From Clostridia bacterium (GTDB taxonomy: Bacteria > Bacillota > Clostridia > RGIG6154): 64,000 nt of DNA. Below, in pieces: positions 1 through 64,000 of this stretch. The DNA lies in contig JAFQRW010000005.1 of NCBI GenBank assembly GCA_017409875.1, positions 1 through 64,000 on the forward strand, in the 5' to 3' direction. The first letter of the stretch is position 1. The number at the start of each line of letters is the position of its first letter. Both the position numbers and the translations under genes were made by a program. The notes beneath the pieces are model-generated. The model saw only the letters and a list, made by a program, of their open reading frames with translations. It made no database searches and was not told the DNA's origin.

Positions 1-47
1 GTGTCCCGAACGAAGCGCGCTACCAAACTGCGCTACATCCCGATATA
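1..47 (-). repeat. tRNA-Pro(CGG) 5'-half fragment, copy 1
   Basis: Read on the minus strand this is an acceptor-like strand CGGGATG, a D-arm (GCGC, loop with TTGGTA, GCGC), then CTTCG and an anticodon loop TTCGGGA with anticodon CGG. That is the 5' half of a tRNA-Pro. The window edge cuts it just after the anticodon loop, where the bases already read CAC, not the expected CGAAG. A near-identical copy lies at 201-247. It could be part of a real tRNA gene running off the window, but the shared break point with copy 2 argues for a derived fragment. Confidence 0.55.
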
Positions 48-86
48 AAATATTCGATTTTTTCTATCTCCCGTGTCTGTGGGATA

Positions 87-132
87 ACATGTGGTCAAAA
101 CTTGTTTGACCACATGTATTTTGTTTTTTAAG
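87..132 (+). terminator. Strong hairpin with T-rich tail
   Basis: A perfect 13-bp inverted repeat (87-99 with 105-117, loop ACTTG) is followed by ATTTTGTTTTTT. This is a good intrinsic terminator for rightward transcription entering from beyond the left edge. It sits between the two tRNA-Pro half copies and may be part of the same repeated unit. Confidence 0.6.
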
Positions 133-200
133 TCGCCATAAAGTGGCGGTGTTAAAAGGTTTGTGGGAGTTCGGCGGATTACTAATGAATTGGTTAGTAT

Positions 201-247
201 CGTGTCCCGAACGAAGCGCGCTACCAAACTGCGCTAATTCCCGAAAT
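201..247 (-). repeat. tRNA-Pro(CGG) 5'-half fragment, copy 2
   Basis: The first 36 plus-strand bases match copy 1 exactly, while the acceptor part differs (CGGGAAT on the minus strand). Past the anticodon loop the minus strand reads CACGATACTAACC, with no anticodon 3' strand, T-arm or matching 3' acceptor in the next 100 bases, so this is not a functional tRNA gene. The rest of 1-355 holds no convincing gene; open frames crossing it simply read through the repeats. Confidence 0.65.
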
Positions 248-310
248 GCTGATTTTTATCGAACAAATAATATAATACCACAAAAAGTTGTTTTAGTAAA
301 GAGTTTTTTT

Positions 311-350
311 AAAAAATATAAACCAATGAACAGATTTTTAATCTGTCCAT
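311..350 (-). terminator. Probable terminator of copA
   Basis: Downstream of the copA stop, ACAGATT (330-336) pairs with AATCTGT (340-346), and the stem extends outward to 326 and 350 with one mismatch. On the minus strand it is followed by a T-rich stretch. A moderate intrinsic terminator. Confidence 0.5.
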
Positions 351-355
351 TTTAA

Positions 356-565
356 TCATTTACAGTCTGTTACTTTGTATCCTGCTTCTTCTACAGCATT
401 TTTCAGATAATCACAAGAAACATCTGAGTTTAATTCAACAACTGCGGTTTTAGTCTGGTGATTTGGCTGTGCAGAAACAACTTCAGGAAGTAGCTCTAAA
501 CACTTTTTAACATTTGCCTCGCAATGAGGGCACATCATTCCCTCGATAGTTAATGTTTTTATCAT
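356..565 (-). CDS. copZ: Possible separately translated CopZ-like copper chaperone (in-frame internal start in copA)
   Basis: Met747 of CopA (ATG at 563-565) is preceded by a perfect AAGGAGG (574-580, complement) at 8 nt spacing, inside the coding sequence. Translation from here would yield a 69-residue protein with GMMCPHC at its N-terminus, the size and layout of free CopZ chaperones. The simplest history is an ancestral copA-copZ pair that lost the copA stop codon while keeping the copZ ribosome site. Whether both products are made cannot be read from sequence. Confidence 0.5.
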
Positions 566-2803
566 ATTTTTTGCCTCCTTGTTTTTATCGAATACTTTTA
601 TAAAGTTTAATCTAAGTGCGTTTGTAACAACACAAAAGCTTGACAGGCTCATTGCAGCTGCACCTATCATAGGATTGAGTTTAAGACCAAATGAAAGAAT
701 AAACACACCTGCTGCAAGCGGTATACCTATTATGTTATAAATAAATGCCCAGAACAAGTTTTGATGTATATTTTTTAAAGTTTTGCGGCTTAATTTAATG
801 GCGGCAGGTACATTTTCAAGATTTCCGCTCATTAATACAATATCAGCAGAGTTGATAGCAATATCAGTGCCTGTGCCGATAGCAACGCCTACATCGGCTT
901 GGGTTAAAGCGGGGGAGTCGTTAATTCCGTCTCCTACCATCATAACTTTAGCACTTTTTTGCAAATTTTTTATAGCCATTGCTTTTCCGTCGGGCAATAC
1001 TCCGGCAATAATATGGTCTATGCCTGCGCTTTTTGCAATAGCTGATGCAGTTTTTTCGTTGTCGCCTGTCAGCATAACAACGCTTAATCCCATTTGCTTA
1101 AGTTTTTTTATCGCAGATTTGCTGTCTTTCTTGATAGTGTCTGCTACTGCGATAATACCAATACATTTATCACCAAAGCAAAAGAATATCGGTGTTTTGC
1201 CTTCCTCGGATAGAATTTCTGCGTTTGCAACAAGTTTTTCGGGAATATCGGTAAAACTACCTGCAAAGGCTAAATTTCCGCCATACACAAAATTTTCGCC
1301 AATTTTACCGCTTAAACCGCTGCCAGGAACATCAGAAAAGTTTTCAATAGAAAAAAGTTGCATTTTTTTTGATTTTGCCTCTTTTACTATTGCATAGCTT
1401 AAAGGGTGCTTACTATTGTTTTCAAGAGAATATGCTAATGTTAATAATTCATCTTCAGAACATTCATAAGGGATAATATCGGTAACACAAGGACTACCAT
1501 TTGTTATAGTGCCTGTTTTATCGAGTACAACGGTAGAAATCTTTCCTGCATATTCAAGACTTGCAGCGTTTTTAAAAAGAATTCCGTTTTTAGCGCCCAC
1601 ACCGCTTCCAACCATAATGGCAACAGGTGTAGCAAGACCTAATGCACAAGGACAGCTAATTACCAAAACTGCAATACCTCTTGTAAGTGAAAATCCAAAC
1701 GAATGTCCTGAAAGTAACCAGCAAATAATAGTTAAAGCGGAAATTAAAATGACAACAGGAACAAAAATTCCTGATACTGTGTCTGCAACTTTTGCAACAG
1801 GGGCTTTTGTACTTGAAGCATCGCTGACCATTTTTATTATCTGAGCTAAAAATGTGTCCTGACCGACTTTTTTGGTTTTAACCTTTATAAAGCCCGACCT
1901 GTTTACAGTTGCGGCAGAGACATTACTTCCGGGACGTTTGTCAACAGGAATACTTTCGCCTGTGAGCATAGATTCGTCTACAGCGCTGGTGCCTTCTATA
2001 ACTTCTCCGTCTGCAGGTATACTTTCTCCGGGACGAACAACAAAAATATCTCCAATATTTAGATTTTTCACTGGAATAACAATTTCTTTATCGTCTTTTA
2101 TAATAACAGCCGTTTGAGGTGCAAGCTTAATCAGAGAATTTATAGCATTTGTCGTTTTTCCTTTGGAATATGCTTCAAGCATTTTTCCTACGGTAATTAA
2201 GACTAAAATCATAGCTGCTGATTCAAAGTAAAGCTCATGCATAAGCTCGGGCATATCGTGGTGATTAGCTTTTGTCATTATAAAAAGCATAACAGAACTG
2301 TAAATAAACGAAGCACCCGAGCCAAGAGCAACCAAGGTGTCCATATTTGGAGATTTGTTAAAAAAACCTTTGAAACCATTTATAAAAAATCTTTGATTTA
2401 TAACAAGTATAATGCCTGATAAAATAAGCTGCAAAATGGCTAAAGCAATATGATTGTTTTCAAAAAAGGAGGGCAGGGGAAAGCCCCACATTATATTGCC
2501 CATTGTAATATACATAAGAATAATCAAAAAAACAACAGATAAAATCAGCCTTGCTTTAAGGGAAGAAAAATCTTTATTTTCGGAGTTTTCATTCTTAGGG
2601 TCTGAATTTTTTTTATATGCACCATAACCTGCGTGAGTAACGGCAGCGATAATTTCATCTTGGGTAGCCGTGCCTTCAACAGACATTGTATTAGTTAAAA
2701 GATTAACACTGCATGTATCAACATTATAAAGAGCAGATACAGCTTTTTCAACACGGCTACTACATGCTGCACAGCTCATTCCGGTGATTGTATATTGCTC
2801 CAT
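356..2803 (-). CDS. copA: Cu(I)-translocating P-type ATPase with C-terminal copper-chaperone domain
   Basis: Membrane ATPase of the P1B-1 family that exports monovalent copper from the cytoplasm. An N-terminal heavy-metal-associated (HMA) domain carries CxxC at residues 11-14. The membrane metal site CPC is at 384-386 (motif [11 protein letters not shown]), and the phosphorylated Asp428 lies in DKTGT. TGES, HP and GDGIND motifs are also present. After the last membrane helices a second HMA domain follows (about 747-815, CPHC at 758-761). At 815 aa it is longer than a one-HMA CopA by this extra domain. The ribosome site is GGAGG. It is monocistronic, flanked by terminators, with no CsoR or CopY gene beside it. 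The C-terminal domain has its own ribosome site (see 356-565). Confidence 0.96.
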
Positions 2804-2846
2804 ATTTACCTCCGATTCCTAAGTTATTCTAAACTAACCACTCTGT

Positions 2847-2875
2847 ATTTTATCACTATTTTAACAAAAAATCAA
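2847..2875 (-). promoter_or_regulatory. Putative copA promoter
   Basis: On the minus strand TTGATT (2870-2875), a 17-bp spacer and TAAAAT (2847-2852) lie about 45 bp upstream of the copA start. The match is moderate. No obvious CsoR or CopY operator was recognised. Confidence 0.4.
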
Positions 2876-2882
2876 CAAAAAA

Positions 2883-2911
2883 TGCAGATGTTGTTAAATT
2901 TAACATCTGCA
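2883..2911 (-). terminator. Terminator of the arginine operon
   Basis: TGCAGATGTT (2883-2892) pairs perfectly with AACATCTGCA (2902-2911). On the minus strand the stem is followed by TTTTTTG. It lies 11 bases past the argF stop. Confidence 0.85.
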
Positions 2912-2921
2912 CAATAGCTTT

Positions 2922-3905
2922 TTAAAGTGTTGCTGCCATAACAGCTTTAATGGTATGCATACGGTTTTCAGCTTCGTCAAAAACAATTGACTGTTTGCTT
3001 TCAAAAACTTCATCGGTAACTTCCATACAATCAATTCCGAATTTATCGTAGATTTCTTTGCCGGTAGTAGTTTTTAAGTCGTGGAATGCAGGCAAGCAGT
3101 GCATAAATTTACACTTTTGACCCGCATTATCCATAAGCTTTTTGTTAACCTGGTAGGGAAGAAGGTCGTCTATACGTTCTTTCCACACCTCAGCAGGTTC
3201 GCCCATTGAAACCCATACATCAGTGTAAATAATGTCTGCATTTTTTGTAGCTTCAATCGGGTCTTCGATAAATTCAAGTACAGCACCTGTTTGCTTTGCA
3301 ATTTCTACGCATTGTGAAACAAGCTCACTGGTGGGGAAATACTTTTTAGGGGCACATGCAACAAAATGCATACCCATTTTAGCGCAGCCAACCATTAAAG
3401 AATTACCCATATTATATCTCGCGTCACCCATATAAACAAGTTTGATACCTGAAAGAGAACCAAAATGTTCTTTGATAGTCAGAAAATCGGCAAGGATTTG
3501 TGTTGGATGAAATTCATTTGTAAGTCCGTTCCAAACAGGCACAGAAGCATATTTTGCAAGTTCTTCAACAACTTCCTGACCAAAACCACGGTACTCAATT
3601 CCGTCAAACATTCTGCCCAAAACTCTTGCAGTATCTGCAATACTTTCTTTTTTACCAATCTGAGAACCTGTTGGGTCTAAGTAAACAGGGGGCATTCCAA
3701 GATCAGAAGCTGCGACCTCAAAAGCACAACGTGTTCTCGTAGAAGTTTTTTCAAAGATTAAAGCAATATTTTTGTCAGGGAATATTTTATGTGAGATTTT
3801 TTCTTTTTTCTCCTTTTTTAATTGAGCCGCATATTCAATTAAGTACATTATTTCTTCAGGTGAAAAATCAAGCAGCTTTAAAAAGCTTTTTCCTTTAAGA
3901 TTCAT
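2922..3905 (-). CDS. argF: Ornithine carbamoyltransferase
   Basis: Cytoplasmic enzyme making citrulline from ornithine and carbamoyl phosphate. The carbamoyl-phosphate loop STRTR is at residues 55-59, and the ornithine/active-site motif HCLP at 269-272. FHPTQ is also present. At 327 aa it has the usual family length. It is the last gene of the argCJBDF operon, only 2 nt after argD, and is followed by a terminator. In principle it could be a catabolic OTCase (arcB), but the biosynthetic neighbours argue for argF. No argG, argH or carbamoyl-phosphate synthase gene is in the window. Confidence 0.96.
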
Positions 3906-3907
3906 TT

Positions 3908-5077
3908 TTAATCCTCCTTGCAGGCGTCTTTAATAATTTTTATGGCACGCTCTAAAACATCCTGAGGTATATTAAGTGCCGGCAGGAGACGCACTTTATC
4001 CTTTGCAGTAAGGCACAAAACACCACCCTCAATACACTTATTAACTACGTCTTTAGCCGGTTTTGATGTTTTAATGCCAATCATCAATCCCATACCGCTT
4101 ACGCTTTCAACACCGTCTGCATTTTCTAAAGCTTCAAAAATATATTTGCTTTTTTGTTTAACTTCGCATAAAAGCTTGTCGTCAATACGGTTAATTATGC
4201 TAATAGCACCTGCACAGGAAATGGGATTTCCGCCAAAAGTAGAACCGTGGTCTCCAAAGCCTAAAACGTCTTGAACCTTTTCGCCTAAAAGCGCAGCACC
4301 TAAAGGAAGCCCGCCACCAATTCCTTTTGCAGTAGTAACTATGTCGGGAGTAATGCCGAAATTCATATATGAATAAAGAGTGCCACACCTTCCATTTCCT
4401 GTCTGAACTTCGTCGACAATTAAAAGTATATCTTCTCTTTCAGCAATTAAAGCGCAAGCCTTGATAAACTCTTTTTGGAGTGCAACAACACCGCCTTCGC
4501 CTTGGATACACTCTATCATAATTGCTGCAGTTTTGTTTGATTTTACTGCATTTTCCAAAGCGTTAATATCATTTGCAGGAGTGTGTACAAATCCGGGAGT
4601 AAGTGGAGTAAAAAGCTTGTGAAAATTGTCTTGGCCTGTAGCTGCAAGAGTGGTTAATGTTCTTCCGTGAAAGCTTTTTTCCAATGTGATTATTGTATAG
4701 TAATCACTGCCTTTTTTTTCTTGAGCATATTTTCTTGCAACCTTGATTGCACATTCGTTTGCCTCAGCACCTGAATTTGCAAAAAAGACCTTTTTCATGT
4801 CTGTTCTTTTGCAGAGGATTTCAGCTAAAGTAGCACAAGGCTCTGTGTAATAAAGGTTTGACATGTGTTGCACCTTGCTAAGCTGATTTGTTACTGCGCC
4901 AATCCACTCGGTGTCAGCAATACCAAAAGAGGTTACGCCAATGCCTGAACCCATATCTATATATTCTTTTCCTTGTTCATCATAAACCACTGAGCCTTTT
5001 CCTGATACAATTTCGACAGGGAAACGAGCGTAAGTTGATGCAACATAGGTTTTGTCAATATTTTTAATGTTACTCAT
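3908..5077 (-). CDS. argD: Acetylornithine aminotransferase
   Basis: PLP-dependent class III aminotransferase that converts N-acetylglutamate semialdehyde to N-acetylornithine with glutamate as donor. The PLP lysine is about residue 251 in TTAKGIGGG, and the substrate-side motif NSGAEANE is present. Two ATGs compete. The one at 5083 sits only 3 nt from the AGGAG at 5087-5091, whereas the ATG at 5075-5077 has a 9-nt spacing, so I chose the latter (389 aa). The start lies inside the 3' end of argB, which suggests translational coupling. argF follows 2 nt downstream. Confidence 0.95.
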
Positions 5078-5945
5078 TTTCATGGTCTCCTATAACCATA
5101 GTTCCCGCACCCTCATCAGTTAGAATTTCCATCAAAATAGAGTGGGGGACTCTTCCGTCCATAATAATTACATTTTTAACACCCTCATTGATTGCCTCAA
5201 TGCAACAGTCAATTTTAGGAATCATACCGCCTGAGATTATGCCGTTTTCACGAAGACTAACACATTCTTTTACAGTAACTTCAGGGATCAGTGTATCAGG
5301 GTTATCTTTATCTCTTAAAAGACCTGCAATGTCAGTCATCATAATAAGTCTTTTTGCGTTTAATGCCCCTGCAATGTATGCCGCAGCAGTATCGCCGTTA
5401 ATGTTATATGTATTACCGTCTTTGTCACAGCCAAGAGTTGAAATAACGGGAATATAACCTTTTTCCAAGAGGTCAGTTACAGGCTTAATGTTAATGTTGG
5501 TAATAGAGCCAACATATCCAAGTTTTTCGTCTTTGATTTTAGCTTCAATAAGTCTGCCGTCCATACCGGAAATACCCATAGCCTTTCCGCCGTATCTTTC
5601 AATTAAATTAACTAAAGTTTTGTTTACCTTGCCGGCAAGCACCATCTGAACGATATCAACAGTTTCTTTGTCGGTAACTCTGAGTCCGTCAACAAATTCA
5701 GCTTTTTTTCCGAGTTTTTCCATTGTTTCGCTTATCTCAGGTCCGCCACCGTGAACAAGTACAATTTTAACACCAATAAGCCATAAAAGAACAATGTCTT
5801 CCATAACCTGTTGCTTTAATTGTTCGTTTATCATAGCGTTTCCGCCGTATTTTATAACTACAACTTCACCGTTGTAACGTTTAATATATGGCAGAGCCTG
5901 CGTTAAAACTTCTGCCCTTTGAGCATTTGAAAAATTTCCTAACAT
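5070..5945 (-). CDS. argB: Acetylglutamate kinase
   Basis: Phosphorylates N-acetylglutamate, the second step of the acetylated arginine route. Amino-acid-kinase fold motifs are clear: KYGGNAM near the N-terminus, VHGGGPEI at about residue 64, and NGDTAAA in the nucleotide-binding part. At 291 aa it has normal length. The extended N-terminal helix with an early run of charged residues resembles arginine-inhibitable kinases, but inhibition cannot be proved from sequence. It sits 16 nt after argJ and overlaps the start of argD. Confidence 0.96.
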   Translation of the reverse strand: MLGNFSNAQRAEVLTQALPYIKRYNGEVVVIKYGGNAMINEQLKQQVMEDIVLLWLIGVKIVLVHGGGPEISETMEKLGKKAEFVDGLRVTDKETVDIVQMVLAGKVNKTLVNLIERYGGKAMGISGMDGRLIEAKIKDEKLGYVGSITNINIKPVTDLLEKGYIPVISTLGCDKDGNTYNINGDTAAAYIAGALNAKRLIMMTDIAGLLRDKDNPDTLIPEVTVKECVSLRENGIISGGMIPKIDCCIEAINEGVKNVIIMDGRVPHSILMEILTDEGAGTMVIGDHENE

Positions 5946-5961
5946 AATTTCCTCCTAATCA

Positions 5962-7176
5962 TCAGGTGCGATAATCGCCGTTAATTTTAACATAATCGTA
6001 AGTTAAATCGCATCCCCATGCAGACGCTTTATAGTCACCTGCATTTAAGTTAATTATAATTTCGATTTCATTTTCCAAAAGTATTTCTTTAGCGATTTCT
6101 TCAGAAAAATCAACACCAGAGCCGTTTTTACAAACAATAATTGTACCTTTTGAAGATTTGAACGATACATCAATTTTAGTAACGTCAACTTTCGCACCGC
6201 TATAGCCTATTGCACAAAGCACACGTCCCCAGTTTGCATCAGCACCAAACATTGCTGCTTTTAAAAGACTTGAGCATATAACGCTTTTTGCAACAGTTTT
6301 TGCGTTTAATTCACTGTCGGCGCCTGATACGTTGCATTCTAAAAGTTTGGTAGCGCCCTCGCCGTCGCCTGCAATCATTCTGCAAAGTGTTACGGTTATA
6401 GTATTAAGAGCTTTCATAAACTCATCAAAATCTTTTCCGGTAGATACAATCTCATCATTTTCTGCCGTTCCGTTAGCAAGAACTGATACCATATCGTTTG
6501 TTGAGGTGTCACCGTCAATGCTAATCATATTAAAAGTGTTTTTAACATCACTTGAAAGAGCGGTTTTAAGCATTTCAGGCGATATTTTAACATCTGTTGT
6601 TATAAAAACAAGCATTGTAGCCATATTTGGATGAATCATACCGCTGCCTTTTGCGATACCGCCCATTTTGCAAACTTTTCCGCCAATTTCAAATTCAACT
6701 GCAACTTCTTTTTTTACAGTATCTGTTGTCATAATACCTTCGGCAGCGTCTGCTGAACCATTTTCAGAAAGTCCTGCGATTAACGCACCAAGTCCATTTT
6801 TAATAGGATTAATATCAAGAGGCTGGCCAATTACGCCGGTTGAAGCAACAATAACATCATCCGGATTTATATTTAAAGCTTCTGCAGTGATTTTAGACAT
6901 ATTTTCTGCAACTTCAATGCCATCAGCATTACAGGTATTGGCATTTCCACTGTTACATATAATTGCCTGAGCATATCCGTCAGACAGATGCTTTTTAGTA
7001 ACAGTAATTGGAGCTCCTTTTACAAGGTTTGTAGTGTATACGCTAGCAGCAGCTGCTTTTGTCTTGCTTACAATAAGTGATAAGTCTCTTTTGGTTTTGT
7101 TTTTTCTGATGCCGCAGTGCACACCGTTTGCTTTAAATCCCTTTGCTGCAGTAACACCGCCATTAATGATTTTCAT
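5962..7176 (-). CDS. argJ: Bifunctional glutamate N-acetyltransferase / ornithine acetyltransferase
   Basis: Transfers acetyl from acetylornithine to glutamate (and in bifunctional members from acetyl-CoA), so the acetyl group is recycled. The precursor self-cleaves before a threonine: here MATMLVF with Thr187, preceded by KGSGMI and HPNM. The chosen start (ATG 7174-7176) has GGAGG upstream within the argC end and begins 1 nt after the argC stop. A longer frame reaches 7227 but lacks a ribosome site. Product 404 aa. No separate argA or argE is present here, consistent with the cyclic pathway. Confidence 0.95.
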   Translation of the reverse strand: MKIINGGVTAAKGFKANGVHCGIRKNKTKRDLSLIVSKTKAAAASVYTTNLVKGAPITVTKKHLSDGYAQAIICNSGNANTCNADGIEVAENMSKITAEALNINPDDVIVASTGVIGQPLDINPIKNGLGALIAGLSENGSADAAEGIMTTDTVKKEVAVEFEIGGKVCKMGGIAKGSGMIHPNMATMLVFITTDVKISPEMLKTALSSDVKNTFNMISIDGDTSTNDMVSVLANGTAENDEIVSTGKDFDEFMKALNTITVTLCRMIAGDGEGATKLLECNVSGADSELNAKTVAKSVICSSLLKAAMFGADANWGRVLCAIGYSGAKVDVTKIDVSFKSSKGTIIVCKNGSGVDFSEEIAKEILLENEIEIIINLNAGDYKASAWGCDLTYDYVKINGDYRT

Positions 7177-7177
7177 T

Positions 7178-8110
7178 TTATATTTCCTCCGTAATAAGTC
7201 CTGCCAATTCGTCTGAGCCAAGGACAATATTCATATTTTGAATAGCAGAACCCGATGCACCTTTGCCTAAGTTGTCGTAGCGGGCAGTAACAACAATTCT
7301 TTCGTCATTACCAAAAACTGCTATCTGCATATCATCACGACCTGAAAAAGCCAAAGCAGATAAAAATCCGTTTTCATCTGAAGCTTCATCATAGTGAACA
7401 ATCTTTGAATTGTAGCACGACTTATATATTTTTTTAATTCCTTCAATGTCAGTACCCAAATCTTTCTTAAAGAGAGGAATACTAACCTCCATACCGCTAT
7501 AAAAATCTGCTACGATAGGGCAGAACACAGCATCATTTATAAGACCTGTGACAGTTTTCATTTCTTTTAAATGCTTGTGTTGCTGAGATAAAGCGTACTG
7601 TCTTGGAGCACAAAGTAATTTATCTCTGTTTTCAGCCTGGTAGTCAGCAATCATCTTTTTCCCACCACCTGAGTATCCGGTAATAGAAAAACAAGATAGT
7701 AAAACATCTTTATTAAGCACACCCTGTTCAATTAAAGGCTTTACAAGCGCAATAAATCCGCTTGCGTGACAACCGGGATTTGCGATGAGCTTTGAATTCT
7801 TTATTCTTTCACGCATACCTGAAAGCTCCGGAAATCCGTATGTCCATTCGGGGTTTGTACGGTGAGCGGTTGATGTATCTATTATAACTGTGTTGTTGTT
7901 ATCAAGTAAAGTTACGGCCTCTTTGGCTGCATCATCAGGAAGGCATAAAAAAACAATATCTGCACTGTTTATCGCCTCTTTGCGGGCAGCAACATCTTTT
8001 CTTAATTCATCAGGTAACGTAATAAGTGAAATATCTTTACGTGATGACAGTCTGTCGTAAATTCTAAGACCGGTTGTACCTGCACTTCCGTCTATAAATA
8101 CTTTTGCCAT
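7178..8110 (-). CDS. argC: N-acetyl-gamma-glutamyl-phosphate reductase (short form)
   Basis: NADPH-dependent reductase of the third arginine step. An N-terminal Rossmann segment (FIDGSAGTTG) binds the cofactor, and the catalytic Cys114 lies in NPGCHASG. The protein is 310 aa, the length of the shorter ArgC type, not the roughly 345 aa type. It is the first gene of argCJBDF and stands behind a near-perfect promoter with a possible ArgR site between the promoter and the gene. Confidence 0.95.
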   Translation of the reverse strand: MAKVFIDGSAGTTGLRIYDRLSSRKDISLITLPDELRKDVAARKEAINSADIVFLCLPDDAAKEAVTLLDNNNTVIIDTSTAHRTNPEWTYGFPELSGMRERIKNSKLIANPGCHASGFIALVKPLIEQGVLNKDVLLSCFSITGYSGGGKKMIADYQAENRDKLLCAPRQYALSQQHKHLKEMKTVTGLINDAVFCPIVADFYSGMEVSIPLFKKDLGTDIEGIKKIYKSCYNSKIVHYDEASDENGFLSALAFSGRDDMQIAVFGNDERIVVTARYDNLGKGASGSAIQNMNIVLGSDELAGLITEEI

Positions 8111-8130
8111 TTTTGTTTTTCCTTTCGGTA

Positions 8131-8144
8131 TGAATAAATATACA
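8131..8144. promoter_or_regulatory. Candidate ArgR box
   Basis: TGAATAAATATACA resembles the ARG box half-site pattern (TGAATAATTATTCA) recognised by ArgR/AhrC. It lies between the argC promoter and start codon, where repression would make sense. It is a single imperfect site in AT-rich DNA, so support is modest. Confidence 0.35.
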
Positions 8145-8166
8145 AAAAATTCTCATATATTTGCAT

Positions 8167-8195
8167 ATTATACACCTATTTTTACCATTTGTCAA
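8167..8195 (-). promoter_or_regulatory. argC operon promoter
   Basis: On the minus strand a perfect TTGACA (8190-8195), a 17-bp spacer and a perfect TATAAT (8167-8172) precede argC. A strong vegetative (sigma-A) promoter. Confidence 0.88.
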
Positions 8196-8248
8196 GTGTT
8201 TTGGATAGAATATTTATGCATTTTTAACGTAATATATGTATAAAAATT

Positions 8249-8287
8249 AAAAAGCAGTGATATCAAATGTGGATATCACTGCTTTTT
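8249..8287 (-). terminator. Terminator of the VOR/acyl-CoA synthetase operon
   Basis: A perfect 16-bp inverted repeat (8249-8264 with 8272-8287) ends in T-runs on both sides. It lies just past the LytTR gene stop and insulates the arg promoter from upstream transcription. Confidence 0.88.
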
Positions 8288-8294
8288 AAAAAAA

Positions 8295-8987
8295 TCAGTT
8301 TTTTAAAATAACATATTCTTTATAAATATTTTTGATTTCTTTAAGTCTTCTTTTCGGGATAGAAATAACCTCGTTGTTGGTCATTACAAATAAATCATTT
8401 TCAATACATTTGACTTTGTCCATATTTACAAGACAGTTTTTGTAACTTCTTACAAAGTTTTTGTGTTTTAAAAATACATCTGCTGCGTCAGGAAATGAAA
8501 TACTGAACATACTTATGCACTCATCAGCTTTATGAATCTGGACACAGTGATTGCCATATCCTATATATAAAATATCATTGATGTTGAAATTAACAGAACT
8601 TTTTTTAAGCTGAAAGGTTATAATGTTTTCAGTGTTATCAGTTTCGCGTACTGTAAAATATAGCCTGTTTTTTTCGCCGGACGGATAAATAACAGCGGTA
8701 TATCTTCTAACAATTTTCGGACGTGTCTGAGCGCAAAAAAGAAATGTTTTTGCAGAATTAATAGCCGCAAAATCACTGTAAGTTAATTTTGAAATACCAT
8801 TAAGGTCTGTTGTGATTTTATCCGAAAGCAATTCTTTTAAACCTTCAAGACTTAAAACCTCAGGTTTTAAGTCGCTTCTGGCATCATAAAAATGAATACT
8901 TGTATTACCTTCATTTAAAAAGATTTCTCCTGCTAAAAGAAATAATGATTTTACAAGCCGATCGTAAAAATTTTCAACGTTTTTCAT
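8295..8987 (-). CDS. LytTR-domain DNA-binding protein without a receiver domain
   Basis: The C-terminal half (about 115-228) fits a LytTR DNA-binding domain: a beta-rich start, then KNFVRSYKNCLVNMDKV and a final ISIPKRRLKEIKN. The N-terminal 110 residues match no family I recognise and lack the aspartate pocket of a response-regulator receiver. No membrane segment is seen. The gene starts 3 nt after the acyl-CoA synthetase stop and is the last gene of the operon before a strong terminator, so it is probably a local regulator. Function beyond DNA binding is unknown. Confidence 0.8.
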   Translation of the reverse strand: MKNVENFYDRLVKSLFLLAGEIFLNEGNTSIHFYDARSDLKPEVLSLEGLKELLSDKITTDLNGISKLTYSDFAAINSAKTFLFCAQTRPKIVRRYTAVIYPSGEKNRLYFTVRETDNTENIITFQLKKSSVNFNINDILYIGYGNHCVQIHKADECISMFSISFPDAADVFLKHKNFVRSYKNCLVNMDKVKCIENDLFVMTNNEVISIPKRRLKEIKNIYKEYVILKN

Positions 8988-8990
8988 AAA

Positions 8991-10685
8991 TTACTCCGAA
9001 GTTTTTTCAGAATCTATATTTCTGATTTCTGCTCTTCTGATTTTACCGTTAAAGGTTTTTGGAAGTGCGTCTACATACTCAACAACTCTTGGATATTTAT
9101 ATGGAGCAGTGTTGTCTTTAACATATTTCTGAAGTTCTTTGGTAAGTTCTTCTGTGCCAACATATCCATTTGATAAAACGATTGTAGCTTTAACAGCAAA
9201 GCCTCTTATTTTATCAGGAACGCCTGTTACGGCAACCTCCATAACTGCAGGATGCTCTAAAAGCACACTTTCAATTTCAAAGGGACCGATTCTGTAGCCT
9301 GAAGATTTGATAACATCGTCATTTCTGCCAACATATCTGAACATTCCTTTTTCATCACGGTAAGCAGTATCACCCGTGTGATAAAAACCGTCGTGGAGCG
9401 ACTTAAAGGTGTCTTCTTCGCTGAAGTTATATGAATCTAAAAGACCACATGATTTTCTTTGCTTGCTTAGTACACGGATGCTGATTTCACCCGTAGCACC
9501 GCGCGGAAGTGATTCACCGTCTTCACCTAATATATGAACATCGTAACCCGGAACAGGGTAGCCGATAGCACCGGGCACAGGCTCAGACCACGGGTAAATT
9601 GTAGCAACGCAAAGTGTGGTTTCTGTCTGACCAAAGCCTTCGTGAATCTTAAGACCTGTTGATTCAAACCATTTATTGTAGATTTCAGGATTTAATGCTT
9701 CACCCGCAGTACAACAATGAGAAAGTGAAGATAAATCGTATTTTGAAACATCATTCTGAAGAATCATACGATACATAGTAGGCGGAACACAAAACGTTGT
9801 AACCTTATATTTTTCAAGTTTTGATAAAATATCTGCACCGTCAAATTTTTCAAAATCGTAAACTAATACAGCAGATTCACCAAACCACTGACCATAAATT
9901 TTTCCCCAGAGAGATTTAAGCCAGCCTGTATCAGAAATTGTAAAGTGAAGACCACCGTCTACAACTCTATGCCAGAATACGCCTGTCATAATGTGACCGA
10001 GCGGGTACTTAAAGTTATGAGTGATGATTTTAGGATAGCCTGAAGTACCTGATGAAAATGCCATAAGCATCATATCGTCTGCCATAATAGCCTGATCTCC
10101 TGTGGGGCGTTGCCATTCATCACTTGCCAGTTCAAAGCCTGATTCAAAATCAATCCATCCGGGACCGGCATCTTTATGACCGGTTACAAATTTCAGTTCA
10201 ACAGTTTCGTATTTATCGCCGCCTTCATCAAAATACTGGGTTTCAGGACCGTCACCTGTTATGATAACTGCTTTGATTTTACCTGCGTTGCAGCGGTAAA
10301 CATAGTCTTTTGCTTTAAGCATATTGGTTGCCTGAACTGCAACAGCACCAATTTTGTGAAGTGCCAAAATAATAAACCAGAAATAATAACTTCTCTTAAG
10401 TGTAAGTAAAACCTTATCGCCTTTTCTTATACCCATATAGTGAAGGTAATTTGCAGCTTTGTTTGAGTATACCATCATGTCACGGAATGTAAAGTATTTT
10501 TCCTCACCATCTTTTGAAACCCAAATCATTGCAAGCTTATCAGGTTTAGTAGTTCCCAGCTCATCTATGACATCATAAGCGAAGTTAAAGTCATCAGTAT
10601 ATGTAAGTTTATAATTTTTCTGTGCGTCGGCTAAAGATATAAAGTCATCTCTGTGAGCGCCGACATATTTTTCATATATTGGCAT
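8991..10685 (-). CDS. AMP-forming acyl-CoA synthetase (acetyl-CoA synthetase-like)
   Basis: ANL-superfamily adenylating enzyme that couples a carboxylic acid to CoA through an acyl-AMP. The P-loop SSGTSGYPK is at 211-219. GFGQTET, the hinge GRNDDVIKSSGYRIGP, and a C-terminal catalytic lysine in KTFNGKIRR are all present. At 564 aa it is shorter than classic Acs (about 650 aa). The substrate is unknown. Neighbouring oxoacid oxidoreductase and aminotransferase genes suggest a branched-chain or aromatic acid. A paralogue with the same motifs is fused to XRE-cupin at 17283. Confidence 0.9.
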   Translation of the reverse strand: MPIYEKYVGAHRDDFISLADAQKNYKLTYTDDFNFAYDVIDELGTTKPDKLAMIWVSKDGEEKYFTFRDMMVYSNKAANYLHYMGIRKGDKVLLTLKRSYYFWFIILALHKIGAVAVQATNMLKAKDYVYRCNAGKIKAVIITGDGPETQYFDEGGDKYETVELKFVTGHKDAGPGWIDFESGFELASDEWQRPTGDQAIMADDMMLMAFSSGTSGYPKIITHNFKYPLGHIMTGVFWHRVVDGGLHFTISDTGWLKSLWGKIYGQWFGESAVLVYDFEKFDGADILSKLEKYKVTTFCVPPTMYRMILQNDVSKYDLSSLSHCCTAGEALNPEIYNKWFESTGLKIHEGFGQTETTLCVATIYPWSEPVPGAIGYPVPGYDVHILGEDGESLPRGATGEISIRVLSKQRKSCGLLDSYNFSEEDTFKSLHDGFYHTGDTAYRDEKGMFRYVGRNDDVIKSSGYRIGPFEIESVLLEHPAVMEVAVTGVPDKIRGFAVKATIVLSNGYVGTEELTKELQKYVKDNTAPYKYPRVVEYVDALPKTFNGKIRRAEIRNIDSEKTSE

Positions 10686-10714
10686 AATAATTCTCCTTTG
10701 GATTAAGCGTTTAA

Positions 10715-11266
10715 CTATTTAATGACTACGGCGATAAACTGAGCTTCCTTATCGCCGAGCGCAACCTCTGCATGAGGAACGCTTGAATCAAAATAAACAC
10801 TATCTCCTTCAGAAAGCTCGTATGAAATATCACCGATGTAGAGCATCATTTTTCCCGAAATAACATAATTGAATTCCTGACCGTCATGACCATGCATAAC
10901 AGGAGGCTCGCTATCAGGGGTAATTGTTACTAAGAAAGGTTCACCTTTTTTGCCACGGAATGTATAAGCTAAATGCTTATAATCATATTCGTGTTCACGT
11001 TTGACAGAGTAACCCTTTCCTTTTTGAACCATACAACACATAGAAAGTTTGGGCGCATCGCCACTTATTATATCTAAAACATCAACGCCGAGGATTTCTG
11101 CTGCATTGTACATAAAGCTGAACGAAAAGTCTTTTTCGCCACTTTCGTAAGCCTTGTAAGTATCTTCATCAACGCCGAGTTTTTCTGCCATTTCAGAAAC
11201 AGACATTTCCAAATCGTCGCGAAGACCTGCAAGACGCATACCGATATCTTTAATCTGGTCATTCAT
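10715..11266 (-). CDS. XRE-family regulator with cupin domain
   Basis: Residues about 5-65 form a helix-turn-helix of the XRE type (RLAGLRDDLEMSVSEMAEKLG). Residues about 105-180 form a small cupin barrel (HGHDGQEFNYVISGKM, then DSVYFDSSVPH), a typical ligand- or metal-binding sensor. At 183 aa it matches the common HTH-cupin layout. It lies between the oxidoreductase gamma subunit and the acyl-CoA synthetase in one operon. The same two-domain module forms the N-terminus of the fused protein at 17283. It probably regulates this operon; the ligand is unknown. Confidence 0.9.
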   Translation of the reverse strand: MNDQIKDIGMRLAGLRDDLEMSVSEMAEKLGVDEDTYKAYESGEKDFSFSFMYNAAEILGVDVLDIISGDAPKLSMCCMVQKGKGYSVKREHEYDYKHLAYTFRGKKGEPFLVTITPDSEPPVMHGHDGQEFNYVISGKMMLYIGDISYELSEGDSVYFDSSVPHAEVALGDKEAQFIAVVIK

Positions 11267-11287
11267 AAGAAAAACCTCCTTAAATTA

Positions 11288-11818
11288 TTAGTAATCGTAA
11301 CCAATTTGAAGAGCTTTTTTATTAAGCTCTAAAAGGTTTGCTTTTTTAGCAGATACAACCTTATTTAATGCCTTTTCAATGTTTTCATAAGGCATAATTC
11401 CTGATTTTTTAATCATCATTCCAAGAATAATCATATTTGCAAGACCTGGTAAATTCTCGTCTGATGCAATTTTTGTAGCAGGAATGTAATAAGCTTCAAC
11501 ATCAGTGCGCTCAACCTTTTGTTCAATTAAAGAACTGTCAACAAAAACCTGACCGCCAGAAACAACTGCATTGATATATTTATCAAAAGAGGGGGCGTTC
11601 ATAGCAATCAACACGTCCGGCTTGTCAACGATAGGTGAGCCGATTTTTGTGTCGCTTACAATAATGCTGCAATTAGCAGTACCGCCTCTCATCTCAGGTC
11701 CATAAGAAGGAAGCCATGAAACTTCTTTGCCATCTATTAAACCTTCGTATGCAAGAAATTTACCGGAAAACAAAATTCCCTGACCGCCAAAACCTGCAAT
11801 TAAAACTTGTTTATTCAT
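11288..11818 (-). CDS. 2-oxoacid:ferredoxin oxidoreductase, gamma subunit
   Basis: 176-residue gamma subunit of the pyruvate/2-oxoacid:ferredoxin oxidoreductase family, with the N-terminal GFGGQGILFSGKF motif and PSYGPEMRGG. It forms a complex with the alpha (12575), beta (11832) and ferredoxin-like (13658) subunits of the same operon. The complex converts a 2-oxoacid and CoA to acyl-CoA and CO2 with reduction of ferredoxin, or runs in reverse. The sequence does not fix substrate choice; the alpha subunit resembles the VorB type. Confidence 0.93.
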   Translation of the reverse strand: MNKQVLIAGFGGQGILFSGKFLAYEGLIDGKEVSWLPSYGPEMRGGTANCSIIVSDTKIGSPIVDKPDVLIAMNAPSFDKYINAVVSGGQVFVDSSLIEQKVERTDVEAYYIPATKIASDENLPGLANMIILGMMIKKSGIMPYENIEKALNKVVSAKKANLLELNKKALQIGYDY

Positions 11819-11831
11819 TGCTTTTTCCTCC

Positions 11832-12575
11832 TTATTTCGCTGTTTTGTCCTTATATACGCCGAGCGGATAATAAGGCATCATATTTTCTTCAAGCCAATG
11901 GATAGCATTTTCAGGTGTCATGCCCCAGTTAGTAGGACAAGTAGAAAGAACTTCAACCAATGAGAAACCTTTGCCCTCAACCTGATTCTGGAATGCTTTT
12001 TTAATAGCAGCTTTAGCAACTTTGATGTTTTTAACGTTGTTAACAGCAACACGCTCTAAGTAGGTTGCACCGTCAACCTGTGAAAGCATTTCACATACCT
12101 TAAGAGGATAGCCTACTTTTTCAACATCTCTTCCGTAAGGAGAAGTCTGAGTAACCTGACCCGGAAGTGTGGTAGGAGCCATCTGACCGCCTGTCATACC
12201 ATAGATTGCATTGTTAACAAAAATAATGGTAATGTTTTCACCGCGTGCAGCAGAGTGAACAGTTTCTGCAGTACCAATAGCAGCAAGGTCGCCATCACCC
12301 TGATAGGTAAATACAATGTTGTTGGAATCTGAACGCTTAACACCTGTTGCAACAGCAGGAGCTCTGCCGTGAGCAGCCTGTACCATATCACAGTTAAAAT
12401 AATTATAGGTCATTACTGAACAGCCAACCGATGCAACACCGATAGTTCTGCCGCCAATACCAAGCTCATCAATAGCTTCAGCGACTAATCTGTGAATAAT
12501 ACCATGTGTACAACCCGGGCAATAATGTAAAACGGCATCAGTAAGTGCCTTTGGTTTTTCAAATACTACAGCCAT
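11832..12575 (-). CDS. 2-oxoacid:ferredoxin oxidoreductase, beta subunit (TPP-binding)
   Basis: The 247-residue beta subunit carries the thiamine diphosphate site: GDGD at residues 93-96 with the following NN (IIFVNNAIYGMTGG). CPGC at 19-22 and HGR at 69-71 are also typical of KOR/VOR beta chains. Its start codon overlaps the alpha-subunit stop by 1 nt, indicating coupled translation. Cytoplasmic, part of the four-subunit complex. Confidence 0.95.
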   Translation of the reverse strand: MAVVFEKPKALTDAVLHYCPGCTHGIIHRLVAEAIDELGIGGRTIGVASVGCSVMTYNYFNCDMVQAAHGRAPAVATGVKRSDSNNIVFTYQGDGDLAAIGTAETVHSAARGENITIIFVNNAIYGMTGGQMAPTTLPGQVTQTSPYGRDVEKVGYPLKVCEMLSQVDGATYLERVAVNNVKNIKVAKAAIKKAFQNQVEGKGFSLVEVLSTCPTNWGMTPENAIHWLEENMMPYYPLGVYKDKTAK

Positions 12576-13645
12576 TATTTTACACCTCCTAATTTAACAG
12601 CTTCATTAATCTTGTCTAAAACATTTTCAGTTGTTGGAATCATACCGCCTACACGATTGCAGAGCAAAACTTCTCTTGTGCATTTTGTTGCAAGCTGAAT
12701 ATCCTCAACCATCTGACCCATGTTAAGTTCTACAGAAATAAATGCTTTAACTTTTTTTGCTGCTTCGTACAAAGCATCTTTCGGGAATGGCCAGAGAGTA
12801 ATAGGTCTGATCATACCAACTTTAATACCTTGCTGTCTTGCAATATCGATAGCATTTTGTGATACTCTTGCAGCAACACCGAAAGCTACGATACAAATTT
12901 CAGCATCATCCATTTTGTATTCTTCATACATAACTTCATTTTTTTCAATCTGTGCGTATCTTTCAAATCTTTCCATATTTTTTACTTCAAGCTCTTCAGG
13001 CTTTAAGTAAAGTGAGTTAACAATGTTCGGTTTTCTTTCGCCCTTTGTACCGGTAAGTGCCCATGATTTGTCATAATTGTTAATTACGCCGGCGTCTAAA
13101 GATACAGGTTCCATCATCTGACCCATAGTACCATCAGATAAAATCATAGCAGGAACTCTGTATTTTTCAGCAAGGTCAAAGCCTTTGAATACAAGGTCAA
13201 CCATTTCCTGAACAGAAGCAGGTGCTAAAACCATTAAGTGGAAGTCACCGTGACCTAAGCCTCGAGTTGCCTGGAAATAGTCAGACTGTGAAGGCTGAAT
13301 TCCGCCAAGACCAGGACCGCCACGCTGAACATTTACAATTAAAGCAGGGAGGTCACAGCCTGCTAAATATGAAATACCTTCACTTTTAAGAGAAATTCCG
13401 GGGCTTGATGAAGATGTCATAGCTCTTTTGCCTGTTGATGCAACACCAATAAGCATATTAACTGCTGCTACTTCACTTTCTGCCTGTAAGAATACTCCTC
13501 CGTCAATTTTTGGAAGTCTTTTTGACATATATGCCGCAATTTCTGTTTGCGGTGTAATAGGGTAACCCAAGTAATGCTTGCAACCTGCCATAATAGCAGC
13601 TTCTGCTAAAGCTTCGTTACCTTTCATTAATACTTTTTCACTCAT
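12575..13645 (-). CDS. vorB: 2-oxoacid:ferredoxin oxidoreductase, alpha subunit (VorB-type)
   Basis: 356-residue alpha subunit with the family motifs GNEALAEAAIMAGC, YPITPQTE and SSSSPGISLKSEG. These resemble 3-methyl-2-oxobutanoate (branched-chain) ferredoxin oxidoreductase VorB. The adjacent branched-chain aminotransferase supports 2-oxoisovalerate-type substrates, but 2-oxoglutarate or aryl-pyruvates cannot be excluded. The gene follows the ferredoxin subunit by 12 nt and overlaps the beta subunit. Confidence 0.88.
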   Translation of the reverse strand: MSEKVLMKGNEALAEAAIMAGCKHYLGYPITPQTEIAAYMSKRLPKIDGGVFLQAESEVAAVNMLIGVASTGKRAMTSSSSPGISLKSEGISYLAGCDLPALIVNVQRGGPGLGGIQPSQSDYFQATRGLGHGDFHLMVLAPASVQEMVDLVFKGFDLAEKYRVPAMILSDGTMGQMMEPVSLDAGVINNYDKSWALTGTKGERKPNIVNSLYLKPEELEVKNMERFERYAQIEKNEVMYEEYKMDDAEICIVAFGVAARVSQNAIDIARQQGIKVGMIRPITLWPFPKDALYEAAKKVKAFISVELNMGQMVEDIQLATKCTREVLLCNRVGGMIPTTENVLDKINEAVKLGGVK

Positions 13646-13657
13646 TTTTATGCCTCC

Positions 13658-13861
13658 TTATCTTTCTACTGTAATTACGCAGTCAGGACACATTGTTGCG
13701 CAGAACGCACAACCAATGCAATCCTCCTGTTTTTCAACGCCAGCAGGGTGGTAACCCTTTGCGTTTAAAGTGTTTTTAAGTGCAACAATTTTCTTAGGGC
13801 AGGCAGTAACACAAAGTCCGCAACCCTTGCACAGGTTTTCGTTAAAAGTAACTTTTGCCAT
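13658..13861 (-). CDS. 2-oxoacid:ferredoxin oxidoreductase, 2[4Fe-4S] ferredoxin-like subunit
   Basis: 67 residues with two complete [4Fe-4S] motifs: Cys11, 14, 17, 21 (CKGCGLCVTACP) and Cys48, 51, 54, 58 (CIGCAFCATMCP). It passes electrons between the TPP site and external ferredoxin. It overlaps the P-loop ATPase stop by 1 nt and precedes the alpha subunit by 12 nt, the normal order for four-subunit KOR/VOR operons. Confidence 0.95.
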   Translation of the reverse strand: MAKVTFNENLCKGCGLCVTACPKKIVALKNTLNAKGYHPAGVEKQEDCIGCAFCATMCPDCVITVER

Positions 13862-14559
13862 TATTTTTGCTCCTCTCTCAGCCAGGATTGTCTTACATAC
13901 AAGTCAATCGGCTGTAAGTTTTTGATTTCATTATTCAGTGTGCCGAAAAGGCTTCTTTTTACAGTTGTCATTTTTATGTCAAGACCTGAAAGCTCTGACA
14001 CTTCATTAGCATAGCTTACTGATGATAAAACGTCGTCTTCTTTGGTTTCTTCGCCGATATTTGAGTTGTTAACAATCGCAGTAAACTTAATTTTTGAAGC
14101 TTCTTCAATTTCTCTCATAACTTCAATGGTAGACTTGGCATCCTTGGTTAAAAATCTGTACTTGTTTATGACAAACAAAACTTCGTAATTGTTCTCTTCC
14201 AATATAAGGGGAACATATCTTCCAAGAGCGAGTGCTCCTCTGTCATCACCGCCGACATCCAAAACTGCATGCTGGCTTTTGTCTGCAAAAACCGAGTAAA
14301 TTTCACCCGGAAGGGCAGGGGTGTCAACATTAGAGCCGGCAAATTCAGAAGAAATAAGTCTTATTTTATTATTCTCAAGCATTTTTTGTGAATCTTTTGT
14401 TCTGAAGTACGGATTTACAATGTCAAGGTCCGCAACTGAGACATATGATTCTTTTTCTTTGAGCCAAAGTGCATAATTTACTGCAACATTTGTCTTGCCA
14501 CTACCATAGTGCCCGGCAAAAACAGTAATCCTTTTTGTGGTTAAATTTCTACTGTCCAT
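13861..14559 (-). CDS. P-loop ATPase (MinD/ParA/CbiA-like) of unknown role
   Basis: Deviant-looking Walker A GHYGSGKT at residues 16-23, followed by NVAVNYALWL, and a Walker B-like VADLDIVNP segment. This places it in the SIMIBI class of P-loop ATPases. The chosen start (ATG 14557-14559) has AGAGGA upstream. A longer frame starts at 14586 without a good ribosome site. It overlaps ilvE by 19 nt and the ferredoxin subunit by 1 nt, so it is tightly tied to the oxidoreductase. It might assist iron-sulfur or complex assembly, but that is only inference. Confidence 0.82.
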   Translation of the reverse strand: MDSRNLTTKRITVFAGHYGSGKTNVAVNYALWLKEKESYVSVADLDIVNPYFRTKDSQKMLENNKIRLISSEFAGSNVDTPALPGEIYSVFADKSQHAVLDVGGDDRGALALGRYVPLILEENNYEVLFVINKYRFLTKDAKSTIEVMREIEEASKIKFTAIVNNSNIGEETKEDDVLSSVSYANEVSELSGLDIKMTTVKRSLFGTLNNEIKNLQPIDLYVRQSWLREEQK

Positions 14560-15599
14560 TGATATTTGTCCTCTAATTTTCCCCATTGGATGCCTGTGAG
14601 TTTGTCATAAAGCTTTTGAGTAACTTCACCAATTTCGTTGTTATTTACAATGTATTCTTTTCCGTCATAGTATAGCTTTCCGATAGGAGATACAACAGCA
14701 GCAGTACCGCAACCCCAAGCTTCTTCAAGCTTTCCGTTTTCGAGTGCATCAACAAGTTCATCAATAGAAATAAGTTTTTCAGAAACTTTGTATCCCTCGT
14801 CTTTTAAAACTTCAATACAAGATTTTCTAGTAATACCAGGGAGAATTGAACCTGAAAGTTCAGGAGTAACAATTTCACCTTCAATTTTGAACATAACGTT
14901 CATAGCGCCAACTTCTTCAATGTACTTTCTGTGTACGCCGTCAAGCCAGAGAACCTGTGTATAACCCTTTTGTTCAGCATTTTCACCTGCTCTGATTGAA
15001 GCTGCATAGTTACCGCCGCATTTTGCATAACCTGTACCGCCTTTTACAGCACGAACGTCATCTTTTTCAATCATAATTTTAACAGGGTTAATTCCCTCAG
15101 GATAATAGCTTCCGCTTGGTGAAAGAATTATAACAAATGTTGCTCTTTTAATTGAATGAACACCTAAAGATTCATCGTTACCAAAAAGGAAAGGTCTGAT
15201 GTAGAGTGATTCACCGAAATTCTTTGGAACCCACGCTTCATCAATTTTAACAAGCTCCTTAATTGCTTCAACAAAAATATCTTCATCAATTTCAGGAAGT
15301 CTTAATCTTTCAGCAGAAGAATTAATTCTTTTTGCGTTTTCATAAGGTCTGAAAAGCTGGATTTTTCCACTTTCAGTCCTGTATGCTTTAAGACCTTCAA
15401 AAACCTCAGAACCGTAATGGAAAACGGTTGCGGCAGGATGCATTGAAAGTCTGCCAAATGGGACAATTCTTGGATTTTCCCAACCTGTTTGTCTGTCATA
15501 GTCCATTAAGAACATATGATCTGTAAAATGTTTTCCAAATCCTAAGTTTTCTGTAGGAATAGCCTTTGGAGAAGTTGTTTTTTCAATAGAAATGTTCAT
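14541..15599 (-). CDS. ilvE: Branched-chain amino acid aminotransferase
   Basis: Fold-type IV PLP enzyme that interconverts Leu, Ile, Val and their 2-oxoacids. FHYGSEVFEGLKAY, the PLP-lysine region GYAKCGGNYAAS and YIEEVGAMN are all typical of the longer BCAT2 subgroup. The start (ATG 15597-15599) follows AAAGGAAG. A longer frame to 15644 lacks a ribosome site. Product 352 aa. First gene of the operon that continues into the P-loop ATPase and oxidoreductase. This position links the complex to branched-chain substrates. Confidence 0.95.
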   Translation of the reverse strand: MNISIEKTTSPKAIPTENLGFGKHFTDHMFLMDYDRQTGWENPRIVPFGRLSMHPAATVFHYGSEVFEGLKAYRTESGKIQLFRPYENAKRINSSAERLRLPEIDEDIFVEAIKELVKIDEAWVPKNFGESLYIRPFLFGNDESLGVHSIKRATFVIILSPSGSYYPEGINPVKIMIEKDDVRAVKGGTGYAKCGGNYAASIRAGENAEQKGYTQVLWLDGVHRKYIEEVGAMNVMFKIEGEIVTPELSGSILPGITRKSCIEVLKDEGYKVSEKLISIDELVDALENGKLEEAWGCGTAAVVSPIGKLYYDGKEYIVNNNEIGEVTQKLYDKLTGIQWGKLEDKYQWTVEI

Positions 15600-15642
15600 A
15601 TTTTTCTTCCTTTCTTTATTCAGCCGCAATACTTTTGATTGC

Positions 15643-15651
15643 ATTGTAGCA
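15643..15651 (-). promoter_or_regulatory. Putative extended -10 promoter of the ilvE-VOR operon
   Basis: On the minus strand TGCTACAAT is an extended -10 element about 43 bp upstream of the ilvE start. No good -35 is visible, which fits extended -10 promoters. No T-box or other leader is seen here. Confidence 0.4.
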
Positions 15652-15677
15652 CATTATATATTTGAATTTTATATTTT

Positions 15678-16469
15678 TTATTTTTCAAGTTTTAGTATTT
15701 TTTTTGCATTTTTATTTAATATAAGTTCGTTTTCATCATCTGTTAAGTTTAAACTCATAAAGTCCTCTAAAGATTTTTGAGGATTCCACATAGGGAAGTC
15801 GGTGCCATATACAATTCTTTCAGCACCGTAAAGCCGTATAAGCTCCTTTGCTCTTTTGAGCCCAATCATAGGGAATGAGCTTGATGTGTCCAAGTAGCAC
15901 TTTTCATCTTTTAAATACTCAATCGCAAGGTCAAATACAGACCATCCGCCAAAATGAGCACCTATAGCAATTAAATCAGGAAATTGCTTTAACAGGTTTT
16001 TGAGCCGCCTTGGGTGAGAATAATCATATCTGTAGTCGCCTGTGTGAATTAAAATAGGAGTTTTTGTTTGCTGAAGAAAATCATATAGCTCAAACATTCT
16101 TTCGTCATCCATATTAAAAAGCTGAGTATCCGGATGAATTTTAACACCTTTTAAGCCAAGTTTTAAAAAACGGTTAGTTTCTTCTATTTTATTATCATAA
16201 TCTGCGTGCATTGTGCCAAATCCGTAAAACTCTTTGTGCTTTTCACATTCAGACGCTATATAGTCGTTGATTGTTTCAACTCTTGATGCACTAACTGCAA
16301 CAGAATGAACAACACAGTTTGTAACGCCAATATTTTTGTCGCATTGCAAAACAGTTTCAGCAGTTCCGTTGCCATTCATTTTTAAATTGTAAAAATCCCC
16401 CACACTTTCAACCGCACGCTCTGCAATCTTGTCGGGATATATGTGTACGTGAAAATCAATTATGTCCAT
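15678..16469 (-). CDS. Amidohydrolase-family metal-dependent hydrolase or decarboxylase
   Basis: TIM-barrel amidohydrolase (amidohydrolase-2 type). IDFHVHIYP at the N-terminus gives the HxH metal ligands, with later LIHTGD, GAHFGG and a YGTDFPMW aspartate. I chose ATG 16467-16469 (GGAGG at 5 nt); an upstream ATG at 16481 overlaps that ribosome site. Product 263 aa. The substrate is unknown. It lies 78 bp upstream of ilvE in the same direction but outside the ilvE promoter, so a link to the amino acid pathway is only suggested by position. Confidence 0.85.
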   Translation of the reverse strand: MDIIDFHVHIYPDKIAERAVESVGDFYNLKMNGNGTAETVLQCDKNIGVTNCVVHSVAVSASRVETINDYIASECEKHKEFYGFGTMHADYDNKIEETNRFLKLGLKGVKIHPDTQLFNMDDERMFELYDFLQQTKTPILIHTGDYRYDYSHPRRLKNLLKQFPDLIAIGAHFGGWSVFDLAIEYLKDEKCYLDTSSSFPMIGLKRAKELIRLYGAERIVYGTDFPMWNPQKSLEDFMSLNLTDDENELILNKNAKKILKLEK

Positions 16470-16501
16470 TTTTACCTCCATAATCTCCTACAAATTAAAA
16501 A

Positions 16502-16525
16502 GGCTTTGCCGAAAAAAGCAAAGCC
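16502..16525 (-). terminator. Terminator after the small membrane protein gene
   Basis: GGCTTTGC (16502-16509) pairs with GCAAAGCC (16518-16525). On the minus strand the stem is followed by TTTTTAATTT. It ends the 16545-16787 transcript. Confidence 0.75.
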
Positions 16526-16544
16526 GCAAATTATCAAACATAGA

Positions 16545-16787
16545 TTACATAACATAACTTGCAAAATGCTTTTTTCGTTTTAAATTCTTGCATATAATAA
16601 TTGGTAGAATGTATATCGGAATAATGCTAATAATACCAATAATAATATACAAAAAAACAGACACTGCAACAGCAATGCCTGCTAAAACAACAATATTTGA
16701 ATGTTTGTCAGCAAAAGAACAAGAAGGTGCAAAATTGTTTGCATCTTTAGAAGTGTTGTTTGAAGTTGTGCTTTTAAAAAACAACAT
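16545..16787 (-). CDS. Small membrane protein, unknown function
   Basis: 80 residues: a polar Ser/Asn/Thr-rich N-terminus of about 30 residues, then a long hydrophobic stretch (about 32-65, likely one long or two short helices), then a basic tail KNLKRKKH. No family recognised. It is a real gene by signals: AGGAG 8 nt before the ATG, a promoter with TTGACA and TATCAT at 17-bp spacing, and its own terminator. It is transcribed away from the T-box leader at 16984. Confidence 0.65.
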   Translation of the reverse strand: MLFFKSTTSNNTSKDANNFAPSCSFADKHSNIVVLAGIAVAVSVFLYIIIGIISIIPIYILPIIICKNLKRKKHFASYVM

Positions 16788-16820
16788 TTTCTTTCTCCTT
16801 GTTACATTTATAATATAAGT

Positions 16821-16849
16821 ATGATAGCATAATGCGACATTTTTGTCAA
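16821..16849 (-). promoter_or_regulatory. Promoter of the small membrane protein gene
   Basis: On the minus strand TTGACA (16844-16849), a 17-bp spacer and TATCAT (16821-16826). The -35 overlaps one copy of a 16-base motif that recurs at 16903-16918, so the promoter may be controlled through that motif. Confidence 0.72.
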
Positions 16850-16918
16850 GTTAACATACTTTTTTGTTAAACATATATACAAAAATGTTAAAAATGGAAG
16901 TAAATGCGACATTTTTGT
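16831..16918. repeat. Repeated motif AATGCGACATTTTTGT between divergent promoters
   Basis: The identical 16-mer occurs at 16831-16846 and 16903-16918, 72 bp apart. A near inverted copy of its core (ACAAAAATGTT) is at 16879-16889. One copy overlaps the -35 of the leftward promoter and the other lies about 30 bp upstream of the rightward T-box promoter. It looks like a binding site for a shared regulator. Confidence 0.55.
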
Positions 16919-16947
16919 ATCTCAAAAAGACAAAAAAGTATATTTTC

Positions 16948-16976
16948 TTGACTCGTAGACAATTAGATGTTATACT
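16948..16976 (+). promoter_or_regulatory. Promoter of the T-box leader transcript
   Basis: TTGACT (16948-16953), a 17-bp spacer and TATACT (16971-16976), placing the RNA start a few bases before the T-box stem I. Confidence 0.8.
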
Positions 16977-16983
16977 ATCATCA

Positions 16984-17262
16984 AATTGAATTAAAGGCAT
17001 AGACGAAGAGTGCATTATAGTTAGTCCTTTAAAGAGAAGTGGCGGGTGGTGCAAGCCATAGGAAAGGCTATTTTGTTTGTAGCTTCTGAGCCGGGAGGAA
17101 GAAAGCCTTTATGGTAAGTAGAACCTCTCCGTGATTGCTGCGTTAAGGCATAGGAATTGTTGGATTCCGAGAGTGGCGTAATATGCGCAATTTGAGTGGT
17201 ACCGCGGGTGAATAGAATTTGCACTCGTCTCAAAGAAAATTACTTTGGGACGAGTTTTTTTG
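16984..17262 (+). promoter_or_regulatory. T-box riboswitch leader upstream of an acyl-CoA synthetase fusion gene
   Basis: Stem I closes with AAAGGC (16993-16998) and GCCTTT (17105-17110) and contains the AGAGA and GGTGGTGCAA elements. The T-box proper AGTGGTACCGCGGG is at 17195-17208. The terminator stem CTCGTCTCAAAG (17224-17235) with CTTTGGGACGAG (17243-17254) is followed by seven T. T-boxes bind a tRNA and antiterminate when it is uncharged. The specifier is ambiguous: by comparison with the Phe leader at 61795 it is UUG (Leu, 17077-17079) or UGU (Cys, 17078-17080). Leu would fit the branched-chain context. Confidence 0.92.
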
Positions 17263-17282
17263 TCCCTACGAGGAGGATTTTC

Positions 17283-19568
17283 ATGGAAAACTTAAACGGG
17301 CTTGATATAAAAATCAAGGAAATAGGTGGACGTATCAGAGAACTTCGTGAAATTGAAAATTTCACAATCTCAGATATGGCAAAAAAGACAGGCCTTTCAG
17401 AACAAGAATATGCAGACTGTGAAAATGGTAATAAGGATTTAAACTTTGCTTTTATTTATCGTTGCGCACAAATACTTAAAGTCAATGTAACTGATATTAT
17501 CGAAGGTTATAGCCCAAATCTTAAGTCGTACACTATTACACGTGCGGGTAACGGCCAGCAGATTGCCAAGGCACACGGTATGACATACTATAATATGGCG
17601 TATTCTTTCCAGGATCGTGTTGCAGAACCTCTTTTTGTAAGAAGTGTTTATGATGAGGCGGCACAGACAAAAGATATTGAGCTTACAACACATGCAGGGC
17701 AGGAATGTGATATTGTTATCGAAGGAAACTTAATGGTACAAGTAGGTAACCATAAAGAAGTATTAGGCCCTGGTGACAGTATTTATTATAAGAGTGATAC
17801 CCCTCATGGTATGATTGCGGTAAATGGTAAAGATTGTTTGTTCTACGCTATTGTATTAAAAGGTGAGGAAACAATCGATGAGGCTATACAAACGGCTCCT
17901 GAGAAAATCATCGGAAGAACTCATACAGATGATAAGGTTAGAATTTATCATAACTATATCGATGTTGAAGAAAATGAAAAGGGAACGCCGCTTTCAATCA
18001 AATTTAAAAATGAAGATAAATTCAATTTTGCGTTTGATTTGGTTGATGCTTTAGCAGACCGTGAACCCGAAAAGCTTGCAATGCTTCATATTGCACAGGA
18101 TAAAACTGAAAGAAGATTTACCTTTAAAGATATTAAAAAAGCATCTAATCAGTGTGCAAATTATTTTGCATCGCTTGGCATTAAAAAGGGCGACAGAGTT
18201 ATGCTTATTTTAAAGCGCCATTATCAATTCTGGTTTGCAATGATTGCACTTAATAAACTTGGTGCTATTGCAATTCCTGCAGTTAATCAGCTTTTGGAAA
18301 AAGATATTGAGTACAGAATTAAATCAGCGGGAGTAAGTACAATAATTTGTACCGCTGATGGTGATGTGGCAAATCAGGTTGAACTTGCAGCCGAGAAGTG
18401 TCCTGAACTTGAAAACAAGCTTATTGTAAATGGTACTCGTGATGGCTGGAGAACTTTTGATGAGGAGTATAAAAGATTCAGCACACACTTTAATCGTACT
18501 GCGCAATCACCTTGCGGCGACGATTTAATGCTTATGTACTTTACATCAGGAACATCAGGCTATCCTAAAATTGCGGCACATAACTACAAGTATCCGCTTG
18601 GCCATTTCCATACAGCAAAATACTGGCACAATGTTGATCCTGACGGACTTCACTTTACTATTTCAGACACCGGATGGGCAAAAGCAATGTGGGGTAAACT
18701 GTACGGTCAGTGGCTTTGTGAAGGTGCACTTTTTATATATGATTTTGACAGATTTGATGCGGCAGACATTCTGCCTATGTTTGCAAAATACAAAATTACT
18801 ACTTTCTGCGCACCACCTACTATGCTCAGAATGTTGATAAAAAAGGATATTTCAAAATATGATTTATCGTCCGTTCAGCATATGACCACAGCAGGAGAGG
18901 CGCTTAATCCTGAGGTATACCGTCAGTTTGAAAAAGCAACAGGACTTCAGATTGTTGAAGGCTTTGGGCAGACAGAAAGCACAATGATTATCGGTAATAT
19001 GACAGGCGCACCCCATAAAATTGGTTCAATGGGTAAGCCTGCTCCAATATATGATGTTAAGCTTTTGGATGCAAACGGAAATGAAGTTAAAACTTCAGAA
19101 TCAGGTGAAATTTGTATCAATGTATCTGATGGTGCTCCGTGCGGATTGTTCACCGGATACTACCGTGACAAAGAAAAAACCGATGAAGTTTGGTATGACG
19201 GATATTATCATACAGGTGACGTTGCTTGGCGCGATGAAGACGGATTCTTCTGGTATGTTGGTCGTGCGGATGACGTTATTAAATCTTCAGGTTACCGTAT
19301 AGGACCTTTTGAGATTGAAAGCGTTATTATGGAGCTACCTTATGTGTTAGAATGTGGAGTTTCGGCAGTTCCGGATGAAGTTAGGGGACAGATTGTTAAA
19401 GCAAGTATTGTCCTTGTTGACGGCACAGAAAAAACAGAAGAACTTAAAAAAGAAATTCAAAACTATGTTAAAGAAAGAACTGCGCCATATAAGTATCCAA
19501 GAATTGTTGAATTCCGTGACAGTCTTCCAAAAACTGTAAGCGGAAAAATACAAAGAAATAAACTTTAA
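17283..19568 (+). CDS. XRE-cupin-acyl-CoA synthetase fusion protein
   Basis: 761-residue fusion. Residues about 8-70 are an XRE helix-turn-helix, and about 120-185 a cupin barrel (HAGQECDIVIEG, then GDSIYYKSDTPHG). From about 215 on it is an AMP-forming acyl-CoA synthetase with TSGTSGYPK at 421-429, EGFGQTEST, GRADDVIKSSGYRIGP and a terminal KTVSGKIQR. The start (ATG 17283-17285) follows GAGGAGG, 20 nt past the T-box terminator. A longer frame runs into the leader and is spurious. The two halves are paralogues of the separate genes at 10715 and 8991. The acid substrate is unknown. Confidence 0.92.
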   Translation: MENLNGLDIKIKEIGGRIRELREIENFTISDMAKKTGLSEQEYADCENGNKDLNFAFIYRCAQILKVNVTDIIEGYSPNLKSYTITRAGNGQQIAKAHGMTYYNMAYSFQDRVAEPLFVRSVYDEAAQTKDIELTTHAGQECDIVIEGNLMVQVGNHKEVLGPGDSIYYKSDTPHGMIAVNGKDCLFYAIVLKGEETIDEAIQTAPEKIIGRTHTDDKVRIYHNYIDVEENEKGTPLSIKFKNEDKFNFAFDLVDALADREPEKLAMLHIAQDKTERRFTFKDIKKASNQCANYFASLGIKKGDRVMLILKRHYQFWFAMIALNKLGAIAIPAVNQLLEKDIEYRIKSAGVSTIICTADGDVANQVELAAEKCPELENKLIVNGTRDGWRTFDEEYKRFSTHFNRTAQSPCGDDLMLMYFTSGTSGYPKIAAHNYKYPLGHFHTAKYWHNVDPDGLHFTISDTGWAKAMWGKLYGQWLCEGALFIYDFDRFDAADILPMFAKYKITTFCAPPTMLRMLIKKDISKYDLSSVQHMTTAGEALNPEVYRQFEKATGLQIVEGFGQTESTMIIGNMTGAPHKIGSMGKPAPIYDVKLLDANGNEVKTSESGEICINVSDGAPCGLFTGYYRDKEKTDEVWYDGYYHTGDVAWRDEDGFFWYVGRADDVIKSSGYRIGPFEIESVIMELPYVLECGVSAVPDEVRGQIVKASIVLVDGTEKTEELKKEIQNYVKERTAPYKYPRIVEFRDSLPKTVSGKIQRNKL

Positions 19569-19596
19569 TAAAAAATAAAAATATTGCCTTTTGCTA

Positions 19597-19625
19597 TTGA
19601 CTTTACCGCTTTAATGTGTTAATAT
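19597..19625 (+). promoter_or_regulatory. his operon promoter
   Basis: TTGACT (19597-19602), a 17-bp spacer and TAATAT (19620-19625), about 30 bp before yerC. No T-box or His leader lies between it and the first gene. Confidence 0.75.
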
Positions 19626-19656
19626 GGTAGAGTAATAAAGCGAAAGGTGATTTTTT

Positions 19657-19959
19657 ATGAATATATTTAATACTAAATCAGTTGAAAAATTGTTTGAGGC
19701 AATCTTACTTTTAAAATCAAAAGAAGATTGTGTAAAGTTTTTTGAGGACGTTTGCACAGTTAAAGAACTTCAGGATATGTCACAGCGCTTGGATGTTGCA
19801 TATCAGCTTAAAGAAGGGAAAAGCTATCAGGATATTTCTAAAAACACAGGCGCAAGCACCACTACCATCAGCAGAGTTAACAGATGCTTAATGTATGGAA
19901 ATGGTGGCTATAAAGACATTTTAGAAAGGCTCAAGGAGGCAAAGACAGATGCAAATTGA
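19657..19959 (+). CDS. yerC: YerC/YecD TrpR-related DNA-binding protein
   Basis: 100-residue protein of the TrpR-like YerC/YecD family. The helix-turn-helix is at about 55-85: GKSYQDISKNTGASTTTISRVNRCL. It is the first gene of the histidine operon with its own promoter and overlaps hisZ by 11 nt, so it is a good candidate for the operon's regulator. Its effector has not been deduced from sequence. Confidence 0.92.
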   Translation: MNIFNTKSVEKLFEAILLLKSKEDCVKFFEDVCTVKELQDMSQRLDVAYQLKEGKSYQDISKNTGASTTTISRVNRCLMYGNGGYKDILERLKEAKTDAN

Positions 19960-21055
19960 CGCAAGTGTTTTGAAAAAAGAAGAAAAGGTTGTATTTACTC
20001 TAAGGTCGCTTTATGAAAAGTACGGTTTTAATCAGTACAAAATGAGCAAGTTTGAAGAATATGACCTTTATGTAAAAAACAAAGATTTTTTGGTGTCTGA
20101 TAACATAATAACCTTTACTGATACAGACGGAAAGCTTTTGGCTCTTAAACCCGACGTTACTCTTTCAATTATAAAAAATACAAACGAGTCAAAAAGCACA
20201 GTTGAAAAAGTGTATTATAATGAGAATGTGTACAGAGTATCAAAGGGCACTGAATCTTATAAGGAAATAATGCAAGTGGGCTTAGAATGTATCGGAGATA
20301 TTGATGATTTTAATATTTACGAAACTTTAATGCTCGCCTGTGAAAGTCTTAAAAGTATATCACAGGATTTTGTCTTGGATATTTCACATATGGGAATTGT
20401 GTCAGAAATTATTGAAAGCTTTGGAGTATCAAGGTCTGTTGAAAAAGCACTTTTAAAATGCATTGGTGAAAAAAATATTCACGGAATAAAAGAAATCTGT
20501 AAAAATGAGGGCATTGACGGAACTAAGCTTGAAAAACTTGTTTCACTTTACGGAAATCCGCAAAAAGTTATTACAGAGCTTAAAAGAATTTGTCAGGGAG
20601 AAAGCTTAAACCAGCTTACATATATTGTATCAGAGCTTTGCAAAAACGGATATCAAGACAGCGTAAGAATAGATTTTTCAGTTATTAACGATATGAGTTA
20701 TTATAACGGCTTTGTTTTTAAAGGTTTTATCAATGGCATTTCTGCAGGTGTTTTATCGGGCGGGCAGTATGATAATCTGATGCTTAAAATGAGGAAAAAA
20801 GCCAAAGCCGTAGGATTTGCAGTTTATCTTGATATGTTAGAGCGTTTAGAGATAAATGACAAAGAGTATGACGTTGATGCATTAATTTTATATGATGAAA
20901 GCACAAATTTAAGTGCACTTAACGATGCAATAAAGCTTCTTGCAGAAAGCGGAAAAAGCGTTGCTGCACAAAAAAATGTGCCCGAAAAATTAAAGTACAG
21001 ACAGCTGTTGAGACTTAAGGAAAGAGGGGTTGAAATCATTGAAAACAATGCTTAA
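19949..21055 (+). CDS. hisZ: ATP phosphoribosyltransferase regulatory subunit
   Basis: HisRS-like paralogue without tRNA ligase function that completes the short HisG enzyme. Class II synthetase-like motifs are visible (KPDVTLSIIKN as motif 2-like, GLECIGDID, and GGQYDNLM near the end). At 368 aa it has the usual HisZ length and lacks an anticodon-binding domain like that of HisS. It overlaps yerC upstream and hisG downstream. Confidence 0.93.
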   Translation: MQIDASVLKKEEKVVFTLRSLYEKYGFNQYKMSKFEEYDLYVKNKDFLVSDNIITFTDTDGKLLALKPDVTLSIIKNTNESKSTVEKVYYNENVYRVSKGTESYKEIMQVGLECIGDIDDFNIYETLMLACESLKSISQDFVLDISHMGIVSEIIESFGVSRSVEKALLKCIGEKNIHGIKEICKNEGIDGTKLEKLVSLYGNPQKVITELKRICQGESLNQLTYIVSELCKNGYQDSVRIDFSVINDMSYYNGFVFKGFINGISAGVLSGGQYDNLMLKMRKKAKAVGFAVYLDMLERLEINDKEYDVDALILYDESTNLSALNDAIKLLAESGKSVAAQKNVPEKLKYRQLLRLKERGVEIIENNA

Positions 21056-21680
21056 CATCGCGCTTCCTAAAGGCAGATTGGGCGAAAAAGTTTACACTAT
21101 GTTTAAAGATGCAGGATTCCCATGCCCTTCAATAGAAGAAAACAGCAGAAAACTGATTTTTGAAAATGAAGAAAAGCAGGTAAGATATTTCTGGGTAAAA
21201 CCGTCAGATGTTGCAATTTATGTTGAGCGTGGTGCAGCAGACATCGGCGTTGCAGGAAAAGATATATTGCTTGAATACCAGCCTGATGTTTACGAGCTTT
21301 TGGACCTTAACGTAGGCAAGTGCAAAATGGCAGTTGCAGCAAAAAAAGAATTTAGAGACGATGCAGGAAAAACACTGAGAGTTGCAACAAAATTTGCAAA
21401 TATTACAAAGAATTATTATTCGTCTATGGGAAGAGAAATTGATATAATTCATTTAAACGGATCTATTGAAATTGCACCTATTTTAGGGCTTTCTGATGTA
21501 ATTGTTGATATTGTAGAAACAGGAACAACTTTAAAGGAGAACAACTTGGAAGTTATTGAGAGTATTGTTCCGATAAGTGCAAGACTTATTGCAAACAAGG
21601 CAAGCTTTAAATTTAAAAACGACTTAATTGAACAGGTTTTATGCGGATTTAAAGTAAATACGGAGGATAATAATGATTAA
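21039..21680 (+). CDS. hisG: ATP phosphoribosyltransferase, catalytic subunit (short form)
   Basis: First committed step of histidine synthesis, joining ATP and PRPP. LNIALPKGRLGEKV at the start and the PRPP loop DIVETGTTLKENNL near residue 165 identify it. About 213 aa is the short form that needs HisZ, which is the adjacent gene. I chose TTG 21039 because GAGGGG (21024-21029) is 9 nt upstream. TTG 21030 has no spacing and ATG 21048 is too distant. Confidence 0.93.
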   Translation: MKTMLNIALPKGRLGEKVYTMFKDAGFPCPSIEENSRKLIFENEEKQVRYFWVKPSDVAIYVERGAADIGVAGKDILLEYQPDVYELLDLNVGKCKMAVAAKKEFRDDAGKTLRVATKFANITKNYYSSMGREIDIIHLNGSIEIAPILGLSDVIVDIVETGTTLKENNLEVIESIVPISARLIANKASFKFKNDLIEQVLCGFKVNTEDNND

Positions 21681-22947
21681 AATTTTAAAATATGGTGAAG
21701 TGAAAAATGAAGAAGTTTTTTCACGTGTAGAGCCGACAGTTAATGTTAAAGAAATTGTTGCTGAAATAATAGCTGATGTTAAAAAGTGCGGCGATAAGGC
21801 ACTTTACAAATACTGCGAAAAGTTCGATAAGGCAAAACTTCAAACGCTTTTGGTTACCAAAGAAGAAATTGATGAAGCATTTGAAAAAGTAGAGCCTGAG
21901 TTTATTGAAATTTTAAAAAAGGCGTCTGAAAACATAAAGAAATTTCATCAAAAGCAGGTAAGAAACAGTTTTATAATTAACGATGAAGACGGAATTGTTA
22001 TGGGGCAAAAAGTAATTCCCGTTGACAGAGCAGGGCTTTATGTTCCGGGAGGGACTGCTGCATATCCGTCAACAGTTTTAATGGATTCAATTCCTGCAAA
22101 AATTGCAGGTGTTAAAGAAGTTGTTATGGTAACACCGCCATCTAAAGACGGTAAAATTAATCCTGTAATACTTGCTGCCGCAAAAATTGCAGGAGTTGAT
22201 AAAATTTTTAAACTGGGCGGTGCTCAGGCTATTGCAGCACTGGCTTGTGGTACAGAGAGTGTTCCTAAAGTTGACAAAATTGTAGGTCCGGGAAATGCTT
22301 TTGTTGCAGAGGCTAAAAAACAGGTTTTTGGAGCCGTTTCGATAGATATGATTGCAGGGCCGAGCGAAATTCTAATTGTTGCGGATAAGACATCAAATCC
22401 TAAACACTTAGCAGCAGACCTTTTATCACAGGCAGAGCATGACAAGCTTGCAAGTGCAGTTTTGGTTACTGATTCAGCAGAGCTTGCTCAAAATGTTGCA
22501 AATGAATTGGAATTACAAATTCCAAAGCTTGAAAGAGCTGAAATCGCAAGAGCTTCAATTGATAATAACGGTAAAATTATTGTAGCAGATAGCCTTGATA
22601 ATGCTATAGACATAGCAAATGAGATTGCCCCCGAGCATTTAGAGCTTTCGGTGGATAATCCGTTTGATTATTTAGATGCTATCCGCCATGCAGGTTCGAT
22701 ATTTATGGGCAAAAACTGTCCTGAGGCGCTTGGCGATTATTTTGCAGGACCAAATCATACACTTCCTACAAGCGGAACAGCAAAGTTTTCAAGTCCGCTT
22801 TCGGTAGATGATTTTGTTAAGAAAACCCAGTATACATATTATACAAAAAATGCACTTTCAAAAGTTGCAAAAGATGTAGAGTATTTTGCAAAAAAAGAGG
22901 GACTTACAGCACACGCAAAAAGTGCAGTTATACGCATCGAGGAGTGA
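21673..22947 (+). CDS. hisD: Histidinol dehydrogenase
   Basis: Zinc- and NAD-dependent enzyme for the last two oxidations to histidine. GLYVPGG, FKLGGAQAIAALA, the Gln-His zinc ligand region SQAEHD and the EHLEL motif are all present. 424 aa is typical. It overlaps hisG by 8 nt with GGAG just upstream of the ATG, and the hisC ribosome site lies inside its last codons. Confidence 0.96.
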   Translation: MIKILKYGEVKNEEVFSRVEPTVNVKEIVAEIIADVKKCGDKALYKYCEKFDKAKLQTLLVTKEEIDEAFEKVEPEFIEILKKASENIKKFHQKQVRNSFIINDEDGIVMGQKVIPVDRAGLYVPGGTAAYPSTVLMDSIPAKIAGVKEVVMVTPPSKDGKINPVILAAAKIAGVDKIFKLGGAQAIAALACGTESVPKVDKIVGPGNAFVAEAKKQVFGAVSIDMIAGPSEILIVADKTSNPKHLAADLLSQAEHDKLASAVLVTDSAELAQNVANELELQIPKLERAEIARASIDNNGKIIVADSLDNAIDIANEIAPEHLELSVDNPFDYLDAIRHAGSIFMGKNCPEALGDYFAGPNHTLPTSGTAKFSSPLSVDDFVKKTQYTYYTKNALSKVAKDVEYFAKKEGLTAHAKSAVIRIEE

Positions 22948-22952
22948 AAAAG

Positions 22953-24017
22953 TTGAGCAGATTTTTCAGCGAAAAATTAAAAAGGCTTACACCATATACA
23001 CCGGGTGAACAGCCTAAAGATATGAAATATATCAAACTAAATACTAATGAATCTCCGTTTAAGCCATCTGAAAATGCGATAAATTGTGCAAAAAAAGCAA
23101 CTGAAAGTTTAAACCTTTATCCTGACCCTGAATGCAGACAGCTTACAGAAAAAATTGCAAGTTTGCTTGGGGTAGATTACGATGAAGTTCTTGTTACAAA
23201 CGGCTCAGATGAAATTTTAAATTTTGCATTTATTGCTTTTTGTGATGCCGCTTGCGGCGCAGCTTTTCCTGATATTACTTACGGATTTTATCCCGTGTTT
23301 GCAGATTTAAATGGAGTAGAATATACAAAGATACCACTAAATGACGATTTTACTGTTGACATCAGCAAGTATTTTAATTTGAATAAGACTATTTTTATTG
23401 CTAATCCAAATGCACCGACAGGTATAGCATTAACGCAAAATGAAATAGAAGAAATCCTAAAGAACAATCCTTGCAATGTTGTGGTAATTGACGAGGCTTA
23501 TGTGGACTTTGGTGGGCAAAGCTGTGTGCCTCTTATAAAAAAATATGATAATCTATTAGTAACTCAGACGTTTTCAAAATCACGCTCAATGGCTGGTGCA
23601 AGACTTGGCTTTGGAGTTGGCTCAAAAGAGATTATAAAGGATTTAAACACAGTTAAGTATTCAACAAATCCTTATAATATCAACAAAATGACTATGGCGG
23701 CAGGCATTGGAATATTAGAAGATAACGATTATGTTTTAAATAATTGTAAAGAAATTATAAAAAACAGGGAGTTTACTGTAAAAGAACTTGAAAAGTTAGG
23801 ATTTGTTTTAACCAATTCAAAAACAAACTTTGTTTTTGCAAAACATTTAAAAATAAGTGGTAAACAGCTGTATTTGAAACTTAAAGAAAATGGTATTTTA
23901 GTACGACACTTTGACAAACCTAAGATTTCAGAATACAATCGCATTACAATAGGAACTTTAGATGAAATGAAGATATTGATAAGTACTACAAAAAAGATTT
24001 TGGAGGAAAATGAATGA
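22953..24017 (+). CDS. hisC: Histidinol-phosphate aminotransferase
   Basis: Fold-type I PLP aminotransferase converting imidazole-acetol phosphate to histidinol phosphate. LNTNESPF at the N-terminus, TNGSDEIL, DEAYVDFGG and the PLP-lysine motif TFSKSRSMAGARLGF are clear. I chose TTG 22953 (GAGGAG at 22939-22944, 8 nt spacing). A GTG at 22944 overlaps that ribosome site. The product is 354 aa and overlaps hisB by 4 nt. Confidence 0.94.
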   Translation: MSRFFSEKLKRLTPYTPGEQPKDMKYIKLNTNESPFKPSENAINCAKKATESLNLYPDPECRQLTEKIASLLGVDYDEVLVTNGSDEILNFAFIAFCDAACGAAFPDITYGFYPVFADLNGVEYTKIPLNDDFTVDISKYFNLNKTIFIANPNAPTGIALTQNEIEEILKNNPCNVVVIDEAYVDFGGQSCVPLIKKYDNLLVTQTFSKSRSMAGARLGFGVGSKEIIKDLNTVKYSTNPYNINKMTMAAGIGILEDNDYVLNNCKEIIKNREFTVKELEKLGFVLTNSKTNFVFAKHLKISGKQLYLKLKENGILVRHFDKPKISEYNRITIGTLDEMKILISTTKKILEENE

Positions 24018-24601
24018 GAATTTCAGAAATTAAAAGAAAAACCGCAGAAACTGATATTTTACTTAATCTTAATTTAGATGGAAGCGGAAAAAGTGAGATA
24101 AATTCAGGTTGTGGATTTTTAGATCATATGCTTACACTTTTTGCAAAGCATGCAAGATTTGATTTAATTTTAAGCTGCAAAGGGGATACCTGTGTTGATG
24201 ACCACCACACGGTTGAGGATATAGGCATTGCGCTTGGACAGGCTTTTGATGAAGCAATCGGCGATAAAAAAGGTGTGGAAAGATATGCAAGTACAATTCT
24301 TCCTATGGATGAGGCTTTAATTCTTTCTGCTGTTGATTTGTCAGGCAGAGGATGGCTTGAGTATAGTCTTGAAATACCTGCTTTTAAGGTTGGAACATTT
24401 GATACCGAATTGGTGCAGGAGTTTTTTATTGCGTTTACAAGAAATGCAAAAATCACACTTCACATTAAAAGACTTTCGGGAACTAATTCTCACCACATTA
24501 TTGAGGGTACTTTTAAATCTGTTGCAAGAACTTTAAAGCAAGCGGTTAAGGTTGATGAAAACTATAAAGACGAAATTCCATCAACTAAAGGAGTGCTTTA
24601 A
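24014..24601 (+). CDS. hisB: Imidazoleglycerol-phosphate dehydratase
   Basis: 195-residue monofunctional HisB. The manganese-binding histidine motifs DHHTVEDIG and SHHIIEGTFK and the GFLDHML segment are all present. There is no fused phosphatase domain, unlike the enterobacterial enzyme. ATGA overlap with hisC; hisH starts immediately after its stop. Confidence 0.96.
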   Translation: MRISEIKRKTAETDILLNLNLDGSGKSEINSGCGFLDHMLTLFAKHARFDLILSCKGDTCVDDHHTVEDIGIALGQAFDEAIGDKKGVERYASTILPMDEALILSAVDLSGRGWLEYSLEIPAFKVGTFDTELVQEFFIAFTRNAKITLHIKRLSGTNSHHIIEGTFKSVARTLKQAVKVDENYKDEIPSTKGVL

Positions 24602-25216
24602 ATGGTAGCTATTGTTGATTATGGAGTAGGCAATCTTTTTTCATTAAAAAGTTCACTTGAAGCTATTGGAGTAGATGCGGTTGTAACAGGTGATGCAAAG
24701 GAAATTGAAAATGCTGAAAGAATAATTTTACCGGGAGTAGGGGCTTTTTCAGATGCTGCAAAAAAACTTAATGAAACTGGGCTTGGAACTGTAATTATTT
24801 CAGAGGCAAAAAAAGGAAAACCTGTTATGGGGATTTGTCTTGGTATGCAGCTTTTGTTGGAAAAAAGCTTTGAGTATGGAGAACATATTGGGCTTGGTCT
24901 TATCCCCGGTGAGATAAGGTATATCGGTGATGTGATACCAAAAGATTTGAAAATTCCCCACATAGGCTGGAATTCTCTTAAGTTTGTTGGTGAAAAAAGC
25001 AGAATTTTCAAGTATTTAAATGAAGGCGATTATGTTTACTTTGTACATTCCTATCATGCTCAAAACTGCCCTAATGTTACTGCTGTAAGCGAGTACGGAG
25101 GAAAGCTTGTTGCGGCAGTTGGAAAAAATAACGTGTACGGCTGTCAGTTTCATCCCGAAAAAAGCGGTGAAGTTGGGCTTAAGATATTAAAGGCTTTTTG
25201 TGAAACGGAGGAATAG
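24602..25216 (+). CDS. hisH: Imidazole glycerol phosphate synthase, glutaminase subunit
   Basis: Class I glutamine amidotransferase that feeds ammonia to HisF. The nucleophile Cys79 lies in GICLGMQLL, and the His/Glu pair in the C-terminal FHPEKSG. 204 aa. It directly abuts hisB and is separated from its partner hisF by hisA, a common order in Firmicutes. Confidence 0.96.
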   Translation: MVAIVDYGVGNLFSLKSSLEAIGVDAVVTGDAKEIENAERIILPGVGAFSDAAKKLNETGLGTVIISEAKKGKPVMGICLGMQLLLEKSFEYGEHIGLGLIPGEIRYIGDVIPKDLKIPHIGWNSLKFVGEKSRIFKYLNEGDYVYFVHSYHAQNCPNVTAVSEYGGKLVAAVGKNNVYGCQFHPEKSGEVGLKILKAFCETEE

Positions 25217-25218
25217 AA

Positions 25219-25932
25219 ATGCTGATATTTCCGGCAATAGATTTAGTTGACGGCAAGGCAGTGCGTCTTTTAAAAGGCGATTATGATAAAATGACGGTTT
25301 ACAGCGAAAACCCGCTTGAAATTGCTCATGATTTTGAAAATCAGGGCGCAAAATGTATACATATTGTAGATTTAGAGGGTGCAAAAGACGGCACAACTCC
25401 AAATTTACAAACAATTAAAACTATTATCGAAGGAACAGACCTCTTTACCGAAGTTGGCGGTGGAATACGCAGTATACAAACGGTTGAAAAGTATATAGGG
25501 GCGGGAGTAGACAGAGTTATTTTAGGAACAAGCGCTGTTACTGATTCTGAGTTTTTACTTGAGGCTGTAAGCAAATATAAAGACAAAATTGCAGTAGGTG
25601 TTGATATAAAAGACGGCTTTGTTGCAGTTAAAGGATGGACGCAAAAGTCAGAATACTCATTTATGGATTTTTGTGAAAAAATGGTTTCTATAGGTGTTAA
25701 AACCCTTATTTGTACCGATATTTCAAAAGACGGAGCAATGCAAGGGACAAATCACGAACTTTATAAAATCCTTTCTGAAAAGTTTGATGTTAATATCACT
25801 GCATCTGGCGGAGTATCATCAATAGAGGATGTAAAACGCCTGCGTGAGCTTGATTTATACGGAGCAATTATTGGAAAAGCGTATTACACAAACGCTATTT
25901 CGTTAAAAGAGGCAATAGAGGTGGCAAAATGA
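25219..25932 (+). CDS. hisA: Phosphoribosyl-formimino-AICAR phosphate isomerase
   Basis: 237-residue (beta-alpha)8 barrel. The catalytic aspartates lie in PAIDLVDGKAVRL and CTDISKDGAMQG, and the phosphate loops in VGGGIRS and ASGGVSS. Two-nt gap from hisH, four-nt overlap with hisF. Confidence 0.95.
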   Translation: MLIFPAIDLVDGKAVRLLKGDYDKMTVYSENPLEIAHDFENQGAKCIHIVDLEGAKDGTTPNLQTIKTIIEGTDLFTEVGGGIRSIQTVEKYIGAGVDRVILGTSAVTDSEFLLEAVSKYKDKIAVGVDIKDGFVAVKGWTQKSEYSFMDFCEKMVSIGVKTLICTDISKDGAMQGTNHELYKILSEKFDVNITASGGVSSIEDVKRLRELDLYGAIIGKAYYTNAISLKEAIEVAK

Positions 25933-26687
25933 TAACAAAAAGAATAATTCCCTGTCTTGACGTTAAAGACGGAAGAGTTGTTAAGGGAGTGAACTTTGAA
26001 GGACTTTCTGATGTGTCGTCACCTGTACAGCTTGCCAAGATGTACAGCGACCTCGGAGCAGACGAACTTGTGTTTTATGATATTACAGCGTCTGTCGAAG
26101 GAAGAAAACTGTTTACTGATATTTTAACTGAGGTTGCAAAAACTATTTTTATTCCGCTTACAGTTGGCGGCGGAATTAATACGGTAGCCGATTTTGACAG
26201 AGTTTTAAAGTGTGGAGCAGATAAAGTAAGTGTCAATTCCGGTGCTATTAAAAACCCTGATTTGATATATGAGGCAGCAAAACTATACGGTAATCAGTGC
26301 GTTGTAATTTCTGCAGATGTTAAGCGTGTGGATGGCGTATTCAGAGTTTTTGCAAAAGGCGGAAGAGAAAATACCGGTATGGAAGCAATAGAGTGGATTA
26401 AAAGATGTGTAGATAATGGCGCAGGCGAGGTTGTTTTAAACTCTATTGATACAGACGGTGTAAAGCAAGGTTTTGACCTTCCTATGTTAGAGGCGGTTTT
26501 AAATGCAGTAAATGTTCCTGTTATTGCATCAGGAGGTGCAGGCAGTATTTCCGATTTTGTTAAGCTGTTTAAAACACTTCCGAGTGTTGATGCGGGCCTT
26601 GCGGCATCCATTTTCCATTTTGGTGAGATTAAAATTGCAGACCTTAAAAAAACATTGAAAGAGAATAATATTCCTGTAAGGATATAG
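25929..26687 (+). CDS. hisF: Imidazole glycerol phosphate synthase, cyclase subunit
   Basis: 252-residue barrel enzyme using ammonia from HisH to make imidazole glycerol phosphate and [19 protein letters not shown] holds the first catalytic Asp, NSIDTDG the second, and VGGGI and ASGGAGS bind phosphate. ATGA overlap with hisA. Confidence 0.96.
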
Positions 26688-26698
26688 CGGAGGAAATT

Positions 26699-27349
26699 AT
26701 GGTAGATTTAAATCAGTTAAAATTTGACGAAAAGGGATTAATTCCTGCAATAGTTGTTGACGCAATTACTAAAAAGGTGCTCACTCTTGCGTATATGAAC
26801 AAAGAAAGCCTTGAAATTTCAATAAATAAAGGACTAACTTGTTTTTTCAGCAGATCAAGAAATGAGCTTTGGCTTAAAGGCGAAACAAGTGGAAACTATC
26901 AGCACATTGTTTCAATAACTGCTGACTGCGACAATGATGCATTGGTAGTTATGGTTGAGAAAGACGGTCCTGCCTGCCACAAAGGCACCGACAGCTGCTT
27001 TGAAAATGTTTTGTGGGAAAGTGATAAACTTTCTGAGTTTTCATTAGAAGGGTTAATACAACTGATTAATGGCAGAAAAATTGATAAAAAAGAAGACTCT
27101 TACACAACATATCTTTTTGAAAAGGGACTTGACAAAATACTTAAAAAAGTAGGAGAAGAAAGCACAGAGGTTATTATTGCAGCAAAAGCAGATGATAAGA
27201 AAGAAACTGTCTATGAAATTGCTGACCTTGCATATCATGTTATGGTATTAATGATACAGATGGGAATTTCTTTGGAGGATATTCATAAAGAACTGGCGTC
27301 AAGACATGTTATTGATAAAAAGGTTAAACAGGAGAAAATGACAAACTAA
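26699..27349 (+). CDS. hisIE: Bifunctional phosphoribosyl-AMP cyclohydrolase / phosphoribosyl-ATP pyrophosphatase
   Basis: The N-terminal HisI domain (about 1-110) has the zinc/substrate motifs DCDNDALVV and [12 protein letters not shown]. The C-terminal HisE domain (about 117-205) has the MazG-like [11 protein letters not shown] motif. Last his gene, with a GGAGG site. The cluster has every his step except histidinol-phosphatase (hisK/hisN). No terminator separates it from the permease gene 18 nt on. Confidence 0.95.
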
Positions 27350-27367
27350 GATTTAAGGAGTGGTTTT

Positions 27368-28474
27368 TTGAAATTTGAATGGAAAAATTGCTTTAAAGTT
27401 TGCCTTAGTGTGTTTGTTTTGTTTTTGTGCATAACATACTGGAGTTTGGTTGCAAACGTTATTTCAAAGGTGGCAGGGGCACTTATACCGATTTTAATTG
27501 GATTTATAATTGCTTATGTTATCAATATTCTTATGAGCTTTTATGAAAGAAAGGCTTTTTACAAGATAAAAAATCAAAGAATAAGAAAACTTAAAAGACC
27601 GTTGTGCTTAACAGGCGCTATCTTTACATTGATTGCAATTATTGCACTTATTATAAGTCTGGTACTGCCGCAGTTGATTTCTTGCATAAGACTTATTGCC
27701 TCTATGCTCCCCGGTGCGATTGAGGATTTGATTAATTATTTTGAAGTACTTCCCGTTATGCCAAAAGATATCACTGATTTTTTAAAGCAGATAGATATGC
27801 AAAAGCTTATGACCCAGGCTGCAGAAATTGTAACTACAGGCGTTGGCGGTGTGATGGATGTAGTAGTAAAAATGGCGTCTTCGGTATTTTCGGGGACAAT
27901 AACTACATTTTTAAGCATAATTTTTGCAATTTATCTTTTGATTGGAAAAGACAGTCTTATCAGAAAAACGGATATGGTGTTTAAACATTATGTGCCTGAG
28001 AAAATCAGAAACAGAGTTTGTTATGTTTTAAATGTGTTTAATGAGTGCTTTCATAAATATATTGTAGGTCAGTGCATTGAAGCGGTTATTTTAGGAGGTT
28101 TATGCACAGTTGGAATGATTGTTTTAAGACTCCCTTATGCAACAATGATTGGTGCGCTTGTTGCGTTTACTGCTTTAATTCCGGTTGCAGGTGCATATAT
28201 AGGAGCGTTGGTAGGCGCATTTATGATACTTACTGTATCGCCTTTAAAAGCACTTGTGTTTTTAATCTTTTTGGTAATACTGCAGCAACTTGAAGGAAAT
28301 ATAATTTATCCCAAGGTTGTTGGTAATTCAATAGGACTTCCAAGCATCTTGGTTTTAGCAGCGGTAACTGTTGGCGGAGGTGTTTTAGGTATAGCCGGTA
28401 TGCTTCTGGGTGTGCCGATAACTGCCGCAGTTTACAAAATTATAAAAGATGATATGAATAAAGGTCGGGTTTAA
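27368..28474 (+). CDS. AI-2E family membrane permease
   Basis: 368-residue polytopic membrane protein of the AI-2E transporter (PerM/TqsA) family. Several hydrophobic segments cluster at both ends, with the conserved C-terminal helices (about 240-350). It starts with TTG 27368, supported by AAGGAG at 8 nt. The family exports small signals or ions; substrates are poorly defined. It may be the last cistron of the his transcript. Its stop codon overlaps that of the convergent gene. Confidence 0.88.
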   Translation: MKFEWKNCFKVCLSVFVLFLCITYWSLVANVISKVAGALIPILIGFIIAYVINILMSFYERKAFYKIKNQRIRKLKRPLCLTGAIFTLIAIIALIISLVLPQLISCIRLIASMLPGAIEDLINYFEVLPVMPKDITDFLKQIDMQKLMTQAAEIVTTGVGGVMDVVVKMASSVFSGTITTFLSIIFAIYLLIGKDSLIRKTDMVFKHYVPEKIRNRVCYVLNVFNECFHKYIVGQCIEAVILGGLCTVGMIVLRLPYATMIGALVAFTALIPVAGAYIGALVGAFMILTVSPLKALVFLIFLVILQQLEGNIIYPKVVGNSIGLPSILVLAAVTVGGGVLGIAGMLLGVPITAAVYKIIKDDMNKGRV

Positions 28475-28485
28475 ACCTGACCTTT
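28460..28485. terminator. Bidirectional terminator formed by the overlapping stop codons
   Basis: AAAGGTCGGGTTT (28460-28472) pairs with AAACCTGACCTTT (28473-28485) with one wobble. The two convergent genes' stop codons share TTAA at its centre. A-runs upstream and T-runs downstream are present in both directions. Confidence 0.75.
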
Positions 28486-29334
28486 TATTGTTTTTAAAAT
28501 ATGCTCTGCTATGTAATCAGCAGGATTTATACCGGTAACTTTTGCGAGCGAGTTTATCATTACATTTGAGTTTACCTCTAACAGATATTGATTTTCACCT
28601 GAATTTATAATATCAATTCCGCAAAAGTCAAGTCCTAAAAGCTTGGAGGCGTTTTCTGCCATTAGAGCAGTTTTCTCATCAAGGGATACCTTTGTACAAA
28701 CACCGCCAAGCTCTGCGTTACTCCTGAAATCGTTGCTGTTGTGACGTTTCATGGCACATTTTGCTTTACCTCCACACATAAATACGCGTGTATCAGAATT
28801 TCCGCACTCTATATATTCCTGAACTAAAAACTGTTCTTTCGGTAGGTTTTTTGCAATATTTAAAAGCTCTGATTTGTTTTTCGCAAGATATACCTGCTGA
28901 CCCAATGAACCATAAGCCTGTTTTACAACTACAGGGAAGAAGTCGATTATATCTAAAAAGTCAAGGTTTGGATATCCGAAAGTGTTAAATGTAAATGGTG
29001 TAATATACGTTTTTGGCATATTTATTCCGCTGTTTGTCAGTATGCTATGGGTATATGCTTTATTATCACAAGATGCAATGGAAAGTGAAGAGTTAAAAAC
29101 GCGCACACCTGAGTTTTCAAGCAGTTTTGCTAAGCAAATATCTTTGTCAAGGAAAAGTGCAAAATCAATATTGTCAAAAGCCGCACTACCGTTTTCAATT
29201 ATTGGCATAATTTGAGCTGAAGAAACAGTTTTAAGGCTGTCACACACATTTAAAATTGCCTTGTAATACATATTGATATTATCAAGATATGACTGCATCT
29301 TGTTGTATGAATTATAGCAAATTATACCGTTCAT
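28471..29334 (-). CDS. RimK-like ATP-grasp ligase
   Basis: 287-residue ATP-grasp protein. FPVVVKQAYGSLGQQVYL is the nucleotide-binding loop, QEYIECGNSDTRVFMCGG the RimK signature, and LLEVNSNVMI supplies the Mg-binding Asp/Glu/Asn. RimK-type enzymes add amino acids (often Glu) to a protein or small-molecule carboxylate. The target is unknown and no obvious substrate gene is adjacent. It is transcribed alone from a divergent promoter with lysA. Confidence 0.88.
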   Translation of the reverse strand: MNGIICYNSYNKMQSYLDNINMYYKAILNVCDSLKTVSSAQIMPIIENGSAAFDNIDFALFLDKDICLAKLLENSGVRVFNSSLSIASCDNKAYTHSILTNSGINMPKTYITPFTFNTFGYPNLDFLDIIDFFPVVVKQAYGSLGQQVYLAKNKSELLNIAKNLPKEQFLVQEYIECGNSDTRVFMCGGKAKCAMKRHNSNDFRSNAELGGVCTKVSLDEKTALMAENASKLLGLDFCGIDIINSGENQYLLEVNSNVMINSLAKVTGINPADYIAEHILKTIKGQV

Positions 29335-29364
29335 TTCGATCCCCTTAAAGTTTGACTTTTAATT

Positions 29365-29393
29365 ATTATAATATTATAATCAAAAAAAAGCAA
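29365..29393 (-). promoter_or_regulatory. Promoter of the RimK-like gene
   Basis: On the minus strand TTGCTT (29388-29393), a 17-bp spacer and TATAAT (29365-29370). A second TATAAT overlaps at 29373-29378. Confidence 0.55.
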
Positions 29394-29427
29394 TGCTAAT
29401 TTAGAAAATATGCAAATTGTACTTTAA

Positions 29428-29456
29428 TTGACTTTTTTTCTTATATATGTTAAAAT
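29428..29456 (+). promoter_or_regulatory. lysA promoter
   Basis: TTGACT (29428-29433), a 17-bp spacer and TAAAAT (29451-29456), 35 bp before the lysA ATG. No lysine riboswitch is present in this short leader. Confidence 0.72.
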
Positions 29457-29490
29457 TAATTATTAATTACATTTGGAAGAAGGGCATAAA

Positions 29491-30798
29491 ATGTTTTTGT
29501 CAGAATCATTAGGATTAAATGAAAAAGGAAATCTTACAATCGGCGGACTGGATACAGTAGATTTAGCCGAAAAATATAAGACCCCTCTTTATGTTATGGA
29601 TGAAGAGCTGATAAGAAAAAATTGCAGACTTTATCTTGATTCGTTAAAAAAAGCGTACGGTGATAATGGGCTTGTTCTTTATGCATCTAAAGCATTTAGC
29701 TGCATTGGTGTTTTAAAAATTGCAGCACAGGAAGGAATGGGCTTGGATGTAGTCTCCGGCGGAGAGCTTTATACTGCAAAAAAAGCCGGATTCCCAATGG
29801 ATAAAGTTTATTTTCACGGAAATAACAAAACTTATGATGAAATTGAATTTGCGGTTAGTGAAAATATTGGATGTTTTGTAGCCGATAACATTGGTGAGAT
29901 TTGTGATATTGATGAAATTGCCTCAAAGAATAACAAAATTGTTAACATATTACTTCGCATAAAGCCTGGGGTTGATGCACATACCCACGATTTTATCAAA
30001 ACAGGTCAGATTGACTCAAAATTTGGCTTTGCAATCGAAACAGGTGAGGCTTTTGATGCAGTAAAAAAAACACTTTCATGCAAAAGTATTAATCTTTTGG
30101 GAATTCACTGCCATATCGGTTCACAGATATTTGAAATTGAGCCGTTTGTTGAGGCTGCCAAAGTTATGCTAAGCTTTATGAAGGCGGTTAGGGATGAAAC
30201 AGGTGTTGAACTTTCGCATCTTAATTTAGGCGGAGGCTACGGTGTTCAGTATACCAAAGATGATGATCCGATTGGTTATGACGAATATATTGGTGATATT
30301 GCAAAAGCAGTAAGAAAGCTTGCTGAAAAATATCAGCTTAAAATGCCTAAGATTATTATGGAACCAGGACGCTCAATAGTTGCATCAGCAGGAATAACTC
30401 TTTATAAAATTGGCGCGGTTAAAGAAATACCAGGCATAAGGACTTATGTTTCTGTAGACGGAGGCATGGCTGATAATCCAAGATATATTATGTATGGGGC
30501 ACCTTATTCTGCTGTTGTTGCAAACAAGGCAGACCAAAAGGCAGACAGAATTGTTACTATTGCAGGTAAGTGCTGTGAATCAGGTGATTTAATACAGGAA
30601 AATATAGCTTTAGCAAACCCTGAAAAAGGTGATGTTTTAGCAGTTTTGGTAACAGGTGCTTATAATTATTCAATGTCAAGCAACTATAACAGAATTCCAA
30701 AACCTGCGGTTGTTATGATAAAAGACAAAAAAGACAGAATAATTGTAAAACGTGAAAGTTATGAAGATGTTATTAGAAACGATGTTTCGGAGGAATAA
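29491..30798 (+). CDS. lysA: Diaminopimelate decarboxylase
   Basis: PLP enzyme making lysine from meso-diaminopimelate. Lys67 in YASKAFS binds PLP. LLGIHCHIGSQ, EPGRSIVA and the partner-site GKCCESGD are all present. I chose ATG 29491 (AAGGG about 6 nt upstream) over an in-frame TTG at 29473. Product 435 aa. It stands first in a run continuing directly into the M50 protease and scpAB. Confidence 0.96.
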   Translation: MFLSESLGLNEKGNLTIGGLDTVDLAEKYKTPLYVMDEELIRKNCRLYLDSLKKAYGDNGLVLYASKAFSCIGVLKIAAQEGMGLDVVSGGELYTAKKAGFPMDKVYFHGNNKTYDEIEFAVSENIGCFVADNIGEICDIDEIASKNNKIVNILLRIKPGVDAHTHDFIKTGQIDSKFGFAIETGEAFDAVKKTLSCKSINLLGIHCHIGSQIFEIEPFVEAAKVMLSFMKAVRDETGVELSHLNLGGGYGVQYTKDDDPIGYDEYIGDIAKAVRKLAEKYQLKMPKIIMEPGRSIVASAGITLYKIGAVKEIPGIRTYVSVDGGMADNPRYIMYGAPYSAVVANKADQKADRIVTIAGKCCESGDLIQENIALANPEKGDVLAVLVTGAYNYSMSSNYNRIPKPAVVMIKDKKDRIIVKRESYEDVIRNDVSEE

Positions 30799-31449
30799 AT
30801 GTCAGATATCTTTTACAGAATTTTAAATATAATACTTACTGTTTTAGCAGCTGTTATATCTATAACTGTTCACGAGGTTTCTCATGGACTTATGGCGTAT
30901 AAATGCGGGGATAATACAGCTAAGGTTTACGGAAGACTTTCTTTTAATCCCTTAAAACATATTGATTGGATTGGCGCGATATGTCTTGTGCTTTTTAAGT
31001 TTGGATGGGCAAAGCCTGTTCCGGTTAATCAATATAATTTTAATAATCGTAAAAAGGGAATTATATTGGTAAGCTTAGCAGGCCCGTGTTCAAATTTTAT
31101 CATGGCGTTTATTGCTATGCTGTTGGTAGCAATTATACCCGTTACAGGGATGGTTACAAGTATTGCCGCAACATTTTTTTGGATGCTTTTGTACCTCAAT
31201 ATCGGTCTTGGAATATTTAATCTTATTCCTATTCCGCCGCTAGACGGCTCTAAAATATTGGCAGAGTTTTTAAAAGGCGGAGCAAAATACCGATATTTAA
31301 GTATTGAAAGATATGGGTCAGTTATATTACTGCTCGTTTTTGCTATACGTCCGTTAAATAATATTTTTTCTTCATTTTTAGGCTTTTTTCAGGGACTTGT
31401 ACTTAGCGGATTTAGTACTGTAATAGAGTTTATCTTAGGGGTGTTCTGA
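30799..31449 (+). CDS. Site-2 protease family (M50) membrane metalloprotease
   Basis: 216-residue integral membrane protein with HEVSH at residues 25-29 (zinc-binding HExxH) in the first helix and a distal LIPIPPLDGSK motif supplying the third ligand. It resembles the short M50 protein found next to scpA in many Firmicutes. It starts at the base after the lysA stop and overlaps scpA by 1 nt. The substrate is unknown. Confidence 0.92.
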   Translation: MSDIFYRILNIILTVLAAVISITVHEVSHGLMAYKCGDNTAKVYGRLSFNPLKHIDWIGAICLVLFKFGWAKPVPVNQYNFNNRKKGIILVSLAGPCSNFIMAFIAMLLVAIIPVTGMVTSIAATFFWMLLYLNIGLGIFNLIPIPPLDGSKILAEFLKGGAKYRYLSIERYGSVILLLVFAIRPLNNIFSSFLGFFQGLVLSGFSTVIEFILGVF

Positions 31450-32174
31450 TGGGAGAACTTTCTTTTAAACTGGAGGTTTTTGAAGGACCTTTAGATCTTT
31501 TGCTGTTTCTGATACAGAAAAATAAAGTTAATATTTATGACATTCCCATAAGTTTAATTACTGATCAGTACTTAAAGCATTTGGAGCAAATGGAAAAGCA
31601 CGACCTTGAAATTTCGAGTGAATTTTTGATGATGGCGGCAAGACTTTTGTATATAAAGTCAAGAATGCTACTTCCGAAACATGAGGAGCTTGAAGGCGAA
31701 GAGGAAGAAGACCCAAGACAAGAGCTTATTCAAAATCTTGTGGAATATAAAAAATACAAAGAAGTTTCACACTTTTTTTCAGACAGAAAAAATATATGCG
31801 ACTTTTTGTATTTTAAAAGTGCGATAAATACTGATGATTTTAAAATCAATGTTAATCCTGACCTTGAGGTTGATGTGTTAACCGGAGCTTTCGAACGTGT
31901 TATGAAGCGCTTTGAGGACAGGCTTCCTCCGTCAATAATGCTATTTTCCGGAATGGTGAGAAGAGAACCGGTTTCTGTTAAATCAAAAATGCAGTCAGTG
32001 AGCAGGACACTTAAAATTAAAGGACAGGTAACGTTTGACGATTTATTCCTGGAAGTACAGTCAAGAAGCGAAATTGTTGCAATTTTTTTAGCAGTATTAG
32101 AGCTTGTAAGAAACAATGAAGTTGGATTTGAAATGATAGATAATCAGATAGTTTTAAGCGGTGCAGGTGAGTAA
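31449..32174 (+). CDS. scpA: Segregation and condensation protein A
   Basis: Kleisin subunit bridging the SMC heads in chromosome condensation. LEVFEGPLDLLLFLIQ near the N-terminus is the family signature, followed by FLMMAARLLYIKSRMLLP. The C-terminal winged helix lies at about 190-240. 241 aa. scpB follows 2 nt later, its usual partner. Confidence 0.95.
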   Translation: MGELSFKLEVFEGPLDLLLFLIQKNKVNIYDIPISLITDQYLKHLEQMEKHDLEISSEFLMMAARLLYIKSRMLLPKHEELEGEEEEDPRQELIQNLVEYKKYKEVSHFFSDRKNICDFLYFKSAINTDDFKINVNPDLEVDVLTGAFERVMKRFEDRLPPSIMLFSGMVRREPVSVKSKMQSVSRTLKIKGQVTFDDLFLEVQSRSEIVAIFLAVLELVRNNEVGFEMIDNQIVLSGAGE

Positions 32175-32176
32175 TA

Positions 32177-32737
32177 TTGGATATAAAAACAATCGAAAAT
32201 GCTGCTGAGGCAATATTGTTTGTCTCAGGTGAAAGTGTTGAAATTAAAAGGTTTGCTGAAGTGTTTGATATGCCGGAGGCAGAAATCGAAAAAATTCTTG
32301 TGAATTTTGCTGATAGGTATAATTATAACTCCGGCGGTCTTAAAATACTCCGTTTTGGTGATGATTTTCAGCTTGCAACAAGACCTGAATATAAGGAGTA
32401 TCTTGAAATTTTTGCCGGAAGTAAAAAACCAAATAATCTTTCCAATGCGGCCTTGGAGGTTTTGTCAATAATTGCATACAATCAGCCGGTTACAAGAGCT
32501 ACCATTGACAAAATCAGAGGTGTAGACAGTTTTGGCCCTTTGGAAAAACTTATTAACAGAGAAATTGTAGAAGAAGTTGGCAGGCTTGATGCTCCGGGCA
32601 GACCTATTTTGTACGGAACTACCAAAGAATTTTTAAAAATTTTCGGTCTCAAAAATTTAGCCGATATCCCGGATATGGAGTCAATTCAGCTAACCATTGA
32701 TGATTTAGAGGAAGATTCGGAAGAAATCGAGGAATAA
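32177..32737 (+). CDS. scpB: Segregation and condensation protein B
   Basis: 186-residue partner of ScpA in the SMC complex, made of two winged-helix domains. The second contains LSNAALEVLSIIAYNQPVTR and the GRLDAPGRPILYGTT motif. TTG start with AGGTGAG upstream inside the scpA end. Co-transcribed with scpA and the downstream sporulation-related genes. Confidence 0.95.
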   Translation: MDIKTIENAAEAILFVSGESVEIKRFAEVFDMPEAEIEKILVNFADRYNYNSGGLKILRFGDDFQLATRPEYKEYLEIFAGSKKPNNLSNAALEVLSIIAYNQPVTRATIDKIRGVDSFGPLEKLINREIVEEVGRLDAPGRPILYGTTKEFLKIFGLKNLADIPDMESIQLTIDDLEEDSEEIEE

Positions 32738-32738
32738 T

Positions 32739-33305
32739 ATGAAAATTGTTTTGTTAATTCTGGGTATAATAATTCTTGCCGTGCTTTTTGTTGTTTTTTT
32801 TCCGCTCAGAGTAGTTTTTGAATATACGGATAAAGCAAAATTCAAAGTGTATGCTTACGGTATAAAAATATACGACTCACAAAAACCGAGAACTGAAGAG
32901 CAGAAAAAACCGTTGCCGCAGAGTGAAGAATCCAATTCAGGCAATGATTTAGTGGAAAGACTAAAGAAAAATTTTGGCTTTCTAAAAGAAATTTTGAAAC
33001 TTATAGTTGAAAAAGCAAAAAAATATGCTATAATTAAAAATATAGAAGTAAGGTATCGTTTTGGACTTTCAGATGCTGCAGTTACCGGTATTTATTCGGG
33101 TGTGGTTTATGGTGTTGTAAACGGGTTTGCGGCATTTTTGAGGAATTATTTTAGAATAAAGAATCAAAAAATTGATGTTATTCCTGATTTTGATAATAAG
33201 GTACAGGAATTTGAAGCTAAGATTGAACTTATTGTTAGGGTAGTGTTTTTTGTGCCCGTTATGCATAAAGTAATAAAATTAGTTCACGAGAAAAAGGAAG
33301 TGTAA
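32739..33305 (+). CDS. DUF2953-family membrane-anchored protein
   Basis: 188 residues with one N-terminal membrane helix (about 2-22), followed by FEYTDKAKFKVYAYGIKIY and a charged, partly coiled middle (about 50-95). This matches the DUF2953 family, which in spore formers sits just upstream of the gerW/ytfJ gene as it does here. Function unknown; context suggests a sporulation role. Confidence 0.75.
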   Translation: MKIVLLILGIIILAVLFVVFFPLRVVFEYTDKAKFKVYAYGIKIYDSQKPRTEEQKKPLPQSEESNSGNDLVERLKKNFGFLKEILKLIVEKAKKYAIIKNIEVRYRFGLSDAAVTGIYSGVVYGVVNGFAAFLRNYFRIKNQKIDVIPDFDNKVQEFEAKIELIVRVVFFVPVMHKVIKLVHEKKEV

Positions 33306-33308
33306 TTT

Positions 33309-33692
33309 ATGTCAGACCATCCTATTAATGGAATTATGAACACGGCAATGGAAAATTTAAAAACAATGGTGGATGTCAATACTATTGTGGGAAACCCAAT
33401 TACTGCGGATGACGGCAGCGTTATTGTGCCTGTTTCGAAAGTAAGCTTTGGACTAGCAGCAGGTGGCGGAGAGTATTCAGCAAAGTTTGCAGAAAATTCA
33501 AATCCTTTCGCAGGCGGTGTAGGTGCAGGCGTTACAATTACGCCTGTTGCATTTTTGGTAGCAACTAAGGATAACGTGAAGCTTCTTCCTATGGATGGTG
33601 ACGATGCTGTTTCTAAGCTGGTTGATTACGTTCCCGCTGCTATAAATAAGATTTGCGATTTCTTCTCAAAGAAAACAGGTGCAAGTGAATAA
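33309..33692 (+). CDS. gerW: Spore protein GerW/YtfJ
   Basis: 127-residue YtfJ/GerW family protein. The N-terminal HPINGIMNTAMENLKTMVD and the central VIVPVSKVSFGLAAGGGEY with a glycine-rich segment are diagnostic. The family is linked to spore cortex and germination functions. Its presence is good evidence that the host lineage forms endospores. Confidence 0.92.
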   Translation: MSDHPINGIMNTAMENLKTMVDVNTIVGNPITADDGSVIVPVSKVSFGLAAGGGEYSAKFAENSNPFAGGVGAGVTITPVAFLVATKDNVKLLPMDGDDAVSKLVDYVPAAINKICDFFSKKTGASE

Positions 33693-34272
33693 AATTAATC
33701 TTTTTTATGCAAGTCTTGAACCAATATACAGTAATTTTGATAAGTACCTTAAAAAACTTTCTTCAAAAAGGCAGCGAAAAATTCTTTCGATGAAAGATTT
33801 TGATGCAAAGGTTCATTCGCTTGGAGGAGCACTTTTGCTTAATGAAGCAGCTCTTAGAATGGGGATAGATTTGCAGGAAGTGTTATATACAGATAAAGGA
33901 AAACCATATCTTGAGGATAATAGTTTTTATTTTAGCATATCACATTCAAAAGGGTTTGCTTTATGTTCATTTGGGAAAATTGAATCAGGGTGTGACATCC
34001 AGGTAAAAAGGTCTGTTAACTTAAAAATTGCTGAGAGATTTTTTTCAGAAGCTGAAAGAAAAGTGGTTTTTGAATCAAAAAACCAAAGTGATGAATTCTT
34101 GAAAACCTGGTGTTTAAAAGAAAGTGCATATAAACTTGTAGGAGTTAATGATTGCGTTATACAGAATAAATATGGTATAGTTTTTAAGGAGTATAATGTT
34201 TCTGAAGATTTTTATATTACAGTGTGTGCATTTGAAAATGCGTTTAATGAACCTGAGAAAATTGAATTTTAA
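33679..34272 (+). CDS. 4'-phosphopantetheinyl transferase (Sfp-type)
   Basis: 197-residue enzyme that transfers phosphopantetheine from CoA to carrier proteins. FSISHSKGFA, the Mg-binding SGCDIQ and WCLKESAYKL motifs are present. GTG start at 33679 or 33685, overlapping the end of gerW; the ribosome site is weak, suggesting coupling. It is a two-motif Sfp-like protein, not a 120-aa AcpS. No polyketide or peptide synthetase is in the window. Confidence 0.88.
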   Translation: MQVNKINLFYASLEPIYSNFDKYLKKLSSKRQRKILSMKDFDAKVHSLGGALLLNEAALRMGIDLQEVLYTDKGKPYLEDNSFYFSISHSKGFALCSFGKIESGCDIQVKRSVNLKIAERFFSEAERKVVFESKNQSDEFLKTWCLKESAYKLVGVNDCVIQNKYGIVFKEYNVSEDFYITVCAFENAFNEPEKIEF

Positions 34273-34299
34273 TACCGCTTGATAAAGCGGTATTTTTTT
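34271..34299 (+). terminator. Terminator of the lysA-scpAB-gerW transcript
   Basis: AATACCGCTT (34271-34280), loop GATA, AAGCGGTATT (34285-34294), then a T-run. It starts at the phosphopantetheinyl transferase stop codon. Confidence 0.9.
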
Positions 34300-34402
34300 G
34301 TTTAACAGTCAAAAACTTCTTTAATAAGAATAAATTTAGTATTTATTTTTTGCTGCCCTGGCTGTATAATTTTTATATATAGCATTAGGAGGTAAGCAGC
34401 AA

Positions 34403-34951
34403 GTGAGGTACAGGGTTATAGATAACAAAAGGTTAAATGTTTATTTAACCAGACAGGATTTACAAAAAGAAAATGTAAGTATACAGGATATAGTAAACGG
34501 TACTCCGGAAAGTGTGGTAAAAATAAAGAAAATTTTTTCTGTTGTAAGCGGAATTGCTGAATTTGACATAACAAGTGCTGGAGTGAACATTGTACTTATG
34601 CCTATAGTAGACGGAGATTTGCTTATAAGTGCATGCGTTTCGGATGAATGCATTCTTACAGAAAAGGAATCCGAGCTTTTTGTGTATGATGACTTTGAGA
34701 ATTTGGCTTATGCTTGTTTAAAAGCACAGGATAAATGTATTGTAATATCATCACTATATATATTGACAAAGAAATATTATCTTTCAGTCAAGGCAAAGAA
34801 ATGTTTGGAGAGCAGTTATTATGATTTGGTTTCAGTGCTTTACGAATTCGGAGAAAAAAGCAAATATAGTGAGTTGTTTATAAAAGAGCATGGGAAAAAT
34901 GTTATTAAAAATAGTGCAATAGAAACAATACTAGAATATTTTTCTAAGTAG
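34403..34951 (+). CDS. MecA-like Clp adaptor protein
   Basis: 182 residues. The N-terminal 80 residues (YRVIDNKRLNVYLTRQDL, then a helix and FDITSAGVNIVLMP) and the C-terminal ferredoxin-like part (FVYDDFENLAYACLK, SSLYILTKKYYLSV) follow the MecA/NegA plan. MecA delivers substrates to ClpC-type unfoldases. GTG start with AGGAGG about 10 nt upstream. Similarity is judged by eye and the protein is shorter than B. subtilis MecA (218 aa). A possible partner, the ClpE-like protein, is at 56718. Confidence 0.68.
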   Translation: MRYRVIDNKRLNVYLTRQDLQKENVSIQDIVNGTPESVVKIKKIFSVVSGIAEFDITSAGVNIVLMPIVDGDLLISACVSDECILTEKESELFVYDDFENLAYACLKAQDKCIVISSLYILTKKYYLSVKAKKCLESSYYDLVSVLYEFGEKSKYSELFIKEHGKNVIKNSAIETILEYFSK

Positions 34952-35157
34952 GGTGCAATTTATTGACATAATTTTGAATTGCAAATAAAAAACAATGTTT
35001 AAAAATGTAATTTTTCCTTTAAAAAACACGAAAAATAGAAATTATTAACAAATTAGACACAATTTGTTAATAATTGTCATTTATAATAATAAATGTGGTA
35101 AGTAAATAACATAACTTTGCTAATATCTTTTTTATATATTCATCCCTATCTTTTTTT

Positions 35158-35193
35158 GATTGCTTCACGTAAAACGTGAAGCAATCTTTTTTT
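35158..35193 (+). terminator. Strong terminator in the 34952-35348 gap
   Basis: A perfect 13-bp stem (35158-35170 with 35174-35186), 3-base loop and seven T. It lies 207 bp past the MecA-like gene, which may be its transcript, or it may end a short RNA. The remaining 34952-35157 is AT-rich with no open frame that I trust. Confidence 0.85.
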
Positions 35194-35233
35194 GTATAAA
35201 TAAAACCGTCAATTTTTTTATTACTTTTGACAC

Positions 35234-35272
35234 AAAAAAATCCTTCTATGACGTTTTTTTATCATAGAAGGA
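35234..35272 (-). terminator. Terminator of the anion permease gene
   Basis: TCCTTCTATGA (35241-35251) pairs with TCATAGAAGGA (35262-35272). On the minus strand it is followed by TTTTTTTG, downstream of the permease stop. Confidence 0.85.
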
Positions 35273-35348
35273 ATATCCTTAGCAAATTTCAAGATGATTC
35301 AAAAATAAATTTGTATTGATAATTAATATGAACTTAGTGAATGATGTT

Positions 35349-36617
35349 TTAAGCATATATAACCCAGAAATAAATATATGCAGGGATTATTGCTGCAAGG
35401 GTAAACGGAATACCAATTCTAAAGAAGTCACTGTTTTTTACGTTATATCCTTCTTTTCTTAAAATGCCAATTCCTGTTATGTTTGCAGATGCACCGATTG
35501 GCGTACAATTTCCGCCCAGCGTTGCTCCTGAAAGCAAACCAAAATACAAAATTGTAGGATCTATTCCCAATGTGTTTGCAAGCCCGGTAACAACGGGCAA
35601 TAATGTGGCAACATAAGGAATGTTGTCAATAAATGCGGAAATCAGAACGGATACCCAGACAATCACGGTGTACAGTAAAAATACATTGCCGCCACTAACC
35701 TTCGATAAAAGGCTTGCAACAGCATCAATGACGCCCATATTTGTGATTCCGCCAATGATAATAAACAAACCAAGCAAAAGCCCGATTGTTTCAAAATCTA
35801 TTGATTTTATAGGAGCAATAGATGCGGATAATTTTTTGTTTTTAATACAAGTGTGTATTAATCCGATTATGAACAAGAAAACACATATCATACCGTTAGT
35901 AATAGCAGGTTTGTTGGGTATAAATGATGCAATAATCAAAAACACAATGGTTAATAAAAGCAAAACTGAGGGAACAAAATCGGTAACAACTGTTTTATCG
36001 CTGTTTTTTTCAATAGCTGCTTTGTCATGTCTGAATAAGTACGCAAGAATAAATACTGAAAATATCGCACCAAGCTCAACGGCAAAGAAAATACTTGGTT
36101 TGCCTTGATACCAAAAGAAATCCAAAAAGCTCATATTGGCATAAGAGCCAAGCATAATTGCTGTTGTGTCACCTACGAGAGTTGCAGCACCTTGCAGATT
36201 CGAAGAAACTGCAATTCCTATGATGAACGGAACAGGATTTGTTTTTAACTTTTTGCATATTTCTAAAGCAACGGGTGCTATCATAAGAACGGTTGCTACA
36301 TTATCTATAAATGCGGATATGATTCCGGCAAACAAAGCAAGTGCCACTGCTGCCATTTGTACGTTTGGAACTTTAAACATAACAATATCTGCAAGTAGAG
36401 CAGGCGCCTTGCTGTCGATAAAAAGCGTAACGAGTCCCATTGTTCCGGCAATCATTAAAAGCACGTTAAAATCAATGGAAGCAAATATTTGTCCGGTTGG
36501 AAGCATTCCGCTTATGATAAACAGTAAAGCTGAAACAAGCGCTATCAACGTTCGGAATTTAGTAAATGTAAGCATTAATACATATGTTGCCGCAAATAAA
36601 ATGATTGCGTATTCCAT
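35349..36617 (-). CDS. ArsB/NhaD/SLC13-type ion transporter
   Basis: 422-residue inner-membrane carrier with about 11-12 hydrophobic helices in two inverted halves. Each half carries the signature (SAFIDNVATVLMIAP about residue 100 and SAFIDNIPYVATLLP about 335) plus a GNCTPIGASAN/LVGDTT loop. This is the ion-transporter superfamily that includes arsenite pumps, Na+/H+ antiporters and dicarboxylate carriers. The substrate is not decided by sequence, and no arsR or arsC is nearby. GGAAGG ribosome site. Confidence 0.87.
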   Translation of the reverse strand: MEYAIILFAATYVLMLTFTKFRTLIALVSALLFIISGMLPTGQIFASIDFNVLLMIAGTMGLVTLFIDSKAPALLADIVMFKVPNVQMAAVALALFAGIISAFIDNVATVLMIAPVALEICKKLKTNPVPFIIGIAVSSNLQGAATLVGDTTAIMLGSYANMSFLDFFWYQGKPSIFFAVELGAIFSVFILAYLFRHDKAAIEKNSDKTVVTDFVPSVLLLLTIVFLIIASFIPNKPAITNGMICVFLFIIGLIHTCIKNKKLSASIAPIKSIDFETIGLLLGLFIIIGGITNMGVIDAVASLLSKVSGGNVFLLYTVIVWVSVLISAFIDNIPYVATLLPVVTGLANTLGIDPTILYFGLLSGATLGGNCTPIGASANITGIGILRKEGYNVKNSDFFRIGIPFTLAAIIPAYIYFWVIYA

Positions 36618-36654
36618 ATAATATTCACCTTCCTATAATAATAAATTTCCTCAA

Positions 36655-36683
36655 ATTATATCATTGTTTTTATGCTTAGTCAA
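36655..36683 (-). promoter_or_regulatory. Promoter of the anion permease gene
   Basis: On the minus strand TTGACT (36678-36683), a 17-bp spacer and a perfect TATAAT (36655-36660). Confidence 0.78.
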
Positions 36684-36853
36684 TAGATTTAAAGAATTCT
36701 GAATGAGAATTTTCGCCTTCTTTTTTGTGGATTGCAAATAATTATTTACAAAACTGATTCTATAACGTATTATAAATATTAAAAAGGGTAAATTAACAAG
36801 GGGTTAGCAACTTGAAGTTGCATTAAGTTCTAATTATAGTTGCTTGAGAAAAG

Positions 36854-36882
36854 TTGAGTTGTTTGATATCATAAAGTATATT
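36854..36882 (+). promoter_or_regulatory. Promoter of the XRE-GlmM gene
   Basis: TTGAGT (36854-36859), a 17-bp spacer and TATATT (36877-36882), 30 bp before the ATG. A small palindrome GCAACT-TGA-AGTTGC lies just upstream (about 36808-36822) and might be an operator for the XRE domain. Confidence 0.55.
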
Positions 36883-36911
36883 TGAATTAAAGAGAGGAGT
36901 AAACTTTAATT

Positions 36912-38534
36912 ATGAAAATTGGCGAAAAAATAGCAAAACTTCGTGTTGACAGAGGTATTTCCCAGGAACAACTGGCTGAAATAATGTATGTTTCAAGGCA
37001 ATCGGTTTCAAAATGGGAAATGGATCAGTCTTTGCCGCAAATCGACAAAGTTTTGCAGCTGTGCGAGTTGTTTGAAATTTCAACTGACGAACTTTTACAT
37101 GACGAAATTTCCATTAGTAGCAATCTTTCTAATAAAGACATACAAAATAAATACTTTGGTACCGATGGCTTCAGGGGCGAGGCAAATGTGGGGCTTACTT
37201 CTATGCAGGCGTACAAAGTCGGCAGATTTTTGGGGTGGTATTTTTCTTCTGAACTCTCTGGAAACAAATTACCGGGTTATAAGCCGAGAATTGTAATTGG
37301 CAAAGATACAAGACGTTCAAGCTATATGCTAGAATACTCTATTGTTGCCGGAATAACTGCATCGGGAGCAGATGCGTATATGCTGCACGTTACTACAACT
37401 CCAAGCGTTTCTTATGTAACAAGACAAGAAGAGTTTGATTGTGGAATTATGATCACAGCATCACATAATCCATACTATGACAATGGTATTAAAGTTATAA
37501 ATAAATACGGAGAAAAGCTTGACGATAAAGCTACTTCATATATTGAGGCATATATTGACGGAAATTTGAAGAGTTTAGGGATTTCGGGGTCAGATTTGCC
37601 TCTTGCACATAAAGAACGAATTGGGTGCATTGTAGACCATTCTGCAGGAAGAAACAGATACGTAGGCTATTTGATTTCTTTAGCATCTCACTCGTATAAA
37701 AATCTGAAAATCGGTATTGACTGTGCAAACGGAGCTTCCTGGATGATTGCAAAGTCAGTATTCGGAGCTTTAGGAGCACAGACAGTTGTTATTGGTGCTG
37801 AACCAAATGGATTAAATGTAAATGAAAATTGCGGCTCAACTCATATCGAAAACCTGTGCCGTATGGTTAAAGAACAACATCTTGATGTAGGATTTGCATT
37901 TGACGGGGATGCTGACAGATGTATTGCAGTTGATGAATACGGGAATGTAATTGATGGAGATAAAATGCTTTATATTTTGGGCAGGAGACTTAAATCAAGG
38001 GGTATGCTTAACCACGATACAGTTGTTGCAACTATTATGTCAAACAGCGGGTTAATAAGCAGTTTGCAAAATATTGGAATTAAATGTGTGCAAACTAATG
38101 TAGGTGACCGGTTTGTTTATGAGTCAATGTTTAAAAATGATTATTGTTTAGGTGGGGAGCAATCAGGGCATATTATACTTAAAAAATATGCAACAACCGG
38201 AGATGGCATCTTAACTGCTATAATGCTTACAGAAGAAATATGTGATTCAAAACTACAGATTTCAAAGCTTACAGAAAACGTTGTGTTATATCCGCAGTTT
38301 GTAAAAAATGTAAGAGTTAAAGATAAGTTAAAGGTGCTGTCAGACGAGATTGTTTTAGAAGAACTTGCAAAAGTTGAAAAGCTTATCGGCGGTAAGGGGA
38401 GAGTATTGCTTCGTAAAAGCGGTACTGAGCCTGTAATTCGAGTAATGATAGAATGTGAAAATGAAGATAAATGCAAAGAGTTTTGTCAACAAATTGTTGA
38501 CAAAATAGTTGAGAGGGGACATAGCGTTGATTAA
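36912..38534 (+). CDS. XRE regulator fused to a phosphoglucosamine mutase-like enzyme
   Basis: 540 residues. Residues 1-66 are an XRE helix-turn-helix (IAKLRVDRGISQEQLAEIM, then RQSVSKWE). From 81 on it is a complete alpha-D-phosphohexomutase of the GlmM type: GTDGFRG at 83-89, the phosphoserine Ser184 in TASHNPY, the Mg loop DGDAD at 331-335, GGEQSGH, and the phosphate-binding RKSGTEP. All catalytic motifs are intact, so it should be an active mutase. Normal GlmM is about 450 aa without a DNA-binding domain. GAGAGGAG ribosome site. It overlaps the acetyltransferase-like gene. Confidence 0.92.
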   Translation: MKIGEKIAKLRVDRGISQEQLAEIMYVSRQSVSKWEMDQSLPQIDKVLQLCELFEISTDELLHDEISISSNLSNKDIQNKYFGTDGFRGEANVGLTSMQAYKVGRFLGWYFSSELSGNKLPGYKPRIVIGKDTRRSSYMLEYSIVAGITASGADAYMLHVTTTPSVSYVTRQEEFDCGIMITASHNPYYDNGIKVINKYGEKLDDKATSYIEAYIDGNLKSLGISGSDLPLAHKERIGCIVDHSAGRNRYVGYLISLASHSYKNLKIGIDCANGASWMIAKSVFGALGAQTVVIGAEPNGLNVNENCGSTHIENLCRMVKEQHLDVGFAFDGDADRCIAVDEYGNVIDGDKMLYILGRRLKSRGMLNHDTVVATIMSNSGLISSLQNIGIKCVQTNVGDRFVYESMFKNDYCLGGEQSGHIILKKYATTGDGILTAIMLTEEICDSKLQISKLTENVVLYPQFVKNVRVKDKLKVLSDEIVLEELAKVEKLIGGKGRVLLRKSGTEPVIRVMIECENEDKCKEFCQQIVDKIVERGHSVD

Positions 38535-39189
38535 GCAAGTAAAAACAAAAGAGTTGTTTGATTGTAAAACTCCATATATCCTTGAATTACTTAATATGTT
38601 TGAGTACCCATGGGAAATTTTGCCGCAAATTAAAATCTATATTAATGACTTAATAAAAAATGGATTATCAGGGTTTAAAGAAATATCAGACGGTGTATTT
38701 GTAGGGGAAAATGTTAAGATTTATCCAACTGCTGTGATACAGGCACCTGCAATAATAGGTGATGGAACTGAGGTGCGTCCGGGTGCTTTTATAAGAGGAA
38801 ATGTTATTATCGGGAGAAATTGTGTAATTGGAAATTCAACAGAATTAAAAAATTGTGTCCTGCTTGATAACGTACAAGTACCGCATTATAATTATGTAGG
38901 TGACTCAGTACTTGGGAACTACGCGCACATGGGTGCAGGAACTATTTGCTCGAACTTAAAAGCTGATGGTAAACCTGTAGTAATTCATGGTGATAAAGAG
39001 TATGAAACGGGGTTAAGAAAAATAGGCGCAATATTAGGTGACAAAGCAGATGTTGGTTGCGGTTGTGTGTTAAATCCGGGTACAGTTGTGGGGAAAAATA
39101 CTTCAGTATATCCGCTTACGTCACTTAGAGGAGTTTTTCCTGCAGACTGCATAGTAAAAGCAAATAATAATGTAGTAAAAAGACAATAA
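38527..39189 (+). CDS. Left-handed beta-helix acetyltransferase, GlmU C-domain-like
   Basis: About 220 residues. A short helical N-terminus (about 1-50) precedes hexapeptide repeats (VFVGENVKIYPTAVI, AIIGDGTEVRPGAFI and later ILGDKADVGCG) of a left-handed beta-helix. It has the catalytic-like HYNYVGDS and GAGTICSNLK segments of the GlmU acetyltransferase domain but no nucleotidyltransferase domain. I chose TTG 38527, with GAGGGG 8 nt upstream inside the preceding gene. Together with the mutase it could make N-acetylglucosamine 1-phosphate. Confidence 0.85.
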   Translation: MIKQVKTKELFDCKTPYILELLNMFEYPWEILPQIKIYINDLIKNGLSGFKEISDGVFVGENVKIYPTAVIQAPAIIGDGTEVRPGAFIRGNVIIGRNCVIGNSTELKNCVLLDNVQVPHYNYVGDSVLGNYAHMGAGTICSNLKADGKPVVIHGDKEYETGLRKIGAILGDKADVGCGCVLNPGTVVGKNTSVYPLTSLRGVFPADCIVKANNNVVKRQ

Positions 39190-39200
39190 TACTAATAGTA

Positions 39201-39232
39201 GAATAAAACCACCCATTTGGGTGGTTTTATTC
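39201..39232. terminator. Bidirectional terminator between convergent genes
   Basis: A perfect 15-bp stem (39201-39215 with 39218-39232) with AAAA on one side and TTTT on the other. It includes the stop codon of the AraC-type gene. Confidence 0.85.
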
Positions 39233-40717
39233 TACATTTCCATCTTTATGCATTGTTCTGTATTGTTGGGCAGTATAACCGGTAATTTCTTTAAAAGTTT
39301 TATAAAAATGATTAAGACTGTTAAATCCGCACATTTTACATATTTCATTTACCTTGTAACGACTGCTAATTAACAACACCTTTGCACGTTGAATTCTGAC
39401 ATCTATAAGATAATCTATAAAATTGATATTATTGTCTTTTTTAAAGCGCTTGCTGAAATATGAGGGACTTAATGATACATGATTTGCTACTTCAATTAAT
39501 GATATATCTTCGGCATAATGCTGCTGAACGTATTCTTTTGCACTGATTAAAGCGTCATAATTTCTGGCAAATATACCAGCGAAGTGTTCAGTAGCACGGG
39601 TAATCATTTTTTTGGAATAGTTTATCAATGTGTTTCTGTCATTAAGTGAGTTCATATATCTTGTGTTAATATCTAAGTCTTCAAGAGCTTTTTCATCTAA
39701 ACTTTCTTTGATGGCATTTCGTACAGATTTTGAAAGCTCTTTTATATCGTTTAAATCGCGGTTAAGAACCAAAGAATTATAGTATTTGATTGATTCATAT
39801 TTATCGCCTAACCTGATAAGGGAAATAAGAGAATCTATCTTGCTTTTTTCGATATAATGACTTATACGTACTTTGTTAACAAGGGTAATGTTGTGCCTTA
39901 CTGCAATAACATTGGTTAAAACATTAAGATGCATTATTGTTTTACAGGTTTCACAAAGTGAAGATAAAACTTTTGAAAGCATATCTTTAAATTTGGCAAA
40001 AGGTATATCCTTTTCACCAAAAATAACACATACCATTGAATCAAAAAAATTAAAACAAGGAACAACAACAAAAGTATCTATATGCGGGAATTGCTTTAAC
40101 ATTGCATCATAAAGGGCTTCTTTGCCATATTTCCACGTGTTGGTTAAATACTGAGTAATGTTTGTAACAGAAATCCTTATAATCGCAGCAGGGGTATTAT
40201 GGACATCTATGTCAATATTGTTCAGCGTAAAAAGCGATTGAAGATTTATAGGTTCATTTACGGAGTTTAAAAGATAATCAGAGAGAATTTGGGAAAATGT
40301 ACCTGCTTCAATTATCTCACTTTTTTTAAGAGATTTATGCAAGGTGTTTAATTTTGCCAATATTCTGTAGCACGTATTTCTGAGACTATTAAAAGTAATG
40401 GGCTTTAAAAGATAATCGCACACACCTTCTATAATACCTTGTTGAGCATATTCAAAAGATGGGAATTTTGACATAAAAGCAACTATTGTTTTGTGATGAT
40501 TTTTGTTTATGTATCTTGCAAGGTCAATACCGCTTTGCTTTGGAATGTTAACTTCAGTCAGGACGGCATCAACCTGATTTGACTTTAAATAGTCAATAGC
40601 AGATTCCACATCATAAAATACACCAACAGGCTCGATTCCCATTTCTTTCCAATCAAAAATGTTAGTTATAGTATCAATAACTGCACTTTCAGGGTCTACA
40701 AAAATTATTTTATACAT
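39227..40717 (-). CDS. AraC-family response regulator with degenerate receiver domain
   Basis: 496 residues. An N-terminal CheY-like receiver (1-120), a long helical middle (about 130-390), and a C-terminal AraC DNA-binding domain (about 395-490, with ISLIEVANHVSLSPSYFSKRFKKD and VNEICKMCGFNSLNHFYKTFKE). In the receiver the phosphoacceptor position reads LTEVNIP, so Glu55 replaces Asp, and the acidic pair is VDPE instead of VDDE. The lysine (LLKP) is kept. It probably cannot be phosphorylated in the usual way. No histidine kinase is adjacent. Confidence 0.9.
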   Translation of the reverse strand: MYKIIFVDPESAVIDTITNIFDWKEMGIEPVGVFYDVESAIDYLKSNQVDAVLTEVNIPKQSGIDLARYINKNHHKTIVAFMSKFPSFEYAQQGIIEGVCDYLLKPITFNSLRNTCYRILAKLNTLHKSLKKSEIIEAGTFSQILSDYLLNSVNEPINLQSLFTLNNIDIDVHNTPAAIIRISVTNITQYLTNTWKYGKEALYDAMLKQFPHIDTFVVVPCFNFFDSMVCVIFGEKDIPFAKFKDMLSKVLSSLCETCKTIMHLNVLTNVIAVRHNITLVNKVRISHYIEKSKIDSLISLIRLGDKYESIKYYNSLVLNRDLNDIKELSKSVRNAIKESLDEKALEDLDINTRYMNSLNDRNTLINYSKKMITRATEHFAGIFARNYDALISAKEYVQQHYAEDISLIEVANHVSLSPSYFSKRFKKDNNINFIDYLIDVRIQRAKVLLISSRYKVNEICKMCGFNSLNHFYKTFKEITGYTAQQYRTMHKDGNVE

Positions 40718-40807
40718 AAAAGTCCTCTTTTTGACAAAATTCTAAGCATATTTTAGCATACACAGGACATAAAAGCAATACTATTTGATAAAAAATGATA
40801 TATAATA

Positions 40808-40833
40808 AATCCCCGAAATATATATCGGGGATT
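40808..40833 (-). terminator. Terminator after the CAP-domain gene
   Basis: AATCCCCGA (40808-40816) pairs with TCGGGGATT (40825-40833). On the minus strand the tail is TATTATATC, so the T-run is poor. Confidence 0.6.
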
Positions 40834-40837
40834 TGGT

Positions 40838-41704
40838 TTAACCTAAAAAACACTGTGTCCAATAGTGCTTGTAACCGGAATTTGATTTGTAATAACCGAC
40901 ACCAAGTTTTGTAACAGTTTTGTTTAAAATGTTTGCTCTGTGACCTTCAGAATTCATCCATGACTTTACAACCTCTTGCGGAGTTGCCTGACCTGCTGCA
41001 ATGTTTTCTGCTGCAGATTTGTATGATATTCCATAAGCCTTTAATCTGTCAAACGGCGATTTGCCGTCCGGGTTTGTGTGGCTGAAAAAGTTCCTGTCAG
41101 CCATATCTTTGCTGTGAGCTCTTGCGACTTCAGCAGCACGGTTATCCCACGAAAGTGAAGATAATCCATTTTTTTTGCGCTCTGCATTTACTAATTCCAA
41201 AACTTCCAGCTCATATTCTGATGCAGTTGATACATTGGTTTGAATATCCTGATTTTCATTTTCAATTTCACCTGAGTCATTTGAAGGGGGAGTTTCAATT
41301 TCCACCTTGTTGTTTTCTCCGTCCCAATGAACATCAAAATTTAACAATTCAAGAATTATTCGAAGAGGAATAAAAGTTTTTCCGTCAACTAGCTCGCAGG
41401 CAACATCTGAAATATGGTCTTTGCCATTTTGCGTAACAATGTTACTGCCAATTTTAAAGCAAATTGTTTTACCACCTAATGTTGCAGTCGTGCTGTTTGT
41501 GTTTTCGTCCCACGAAACTGTTGCACCTATGTTTTCAAATAAATCCCTCATTGGCACAAAAACCCTGTTTTGTGATATATAAGGATGGGTAGAAAGGTTT
41601 GCGTTTTTGCCATTAATAAAAACTTGTGTGCTATTTGGTGAAGCAGAAGCGGTTATTGCAAATGCAAGAATTCCGGTTAGTATTCCTGATATAAATTTTT
41701 TCAT
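40838..41704 (-). CDS. Secreted CAP-domain protein with copper-amine-oxidase-N-like domain
   Basis: 288 residues. A signal peptide (about 1-22, MKKFISGILTGILAFAITASA) is followed by a copper amine oxidase N-terminal-like stalk domain (about 27-135, with HPYISQNRVFVPMRDLFENIG and KTFIPLRIILELL). A linker rich in Asn and Glu leads to a CAP/SCP domain (about 165-288, VNAERKKNGLSSLSW, HSKDMADRNFFSHTNPDG, GHRANILN). It is exported and probably wall-associated. CAP proteins in Firmicutes have no single agreed function. It has its own GGAGG site. Confidence 0.9.
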   Translation of the reverse strand: MKKFISGILTGILAFAITASASPNSTQVFINGKNANLSTHPYISQNRVFVPMRDLFENIGATVSWDENTNSTTATLGGKTICFKIGSNIVTQNGKDHISDVACELVDGKTFIPLRIILELLNFDVHWDGENNKVEIETPPSNDSGEIENENQDIQTNVSTASEYELEVLELVNAERKKNGLSSLSWDNRAAEVARAHSKDMADRNFFSHTNPDGKSPFDRLKAYGISYKSAAENIAAGQATPQEVVKSWMNSEGHRANILNKTVTKLGVGYYKSNSGYKHYWTQCFLG

Positions 41705-41726
41705 CAGTTTCCACCTCCGTACATTT

Positions 41727-41756
41727 ATGCTAACATAAAAATTCGGAGCAAGTCAA
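41727..41756 (-). promoter_or_regulatory. Putative promoter of the CAP-domain gene
   Basis: On the minus strand TTGACT (41751-41756), an 18-bp spacer and TAGCAT (41727-41732). It lies between addA and the CAP gene. Confidence 0.4.
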
Positions 41757-41769
41757 TGTAAATATTAAC

Positions 41770-44700
41770 CTATAGCCAGCAAACTGAATTGTCATCAAGA
41801 AAATATATGCACGCATTTACAGGCTGGTCTTTATACATAGTTTTTAGCGCCAACGTATAAAATTCAAGTTGCTTTTTATAGTTTTCAATTTTTTGAGCAC
41901 GGTTTTTATCAGTAAGTATATCCGATTTGAAGTCAATAATTGTGTAACCGGAGCTGTCTTTGAAATAACAATCAATAACACCTTGGAGTTGCACATTAAG
42001 TCCGCTTTCAAAATTTAAAGAGAATTTGTCTGATATGTGGATGTTAAAAGGAATTTCCTTTTTGATAAGCTCTGCAGATTTAAGCCTTTTTCCAACATCA
42101 GTGCTAAAGAATGCAAAAATTTTATTGTATGGTATAATCTCTGCTTCATTTTCACTCAAAATTTCTTTTTTTACAAGATTTTGTATGCATAATTTAATGT
42201 CATCTGACGAGTTGATATTTTTGAAATCTAAAAACTCAAATACTTTGTGAATTGCACTGCCACGCTGCGCAGAAGTTACTGCATTTGAAACAGTAATATC
42301 TGATATGGGAATGAGTTTTTCAAAATAATCTTTATAATCAGTTTCATTTTCAAGATATTTTTTAAGTTCGGAAACAGAATATTTTGAAAATACATCCTGA
42401 CCTGCTTGAGGTACATTGTATTCAAGTTTTTGTCGGATTGAATCTGAAATTTCGCACACCGAAAATTCGTGTTGGTTATTTGCTTTTAACTGAGAAAACT
42501 CAATATTTTTCACAAAATTAATTTCAATATCAGACAAATCAGTAACATTGTTTGCATCATAACCTTGAGCTTTAAGTACAGAGTCAAAACATTTGTGCCT
42601 TATTACAGACAAAAGAATCCACGAAAGATAGTTTTTAACCGATTTTGCAACATGAGGCGGAAATTTGGGCGATTGTTCGTAAAGTGCATTTGAAAGATTT
42701 TCCAAAAGCTTTTCGCAGCTGTCAGTCGAACCGATTAATATAAGTTTTTCCTTTGCACGGGTAAGTGCAACATACAAAACCCTGAGTTCTTCAGAAAGGT
42801 GTTCGTCTGTTATTTTTCCGGAAATAGCACGCCGTATTGGAGATTTTATTTTCATGTGCTTGTCAGCATCAATATAGTCAAAACCTATACCAATATTCTT
42901 ATGTATTAATATCTTTGACGAAAGGTCTAAATTCCTGATTGCCTTTCCAAGTCTTGGTATTATTACTATTGGATATTCAAGACCTTTACTTTTGTGCATT
43001 GTTGTGATTGTTACAACATCGCTTGTATCAGGTAAAATCTTAGGAGAAGTCATTGCTTGTGAATGTGATGAAAAACTGTCAATGTAAATAAGGAACCCAA
43101 AAAGACCGCCCGAAACGTTTTTTGAATAATTATCCGCAAGTCTTAAAAAGTACCTTAAATTCAGAATTCTTTGACTTCCTCCCGGCATTGTTGCAGAAAA
43201 TTCCACCAGCATATTTTTTTGTATAACATAGTTACAAAGCTCATATACACTTAGAATTGCTGCCTGTTTTTGGTAATGTTTTAAGTCAGTAATAAATTTT
43301 TCAACCTGACTGTCATTAAAATTAACAAGCTTTTCATAAAATGAAAGACCTTTGTCACCACTTTTGCTTATTTGAAGCAATAAATCATCGCTGAATTTGT
43401 AAAATAAACTGCGCAAAACACTTATGAGCGCAACGTCGTTATAAGGATTGTCAATTACCTTTAAAAATGAGATAACCGTTTGTACTTCAATCGAAGACAG
43501 CAAAAGTTCTTTGCCACCGTCATTATAAACAGGAATTCCGGATTTAGTTAAGAATGCTGCCATCTCGTCAGAAACATTTTTAGAAGTTCTGAGCAGTATA
43601 ACAAAATCCTTGTAGGTGACAGGACGTAGTTTCTTTGTTTTTTTATCTGTTACCAAAAAGCCTGATGCAATAAGTGAGTTTATTTTATCTGCAATAACTG
43701 CACTTTCCTGTTCAACAGCAGAAAAATCGGTATATTCATTTTTTTCAATAACGGTTATGTCAACAGGACTGTCAGCACCTTCATAGTCTGCGCCATAGTA
43801 AAGCTGCTCATTTTCACCATATTCAACTTCGCCGACATCTTTGCTCATAATCTGAGAAAAAACCAGGTTCGAAAAATCAAGAATATTTTTTCTGCTTCTG
43901 AAATTGCTGGACAGAAAAATTCTCTTTCCATTATCAGAGTCGCTATCTGAATAGTTTTCTGTTTTTGAAAGGAAAATTTCAGGAGCGGTGTTTCTGAAAC
44001 GGTAAATACTCTGCTTTATATCGCCAACCATAAATATGTTTGATTTTCCGTTTGAAACAGCGTTTAAAATGGCTTCTTGCACGTCATTTGTATCCTGATA
44101 TTCGTCCACAATTATTTCATCAAATTCTTCAGAAAGTAAAGCTGCACACTCGGTAGGATTACCGTTTTCGTCGGTAAGCAGTTTTATTGCAAGATGTTCT
44201 AAGTCGTTAAAGTCAAGTAAATTTGAAGAATTTTTTTTGGCAGTATAAACTTCACTTAATTTTTTTACAAGCCTTACTATTTCTTTAATGTGGGGAAGCT
44301 GAAGTTTTGCAAATTCTTCAAGTTCTTCTATTGAAGAGCTAAGATATTTGTCTTTAATTTCATTTATTAAAGCCTTTAAATTATCTCTTTTTGTGCGAAA
44401 CGACGCAACAAAAGGCGAATTTTTGATTTTTTCATCACGTATTGTAGGAAAGTTTTTAAATTTGAGTGACGAAAAAGCATCAAAAGCACTATTGTAGTTG
44501 CTTGAAGAATTTTCACAAATGGATATTATGGCTAAATCATCAGCTGTTAGCGGTAAAAGATACTTTTGCGCAATTTCCTGCTCCTGCCCGGTAAGATTTG
44601 CTAAACTTTTAAACATTTCATTGCAAATGCTTTTTATATAGCTAAGCGAGGATTTTGCTTTTATATATAAGTGTTCAATCCAGTCGGCACTGCTAATATT

Positions 44701-45300
44701 TTCATAGCTTGTTACGATTTCATCAAGCCATTTTTCCGGATATGGCACACAGCGTGAAAAATTGTAAAGACTTAAGACCATGTCAAAAATTGACTGGTCA
44801 TTTTTATAACTGCTGTAGTTTTGTGCAAAATTTAAAAAATCACTGTTTTGACTGTCGTATTCATCTTCAATCATCTCGTTTATTGATTCAGAAAGTAAAA
44901 GATTACTTCTGTCAGGTTCGGCAAGAGAATAATCAGCACCAAGACCTAATTTGTCAAAGTTTTCCTTAATAATTCTCGAACAAAACGAGTGAATGGTAGA
45001 GATGTTTGCACCCGGCAGCAACAAAAGTTGACGATGGAATAACTCTTTTTTTGAATCATCTGTTTCAAGGCGAATTCTTTCTTCTAAATTCTGTGCAATA
45101 CTTTCACGCATCTGCGATGCTGCCGCCTGAGTAAATGTAACAACCAAAAGTCTGTCAATATCAGTGTTTTGGAGCATTTTGATAATTCTTTCAACCAATA
45201 CAGCAGTTTTTCCCGAGCCTGCCGCAGCAGAAACAATCACCGAACTTTTATGGTAATCAATAGCGCTTTGCTGGGCGATTGTCCATTTGATTTCACTCAT
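41770..45300 (-). CDS. addA: ATP-dependent helicase/nuclease subunit A
   Basis: UvrD-like helicase and RecB-like nuclease of the AddAB complex, which processes double-strand breaks for recombination. Walker A is SAAAGSGKTAVL at about 34-45, and the DEYQDTN Walker B and a later ITTMHKSKGLE motif are present. The C-terminal nuclease has a GVIDCYF...TIIDFKSD motif with DFK. I chose ATG 45298-45300 behind GGAGG; a longer frame to 45336 overlaps addB more. 1176 aa. It overlaps addB by 8 nt. Confidence 0.96.
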   Translation of the reverse strand: MSEIKWTIAQQSAIDYHKSSVIVSAAAGSGKTAVLVERIIKMLQNTDIDRLLVVTFTQAAASQMRESIAQNLEERIRLETDDSKKELFHRQLLLLPGANISTIHSFCSRIIKENFDKLGLGADYSLAEPDRSNLLLSESINEMIEDEYDSQNSDFLNFAQNYSSYKNDQSIFDMVLSLYNFSRCVPYPEKWLDEIVTSYENISSADWIEHLYIKAKSSLSYIKSICNEMFKSLANLTGQEQEIAQKYLLPLTADDLAIISICENSSSNYNSAFDAFSSLKFKNFPTIRDEKIKNSPFVASFRTKRDNLKALINEIKDKYLSSSIEELEEFAKLQLPHIKEIVRLVKKLSEVYTAKKNSSNLLDFNDLEHLAIKLLTDENGNPTECAALLSEEFDEIIVDEYQDTNDVQEAILNAVSNGKSNIFMVGDIKQSIYRFRNTAPEIFLSKTENYSDSDSDNGKRIFLSSNFRSRKNILDFSNLVFSQIMSKDVGEVEYGENEQLYYGADYEGADSPVDITVIEKNEYTDFSAVEQESAVIADKINSLIASGFLVTDKKTKKLRPVTYKDFVILLRTSKNVSDEMAAFLTKSGIPVYNDGGKELLLSSIEVQTVISFLKVIDNPYNDVALISVLRSLFYKFSDDLLLQISKSGDKGLSFYEKLVNFNDSQVEKFITDLKHYQKQAAILSVYELCNYVIQKNMLVEFSATMPGGSQRILNLRYFLRLADNYSKNVSGGLFGFLIYIDSFSSHSQAMTSPKILPDTSDVVTITTMHKSKGLEYPIVIIPRLGKAIRNLDLSSKILIHKNIGIGFDYIDADKHMKIKSPIRRAISGKITDEHLSEELRVLYVALTRAKEKLILIGSTDSCEKLLENLSNALYEQSPKFPPHVAKSVKNYLSWILLSVIRHKCFDSVLKAQGYDANNVTDLSDIEINFVKNIEFSQLKANNQHEFSVCEISDSIRQKLEYNVPQAGQDVFSKYSVSELKKYLENETDYKDYFEKLIPISDITVSNAVTSAQRGSAIHKVFEFLDFKNINSSDDIKLCIQNLVKKEILSENEAEIIPYNKIFAFFSTDVGKRLKSAELIKKEIPFNIHISDKFSLNFESGLNVQLQGVIDCYFKDSSGYTIIDFKSDILTDKNRAQKIENYKKQLEFYTLALKTMYKDQPVNACIYFLDDNSVCWL

Positions 45301-48300
45301 TTTTTTCACCTCCGTTTTGGTGATAAAGGCCTTCAAAAATTTCTTCTCTGGTCATACGGTCTGCGTACCTGAATGAATTATATTTAGAATCAAAACCGCA
45401 TACCGATGTATAATCGCAGTAATCGCAGGCGGATATGTTTGATTCTGCCAGTGGAGAAACTTCAAAATCGCCATTTAAGATTTTGTCGGAAAACTCTCCG
45501 CATTTTCTTAAAACCTGCTTTGTGAGATAATCGTATTCAGAAGAATTTAAAAATCTTTGCGAAGTAAACGCATCCTTTGAAAAGCGGGCAGAAATAACAT
45601 CGGAGTAACCTGAAAAAACGCTATGGTTTTGCTTGATGCTATCTTGTAAGTCGTCACCAACCATATATCCTTGCATTTTAAACTCTTTCATTATTTTTTC
45701 TTCCGCCTCGGCAGGGGTGATATTTCCACTATATTCTATTATGGGATTTGTAACAGCAAGATAAAACATCCCTCCGGGTTTGCCGAGTTTATCTTTCAGT
45801 GCAGCAGAGTATATAAAAAGCTGCAAAGAAAATCCTTGGTATACCTTTGATAAATCAATATCATGCGGACTTGATTTGTAGTCGACAATTCTGAAAACGC
45901 CTCTTCCAGAAGTGTCCACACGGTCAATTTTTCCGTAAAGCGTCATTTTTCTTCCCTCTGGTGTTTCGCAGACAAGGGGAGGGATTTTGTCATTCTTTGA
46001 CAAATCAAGCTCTGACATATACGGGGTAAAGCTGCCACAGTTAATGTGATGAACAACTGCCCACATTGCGTCACAAGCGGCTTTTTTCAGCTTGGAAATT
46101 GCAAATTCGTACCTTTTACTTAAGACAGGCAGTTTTGTTAAAACCTCATCAAGTGCTGCTGATGACAGTTCGTTAGTTTTTAAGTAGCATTCCTGTTTTG
46201 TGATAGTCTTCCAATCAATGTTGTTGGAAGTTACATAACAACAATAATCTTCTAATATTTTATGAATAAATGTTCCTGCGTCAGGAGCATCAAAGCTATA
46301 AATCTTTTTAGGATAGATTTCAAGACCATATTTCATAAAATATGAAAATGGGCATCTTGCAAAGCTTTCAAGCCTTGAAACAGTGGTGTTTATTTTATCT
46401 CCCCACACCTTAGATACTAGTTCCTGAGAAAGTTTTGCAGATAAATCATACGTTTTCCCTGATAGAATATAATTGATTTTTTTGCGATTGTTTTCATCTT
46501 CCATAAACCATGAAATTACCTGCTTGTACTCACAAATATCGCTGTTTTGCACAGCAGTTAAAAGCGTTGCATCCGAAAGAGTAATAAATTCTTCAGGGGA
46601 GCAAAAAATAGAGTTCTTTTCATTTAAATTGGGGAAAAGATGTTTTATGTTATTTAAGACGTTTGAAGGTCTTAAAATGCTTCCGTCAGCAGAAGAAAGT
46701 GAATAGGAGAGTACCAGGCTTTCGCTTGGAATAGTAAATGTGCGATACATTGTATAGGGAAGCTCTAAAGCTTTTTGCTTGTTGTCAGGAGCAAGCTCTA
46801 TGTTTTGTTTTTTTAGATAACGACGCTCGGCATCTGTTAAAATTCCTGTTCCTGAAATTGCAGGAGGAATAAGTCCGTCATTAACACCTAATACATAAAG
46901 AATTTTAATTTTTTTCAGCCTTGTTCTTGATATATCACCGCATATTACATTGTTTACACTTGGCGGAATAATCCCAACTTCACACTGACTGAGTCCGGAT
47001 TTTAAATAGTCTTTAAAACGTTCAATTCCAAAAGTCACTCCGTCCATACAAACGAGCATTTCATTTAAGCAGTTAATCAGCATATTAAAAATCTGTCTGT
47101 ATTCAACGGCTTTTGCTGAATTGCCGTTTTGAATAAGAGCTAAAGTTTCCTCTGAAATCTTTTGAGGAATTAAGAGGGTGGTTAGCAAATCTTTTATAGC
47201 AACAACGTAGCTGCTGCAGCCGGATTTGCCTTTTGTTGAATTTCTAAACGGCATTACAAGGTTTAAAAATTTAACCCTTGTTTCGTTTAGCCTATTTAAA
47301 TCATCGTTACCTGTGTTAAAAGTCCAGGTCTTTTCCCAACGTTTGCCTTTAATTCCTGTTGCGAGAACATAGTTTTCCAATAAGCAAATGTCATCAAAAG
47401 AAATATCGGTAAGATATGTCTTTAAGAATGAAAATACGCTTTCACAAGAAAAATTATCGATGAATATATCACAAAGTGAAAGAAGCAGAATTGATAACGG
47501 ATGATTAACTATTGAATGTTTTTTATCGGCAAAATATGTAATCTGGTGTTTTTCAAAAGAAGTTGAAATTAAAGGAAGATAGCTCTGTGTGTCACCAAAA
47601 ACAACAGCCATTTCGTTGAACTTATATCCTTGCTTTGTTTTTTCAATAATATCCCTTGCACACATATCAACTTCGGCATACTGATTATCAGAAACAAACA
47701 AGGATATATTTTCAGTAGGCTTTTGGTACTGCTTTTTAGAATAAGTACCATAATTTTGCTCCAAAAATTTCAGTTCATCGTTTGCGTGAGTTATGTCGGC
47801 GTTTAAATTTATATCACGCAAAGGAGTAATAATTTCTGAAAGCATACTTTTTGTTTTTTGCGCAGGAGCAAAAACCGGAGAAGCGTTGTCCGTTGTAAGT
47901 GTAATATAAACGTGCTTTGAGTTATCACATAACGCTTTTATAACATTAATCTCCTGAGGAGTAAAACCCTCAAATCCGTCAATGAAAAATACGGTTTTTG
48001 AAAGCTCATTGCAATCAGGAATTATTCTTTCTAAAACGGTGAGATTGTCATCGTTATTAAAACCCATTTTTTCAAGATTTTCTTCAAAAGTTTTGTATGT
48101 TAAGGCAAGGTCTTGCATTTTTAGTTTGGTAAGGTTGTCATCTAAAGCGGAAATTTCATCTTCCAGCATTTGTGGAGAAAGCCCGTATCTTTTAAATTCT
48201 GTGATTGTAGCAAGTAAGAGGTTAGATAGGTCTGAATTCTTTGCAGATGCAGAATAAACCGAATAATCATTCCGGCATGAATATATAGTTTTAGAGAGCA

Positions 48301-48571
48301 ACATGGATTTTCCTATTTTGCTTATCAGGACACGCTTTTTTCCAATATGTTTGTTATAAAGATAGTGAAAAAGGCGATTAAAACTTAAAACAGTTTTTGT
48401 GTCATCAAGATAAGAAAGGAATCCGATTGCTTCATGTTCTGAAGACAAGGAAAGTTGTTCCGGAACAAGCAAAACAGTATTAATTCCACTTTCAGAAAGC
48501 TGTTTCATTTGATTAAGGCAAAAAGCGGTTTTACCATATCCGCTTCTACCGGTTACAAATTGCAGTGGCAT
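45293..48571 (-). CDS. addB: ATP-dependent helicase/nuclease subunit B
   Basis: Second subunit of AddAB. Walker A GRSGYGKTAFC lies at about residues 6-16. Near the C-terminus a RecB-like nuclease motif (GKIDRVD, RIVDYKSS) is followed by CDYCDYTSVC, which with the cysteine in SFARCPFSYF forms the family's 4Fe-4S site. ATG 48569-48571 (GGAGG, 6 nt) preferred over a TTG at 48577. 1092 aa, normal length. Confidence 0.95.
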   Translation of the reverse strand: MPLQFVTGRSGYGKTAFCLNQMKQLSESGINTVLLVPEQLSLSSEHEAIGFLSYLDDTKTVLSFNRLFHYLYNKHIGKKRVLISKIGKSMLLSKTIYSCRNDYSVYSASAKNSDLSNLLLATITEFKRYGLSPQMLEDEISALDDNLTKLKMQDLALTYKTFEENLEKMGFNNDDNLTVLERIIPDCNELSKTVFFIDGFEGFTPQEINVIKALCDNSKHVYITLTTDNASPVFAPAQKTKSMLSEIITPLRDINLNADITHANDELKFLEQNYGTYSKKQYQKPTENISLFVSDNQYAEVDMCARDIIEKTKQGYKFNEMAVVFGDTQSYLPLISTSFEKHQITYFADKKHSIVNHPLSILLLSLCDIFIDNFSCESVFSFLKTYLTDISFDDICLLENYVLATGIKGKRWEKTWTFNTGNDDLNRLNETRVKFLNLVMPFRNSTKGKSGCSSYVVAIKDLLTTLLIPQKISEETLALIQNGNSAKAVEYRQIFNMLINCLNEMLVCMDGVTFGIERFKDYLKSGLSQCEVGIIPPSVNNVICGDISRTRLKKIKILYVLGVNDGLIPPAISGTGILTDAERRYLKKQNIELAPDNKQKALELPYTMYRTFTIPSESLVLSYSLSSADGSILRPSNVLNNIKHLFPNLNEKNSIFCSPEEFITLSDATLLTAVQNSDICEYKQVISWFMEDENNRKKINYILSGKTYDLSAKLSQELVSKVWGDKINTTVSRLESFARCPFSYFMKYGLEIYPKKIYSFDAPDAGTFIHKILEDYCCYVTSNNIDWKTITKQECYLKTNELSSAALDEVLTKLPVLSKRYEFAISKLKKAACDAMWAVVHHINCGSFTPYMSELDLSKNDKIPPLVCETPEGRKMTLYGKIDRVDTSGRGVFRIVDYKSSPHDIDLSKVYQGFSLQLFIYSAALKDKLGKPGGMFYLAVTNPIIEYSGNITPAEAEEKIMKEFKMQGYMVGDDLQDSIKQNHSVFSGYSDVISARFSKDAFTSQRFLNSSEYDYLTKQVLRKCGEFSDKILNGDFEVSPLAESNISACDYCDYTSVCGFDSKYNSFRYADRMTREEIFEGLYHQNGGEKNE

Positions 48572-48658
48572 AACCAACCTCCATGATATTTACTGCTTTA
48601 AGTATATCATACTCCGAGAGATAAAACAAATAATTTTTAAAAAAATTCACTTTACCAC

Positions 48659-48687
48659 TTTACAACAGTAAAGTTTTGTGTTATACT
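48659..48687 (+). promoter_or_regulatory. Promoter of the amino acid ABC importer
   Basis: TTTACA (48659-48664), a 17-bp spacer and TATACT (48682-48687), 35 bp before the binding-protein ATG. Confidence 0.75.
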
Positions 48688-48722
48688 GTGTCCGTAACAT
48701 AATTCTAAAGGAGAGAAAAATT

Positions 48723-49478
48723 ATGAAAATGTTAAAAAAACTCGGAGTGTTAGCACTCGCTTTAATGATGGTTATCTGTCTTGTATCATGCGGTGAAAAA
48801 GCTGATGACAAATTGGTTATTGGTTACACAATTTATGAACCCATGAACTACATGGAAGATGGAAAACTTACAGGTTTTGATACTGAATTTGCTGAAGCTG
48901 TTTGTGGAAAACTCGGTGTTACACCTGAATTTGTTGAAATCAACTGGGATACAAAATTTGTTACTCTTGATGCAAACCAGATTGACTGTATCTGGAACGG
49001 TATGACAATTTCTGATGAAGTTAAAGCAAACTGTGATGTTTCAAAAGCTTATGTTAAAAATGCACAGGTTGTTGTAATGGCAGAAGATAAAATTGAAAAC
49101 TACAAAGATGTTGAAAGCCTTAAAGGTCTCAAATTTGCTGCTGAAGCAGGTTCAGCAGGAGAAGCTGCAATCAAAGACAATGGACTTGATGCTAACTACT
49201 CTCCTGTAGCTGCACAGACCGATGCACTTTTGGCTGTAATCGGCGGTCAGGCTGATGCTTGCGTTATAGATATTACAATGGCTAAATCTATGACAGCAGA
49301 CGGAACAAGCTATGATAAGCTTACATACTCTTTGGAACTTACATCTGAAGAATACGGTATTGGCTTCAGAAAAGGTTCAGACCTTACCGAAAAAGTTAAT
49401 GCAATTATTGATGAGCTTAAAGCTGACGGTACATTAGATACCTTGGCTGAAAAATATGAGCTTAACCTCGCTCTTTAA
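48723..49478 (+). CDS. Polar amino acid ABC transporter, substrate-binding lipoprotein
   Basis: 251 residues. A lipoprotein signal with lipobox LVSC and lipidated Cys23, then a family 3 solute-binding protein (YEPMNYMEDGKLTGFDTEFAEAV, later GMTISDEVK and GSAGEAAIKDN). It captures a polar amino acid outside the membrane for the permease and ATPase that follow. ATG 48723 has AAAGGAGAG upstream; a longer frame to 48678 is spurious. The exact ligand (Glu, Gln, Arg or Cys type) is not evident. Confidence 0.94.
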   Translation: MKMLKKLGVLALALMMVICLVSCGEKADDKLVIGYTIYEPMNYMEDGKLTGFDTEFAEAVCGKLGVTPEFVEINWDTKFVTLDANQIDCIWNGMTISDEVKANCDVSKAYVKNAQVVVMAEDKIENYKDVESLKGLKFAAEAGSAGEAAIKDNGLDANYSPVAAQTDALLAVIGGQADACVIDITMAKSMTADGTSYDKLTYSLELTSEEYGIGFRKGSDLTEKVNAIIDELKADGTLDTLAEKYELNLAL

Positions 49479-49513
49479 TCAACCAGTTTAAATTTGGTTA
49501 TAATTTTAATAGT

Positions 49514-49542
49514 AAAAAGGCAGAATTAATTTCTGCCTTTTT
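49514..49542 (+). terminator. Intra-operon terminator after the binding-protein gene
   Basis: AAAAAGGCAGAA (49514-49525) pairs with TTCTGCCTTTTT (49531-49542). It sits between the binding protein and the permease, which have no other clear promoter, so partial read-through would favour the binding protein. Confidence 0.82.
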
Positions 49543-49573
49543 AAACAGTTTATAAAAGTTAGGGTACTAAATT

Positions 49574-50221
49574 ATGTCGATTTTCGCAACAGTAACATTA
49601 AGCCTTTTCGAGGGCTTATGGGTAACATTTAAAATATTTGGATTAACGCTTCTAATGGCACTTCCTTTGGGACTTATTATTTCTTTTGGCTCAATGAGTA
49701 AATTTGCAATCATAAAATGGCCTATAAAAACACTCATATGGATTATAAGAGGAACACCGCTTATGCTACAACTTATTGTATTTGGATTTGGACCGGGCCT
49801 TATAGGAATAAACGGTATGAATACTTTTGTAGCAGTAATGATTGCATTTGTGCTTAATTATGCGTGCTATTTTTCTGAAATTTTCCGAGGTGGAATTGAA
49901 GGAATCCCTAAAGGACAGTATGAGGCAGGCGCAGTACTTGGAATGACAAAGTCCCAGGTATTTTTTAAGATTATTCTCATGCAGGTAGTAAAGCGTATTA
50001 TCCCGCCTATGAGCAATGAATTTTTAACATTGGTTAAAGATACTTCACTAGCAAACACCATTATGATTTATGAAATAACATGGAACGCAAAGCGATTTAT
50101 GAACAGTGAACATATTTTGTGGCCACTATTTTATTCAGGAGTTTTCTATCTTGCTTTTTGCGGAATTCTTACTCTTATTTTTGGTTACATAGAAAAGAAA
50201 CTGGATTATTATAAGGGGTAA
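49574..50221 (+). CDS. Polar amino acid ABC transporter, permease
   Basis: 215-residue inner-membrane subunit of the His/Glu/Gln/Arg family, with about five hydrophobic helices. The EAA loop is EAGAVLGMTKSQVFFKIIL at about residues 118-136, and FRGGIEGIPKGQ precedes it. It pairs with the ATPase 9 nt downstream. Probably works as a homodimer, since only one permease gene is present. Confidence 0.94.
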   Translation: MSIFATVTLSLFEGLWVTFKIFGLTLLMALPLGLIISFGSMSKFAIIKWPIKTLIWIIRGTPLMLQLIVFGFGPGLIGINGMNTFVAVMIAFVLNYACYFSEIFRGGIEGIPKGQYEAGAVLGMTKSQVFFKIILMQVVKRIIPPMSNEFLTLVKDTSLANTIMIYEITWNAKRFMNSEHILWPLFYSGVFYLAFCGILTLIFGYIEKKLDYYKG

Positions 50222-50230
50222 GGTGAAAAA

Positions 50231-51016
50231 ATGTCAATTTTAAAAGTAGAAAATTTAAAAAAGAGCTTTGGTAAAACTGAGGTTTTAAAAGATGTAAGCT
50301 TTGAAATGAATGAAGGCGAAGTTGTATCAATAATCGGTTCTTCAGGTAGCGGTAAAACAACTTTTTTAAGATGCATAAACTTTCTTGAAAAGGCAGATGC
50401 CGGAAAGATTACATTAGGTGATGAAATGATTTTTGACGGCAGTTGGCAAAAATCTCTTTCTGCAAAAGAAATTAGAGAGAAACAGTTAAAGTTTGGATTT
50501 GTTTTTCAGCAGTTTAATCTTTTTCCGCAATATAATGTTTTAGAAAACGTTACACTCGCTCCCAAGCTTTTGGCAAAAGAAAAACCGGATTTCAAACAGA
50601 ATAAACACGAAATATATAATGAGATTGAAGATAATGCTTTAAGTCTCTTAAAACAATCAGGACTTTTGGATAAGGTTTCAAATTATCCGTGCGAGCTGTC
50701 TGGTGGTCAGCAGCAAAGGGTTGCTATTGCGAGAGCTTTAGCGCTTAATCCAAAAATTATGCTGTTTGATGAGCCAACATCTGCACTTGACCCTGAGCTT
50801 ACCAATGAGGTTTTGCGTATTATTAAATCTTTGGCAGATAAAGATATGACAATGATAATTGTTACTCACGAAATGTCTTTTGCACGTCAGGTTTCAGACA
50901 GAATAATTTTTATGGATAATGGTGTGATTGCAGAGCAAGGTAAGCCTGAAGATATCTTTACAAGTCCTAAAACTGAAAGACTGCAATCTTTTTTAAGCAA
51001 CATTATTAAAATGTAA
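50231..51016 (+). CDS. Polar amino acid ABC transporter, ATPase
   Basis: 261-residue ATPase with Walker [10 protein letters not shown] (about 37-45), Q-loop [11 protein letters not shown], signature LSGGQQQR, Walker [11 protein letters not shown] and the H-loop THEMSFA. It is the GlnQ-like type that powers the importer encoded just upstream. A short insertion around residues 115-140 is slightly unusual. Followed by a strong terminator. Confidence 0.95.
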
Positions 51017-51024
51017 AAAAATTT

Positions 51025-51057
51025 AAAGTCAACACGAATTTTGTGTTGACTTTTTCT
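51025..51057 (+). terminator. Terminator of the ABC importer operon
   Basis: AAAGTCAACAC (51025-51035) pairs perfectly with GTGTTGACTTT (51043-51053), followed by a T-run. The right arm doubles as a -35 element for the next gene. Confidence 0.88.
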
Positions 51058-51075
51058 TTAAAAATAACTTATACT
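51046..51075 (+). promoter_or_regulatory. Putative promoter of the SGNH hydrolase pair
   Basis: TTGACT (51046-51051, within the terminator stem), an 18-bp spacer and TATACT (51070-51075), 40 bp before the ATG. Confidence 0.5.
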
Positions 51076-51114
51076 TACTATATATGTATTTATAGTGCAC
51101 AGGAGGGGGATTTT

Positions 51115-53268
51115 ATGAAAAAAATTTTGTGTTTTTTTATTGGTTTAGTAATGATTTTATCAACGTTTGCAGCTTCAGCTGCTACAACAGAAGTGGGTGC
51201 TGCTATTGACAGCGACTGGTACAATGTGTACATAGCAGGTCAGGCAGATAAGAGTACTTTGGGTGTAACAGTTTTATTGCTTGATAAAGATGACAGCAAT
51301 AATGTAGGTTACATTGCAGAACTTGATACTGACAGTTTTGGTAATTACGAAACTAAGTTTAAATTTGCAGGAAATATTAATAATTATACTGTAAAAGTTC
51401 GTGACAATGATACTGCTGAGGATTTAACTCATTCTCTTAATACTGCTTTTGCCAGACACGAAATTTATTGCATTGATATTTTATTGACAGAGGCGGGAAA
51501 TGATGTTATAAGCTTCATATCAGAAGGCGGACTTACAAATGTTGTTGCTAAATTAAACAATAAGTATGGTAACAATGCAAGCGTTAGCGTTATGATTGCT
51601 GCTTATGATGAAAATAACAAACTTCTTGCTACCGATATTAAATCTTTAGCTGTTGGCTACAATGATTTAGGCGTTACAAAGTCTGTTGATTTTTCAGATG
51701 TTGCATTGCCTGATGAAACAAAAAAAGTAAAAGCTTTTGCTTGGGAAGATACAGTTGATCTTATTCCTTTAGCTGAGCAGGATGAAAAAGCTATTGGTAC
51801 AAGCCTTGCTTTTTCAAATGAAAATTCTGACGAAACAAAAGTTATTGGTGTAATTGGTGACAGTATTACTCATTGGGGTCACTATTTTGCATTCTTAAAT
51901 GAATACTATGCAACACGTTACCCAAATGCTAACATTGTTCTTTTAAACAAAGGTCTTTCCGGCGACTCGGCCAGCGGTGTTATTTCAAGACTTGATTGGG
52001 ATGTTTTCAACGAAAGTAATTCTTTGTATGGTGCTTGTGATGAAATTACTCTTATGATAGGTATGAATGACAGCGGATATGGTTCTTATACATTTGGTAA
52101 GATGCCGGATGATGAGTATTACGATTTTTATAGTGGAGGTCCATATCCTGATGGCAAATACCATGGTAACATGCAATCAAGAGTAAACACTTGTGTAGAT
52201 AATATTGAAACAATTATTGAATACTGTCAAGAAAACAATAAAGGCATTACTTTAGTAACTCCGTCACTTTATGATGAGAGCGACAGATTTGTTAACTCTT
52301 TGCCACCAATAAAATATGGAACAAACTATGCGTTAGGTAAAATTGCTGAAGGTATCATAGACCTTGGTGAAGAGTATAATGTTCCTGTTTTAGACCTTTA
52401 TAAGGCATCTAATGAATACTCTGACAGAATCAGAGCAGAGTACCCTGAAGCCACAATTGTTATAACAAACGTAGATGGTATTCATCCGCTTGAAAAAGGT
52501 GGATATTTGTTCGGTTACCTCTTTGCAAGAGCACAAGAAACAAATGATACCGTAGCTTCTGTTGAAATCAACGCATCAAATGGTGCAAACAAAGTTGATA
52601 ACGCAACAGTAAGTGATGTTACTGTTGACACATCAAATGTTTCTTATACATATCTTGCAAATGCAATTCCTCTTTATACAGGCTCATCCGGATATAAATA
52701 TGTTAAAGGCTACGGCGTTGATATTACAAATACCATGAACCGTGAAATTATCAAGGTTACTAATCTTGATGATGGTGAATATACCATTTCATTTGATGGT
52801 GCTGCTATCGGTACTTTCACAGATGAGCAGCTTGCTGCAGGTGTAAATATTGCAGAGCTTGAAAACAATCCAGGTCAAAAGCAGGCAAAAGAAGTATTTG
52901 CTCTGAAAGATACAAGATTGAATACAGAACAAAACTTAAGAGGTGTTGTTAACACTCAAATGTCTATTAGAAATGGTGCTACTGACAGAAATAGTGCTAC
53001 ATATAAGTACTATCCGCATGAACTCGGATATGATTTTGATAGTTTCACAACCGAGAAGTGGATTGAAGTAGCTACACAGCTTAAAGCAAACTATATAAGT
53101 GACGGCATTAGCGAAAGCGATGCTAATAGCAAGAATTATAATATTGGAAATTATATTAAAACTCACAAAAATAAAGAAAATGATTATATAAATACAATTA
53201 AGGATTGCATTACGACAGTGAAATCAGCAGCAAAACCGGTTTCACATACAGTTGTTATTTCTAAATAA
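51115..53268 (+). CDS. Secreted SGNH/GDSL hydrolase, tandem copy 1
   Basis: 717 residues. A signal peptide (about 1-22, MKKILCFFIGLVMILSTFAAS) is followed by a beta-rich region (about 30-235) with YNVYIAG and YETKFKF, then an SGNH hydrolase domain. The nucleophile Ser250 is in GDSIT, the oxyanion Asn in GMNDSG, and the Asp454/His457 pair in DGIHP. The C-terminal 230 residues are of unknown type. Likely an extracellular carbohydrate or lipid esterase. I chose ATG 51115 behind AGGAGGGGG. The next gene is a diverged copy 22 nt downstream. Confidence 0.88.
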   Translation: MKKILCFFIGLVMILSTFAASAATTEVGAAIDSDWYNVYIAGQADKSTLGVTVLLLDKDDSNNVGYIAELDTDSFGNYETKFKFAGNINNYTVKVRDNDTAEDLTHSLNTAFARHEIYCIDILLTEAGNDVISFISEGGLTNVVAKLNNKYGNNASVSVMIAAYDENNKLLATDIKSLAVGYNDLGVTKSVDFSDVALPDETKKVKAFAWEDTVDLIPLAEQDEKAIGTSLAFSNENSDETKVIGVIGDSITHWGHYFAFLNEYYATRYPNANIVLLNKGLSGDSASGVISRLDWDVFNESNSLYGACDEITLMIGMNDSGYGSYTFGKMPDDEYYDFYSGGPYPDGKYHGNMQSRVNTCVDNIETIIEYCQENNKGITLVTPSLYDESDRFVNSLPPIKYGTNYALGKIAEGIIDLGEEYNVPVLDLYKASNEYSDRIRAEYPEATIVITNVDGIHPLEKGGYLFGYLFARAQETNDTVASVEINASNGANKVDNATVSDVTVDTSNVSYTYLANAIPLYTGSSGYKYVKGYGVDITNTMNREIIKVTNLDDGEYTISFDGAAIGTFTDEQLAAGVNIAELENNPGQKQAKEVFALKDTRLNTEQNLRGVVNTQMSIRNGATDRNSATYKYYPHELGYDFDSFTTEKWIEVATQLKANYISDGISESDANSKNYNIGNYIKTHKNKENDYINTIKDCITTVKSAAKPVSHTVVISK

Positions 53269-53290
53269 TTATAGTAGGAGAAGATAGGTT

Positions 53291-55351
53291 ATGAAAAAAA
53301 TCTTATGTGTTGTGCTTTCGCTTTTAATGATTATGCCTATGGTTGCTTCAAATGTTATTGCAGGTGAAGTAGGATATTCACAAAGTGCACAAAACGTATA
53401 CATTGCAGGCGATTTATCAAAAGCAGGCGTTAATTCTAGTGAATCTGTTACACTTACCATCGTTGAGGAAGGAACAGGTGACGTTAAGTACATAGCAGAA
53501 ATTGATGTTAATTCTGACTTAAAGTACGAAACAAAGTTTAAGTTTACAGATGAGCTTAGTAACTGCAAAATCCGCATCAGCGAGGGAAAAAACGATGTAA
53601 TACAAAGTGTTGAAGCTCTCTATGTTACACAGCCTACAACATATTCTCTTACTTTAAGAGATGAAAATGGTAGTCAGGTTATCGAGGCTGATGAAATAAT
53701 AAAGACAACAGCTCAAATTACAAACAAGTACGGAAATGGTGGTACTTTCCAGATTATAGCAGCATTTTATGATGCAAATAATAAAATGATTGCCTGCGAA
53801 GAAATTACTGATGGCAGTTTTACATTTTATGAGTTAGAAAAAGAAATAAATGCTTTATCTGGCATAAAAGTTCCCGCAGAAGCAAAAAAAATCAAAGCAT
53901 TTATGTGGAATGACACACAAACCATTATTCCTCTTTCTAAAGAACAGGTAAAATTAGTAGGTGATGAAACCTTTGGCGGCGATACTGAGCAGATTACCGT
54001 TGCATTTATTGGTGATAGCTTAACTGCTCAGACGCAATACCTCAAAGTTTTGGAACATTATTATCACACAAGATATCCTGATAAAGATATTGTTTTTATA
54101 AACAAAGGTATTGGCGGTAATAGTTATGGAGACGTTATAAGCAGATTTTATTGGGACATTACTGAAAATGAAGTAACTGGAGAAGTTGATGAAGCTACAC
54201 TCTTGCTTGGATTTAACGATGTGCTTCTTGGAATGGCTTGGCCTAATGAAAACGAGCAAGAGGTTAAAGTTGCATTTGATGCAAACATTGAAAAGTATCT
54301 GAATAGATGCGAACAAGTAATTGAAATGTGCAGAGATAAAGGCATTTCTCTTACTTTAGTTTCGCCGGCTGTTTTCGATCATGGCGCATACTATGAATAC
54401 GGGGGATGGGGACATAGACATTTCCCTGAAACTGTTAATTCATACGGACTTTATAAAATGAAAGAAGGGGTTGCACAAATTGCCAAAGATAATAATTTGC
54501 CTTTTATTGATGTGTGGACTCCGACAACTAATGTTACCAATGAAGTAAGAAAAAATGACGGCAATGATGAATGTACTAAAGTAATTACAGGCAGTGATGG
54601 TGTTCATCCTACTGAACAGGGTGGCTTTTATATGTCATATGAGATAATTAAGCAGCAAGACGGCAACCCAATAGTGGCAAAGGTTGAAATTGATGCCAAA
54701 ACCGGCGCAAAAGCTACTGAAAGAGCTGATGTTGTTGTAACAGATAATAAATCCGACAGAGTTGTATATCAATATTTGGCACACGCAATTCCGGTTGCAT
54801 ATACTGATCATTACAAACAATTTGAAGATTGGGGCGTTCCTGTAACAGAAGACATAAATCAAGAAATAATTAAAGTTACAAACCTTGATGAAGGAACTTA
54901 TTACGTTAAAATTGGAGAATATACTCTCAGCGAAAATTATTCAGCATCAGAACTTGCAAATGGCGTAAACATTGCAATTGATGATAATAACCCTGCACAG
55001 CTTCAGGCTCAAGATGCGTACGACCTTGCAGTATTAAAAGTTGCAAATGAAGGTACATATAGGTCTATTGCAAGTGCTGAACAGAAAATAAGAAAATATC
55101 CTGAAATAGATGTTTCTGCATTTAAAACTATGACTGATGCTGAGCTTTCTGAGGCAAAAACTATGCTTCAGACAAAGGTAGGTTTATCAACTTATTCGGC
55201 TACAGAATATCTTAGCACCAGTAGTTATAACTACAGTTCAAAACTTTATGAAGTTGAAAACTGGGCAAATTTGCGTGATTTAGAGCGACAGGCAAGAGAA
55301 AAAGCAAAACCTGTTGAGCGTACAGTTGTAATTGAAAAAATAGGTGATTAA
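53291..55351 (+). CDS. Secreted SGNH/GDSL hydrolase, tandem copy 2
   Basis: 686 residues with the same layout as the preceding gene. A signal peptide (about 1-24) is followed by a beta-rich region starting QNVYIAGDLSKAG, then an SGNH domain with Ser243 in GDSLT, LGFNDV, and Asp436/His439 in DGVHP. The C-terminal tail is shared with copy 1 (REIIKVTNL in one, QEIIKVTNL in the other, and both end near AKPV-TVVI). It arose by tandem duplication and the two have diverged, so the substrates may differ. Strong terminator after it. Confidence 0.88.
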   Translation: MKKILCVVLSLLMIMPMVASNVIAGEVGYSQSAQNVYIAGDLSKAGVNSSESVTLTIVEEGTGDVKYIAEIDVNSDLKYETKFKFTDELSNCKIRISEGKNDVIQSVEALYVTQPTTYSLTLRDENGSQVIEADEIIKTTAQITNKYGNGGTFQIIAAFYDANNKMIACEEITDGSFTFYELEKEINALSGIKVPAEAKKIKAFMWNDTQTIIPLSKEQVKLVGDETFGGDTEQITVAFIGDSLTAQTQYLKVLEHYYHTRYPDKDIVFINKGIGGNSYGDVISRFYWDITENEVTGEVDEATLLLGFNDVLLGMAWPNENEQEVKVAFDANIEKYLNRCEQVIEMCRDKGISLTLVSPAVFDHGAYYEYGGWGHRHFPETVNSYGLYKMKEGVAQIAKDNNLPFIDVWTPTTNVTNEVRKNDGNDECTKVITGSDGVHPTEQGGFYMSYEIIKQQDGNPIVAKVEIDAKTGAKATERADVVVTDNKSDRVVYQYLAHAIPVAYTDHYKQFEDWGVPVTEDINQEIIKVTNLDEGTYYVKIGEYTLSENYSASELANGVNIAIDDNNPAQLQAQDAYDLAVLKVANEGTYRSIASAEQKIRKYPEIDVSAFKTMTDAELSEAKTMLQTKVGLSTYSATEYLSTSSYNYSSKLYEVENWANLRDLERQAREKAKPVERTVVIEKIGD

Positions 55352-55355
55352 ACCA

Positions 55356-55390
55356 AATAAGAGCTAAACTCATAGTTTGGCTCTTATTTT
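55356..55390 (+). terminator. Terminator of the SGNH hydrolase operon
   Basis: A 15-bp stem with one wobble (55356-55370 with 55374-55388), loop CAT, and a TTTT tail directly after the second hydrolase stop. Confidence 0.88.
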
Positions 55391-55438
55391 TATTTTAATA
55401 GTAAAATTTAGATGAAATTTGCATAAAATAAATTAAAT

Positions 55439-55467
55439 TTGACATTTTGCTTAGACAAGTGTATAAT
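55439..55467 (+). promoter_or_regulatory. Promoter of the ROK regulator gene
   Basis: Perfect TTGACA (55439-55444), a 17-bp spacer and perfect TATAAT (55462-55467). Confidence 0.88.
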
Positions 55468-55480
55468 TTATACTACTTGT
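55455..55480. promoter_or_regulatory. Palindromic operator candidate over the ROK promoter -10
   Basis: ACAAGT-GTATA-ATT-TATAC-T-ACTTGT is an inverted repeat with one extra base on the right. It covers the -10 hexamer, so a bound protein would block the polymerase. Autoregulation by the ROK protein encoded 25 bp downstream is the likely use. Confidence 0.6.
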
Positions 55481-55504
55481 ATTTAATTGAAAAGAGGGTT
55501 TGCT

Positions 55505-56680
55505 TTGAAAGCTAATAATTCAAAAACTAACAAGATTTCAAATCGCAAATTTATTTTAAAAATTTTTATTTTAAATTCACCTGTATCGAGAATTCAACTT
55601 TCCAAATACTCTGGACTTTCAAAAATGTCGCTTACAAATATCATTTCAGAGTTTACGGAAAAAGGATATATTAAAGAAACGGGCATTGATGTTAATGCAA
55701 GAGGTAAAAGAAAACCTATTTTGCTTGAACTTGAAGACGGTTGTATTTGTGCTATTGGTATCAATATCACAAGAACTTATGTTGAAGGTTGCCTTGCAGA
55801 CATAAAAGGCAATATGCTCTTTACAAAAAGAGTTGAGCTTCCTTGTGATGCTGACAAAAATAAGCTTGTTGAAATTGTTGGTGAGTTAATAACAATAATA
55901 AGTAATATAAGCCAGAAAGAAGTAATTGGTGTAGGAATCAGCGCTATGGGTCCGGTTGATACTGAACATGGCAAGATTTTGGCTCCAACCAACTTCTATG
56001 GAATTAACAATTTTAGCATAGTTGAAGAGGTTAAAAAGTTTACCGAGCTTCCTGTATTTTTATATAAGAATACTAACTGTGCAGCACTTGCTGAAAGATA
56101 TTACGGTGGAGGAAGAAAAAACCATAATTTCGTTTATATAGGTGTTTCAAAAGGCCTGGGAGCTGCCGCGGTTATTGATGATAACCTGGTTTTAGGCACT
56201 AACGGATGCTCTTGTGAGTTAGGTCATATTACTGTTAACCCCGATGGAGAGCTGTGTCAATGCGGAAACCGTGGTTGTCTTGAACTATACACAAATATAG
56301 AAAGAGTAATTGTAAATGCAGAAAAAGAAATCAAAAATGGAATTAAAACTTCATTAAAATTGCCGATTACTTTTGAAAGCATAGTTGACTGTGCCAAAAA
56401 AGGCGATGAATTGTGTGTTAAAACACTTGATAATCTTTGCAAGTATCTTTCAGTCGGCGTTGTAAATGCAATAAACATTTTTGACCCTTCTATTGTTATA
56501 CTGGGCAATGATATTTCAACAGGCGGTGAAGAAATTATTTCACGCCTTAAGAAAAATGTTGGCAATTTACCTATAGGGTCAAAACAACATTACGTTGAAA
56601 TAATAATGTCAAAATTCTATGATAAGGCATCGCTTCTTGGCGCTGCTACCGTAGTTTTTGATAAGCTTGTATTTGCTTGA
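55505..56680 (+). CDS. ROK-family transcriptional regulator
   Basis: 391 residues: an N-terminal winged helix-turn-helix (about 20-70, SRIQLSKYSGLSKMSLTNIISEF) and a ROK sugar-kinase-like domain. The zinc motif CQCGNRGCLE follows GHITVNPDGE, the normal ROK consensus. The kinase phosphate-1 motif DxGxT is replaced by GINITRTY, as in regulators that bind sugar without phosphorylating it. TTG 55505 has GAGGG 6 nt upstream. The neighbouring secreted hydrolases suggest it controls sugar-related genes. Confidence 0.9.
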   Translation: MKANNSKTNKISNRKFILKIFILNSPVSRIQLSKYSGLSKMSLTNIISEFTEKGYIKETGIDVNARGKRKPILLELEDGCICAIGINITRTYVEGCLADIKGNMLFTKRVELPCDADKNKLVEIVGELITIISNISQKEVIGVGISAMGPVDTEHGKILAPTNFYGINNFSIVEEVKKFTELPVFLYKNTNCAALAERYYGGGRKNHNFVYIGVSKGLGAAAVIDDNLVLGTNGCSCELGHITVNPDGELCQCGNRGCLELYTNIERVIVNAEKEIKNGIKTSLKLPITFESIVDCAKKGDELCVKTLDNLCKYLSVGVVNAINIFDPSIVILGNDISTGGEEIISRLKKNVGNLPIGSKQHYVEIIMSKFYDKASLLGAATVVFDKLVFA

Positions 56681-56717
56681 TTTAATATAAGAACTGACAG
56701 AAAGTGAGGACAAAATT

Positions 56718-58955
56718 ATGCTTTGCACCAGGTGCAAAAAAAACAGAGCAGTTGTTTTTGTGAAAAAGTTAGAAAATGGAAAGCAATATGATGAGGGATA
56801 TTGCCTTAGTTGTGCTAAAGAACTCGGAATTGCTCCCATTGATGATATGATGCAAAAAATGGGTTTAAGTGCAGAAAATATGGAAGATATAGAAGGTCAG
56901 ATTGCAGATATGATGGATATGTTTGAAAGCGGAGATCTGCCTGAAGATTTTGGGCCTTTAGGCGCTATGGGTTTTTTCCCAATGGGCAATGATACACCAA
57001 AAAACAGTTTTGACAGCACTAAATCAAAAGATAAAAACAAATCTAAAAAGAAAAGCCTTTTGGATACTTATGGTGTCAATCTGAACAATAAAGCAAAAAA
57101 AGGCGAAATAGACAGAGTTATCGGTAGAGATAAAGAGCTTTATCGTGTTATTCAGATTTTAAACAGAAGAACAAAAAATAATCCTGCATTAATTGGTGAA
57201 CCCGGTGTGGGAAAAACTGCTATTGCGGAAAGCTTGGCTCTTAGAATTGTAGAAAAAAAAGTTCCTGCTAAACTTCTCGAAAAAGAAGTATACCTTTTAG
57301 ATTTTACATCTGTTGTAGCAGGTACTCAGTTCAGGGGACAGTTTGAAGCAAGGGTTAAAAGTATAATTTCTGAGACTATAGACCGCGGAAATGTTATTTT
57401 AGTGATTGATGAAATTCATAATATAGTAGGCAGTGGTTCTGCAAATGACGGAGCTTTAAGTGCAGCAAATATATTAAAACCGTCACTTTCACGCGGTGAA
57501 ATCCAAGTGATTGGAGCTACAACTTTATCTGAATATAGAAAATATATTGAAAAAGATGCGGCTTTAGAGAGAAGATTCCAGCCTGTTATGGTCGAAGAAC
57601 CAAGCGTTGAAGAAACCATTGATATAATAAAGGGCATAAAGGAATACTACGAAACCCACCATAAGATTATTGTAACTGACGATATTATTCGTCAGGCAGT
57701 TGTTTTGTCAAAAAGATTTATACAGGGAAGATTTTTACCTGATAAAGCTATAGATGTAATAGATGAGGCAGGCTCAAAAGCAAACCTCGAAAATGAAACA
57801 CTTACTAAGCTTATTGTTTTAAGAAAAGAGCTCAAAGAAGTAGAAGCTCAAAAAGAAGATGCGGCATCGACAGATTCTATCGAGGACTACCAGAAAGCTG
57901 CTGATTTAAAGAGCAGAGAATGTAAATTAAAAGAAGAAATTGAAGCCTTGGAACAAGATTGCCAAAGTACTGTTTTAACTTCTGAGGATATAGCAAGAGT
58001 AATTGAAATGTGGACTAATGTTCCGGTTAAAAAAATTACAGAAATTGAAAGCGGAAAGCTAATGAACTTAGACGAAAACCTCAAAAAGAAGGTTATCGGT
58101 CAGGACGAAGCAATTAGTGTGTTAGCTAAAGCTATCAGAAGAAAAAGGGCAGGGGTTGACGGAAGATTAAGACCGGCATCATTTATTTTTGTTGGTCCTA
58201 CAGGTGTTGGCAAAACCGAGCTTGTTAAGGTGCTTGCAGAGGAAATGTTTGGCTCTGTAGACGATCTTATAAGGCTTGATATGACAGAGTATCAGGAGCA
58301 ACATAGTGTCTCAAAAATGATTGGTTCACCTCCTGGGTACGTTGGTTACGAGGAAGCAGGACAGCTTACCGAAAAGGTAAGACGGCATCCGTACAGCGTT
58401 GTGCTTTTTGACGAAATCGAAAAAGCACATCCGGGTGTGTATAACATTTTGTTGCAGATTTTAGATGAAGGACGTCTTACTGATGCTCAGGGAAGAGTAG
58501 TTAGCTTTGAAAATACAATAATAATATTAACTTCAAATGCCGGAATAGGTTTTGGAACAGAAACTCTTGGATTTGGTGCTAATTCTGTCGAAGAAGAAGT
58601 TGCCATGAACAAGCTTAAGCAGATATTTAAACCTGAGCTTTTGAACAGACTTGATGAAATTATTGTATTTAACAGATTAAAGACCGAAGATTTTGAAAAA
58701 ATATGCAAAATAATCTTGTCAGAAATTGAAAATTCCTTGTTAGAAAAAGGAATTACACTTTCAGTAACAGAAAATGCAATAAAACAGCTTGCAAAAATTG
58801 GTTACAGCGAAAAATATGGTGCCAGAGAGTTGAGACGCATTATAAATCGCAATATTGGAAACCAGATTGCAGAAAAGGTTATAAGTGATGAAGCAAAATT
58901 CGGTAGCGTTTTGAAGGTTGACTTTAAAAATGAGTTTTTAATTAAAATTAAATAG
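56718..58955 (+). CDS. clpE: ClpE-like AAA+ ATPase with N-terminal zinc finger
   Basis: 745-residue Hsp100 unfoldase. A zinc finger at the N-terminus (Cys3, 6, 29, 32) is followed by AAA-1 (Walker A GEPGVGKT 160-167), a UVR-like coiled middle (about 391-415) and AAA-2 (GPTGVGKT 493-500). LGFGAN (about 620) is a candidate ClpP-contact loop. The zinc finger and UVR motif point to ClpE and not ClpC. No CtsR gene or CtsR tandem heptad operator is seen in the 37 bp upstream. It follows the ROK gene closely and may share its transcript. Confidence 0.9.
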   Translation: MLCTRCKKNRAVVFVKKLENGKQYDEGYCLSCAKELGIAPIDDMMQKMGLSAENMEDIEGQIADMMDMFESGDLPEDFGPLGAMGFFPMGNDTPKNSFDSTKSKDKNKSKKKSLLDTYGVNLNNKAKKGEIDRVIGRDKELYRVIQILNRRTKNNPALIGEPGVGKTAIAESLALRIVEKKVPAKLLEKEVYLLDFTSVVAGTQFRGQFEARVKSIISETIDRGNVILVIDEIHNIVGSGSANDGALSAANILKPSLSRGEIQVIGATTLSEYRKYIEKDAALERRFQPVMVEEPSVEETIDIIKGIKEYYETHHKIIVTDDIIRQAVVLSKRFIQGRFLPDKAIDVIDEAGSKANLENETLTKLIVLRKELKEVEAQKEDAASTDSIEDYQKAADLKSRECKLKEEIEALEQDCQSTVLTSEDIARVIEMWTNVPVKKITEIESGKLMNLDENLKKKVIGQDEAISVLAKAIRRKRAGVDGRLRPASFIFVGPTGVGKTELVKVLAEEMFGSVDDLIRLDMTEYQEQHSVSKMIGSPPGYVGYEEAGQLTEKVRRHPYSVVLFDEIEKAHPGVYNILLQILDEGRLTDAQGRVVSFENTIIILTSNAGIGFGTETLGFGANSVEEEVAMNKLKQIFKPELLNRLDEIIVFNRLKTEDFEKICKIILSEIENSLLEKGITLSVTENAIKQLAKIGYSEKYGARELRRIINRNIGNQIAEKVISDEAKFGSVLKVDFKNEFLIKIK

Positions 58956-58971
58956 AATTTAGGAGAATTCT

Positions 58972-59946
58972 ATGGCAGAATTAAGATTTAATCCACTTAC
59001 TAAAGATTGGGTGATGATAGCATCACACAGACAAAACAGGCCGCAAATGCCTAAGGATTGGTGCCCTTTTTGTCCGGGTTCAGGTAAAGTACCTGAAGAA
59101 TTTGATGTTTACAAATATGACAATGATTTCCCGGCGCTTTCACAAAATCCGCCGGTTCCTGACGATGTTGAAACAAACATTTATAAAACTAAAGAGGCTT
59201 ACGGAAAGTGCGAGGTGATTTTGTATTCGCCTGAGCATACGGTTACACTTCCCGAACTTTCAGTTGAGCACATTAAAAAACTTGTTGATTTATGGACAGA
59301 AAGATTTGTTGAAATTAAAAAAGATGAGAAAATCAAATACATTTTTATTTTTGAAAACAGGGGTAATGTTGTAGGTGTTACTATGCCTCACCCTCACGGA
59401 CAGATTTATGGATATTCTGTTATTCCTAAAAAGCTGGAGCTTGAACTTGAATCTTCAAAAGAACATTTTGAAAAAACCGGTAATTGCCTGTTTTGTGATA
59501 TGTTAAAAGATGAATATGAGGCAAAGAGCAGAATTATTTTTGAAAATGATGATTTTGTTGCATTTCTTCCGTTTTTTTCAGAGTATCCTTACGGAATATA
59601 CGTTGCCATGAAAAATCATAAGCAGAATTTAGAGCAGTTTACAGAAAGTGAAAAAACAAATCTTGCTGATATCTTAAAAAAAGTTACAGGAACATTTGAT
59701 TCGCTTTTTGATTACAATTTCCCATATATGATGTGTATGCATCAAAGTCCTGTAAATTCAGAAGACACATCAGATTATTATCATTTTCATATAGAATTTT
59801 TCCCTCCTATGCGTTTTAAAGATAAGCAAAAATTCAATGCGTCGAGTGAAACGGGTGCGTGGGCACATTGCAATCCTACTTCACCTGAAGAAAAAGCACA
59901 GGAATTAAGAGAAGCATATATAAAGTTTCTTAAAAACAATAAATAG
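58972..59946 (+). CDS. galT: Galactose-1-phosphate uridylyltransferase
   Basis: HIT-superfamily enzyme of the Leloir pathway exchanging UMP between UDP-glucose and galactose 1-phosphate. The nucleophile His142 lies in HPHGQ (140-144). CPFCPG near the N-terminus and CLFCD near residue 177 are metal-binding-like. 324 aa is the length of the shorter, E. coli-like class I GalT family. It pairs with galK 9 nt downstream; there is no galE in the window. Confidence 0.95.
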   Translation: MAELRFNPLTKDWVMIASHRQNRPQMPKDWCPFCPGSGKVPEEFDVYKYDNDFPALSQNPPVPDDVETNIYKTKEAYGKCEVILYSPEHTVTLPELSVEHIKKLVDLWTERFVEIKKDEKIKYIFIFENRGNVVGVTMPHPHGQIYGYSVIPKKLELELESSKEHFEKTGNCLFCDMLKDEYEAKSRIIFENDDFVAFLPFFSEYPYGIYVAMKNHKQNLEQFTESEKTNLADILKKVTGTFDSLFDYNFPYMMCMHQSPVNSEDTSDYYHFHIEFFPPMRFKDKQKFNASSETGAWAHCNPTSPEEKAQELREAYIKFLKNNK

Positions 59947-59955
59947 GAGGACATT

Positions 59956-61134
59956 ATGAACAAACAGCAACTGATTGATGAATTTGTTAATCTATATGGC
60001 GGAGATAAAGAAACAGTTAGAGTTTTTGCATCTCCCGGCAGAGTTAATTTAATAGGTGAGCATACCGATTATAACGGTGGATTTGTTTTTCCTGCCGCGC
60101 TTACTATGGGGACTACTATTGCCCTTCGTGTGCGTAATGACAGAGTTTTAAGAATGAAGGCTACAGACCTTGATGGAATTGTTGAAGCAGATCTTAATAC
60201 TCCTGAAAAGTATAAAGACCTTTTTTGGGGGAATTATCAGGTAGGAGTTGCAGTTGAGCTTGAAAAAAATGGCTATGAAATATCAGGTTGTGATATGCTT
60301 TATGATGACACACTTCCTCATGGAGGAGGTCTTTCGTCATCTGCTGCTATTGAGGTAGCAACTGCCTTAGCACTTGCAACGATTTCAAACGAAAAAAAAG
60401 GTATCAATAAAGAAATTGATATGATTGAAATGGCCAAAATTGGTCAAAAGGCTGAAAATAATTATATCGGTGTAAATTGCGGTATTATGGATCAGTTTGC
60501 ATCTGCAATGGGTAAGAAAAATCACGTTATATTTTTAGACTGTAAGGATTTAAGCTATAAGCTTATTCCTCTTAATATTACGGGGTATAAAATTGTTATT
60601 TCAAACACTAATAAAAAAAGAAGTCTTGCAGATTCAAAATATAACGAAAGACGCTGCGAGTGTGAAGATGCACTTTCAAAACTAAATACTGTTATTGATT
60701 ATGACTATCTTGGTGTAATTCCCACACAGGTGTTTGAACAACATAAAAACGTAATCGGCGATGAAATAAAAATTAAAAGAGCTGAGCACGTGGTATATGA
60801 ATGTGACAGGGTGTTAAAATCAATAGAAGCTCTTGAAAATAATGATATTTTAAAGTTTGGTGAGCTAATGAATAGTTCGCATAATTCCTTAAGAGATTTA
60901 TATGAAGTTACCGGCATTGAACTTGATACATTGGTAGACGAAGCACGTAAAGTTGACGGCTGTATCGGCTCAAGAATGACTGGAGCAGGATTTGGAGGTT
61001 GCACTGTAAGCATCGTTAAAGATGAAGCGGTTGAACAGTTTAAAGAAATTGTTGGGAAAAACTATACAGAAAAAATAGGCTATGCACCATCATTTTATGT
61101 AAGCGATTTGGGTGACGGAGGCAGAGAGATATAG
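59956..61134 (+). CDS. galK: Galactokinase
   Basis: GHMP kinase that phosphorylates galactose. The signature GRVNLIGEHTDYNGG (about 28-42), the ATP loop GGGLSSSAAIE (about 121-131) and the C-terminal MTGAGFGGCTVS are all present. 392 aa. It follows galT with a GGAGG site. rdgB starts 13 nt after its stop. Confidence 0.97.
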   Translation: MNKQQLIDEFVNLYGGDKETVRVFASPGRVNLIGEHTDYNGGFVFPAALTMGTTIALRVRNDRVLRMKATDLDGIVEADLNTPEKYKDLFWGNYQVGVAVELEKNGYEISGCDMLYDDTLPHGGGLSSSAAIEVATALALATISNEKKGINKEIDMIEMAKIGQKAENNYIGVNCGIMDQFASAMGKKNHVIFLDCKDLSYKLIPLNITGYKIVISNTNKKRSLADSKYNERRCECEDALSKLNTVIDYDYLGVIPTQVFEQHKNVIGDEIKIKRAEHVVYECDRVLKSIEALENNDILKFGELMNSSHNSLRDLYEVTGIELDTLVDEARKVDGCIGSRMTGAGFGGCTVSIVKDEAVEQFKEIVGKNYTEKIGYAPSFYVSDLGDGGREI

Positions 61135-61147
61135 TTTTGGAGGAAAT

Positions 61148-61753
61148 ATGAAGATTAATGAAATTCTTCTTGCAACAAATAACCAAGGGAAAGTAAAGGA
61201 AATGAAATCCATAATGTCTGATCTTGGTATAAATGTTTACTCTTTGAAAGACAAAGGTATTGATGTTGAAGTCGAAGAAGACGGAAAAACTTTTGAGGAG
61301 AATGCCGTAAAAAAGGCAGAAGAAATAGCAAAAATCTCGGGTATGATTACTGTTTCAGATGATTCAGGGCTTGAAGTATATGCCTTAGACTTAAGGCCGG
61401 GAATATATTCTGCACGTTATGCAGGTGAAGGCGCAACAAGCGAGATGCTATGCAATAAACTTCTTGATGAACTTAAAAATGTTCCTCATGATAAAAGAGG
61501 TGCAAGATTTGTAAGTGTAGTGGTGGTGGTTTATCCAGACGGCACTAAACTTGCTTTAAGAGGCGAGTGTGAGGGAAGTATAACTATGGAGCCTAAAGGC
61601 AGCGGCGGATTTGGATATGACCCTGTTTTTTATGTAGACGATTATAGTATGACATTTGCCGAAATGCCATTGGAAGAAAAGAACAAAATTAGTCATCGTG
61701 CAAAGGCATTTTTTAAGCTGAAAGACCATTTAAAAGCAGAACTTAACAACTAA
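61148..61753 (+). CDS. rdgB: XTP/dITP diphosphatase (RdgB/HAM1)
   Basis: 201-residue house-cleaning nucleotidase that hydrolyses non-canonical purine triphosphates. LLATNNQGKVKEM at the start, SDDSGLEV, the SARYAGEGA loop and a GFGYDPVFY motif are typical. ATG 61148 is 5 nt after GGAGGAAAT; a longer frame to 61112 overlaps galK and is rejected. Confidence 0.95.
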   Translation: MKINEILLATNNQGKVKEMKSIMSDLGINVYSLKDKGIDVEVEEDGKTFEENAVKKAEEIAKISGMITVSDDSGLEVYALDLRPGIYSARYAGEGATSEMLCNKLLDELKNVPHDKRGARFVSVVVVVYPDGTKLALRGECEGSITMEPKGSGGFGYDPVFYVDDYSMTFAEMPLEEKNKISHRAKAFFKLKDHLKAELNN

Positions 61754-61761
61754 AATGCCTC

Positions 61762-61790
61762 TTGACATTAAAAGTTAAATATGATATCAT
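61762..61790 (+). promoter_or_regulatory. pheST promoter
   Basis: Perfect TTGACA (61762-61767), a 17-bp spacer and TATCAT (61785-61790), just before the T-box. Confidence 0.8.
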
Positions 61791-61794
61791 ATTT

Positions 61795-62044
61795 TAAGAT
61801 TGTGAAGATGTGTAAGTAGTATCGTTTACTGCAAAAGAGAGCAGGTGTCATTGGGCTGTAAACACTTGTTGCAAAGAAACGATGTGAATTTCAGCATTGG
61901 AGTCTCTTGCGAAAGCTTTTTGGTATAAGCAAGGTGTTGTTGCCTCACACAATAGGCAGTTTAAGTGCAGAAAAGATTTGTTTTCTGAATTTGGGTGGTA
62001 CCGCGGGTAATATGCTCGTCCCTTTTGGGACGGGCATTTTTTTT
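61795..62044 (+). promoter_or_regulatory. T-box riboswitch of pheST (specifier UUC, Phe)
   Basis: Stem I has AAGTAGT on the 5' side and GTGAATTTCA on the 3' side, placing the specifier TTC at 61890-61892, which matches the PheS gene behind it. The T-box GGTGGTACCGCGGG lies at about 61994-62007. The terminator ATGCTCGTCCC (62012-62022) with GGGACGGGCAT (62027-62037) ends in eight T. Confidence 0.95.
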
Positions 62045-62060
62045 AGAAAGGAAAGAGAAT

Positions 62061-63113
62061 ATGTCAGAAAAAACTTTGGAATTAAAACAAGAGTTTTTAG
62101 AATCACTAAAGAATGTAAATTCAATGGATGAGCTTGAAAACATCAGAATTGCATATCTTGGCAAAAAAGGTAGTGTTACCGAGCTGTTAAAAGAGATGAA
62201 AAATCTCTCAAATGAAGAGAAAAAAACTTTTGGTCAGAAAGTCAACGAGCTCAAAAATGAAGTTTTAGATAAAATTTCACAAAAGACAGAAGAGCTTAAA
62301 CAAAAAGAACTTGAAAAAGAATTTAGTCTTATGCCTGAGTTTGATATTTCTATACCGGCTGATTTAAAGCGTGGTTCGTATCATCCTATCACCCTTGCTC
62401 AGCGTCAGTGTGAGAATATATTCAAATCAATGGGGTTTGTTGTTGCAGATTATAGCGAAGTTGTCAGCGATTATGAGTGCTTTGAAGCTCTTAATATTCC
62501 AAAACATCATCCTGCACGTGATATGCAGGACACTTACTATCTTGAAAATGGTCAGCTATTAAAATCACATACATCTGCAGCACAGAATGCAATTTATAAA
62601 AAATACAAAGATGCTCTGATTAACGAGGGTAAGCCAATTAAAGCAATTTTCCCCGGAAGATGCTTTAGAAATGAAGCAACAGATGCAAACCATGAAAATA
62701 CATTTTTCCAGATGGAAGGAATTATGGTTGACAAAAACATTTCAATATCAAACCTTATTTTCTTTATGAAAACAATGCTTTCTGAAGTTTTCCAAAAGGA
62801 TGTTAAGGTTAGATTAAGACCAGGATTTTTCCCGTTTGTAGAACCGGGCTTTGAACTTGATATTAATTGCCTTATTTGCGGAGGAGAGGGATGCCCTTCC
62901 TGCAAGCACAGTGGTTGGCTTGAGCTTTGTCCTTGCGGAATGATACATCCGGAGGTTTTAAAAGCAGGAGGAATTGACCCTGAGGAGTATACAGGTTTTG
63001 CTTTTGGATTAGGTCTTACAAGATTAGTTATGATGAAATATGGCGTTAAAGATATCCGTGATTTAAATAGCGGTAGCTTAAAGACTTTATCGCAGTTTAC
63101 TGAAGATAAATAA
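62061..63113 (+). CDS. pheS: Phenylalanine-tRNA ligase, alpha subunit
   Basis: 350-residue catalytic subunit of the (alpha-beta)2 synthetase. An N-terminal coiled coil (about 1-90) is followed by the class II core, with motif 2 FRNEATDANHENTFFQMEG, and motif 3 near GFAFGLGLTRLVM. ATG 62061 follows AAAGGAAAG, 17 nt past the T-box terminator; a longer frame enters the leader. pheT follows 17 nt later. Confidence 0.97.
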   Translation: MSEKTLELKQEFLESLKNVNSMDELENIRIAYLGKKGSVTELLKEMKNLSNEEKKTFGQKVNELKNEVLDKISQKTEELKQKELEKEFSLMPEFDISIPADLKRGSYHPITLAQRQCENIFKSMGFVVADYSEVVSDYECFEALNIPKHHPARDMQDTYYLENGQLLKSHTSAAQNAIYKKYKDALINEGKPIKAIFPGRCFRNEATDANHENTFFQMEGIMVDKNISISNLIFFMKTMLSEVFQKDVKVRLRPGFFPFVEPGFELDINCLICGGEGCPSCKHSGWLELCPCGMIHPEVLKAGGIDPEEYTGFAFGLGLTRLVMMKYGVKDIRDLNSGSLKTLSQFTEDK

Positions 63114-63130
63114 GAAAGGAGAGAGGCTTA

Positions 63131-64000
63131 ATGTTTTTATCAATGAATTGGATTTCTGATTTTGTTGACCTGACAGGTCTTGATAAAATCGGACTAATAA
63201 ATAAATTTTCACTTTCTACTGCAGAAGTTGAAAATGAAATATTTTTTAAAGGCAGCGATATTGAGGGAATAGTTGTTGCTGAGATTAAATCGGTTGAAGA
63301 CCACCCTGAGTCTAAAAAGCTTCATCTTCTTAAGGTTGACGCAGGATTAGACGAACTTGTTGATGTAGTTTGTGGTGCACCTAATGTAAGAGTTGGAATG
63401 AAAACTGCTTTTGCAAAAATAGGCGCTAAAATTGGTGAAATTGAAATTACACCAAGAAAGCTCGCAGGATATACATCATACGGAATGTGCTGCTCTGAAA
63501 AAGAAATCGGAATTAGCGATAACAATGATGGTATTATGGAAATTACCGATGATTTACCATGCGGAACAGATTTGAAAACTGTTTATCAGATTGACGATAT
63601 TGTTTTTGAAGTTGATAATAAATCGCTTACAAACAGACCTGACCTTTGGAGTCATTATGGTATTGCCCGTGAATTTGCTGCAATAGCAGGAAGAACGTTA
63701 AAACCTGTTGATACAGTCGATTTGTCAAAATATGATAGCTTGCCAAAAATTGATATGAAAATTGAGGATAAGCTATGCCAGAGATATTCATGTCTTTCTT
63801 TTGAAAATATAAGCGTTCACACAAGTCCTGTTAATGTGAGAATCAGGCTTTATTACTGTGGTATGAGGTCTTTGAATTTTCTTGCTGACCTTACAAACTA
63901 TTTGATGTTAGAAGTCGGTCAGCCAATGCACGCGTTTGATTCAAGAAAAGTTGAAAAAATCAGAATTAAGCGTTTTGATAAGCCTTTTAAATTTGAAACC
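63131..64000 (+). CDS. pheT: Phenylalanine-tRNA ligase, beta subunit (partial, runs off the window)
   Basis: The first 290 codons are visible. An N-terminal EMAP/OB-fold tRNA-binding domain (about 40-150, IVVAEIKSVEDHPESKKLHL) is followed by a B3/4-like part beginning near RYSCLSFEN and GMRSLNFLADLTNYLML, with GQPMHAFD. AAGGAGAG lies upstream of the ATG. Full-length PheT is about 790 aa, so roughly two thirds is missing because of the window edge, not a truncation. Confidence 0.95.
   Translation, partial: MFLSMNWISDFVDLTGLDKIGLINKFSLSTAEVENEIFFKGSDIEGIVVAEIKSVEDHPESKKLHLLKVDAGLDELVDVVCGAPNVRVGMKTAFAKIGAKIGEIEITPRKLAGYTSYGMCCSEKEIGISDNNDGIMEITDDLPCGTDLKTVYQIDDIVFEVDNKSLTNRPDLWSHYGIAREFAAIAGRTLKPVDTVDLSKYDSLPKIDMKIEDKLCQRYSCLSFENISVHTSPVNVRIRLYYCGMRSLNFLADLTNYLMLEVGQPMHAFDSRKVEKIRIKRFDKPFKFET

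Follow-up and report, generated by a model that had tools for sequence, protein, structure and literature searches.

The first 247 bases of the window, by which we mean the whole 64,000-nucleotide stretch of Clostridia DNA that was analysed, very probably form the left attachment side of one integrative element, and probably of two in tandem, in a tRNA-Pro(CGG) gene; this grading applies jointly to the whole explanation. The genome to which the window belongs is assembled as 1.46 Mb in 23 contigs; the first base of the window is also the first of contig C4. The contig physically stops there, so that the first of the two repeat copies described below (copy 1) is truncated by its edge.

The region contains two direct copies of a tRNA-Pro(CGG) 5' half, bases 1-46 and 202-247, which are 93% identical and offset by 201 nt from start to start (Table 1). 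A preliminary description of this DNA had reported the two copies, their different acceptor strands and a hairpin between them, and all three are borne out: on the minus strand the acceptor strands read CGGGATG in copy 1 (bases 42-36) and CGGGAAT in copy 2 (bases 243-237), and the hairpin has 13 perfect pairs and a loop of 5, with T-rich DNA after it on the plus strand. The 36 shared bases given there come to 35 when the exact common stretch is counted in the sequence. ARAGORN detected no tRNA in the window, in keeping with the claim that no 3' half follows copy 2. The sole Rfam match in the window was a distant T-box leader (RF00230, positions 61793-62026, 105.3 bits), which bears no relation to the tRNA halves, and there was no match at bases 1-247. 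Upstream of copy 2 lies a minus-strand ORF of 815 aa (window 356-2803), which we take to resemble a P-type ATPase of the copper type that has metal-binding domains at both ends.

Table 1. Features at the start of contig C4, with the observation on which each assignment rests
Feature	Position	Strand	Observation
Copy 2: 5' half of the host tRNA-Pro(CGG) gene, broken off past the anticodon loop	204..243	-	40-base identity to the intact tRNA-Pro(CGG) of G003 (same family)
Core CGTTCGGGAC, junction of host 5' half and L	204..213	-	identical core at each of the 17 L copies; also in R fused to 3' halves
L: left end of the putative integrative element, 161 bp, ACGATACT to element-borne 5' half	43..203	-	recurs in other genomes
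Hairpin, an inverted pair of TTTGACCACATGT	87..117		87-99 minus, 105-117 plus
Copy 1 (T5): element-borne tRNA-Pro(CGG) 5' half	3..42	-	same position holds a whole tRNA-Pro in relatives
Second core (3-12), then AC (2-1) at the contig edge	1..12	-	T5/L uncut in G061 (L194) and L081

An intron in the tRNA was ruled out, as the 5' half recurs rather than continues. A search of the genome itself, which had been suggested as a check for a repeat family with many copies, found the 5' half at these two places only (28-base pattern, at most three mismatches), and a multi-copy repeat within this genome was also ruled out, the unit lying at one locus.

On contig C12 of the same genome, a tRNA-Pro(CGG) 3' half with no 5' half is preceded by a conserved right end, R, which ends in the core CGTTCGGGAC and shares an identical stretch of 24 bases with L. 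Fused to R with the shared core, this half shows that a tRNA gene was cut in two at its anticodon loop; beyond the 3' half, C12 runs on into chromosomal-looking DNA. The acceptor strand of the C12 half (CATCCCG) makes 5 of 7 pairs with copy 2 and 7 of 7 with copy 1, and no 3' half of the ATTCCCG type was found in the genome by a pattern allowing three mismatches. Because of this mispairing and the missing ATTCCCG-type half, a plain single insertion is insufficient; the element-type 3' half on C12 would fit a history in which the element's gene had become the working gene. Rfam finds 41 tRNAs in this genome, and the sole proline tRNA among the 21 loci typed by ARAGORN is TGG. Further along C12 (L115:5167-16459), downstream of a tRNA cluster, are a 2798-aa ORF and neighbours that presumably resemble prophage structural and lysis genes.

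The unit of 5' half and L is not a chance arrangement, as it recurs in other genomes. A pattern scan for L covering an 84,980-species collection returned 17 L copies in 16 loci, all from MAGs titled Clostridia, Oscillospiraceae or Ruminococcus, with a ruminant gut sample named in 11 of the 16 titles. Every one of the 17 copies starts directly behind the core. The sequence before L is a host-type 5' half in 14 copies, an element-type 5' half in two and R in one, and the sequence after it is a tRNA with a 3' half in six, another L in one and a contig end in ten. Of 391 genomes sampled from the class, 11 match L over 65 bp or more, across six families (a looser count of 16 adds G303 at 53 bp and four short motif matches), and R matches occur in 23, of which 13 reach at least 70 bp. 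The sharing of L by six families whose adjoining 5' halves vary looks like horizontal spread. Viral contigs held no exact match to the L pattern, and phage and plasmid records gave no L match by blastn at E 1e-5. The dispersed repeat that the preliminary description had considered therefore holds between genomes and fails within this one. Judged by sequence, L is the left end of an integrative-element family of gut Clostridia.

The relatives show what lies beyond the edge of C4. In G047, a 5' half, L and an intact tRNA-Pro(CGG) follow one another uncut, at 93% identity over window bases 3-244, and the uninterrupted tRNA-Pro of G003, from the window's own family, has a 5' half identical to copy 2. 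A whole tRNA-Pro, 5' half then 3' half, stands just inside L in G047, G064, G065, G068, RUG11189 and G302; we refer to it as the rescue tRNA. Five of the six distinct T5/3' half sequences are complete tRNA-Pro genes with 7 of 7 acceptor pairs. L076 of RUG11189 departs from the rule, set out below, that the target tRNA is not rebuilt at a junction: there an element 5' half is joined to a host 3' half, with 5 of 7 acceptor pairs, in the order R/L-5' half/host 3' half. At L186, R is fused to an element-type 3' half, beyond which lies element cargo.

To count junctions, we used text patterns for TTCGGGA cores over loci up to L189, tallying distinct sequences rather than genomes and leaving aside TGG-type junctions, odd cores and the 5' half/L of G061. 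The census gave 18 junctions of 5' half with L, seven of R with 3' half, six of T5 with 3' half, two of T5 with L, one of R with L and one of T5 with a contig edge, which is the window, together with 17 intact genes, one of which (L131/L172, G303) has element-like DNA after it and is perhaps not an empty site. Host halves stay orphaned at the 18 distinct left and seven distinct right junctions; the target tRNA gene is not rebuilt. Seven genomes have both a 5' half/L junction and an orphaned 3' half, and in six of them the acceptor and anticodon stems of the separated halves pair, the exception being the window's own genome. The pairing is telling in G002, G022, RUG11189 and G302 (the last with one wobble), because their host acceptors are unlike the element's. 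G130 and G233 add little, since the host half of G130 equals the element acceptor and that of G233 pairs with an element-type 3' half.

Two right-hand loci have further remnants of tRNA 3' ends. Behind the R/3' half junction of L181 (positions 1-600; G130:C15), repeats at 203-bp spacing, each comprising the last bases of the tRNA 3' end and a terminator-like stem, make up a mirror-image 3'-end repeat. In L176 (7100-9900; G377:C114), a 3'-end remnant stands behind an intact tRNA-Pro and, 2.6 kb further along, there is an R truncated before the core; a near-identical AAGTTAYACATTTGTGTGACTTG stretch at the two ends gives the impression that the element now occupies the tRNA terminator.

Tandem units were found uncut in two other assemblies. 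A single contig of G061 reads 5' half/L/T5/L, with two L variants that differ, the second resembling the window's L, and L081 has the same tandem order with other L variants. Both contigs stop inside the second L; the window's contig stops at its start. Bases 1-12 are probably the start of a second L, an assignment that in the window rests on two bases (2-1), whose minus-strand AC matches the start of L; the C12 3' half starts with GA instead. Could the whole arrangement be an assembly artefact or a strain mixture at a contig end? We consider this quite improbable. Copy 1 does touch the contig edge, the 5' and 3' acceptors of this genome mismatch, and the ten of 17 L copies that reach a contig end indicate that such places assemble badly. 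Against an artefact, the order is repeated in independent assemblies, including the one-contig tandems, whose L copies are different variants and so argue against duplication by the assembler, and it is seen once inside a 1.2-Mb contig (described below).

Rescue tRNAs in the window's family mostly keep the host core, so that a rescue tRNA can be a landing site itself. Those of L071 (2884-2960) and L126 have an altered core (CTTCGGGAG) with the anticodon stem kept, and the altered core could protect them from insertion.

The tandems and the R/L-5' half/host 3' half order of L076 would also suit a small self-moving repeat, made of L and a 5' half, to which the larger element is merely a helper. 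We hold this to be unlikely: identical products arise when whole elements insert and the body between cores is then lost, and the junction census shows no unit standing alone in a gene that is otherwise intact.

The body of the element is best seen in relatives. In G065, the host 5' half, L and an intact tRNA-Pro are followed by cargo and then by tandem genes, Int2 (475 aa) and Int1 (414 aa), facing the tRNA. G064 has the Int2/Int1 pair as well, with Int1 cut by the contig start, and Int2 is cut by contig ends in G047 and G302. Int1 and Int2 of the relatives, whose genes overlap, belong to the phage-integrase family (PF00589, PHROG 1). The window's own assembly holds no close Int2 relative (best match 32% identity) and, by a whole-genome pattern search for the 5' half, no rescue-tRNA junction. 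An intact tRNA-Pro together with an integrase, which the preliminary description had named as the sign of an attachment scar, is thus found in relatives and is missing from this assembly. Its proposal of a scar from an integrase cutting at the anticodon loop is supported by the separated 3' half, the conserved ends, the tandem recombinase genes of relatives and the intact tRNA-Pro elsewhere. It had also called a 5' half odd as a remnant; the cause is not the one supposed: neither half of the host gene is restored, and a complete tRNA-Pro is carried instead by relatives.

In L the 13-mer TTTGACCACATGT occurs as the inverted pair, and in R as a single copy. An extra copy follows the element tRNA in two of five scanned loci (L113 and L080; not L114, L075 or L082). 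Invariant columns of L lie mostly in the hairpin-bearing half, with strict conservation around GACCACA motifs; L is too conserved for covariation, and we make no claim on it. The hairpin is a probable inverted pair of arm-type integrase sites, in a layout of motifs flanking a core, and this is likelier than a terminator. The terminator-like role proposed earlier was rejected as the main one, because the 13-mer recurs singly in R. A tRNA-derived regulatory RNA with a terminator hairpin is scarcely credible. The 250 nt of the minus strand do fold better than shuffled sequences (z -4.23) and the hairpin is terminator-like on the plus strand; but Rfam has no match in the region of L and the 5' half, L adjoins varied 5' halves and element genes, and its conservation around the GACCACA motifs is that of protein-DNA sites.

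Nearly all relatives are fragmented MAGs, and outside G296 left and right ends never share one contig. A divergent R, at 73% identity, pointed to this genome, where a 37.7-kb element lies at a tRNA-Pro(TGG) within one 1.2-Mb contig. On its left side are the host 5' half, a spacer of about 160 bp with GACCACA motifs, a whole tRNA-Pro(TGG), Int2 and Int1 (58% and 57% identical to those of G065), and the rest comprises a MobL relaxase, an Ssp-like set, R and the host 3' half. The host halves pair, with one wobble in the acceptor. The rescue tRNA is unlike the host tRNA, including the core's last base, and as it differs at the core it offers no obvious landing site. With two integrases and MobL, the element has the integrase and relaxase of its own by which an IME is recognised; this assignment is read on the relative, the window's own element being known from its assembled ends. 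Among the 21 ORFs of at least 140 aa, 19 were scanned with Pfam and/or PADLOC and matched no phage structural family; some members of the family may nevertheless be phages. Divergent R ends adjoin tRNA-Pro(TGG) 3' halves in L178, L179, L184 and L177, which indicates that the superfamily uses both proline isoacceptors; L177, L178 and L184, in which a pattern search found no tRNA-Pro 5' half, are one-sided.

Ssp-like matches in G296 are to SspA, SspB, SspF, SspG, SspH/DndH and BrxP, and more weakly to SspC. Such phosphorothioation-type (Ssp/Dnd-like) defence cargo is seen in L190 and L179 (G296:C12, about 787,850-825,534). A second, two-gene cargo is met repeatedly: a protein like RNA-dependent RNA polymerases, with a DxDGD motif, and a partner gene, in L173:13-1521 (G338:C13) and L190:16386-17735 (G296:C12). 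The two polymerase-like proteins are 49% identical, and match PF05183 at E 4.8e-8 in L173 and at 5.7e-4, short of the cut-off, in L190. Beside R on C12 of the window's genome (L115:3-629) is a partner gene 85% identical to that in L173.

The window's layout might be read instead as an ordinary tRNA island of the rarer type that leaves a 5' fragment, with copy 1 as the rebuilt tRNA, its 3' half past the contig edge, and copy 2 as the displaced fragment. Such fragments are known from 159 of 3,919 mapped islands (PMC4383910, in the part drawn on here), and G047, with its 5' half and then a whole tRNA, could by itself be so read. We nevertheless judge this improbable, because the orphaned 3' half sits behind R, on other contigs, because the two bases past copy 1 are AC and not GA, and because in G296 the host halves stand apart on one contig with a different whole tRNA in between.

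For insertion into a tRNA gene that is not rebuilt, the reading we prefer, the junctions, complementary separated halves in relatives, rescue tRNAs, recombinase genes, two tandems and one complete relative can be read directly. A tyrosine recombinase system would join the circular element to the anticodon loop through the 10-bp core, leaving host 5' half/L on one side and R/host 3' half on the other and destroying the host gene. The whole tRNA-Pro just inside L would then take over from the host gene; the element presumably brings this spare tRNA so that the bacterium survives. A second element landing in the rescue tRNA, or an exchange between cores, would produce 5' half/L/5' half/L. We infer that Int1 and Int2 are the catalysts, that the arm sites function as such, that the rescue tRNA is expressed and needed, and that a second insertion took place in the window's genome.

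If the tRNA is needed, an element that destroys the host tRNA gene yet supplies a replacement should be hard to lose, and the rescue tRNA may serve the next element as a landing site. Programs that look for islands by way of a rebuilt tRNA may misinterpret such elements, and where a tRNA-Pro(CGG) seems to be absent from a draft genome, the cause can be a break in the assembly at an array of this kind.

A more speculative idea, which we think possible though doubtful, is that the 201-bp unit of L and 5' half is a separable, gene-free cassette, bounded by cores and stacking in tandem, that is swapped among element, host tRNA and right end, each insertion remaking the tRNA from modular 5' and 3' parts; this would be an integron-like, tRNA-coupled array of the cargo islands of gut Clostridia. 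Integron cassette arrays consist of stackable modules, each bounded by one recombination core, and core-bounded stackable modules are what the two have in common. No attC-type motif was seen by eye, and the element integrases, at 50.7 and 36.8 bits, stay well short of the integron-integrase model's cut-off of 265.

Classical tDNA islands, in the portion of the Islander account used here (PMC4383910), share with the present elements tyrosine integrases, anticodon-loop sites, tandem islands and cargo. Their attP carries part of the tRNA, and the gene is rebuilt on integration, with a 3' fragment left by 3,760 of 3,919 islands; here, in contrast, a 10-bp core is used and the two host halves are left orphaned. 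Archaeal pTN3-like integrases (PMC8371274, as far as the sections used go) also involve a 5' half. There the tRNA is expressed from an element-side promoter after integration and the original gene is restored, whereas here the element's whole tRNA would replace the original gene. Tycheposons, as described in the part of their account used (PMC10872708), likewise combine cargo islands, a border tRNA and a tyrosine recombinase, a likeness of description that carries no claim of common descent.

A search of the literature, largely within open rather than subscription titles, showed no description of such a family in Clostridia among the entries listed. The closest system is tRNA-dependent lysogeny in actinobacteriophages (Guerrero-Bustamante and Hatfull 2024, PMC10865867), which, in the sections drawn on, has the same short core, a tRNA that is not rebuilt and an own tRNA of the same isotype. 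An integrase on the element is found in our relatives, and an attB within a tRNA gene with a short core, here of 10 bp, and without rebuilding is found as well; the rescue tRNA may be needed here for integrants to be viable. Unlike them, the present elements are mobilizable islands of Clostridia with a relaxase in the complete relative and two tandem integrases, and their rescue tRNA adjoins the left end, usually has the same core and takes tandem insertions. The accounts compared, in the sections used, make no mention of tandem insertion in a rescue tRNA or of paired integrases, and in PMC10865867, in the part used, the authors left the occurrence of the system beyond actinobacteriophages open. 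The principle thus appears to resemble published tRNA-dependent lysogeny, here on mobilizable elements, and would extend tRNA-dependent integration from actinobacteriophages to cargo and defence islands of uncultured gut Clostridia.
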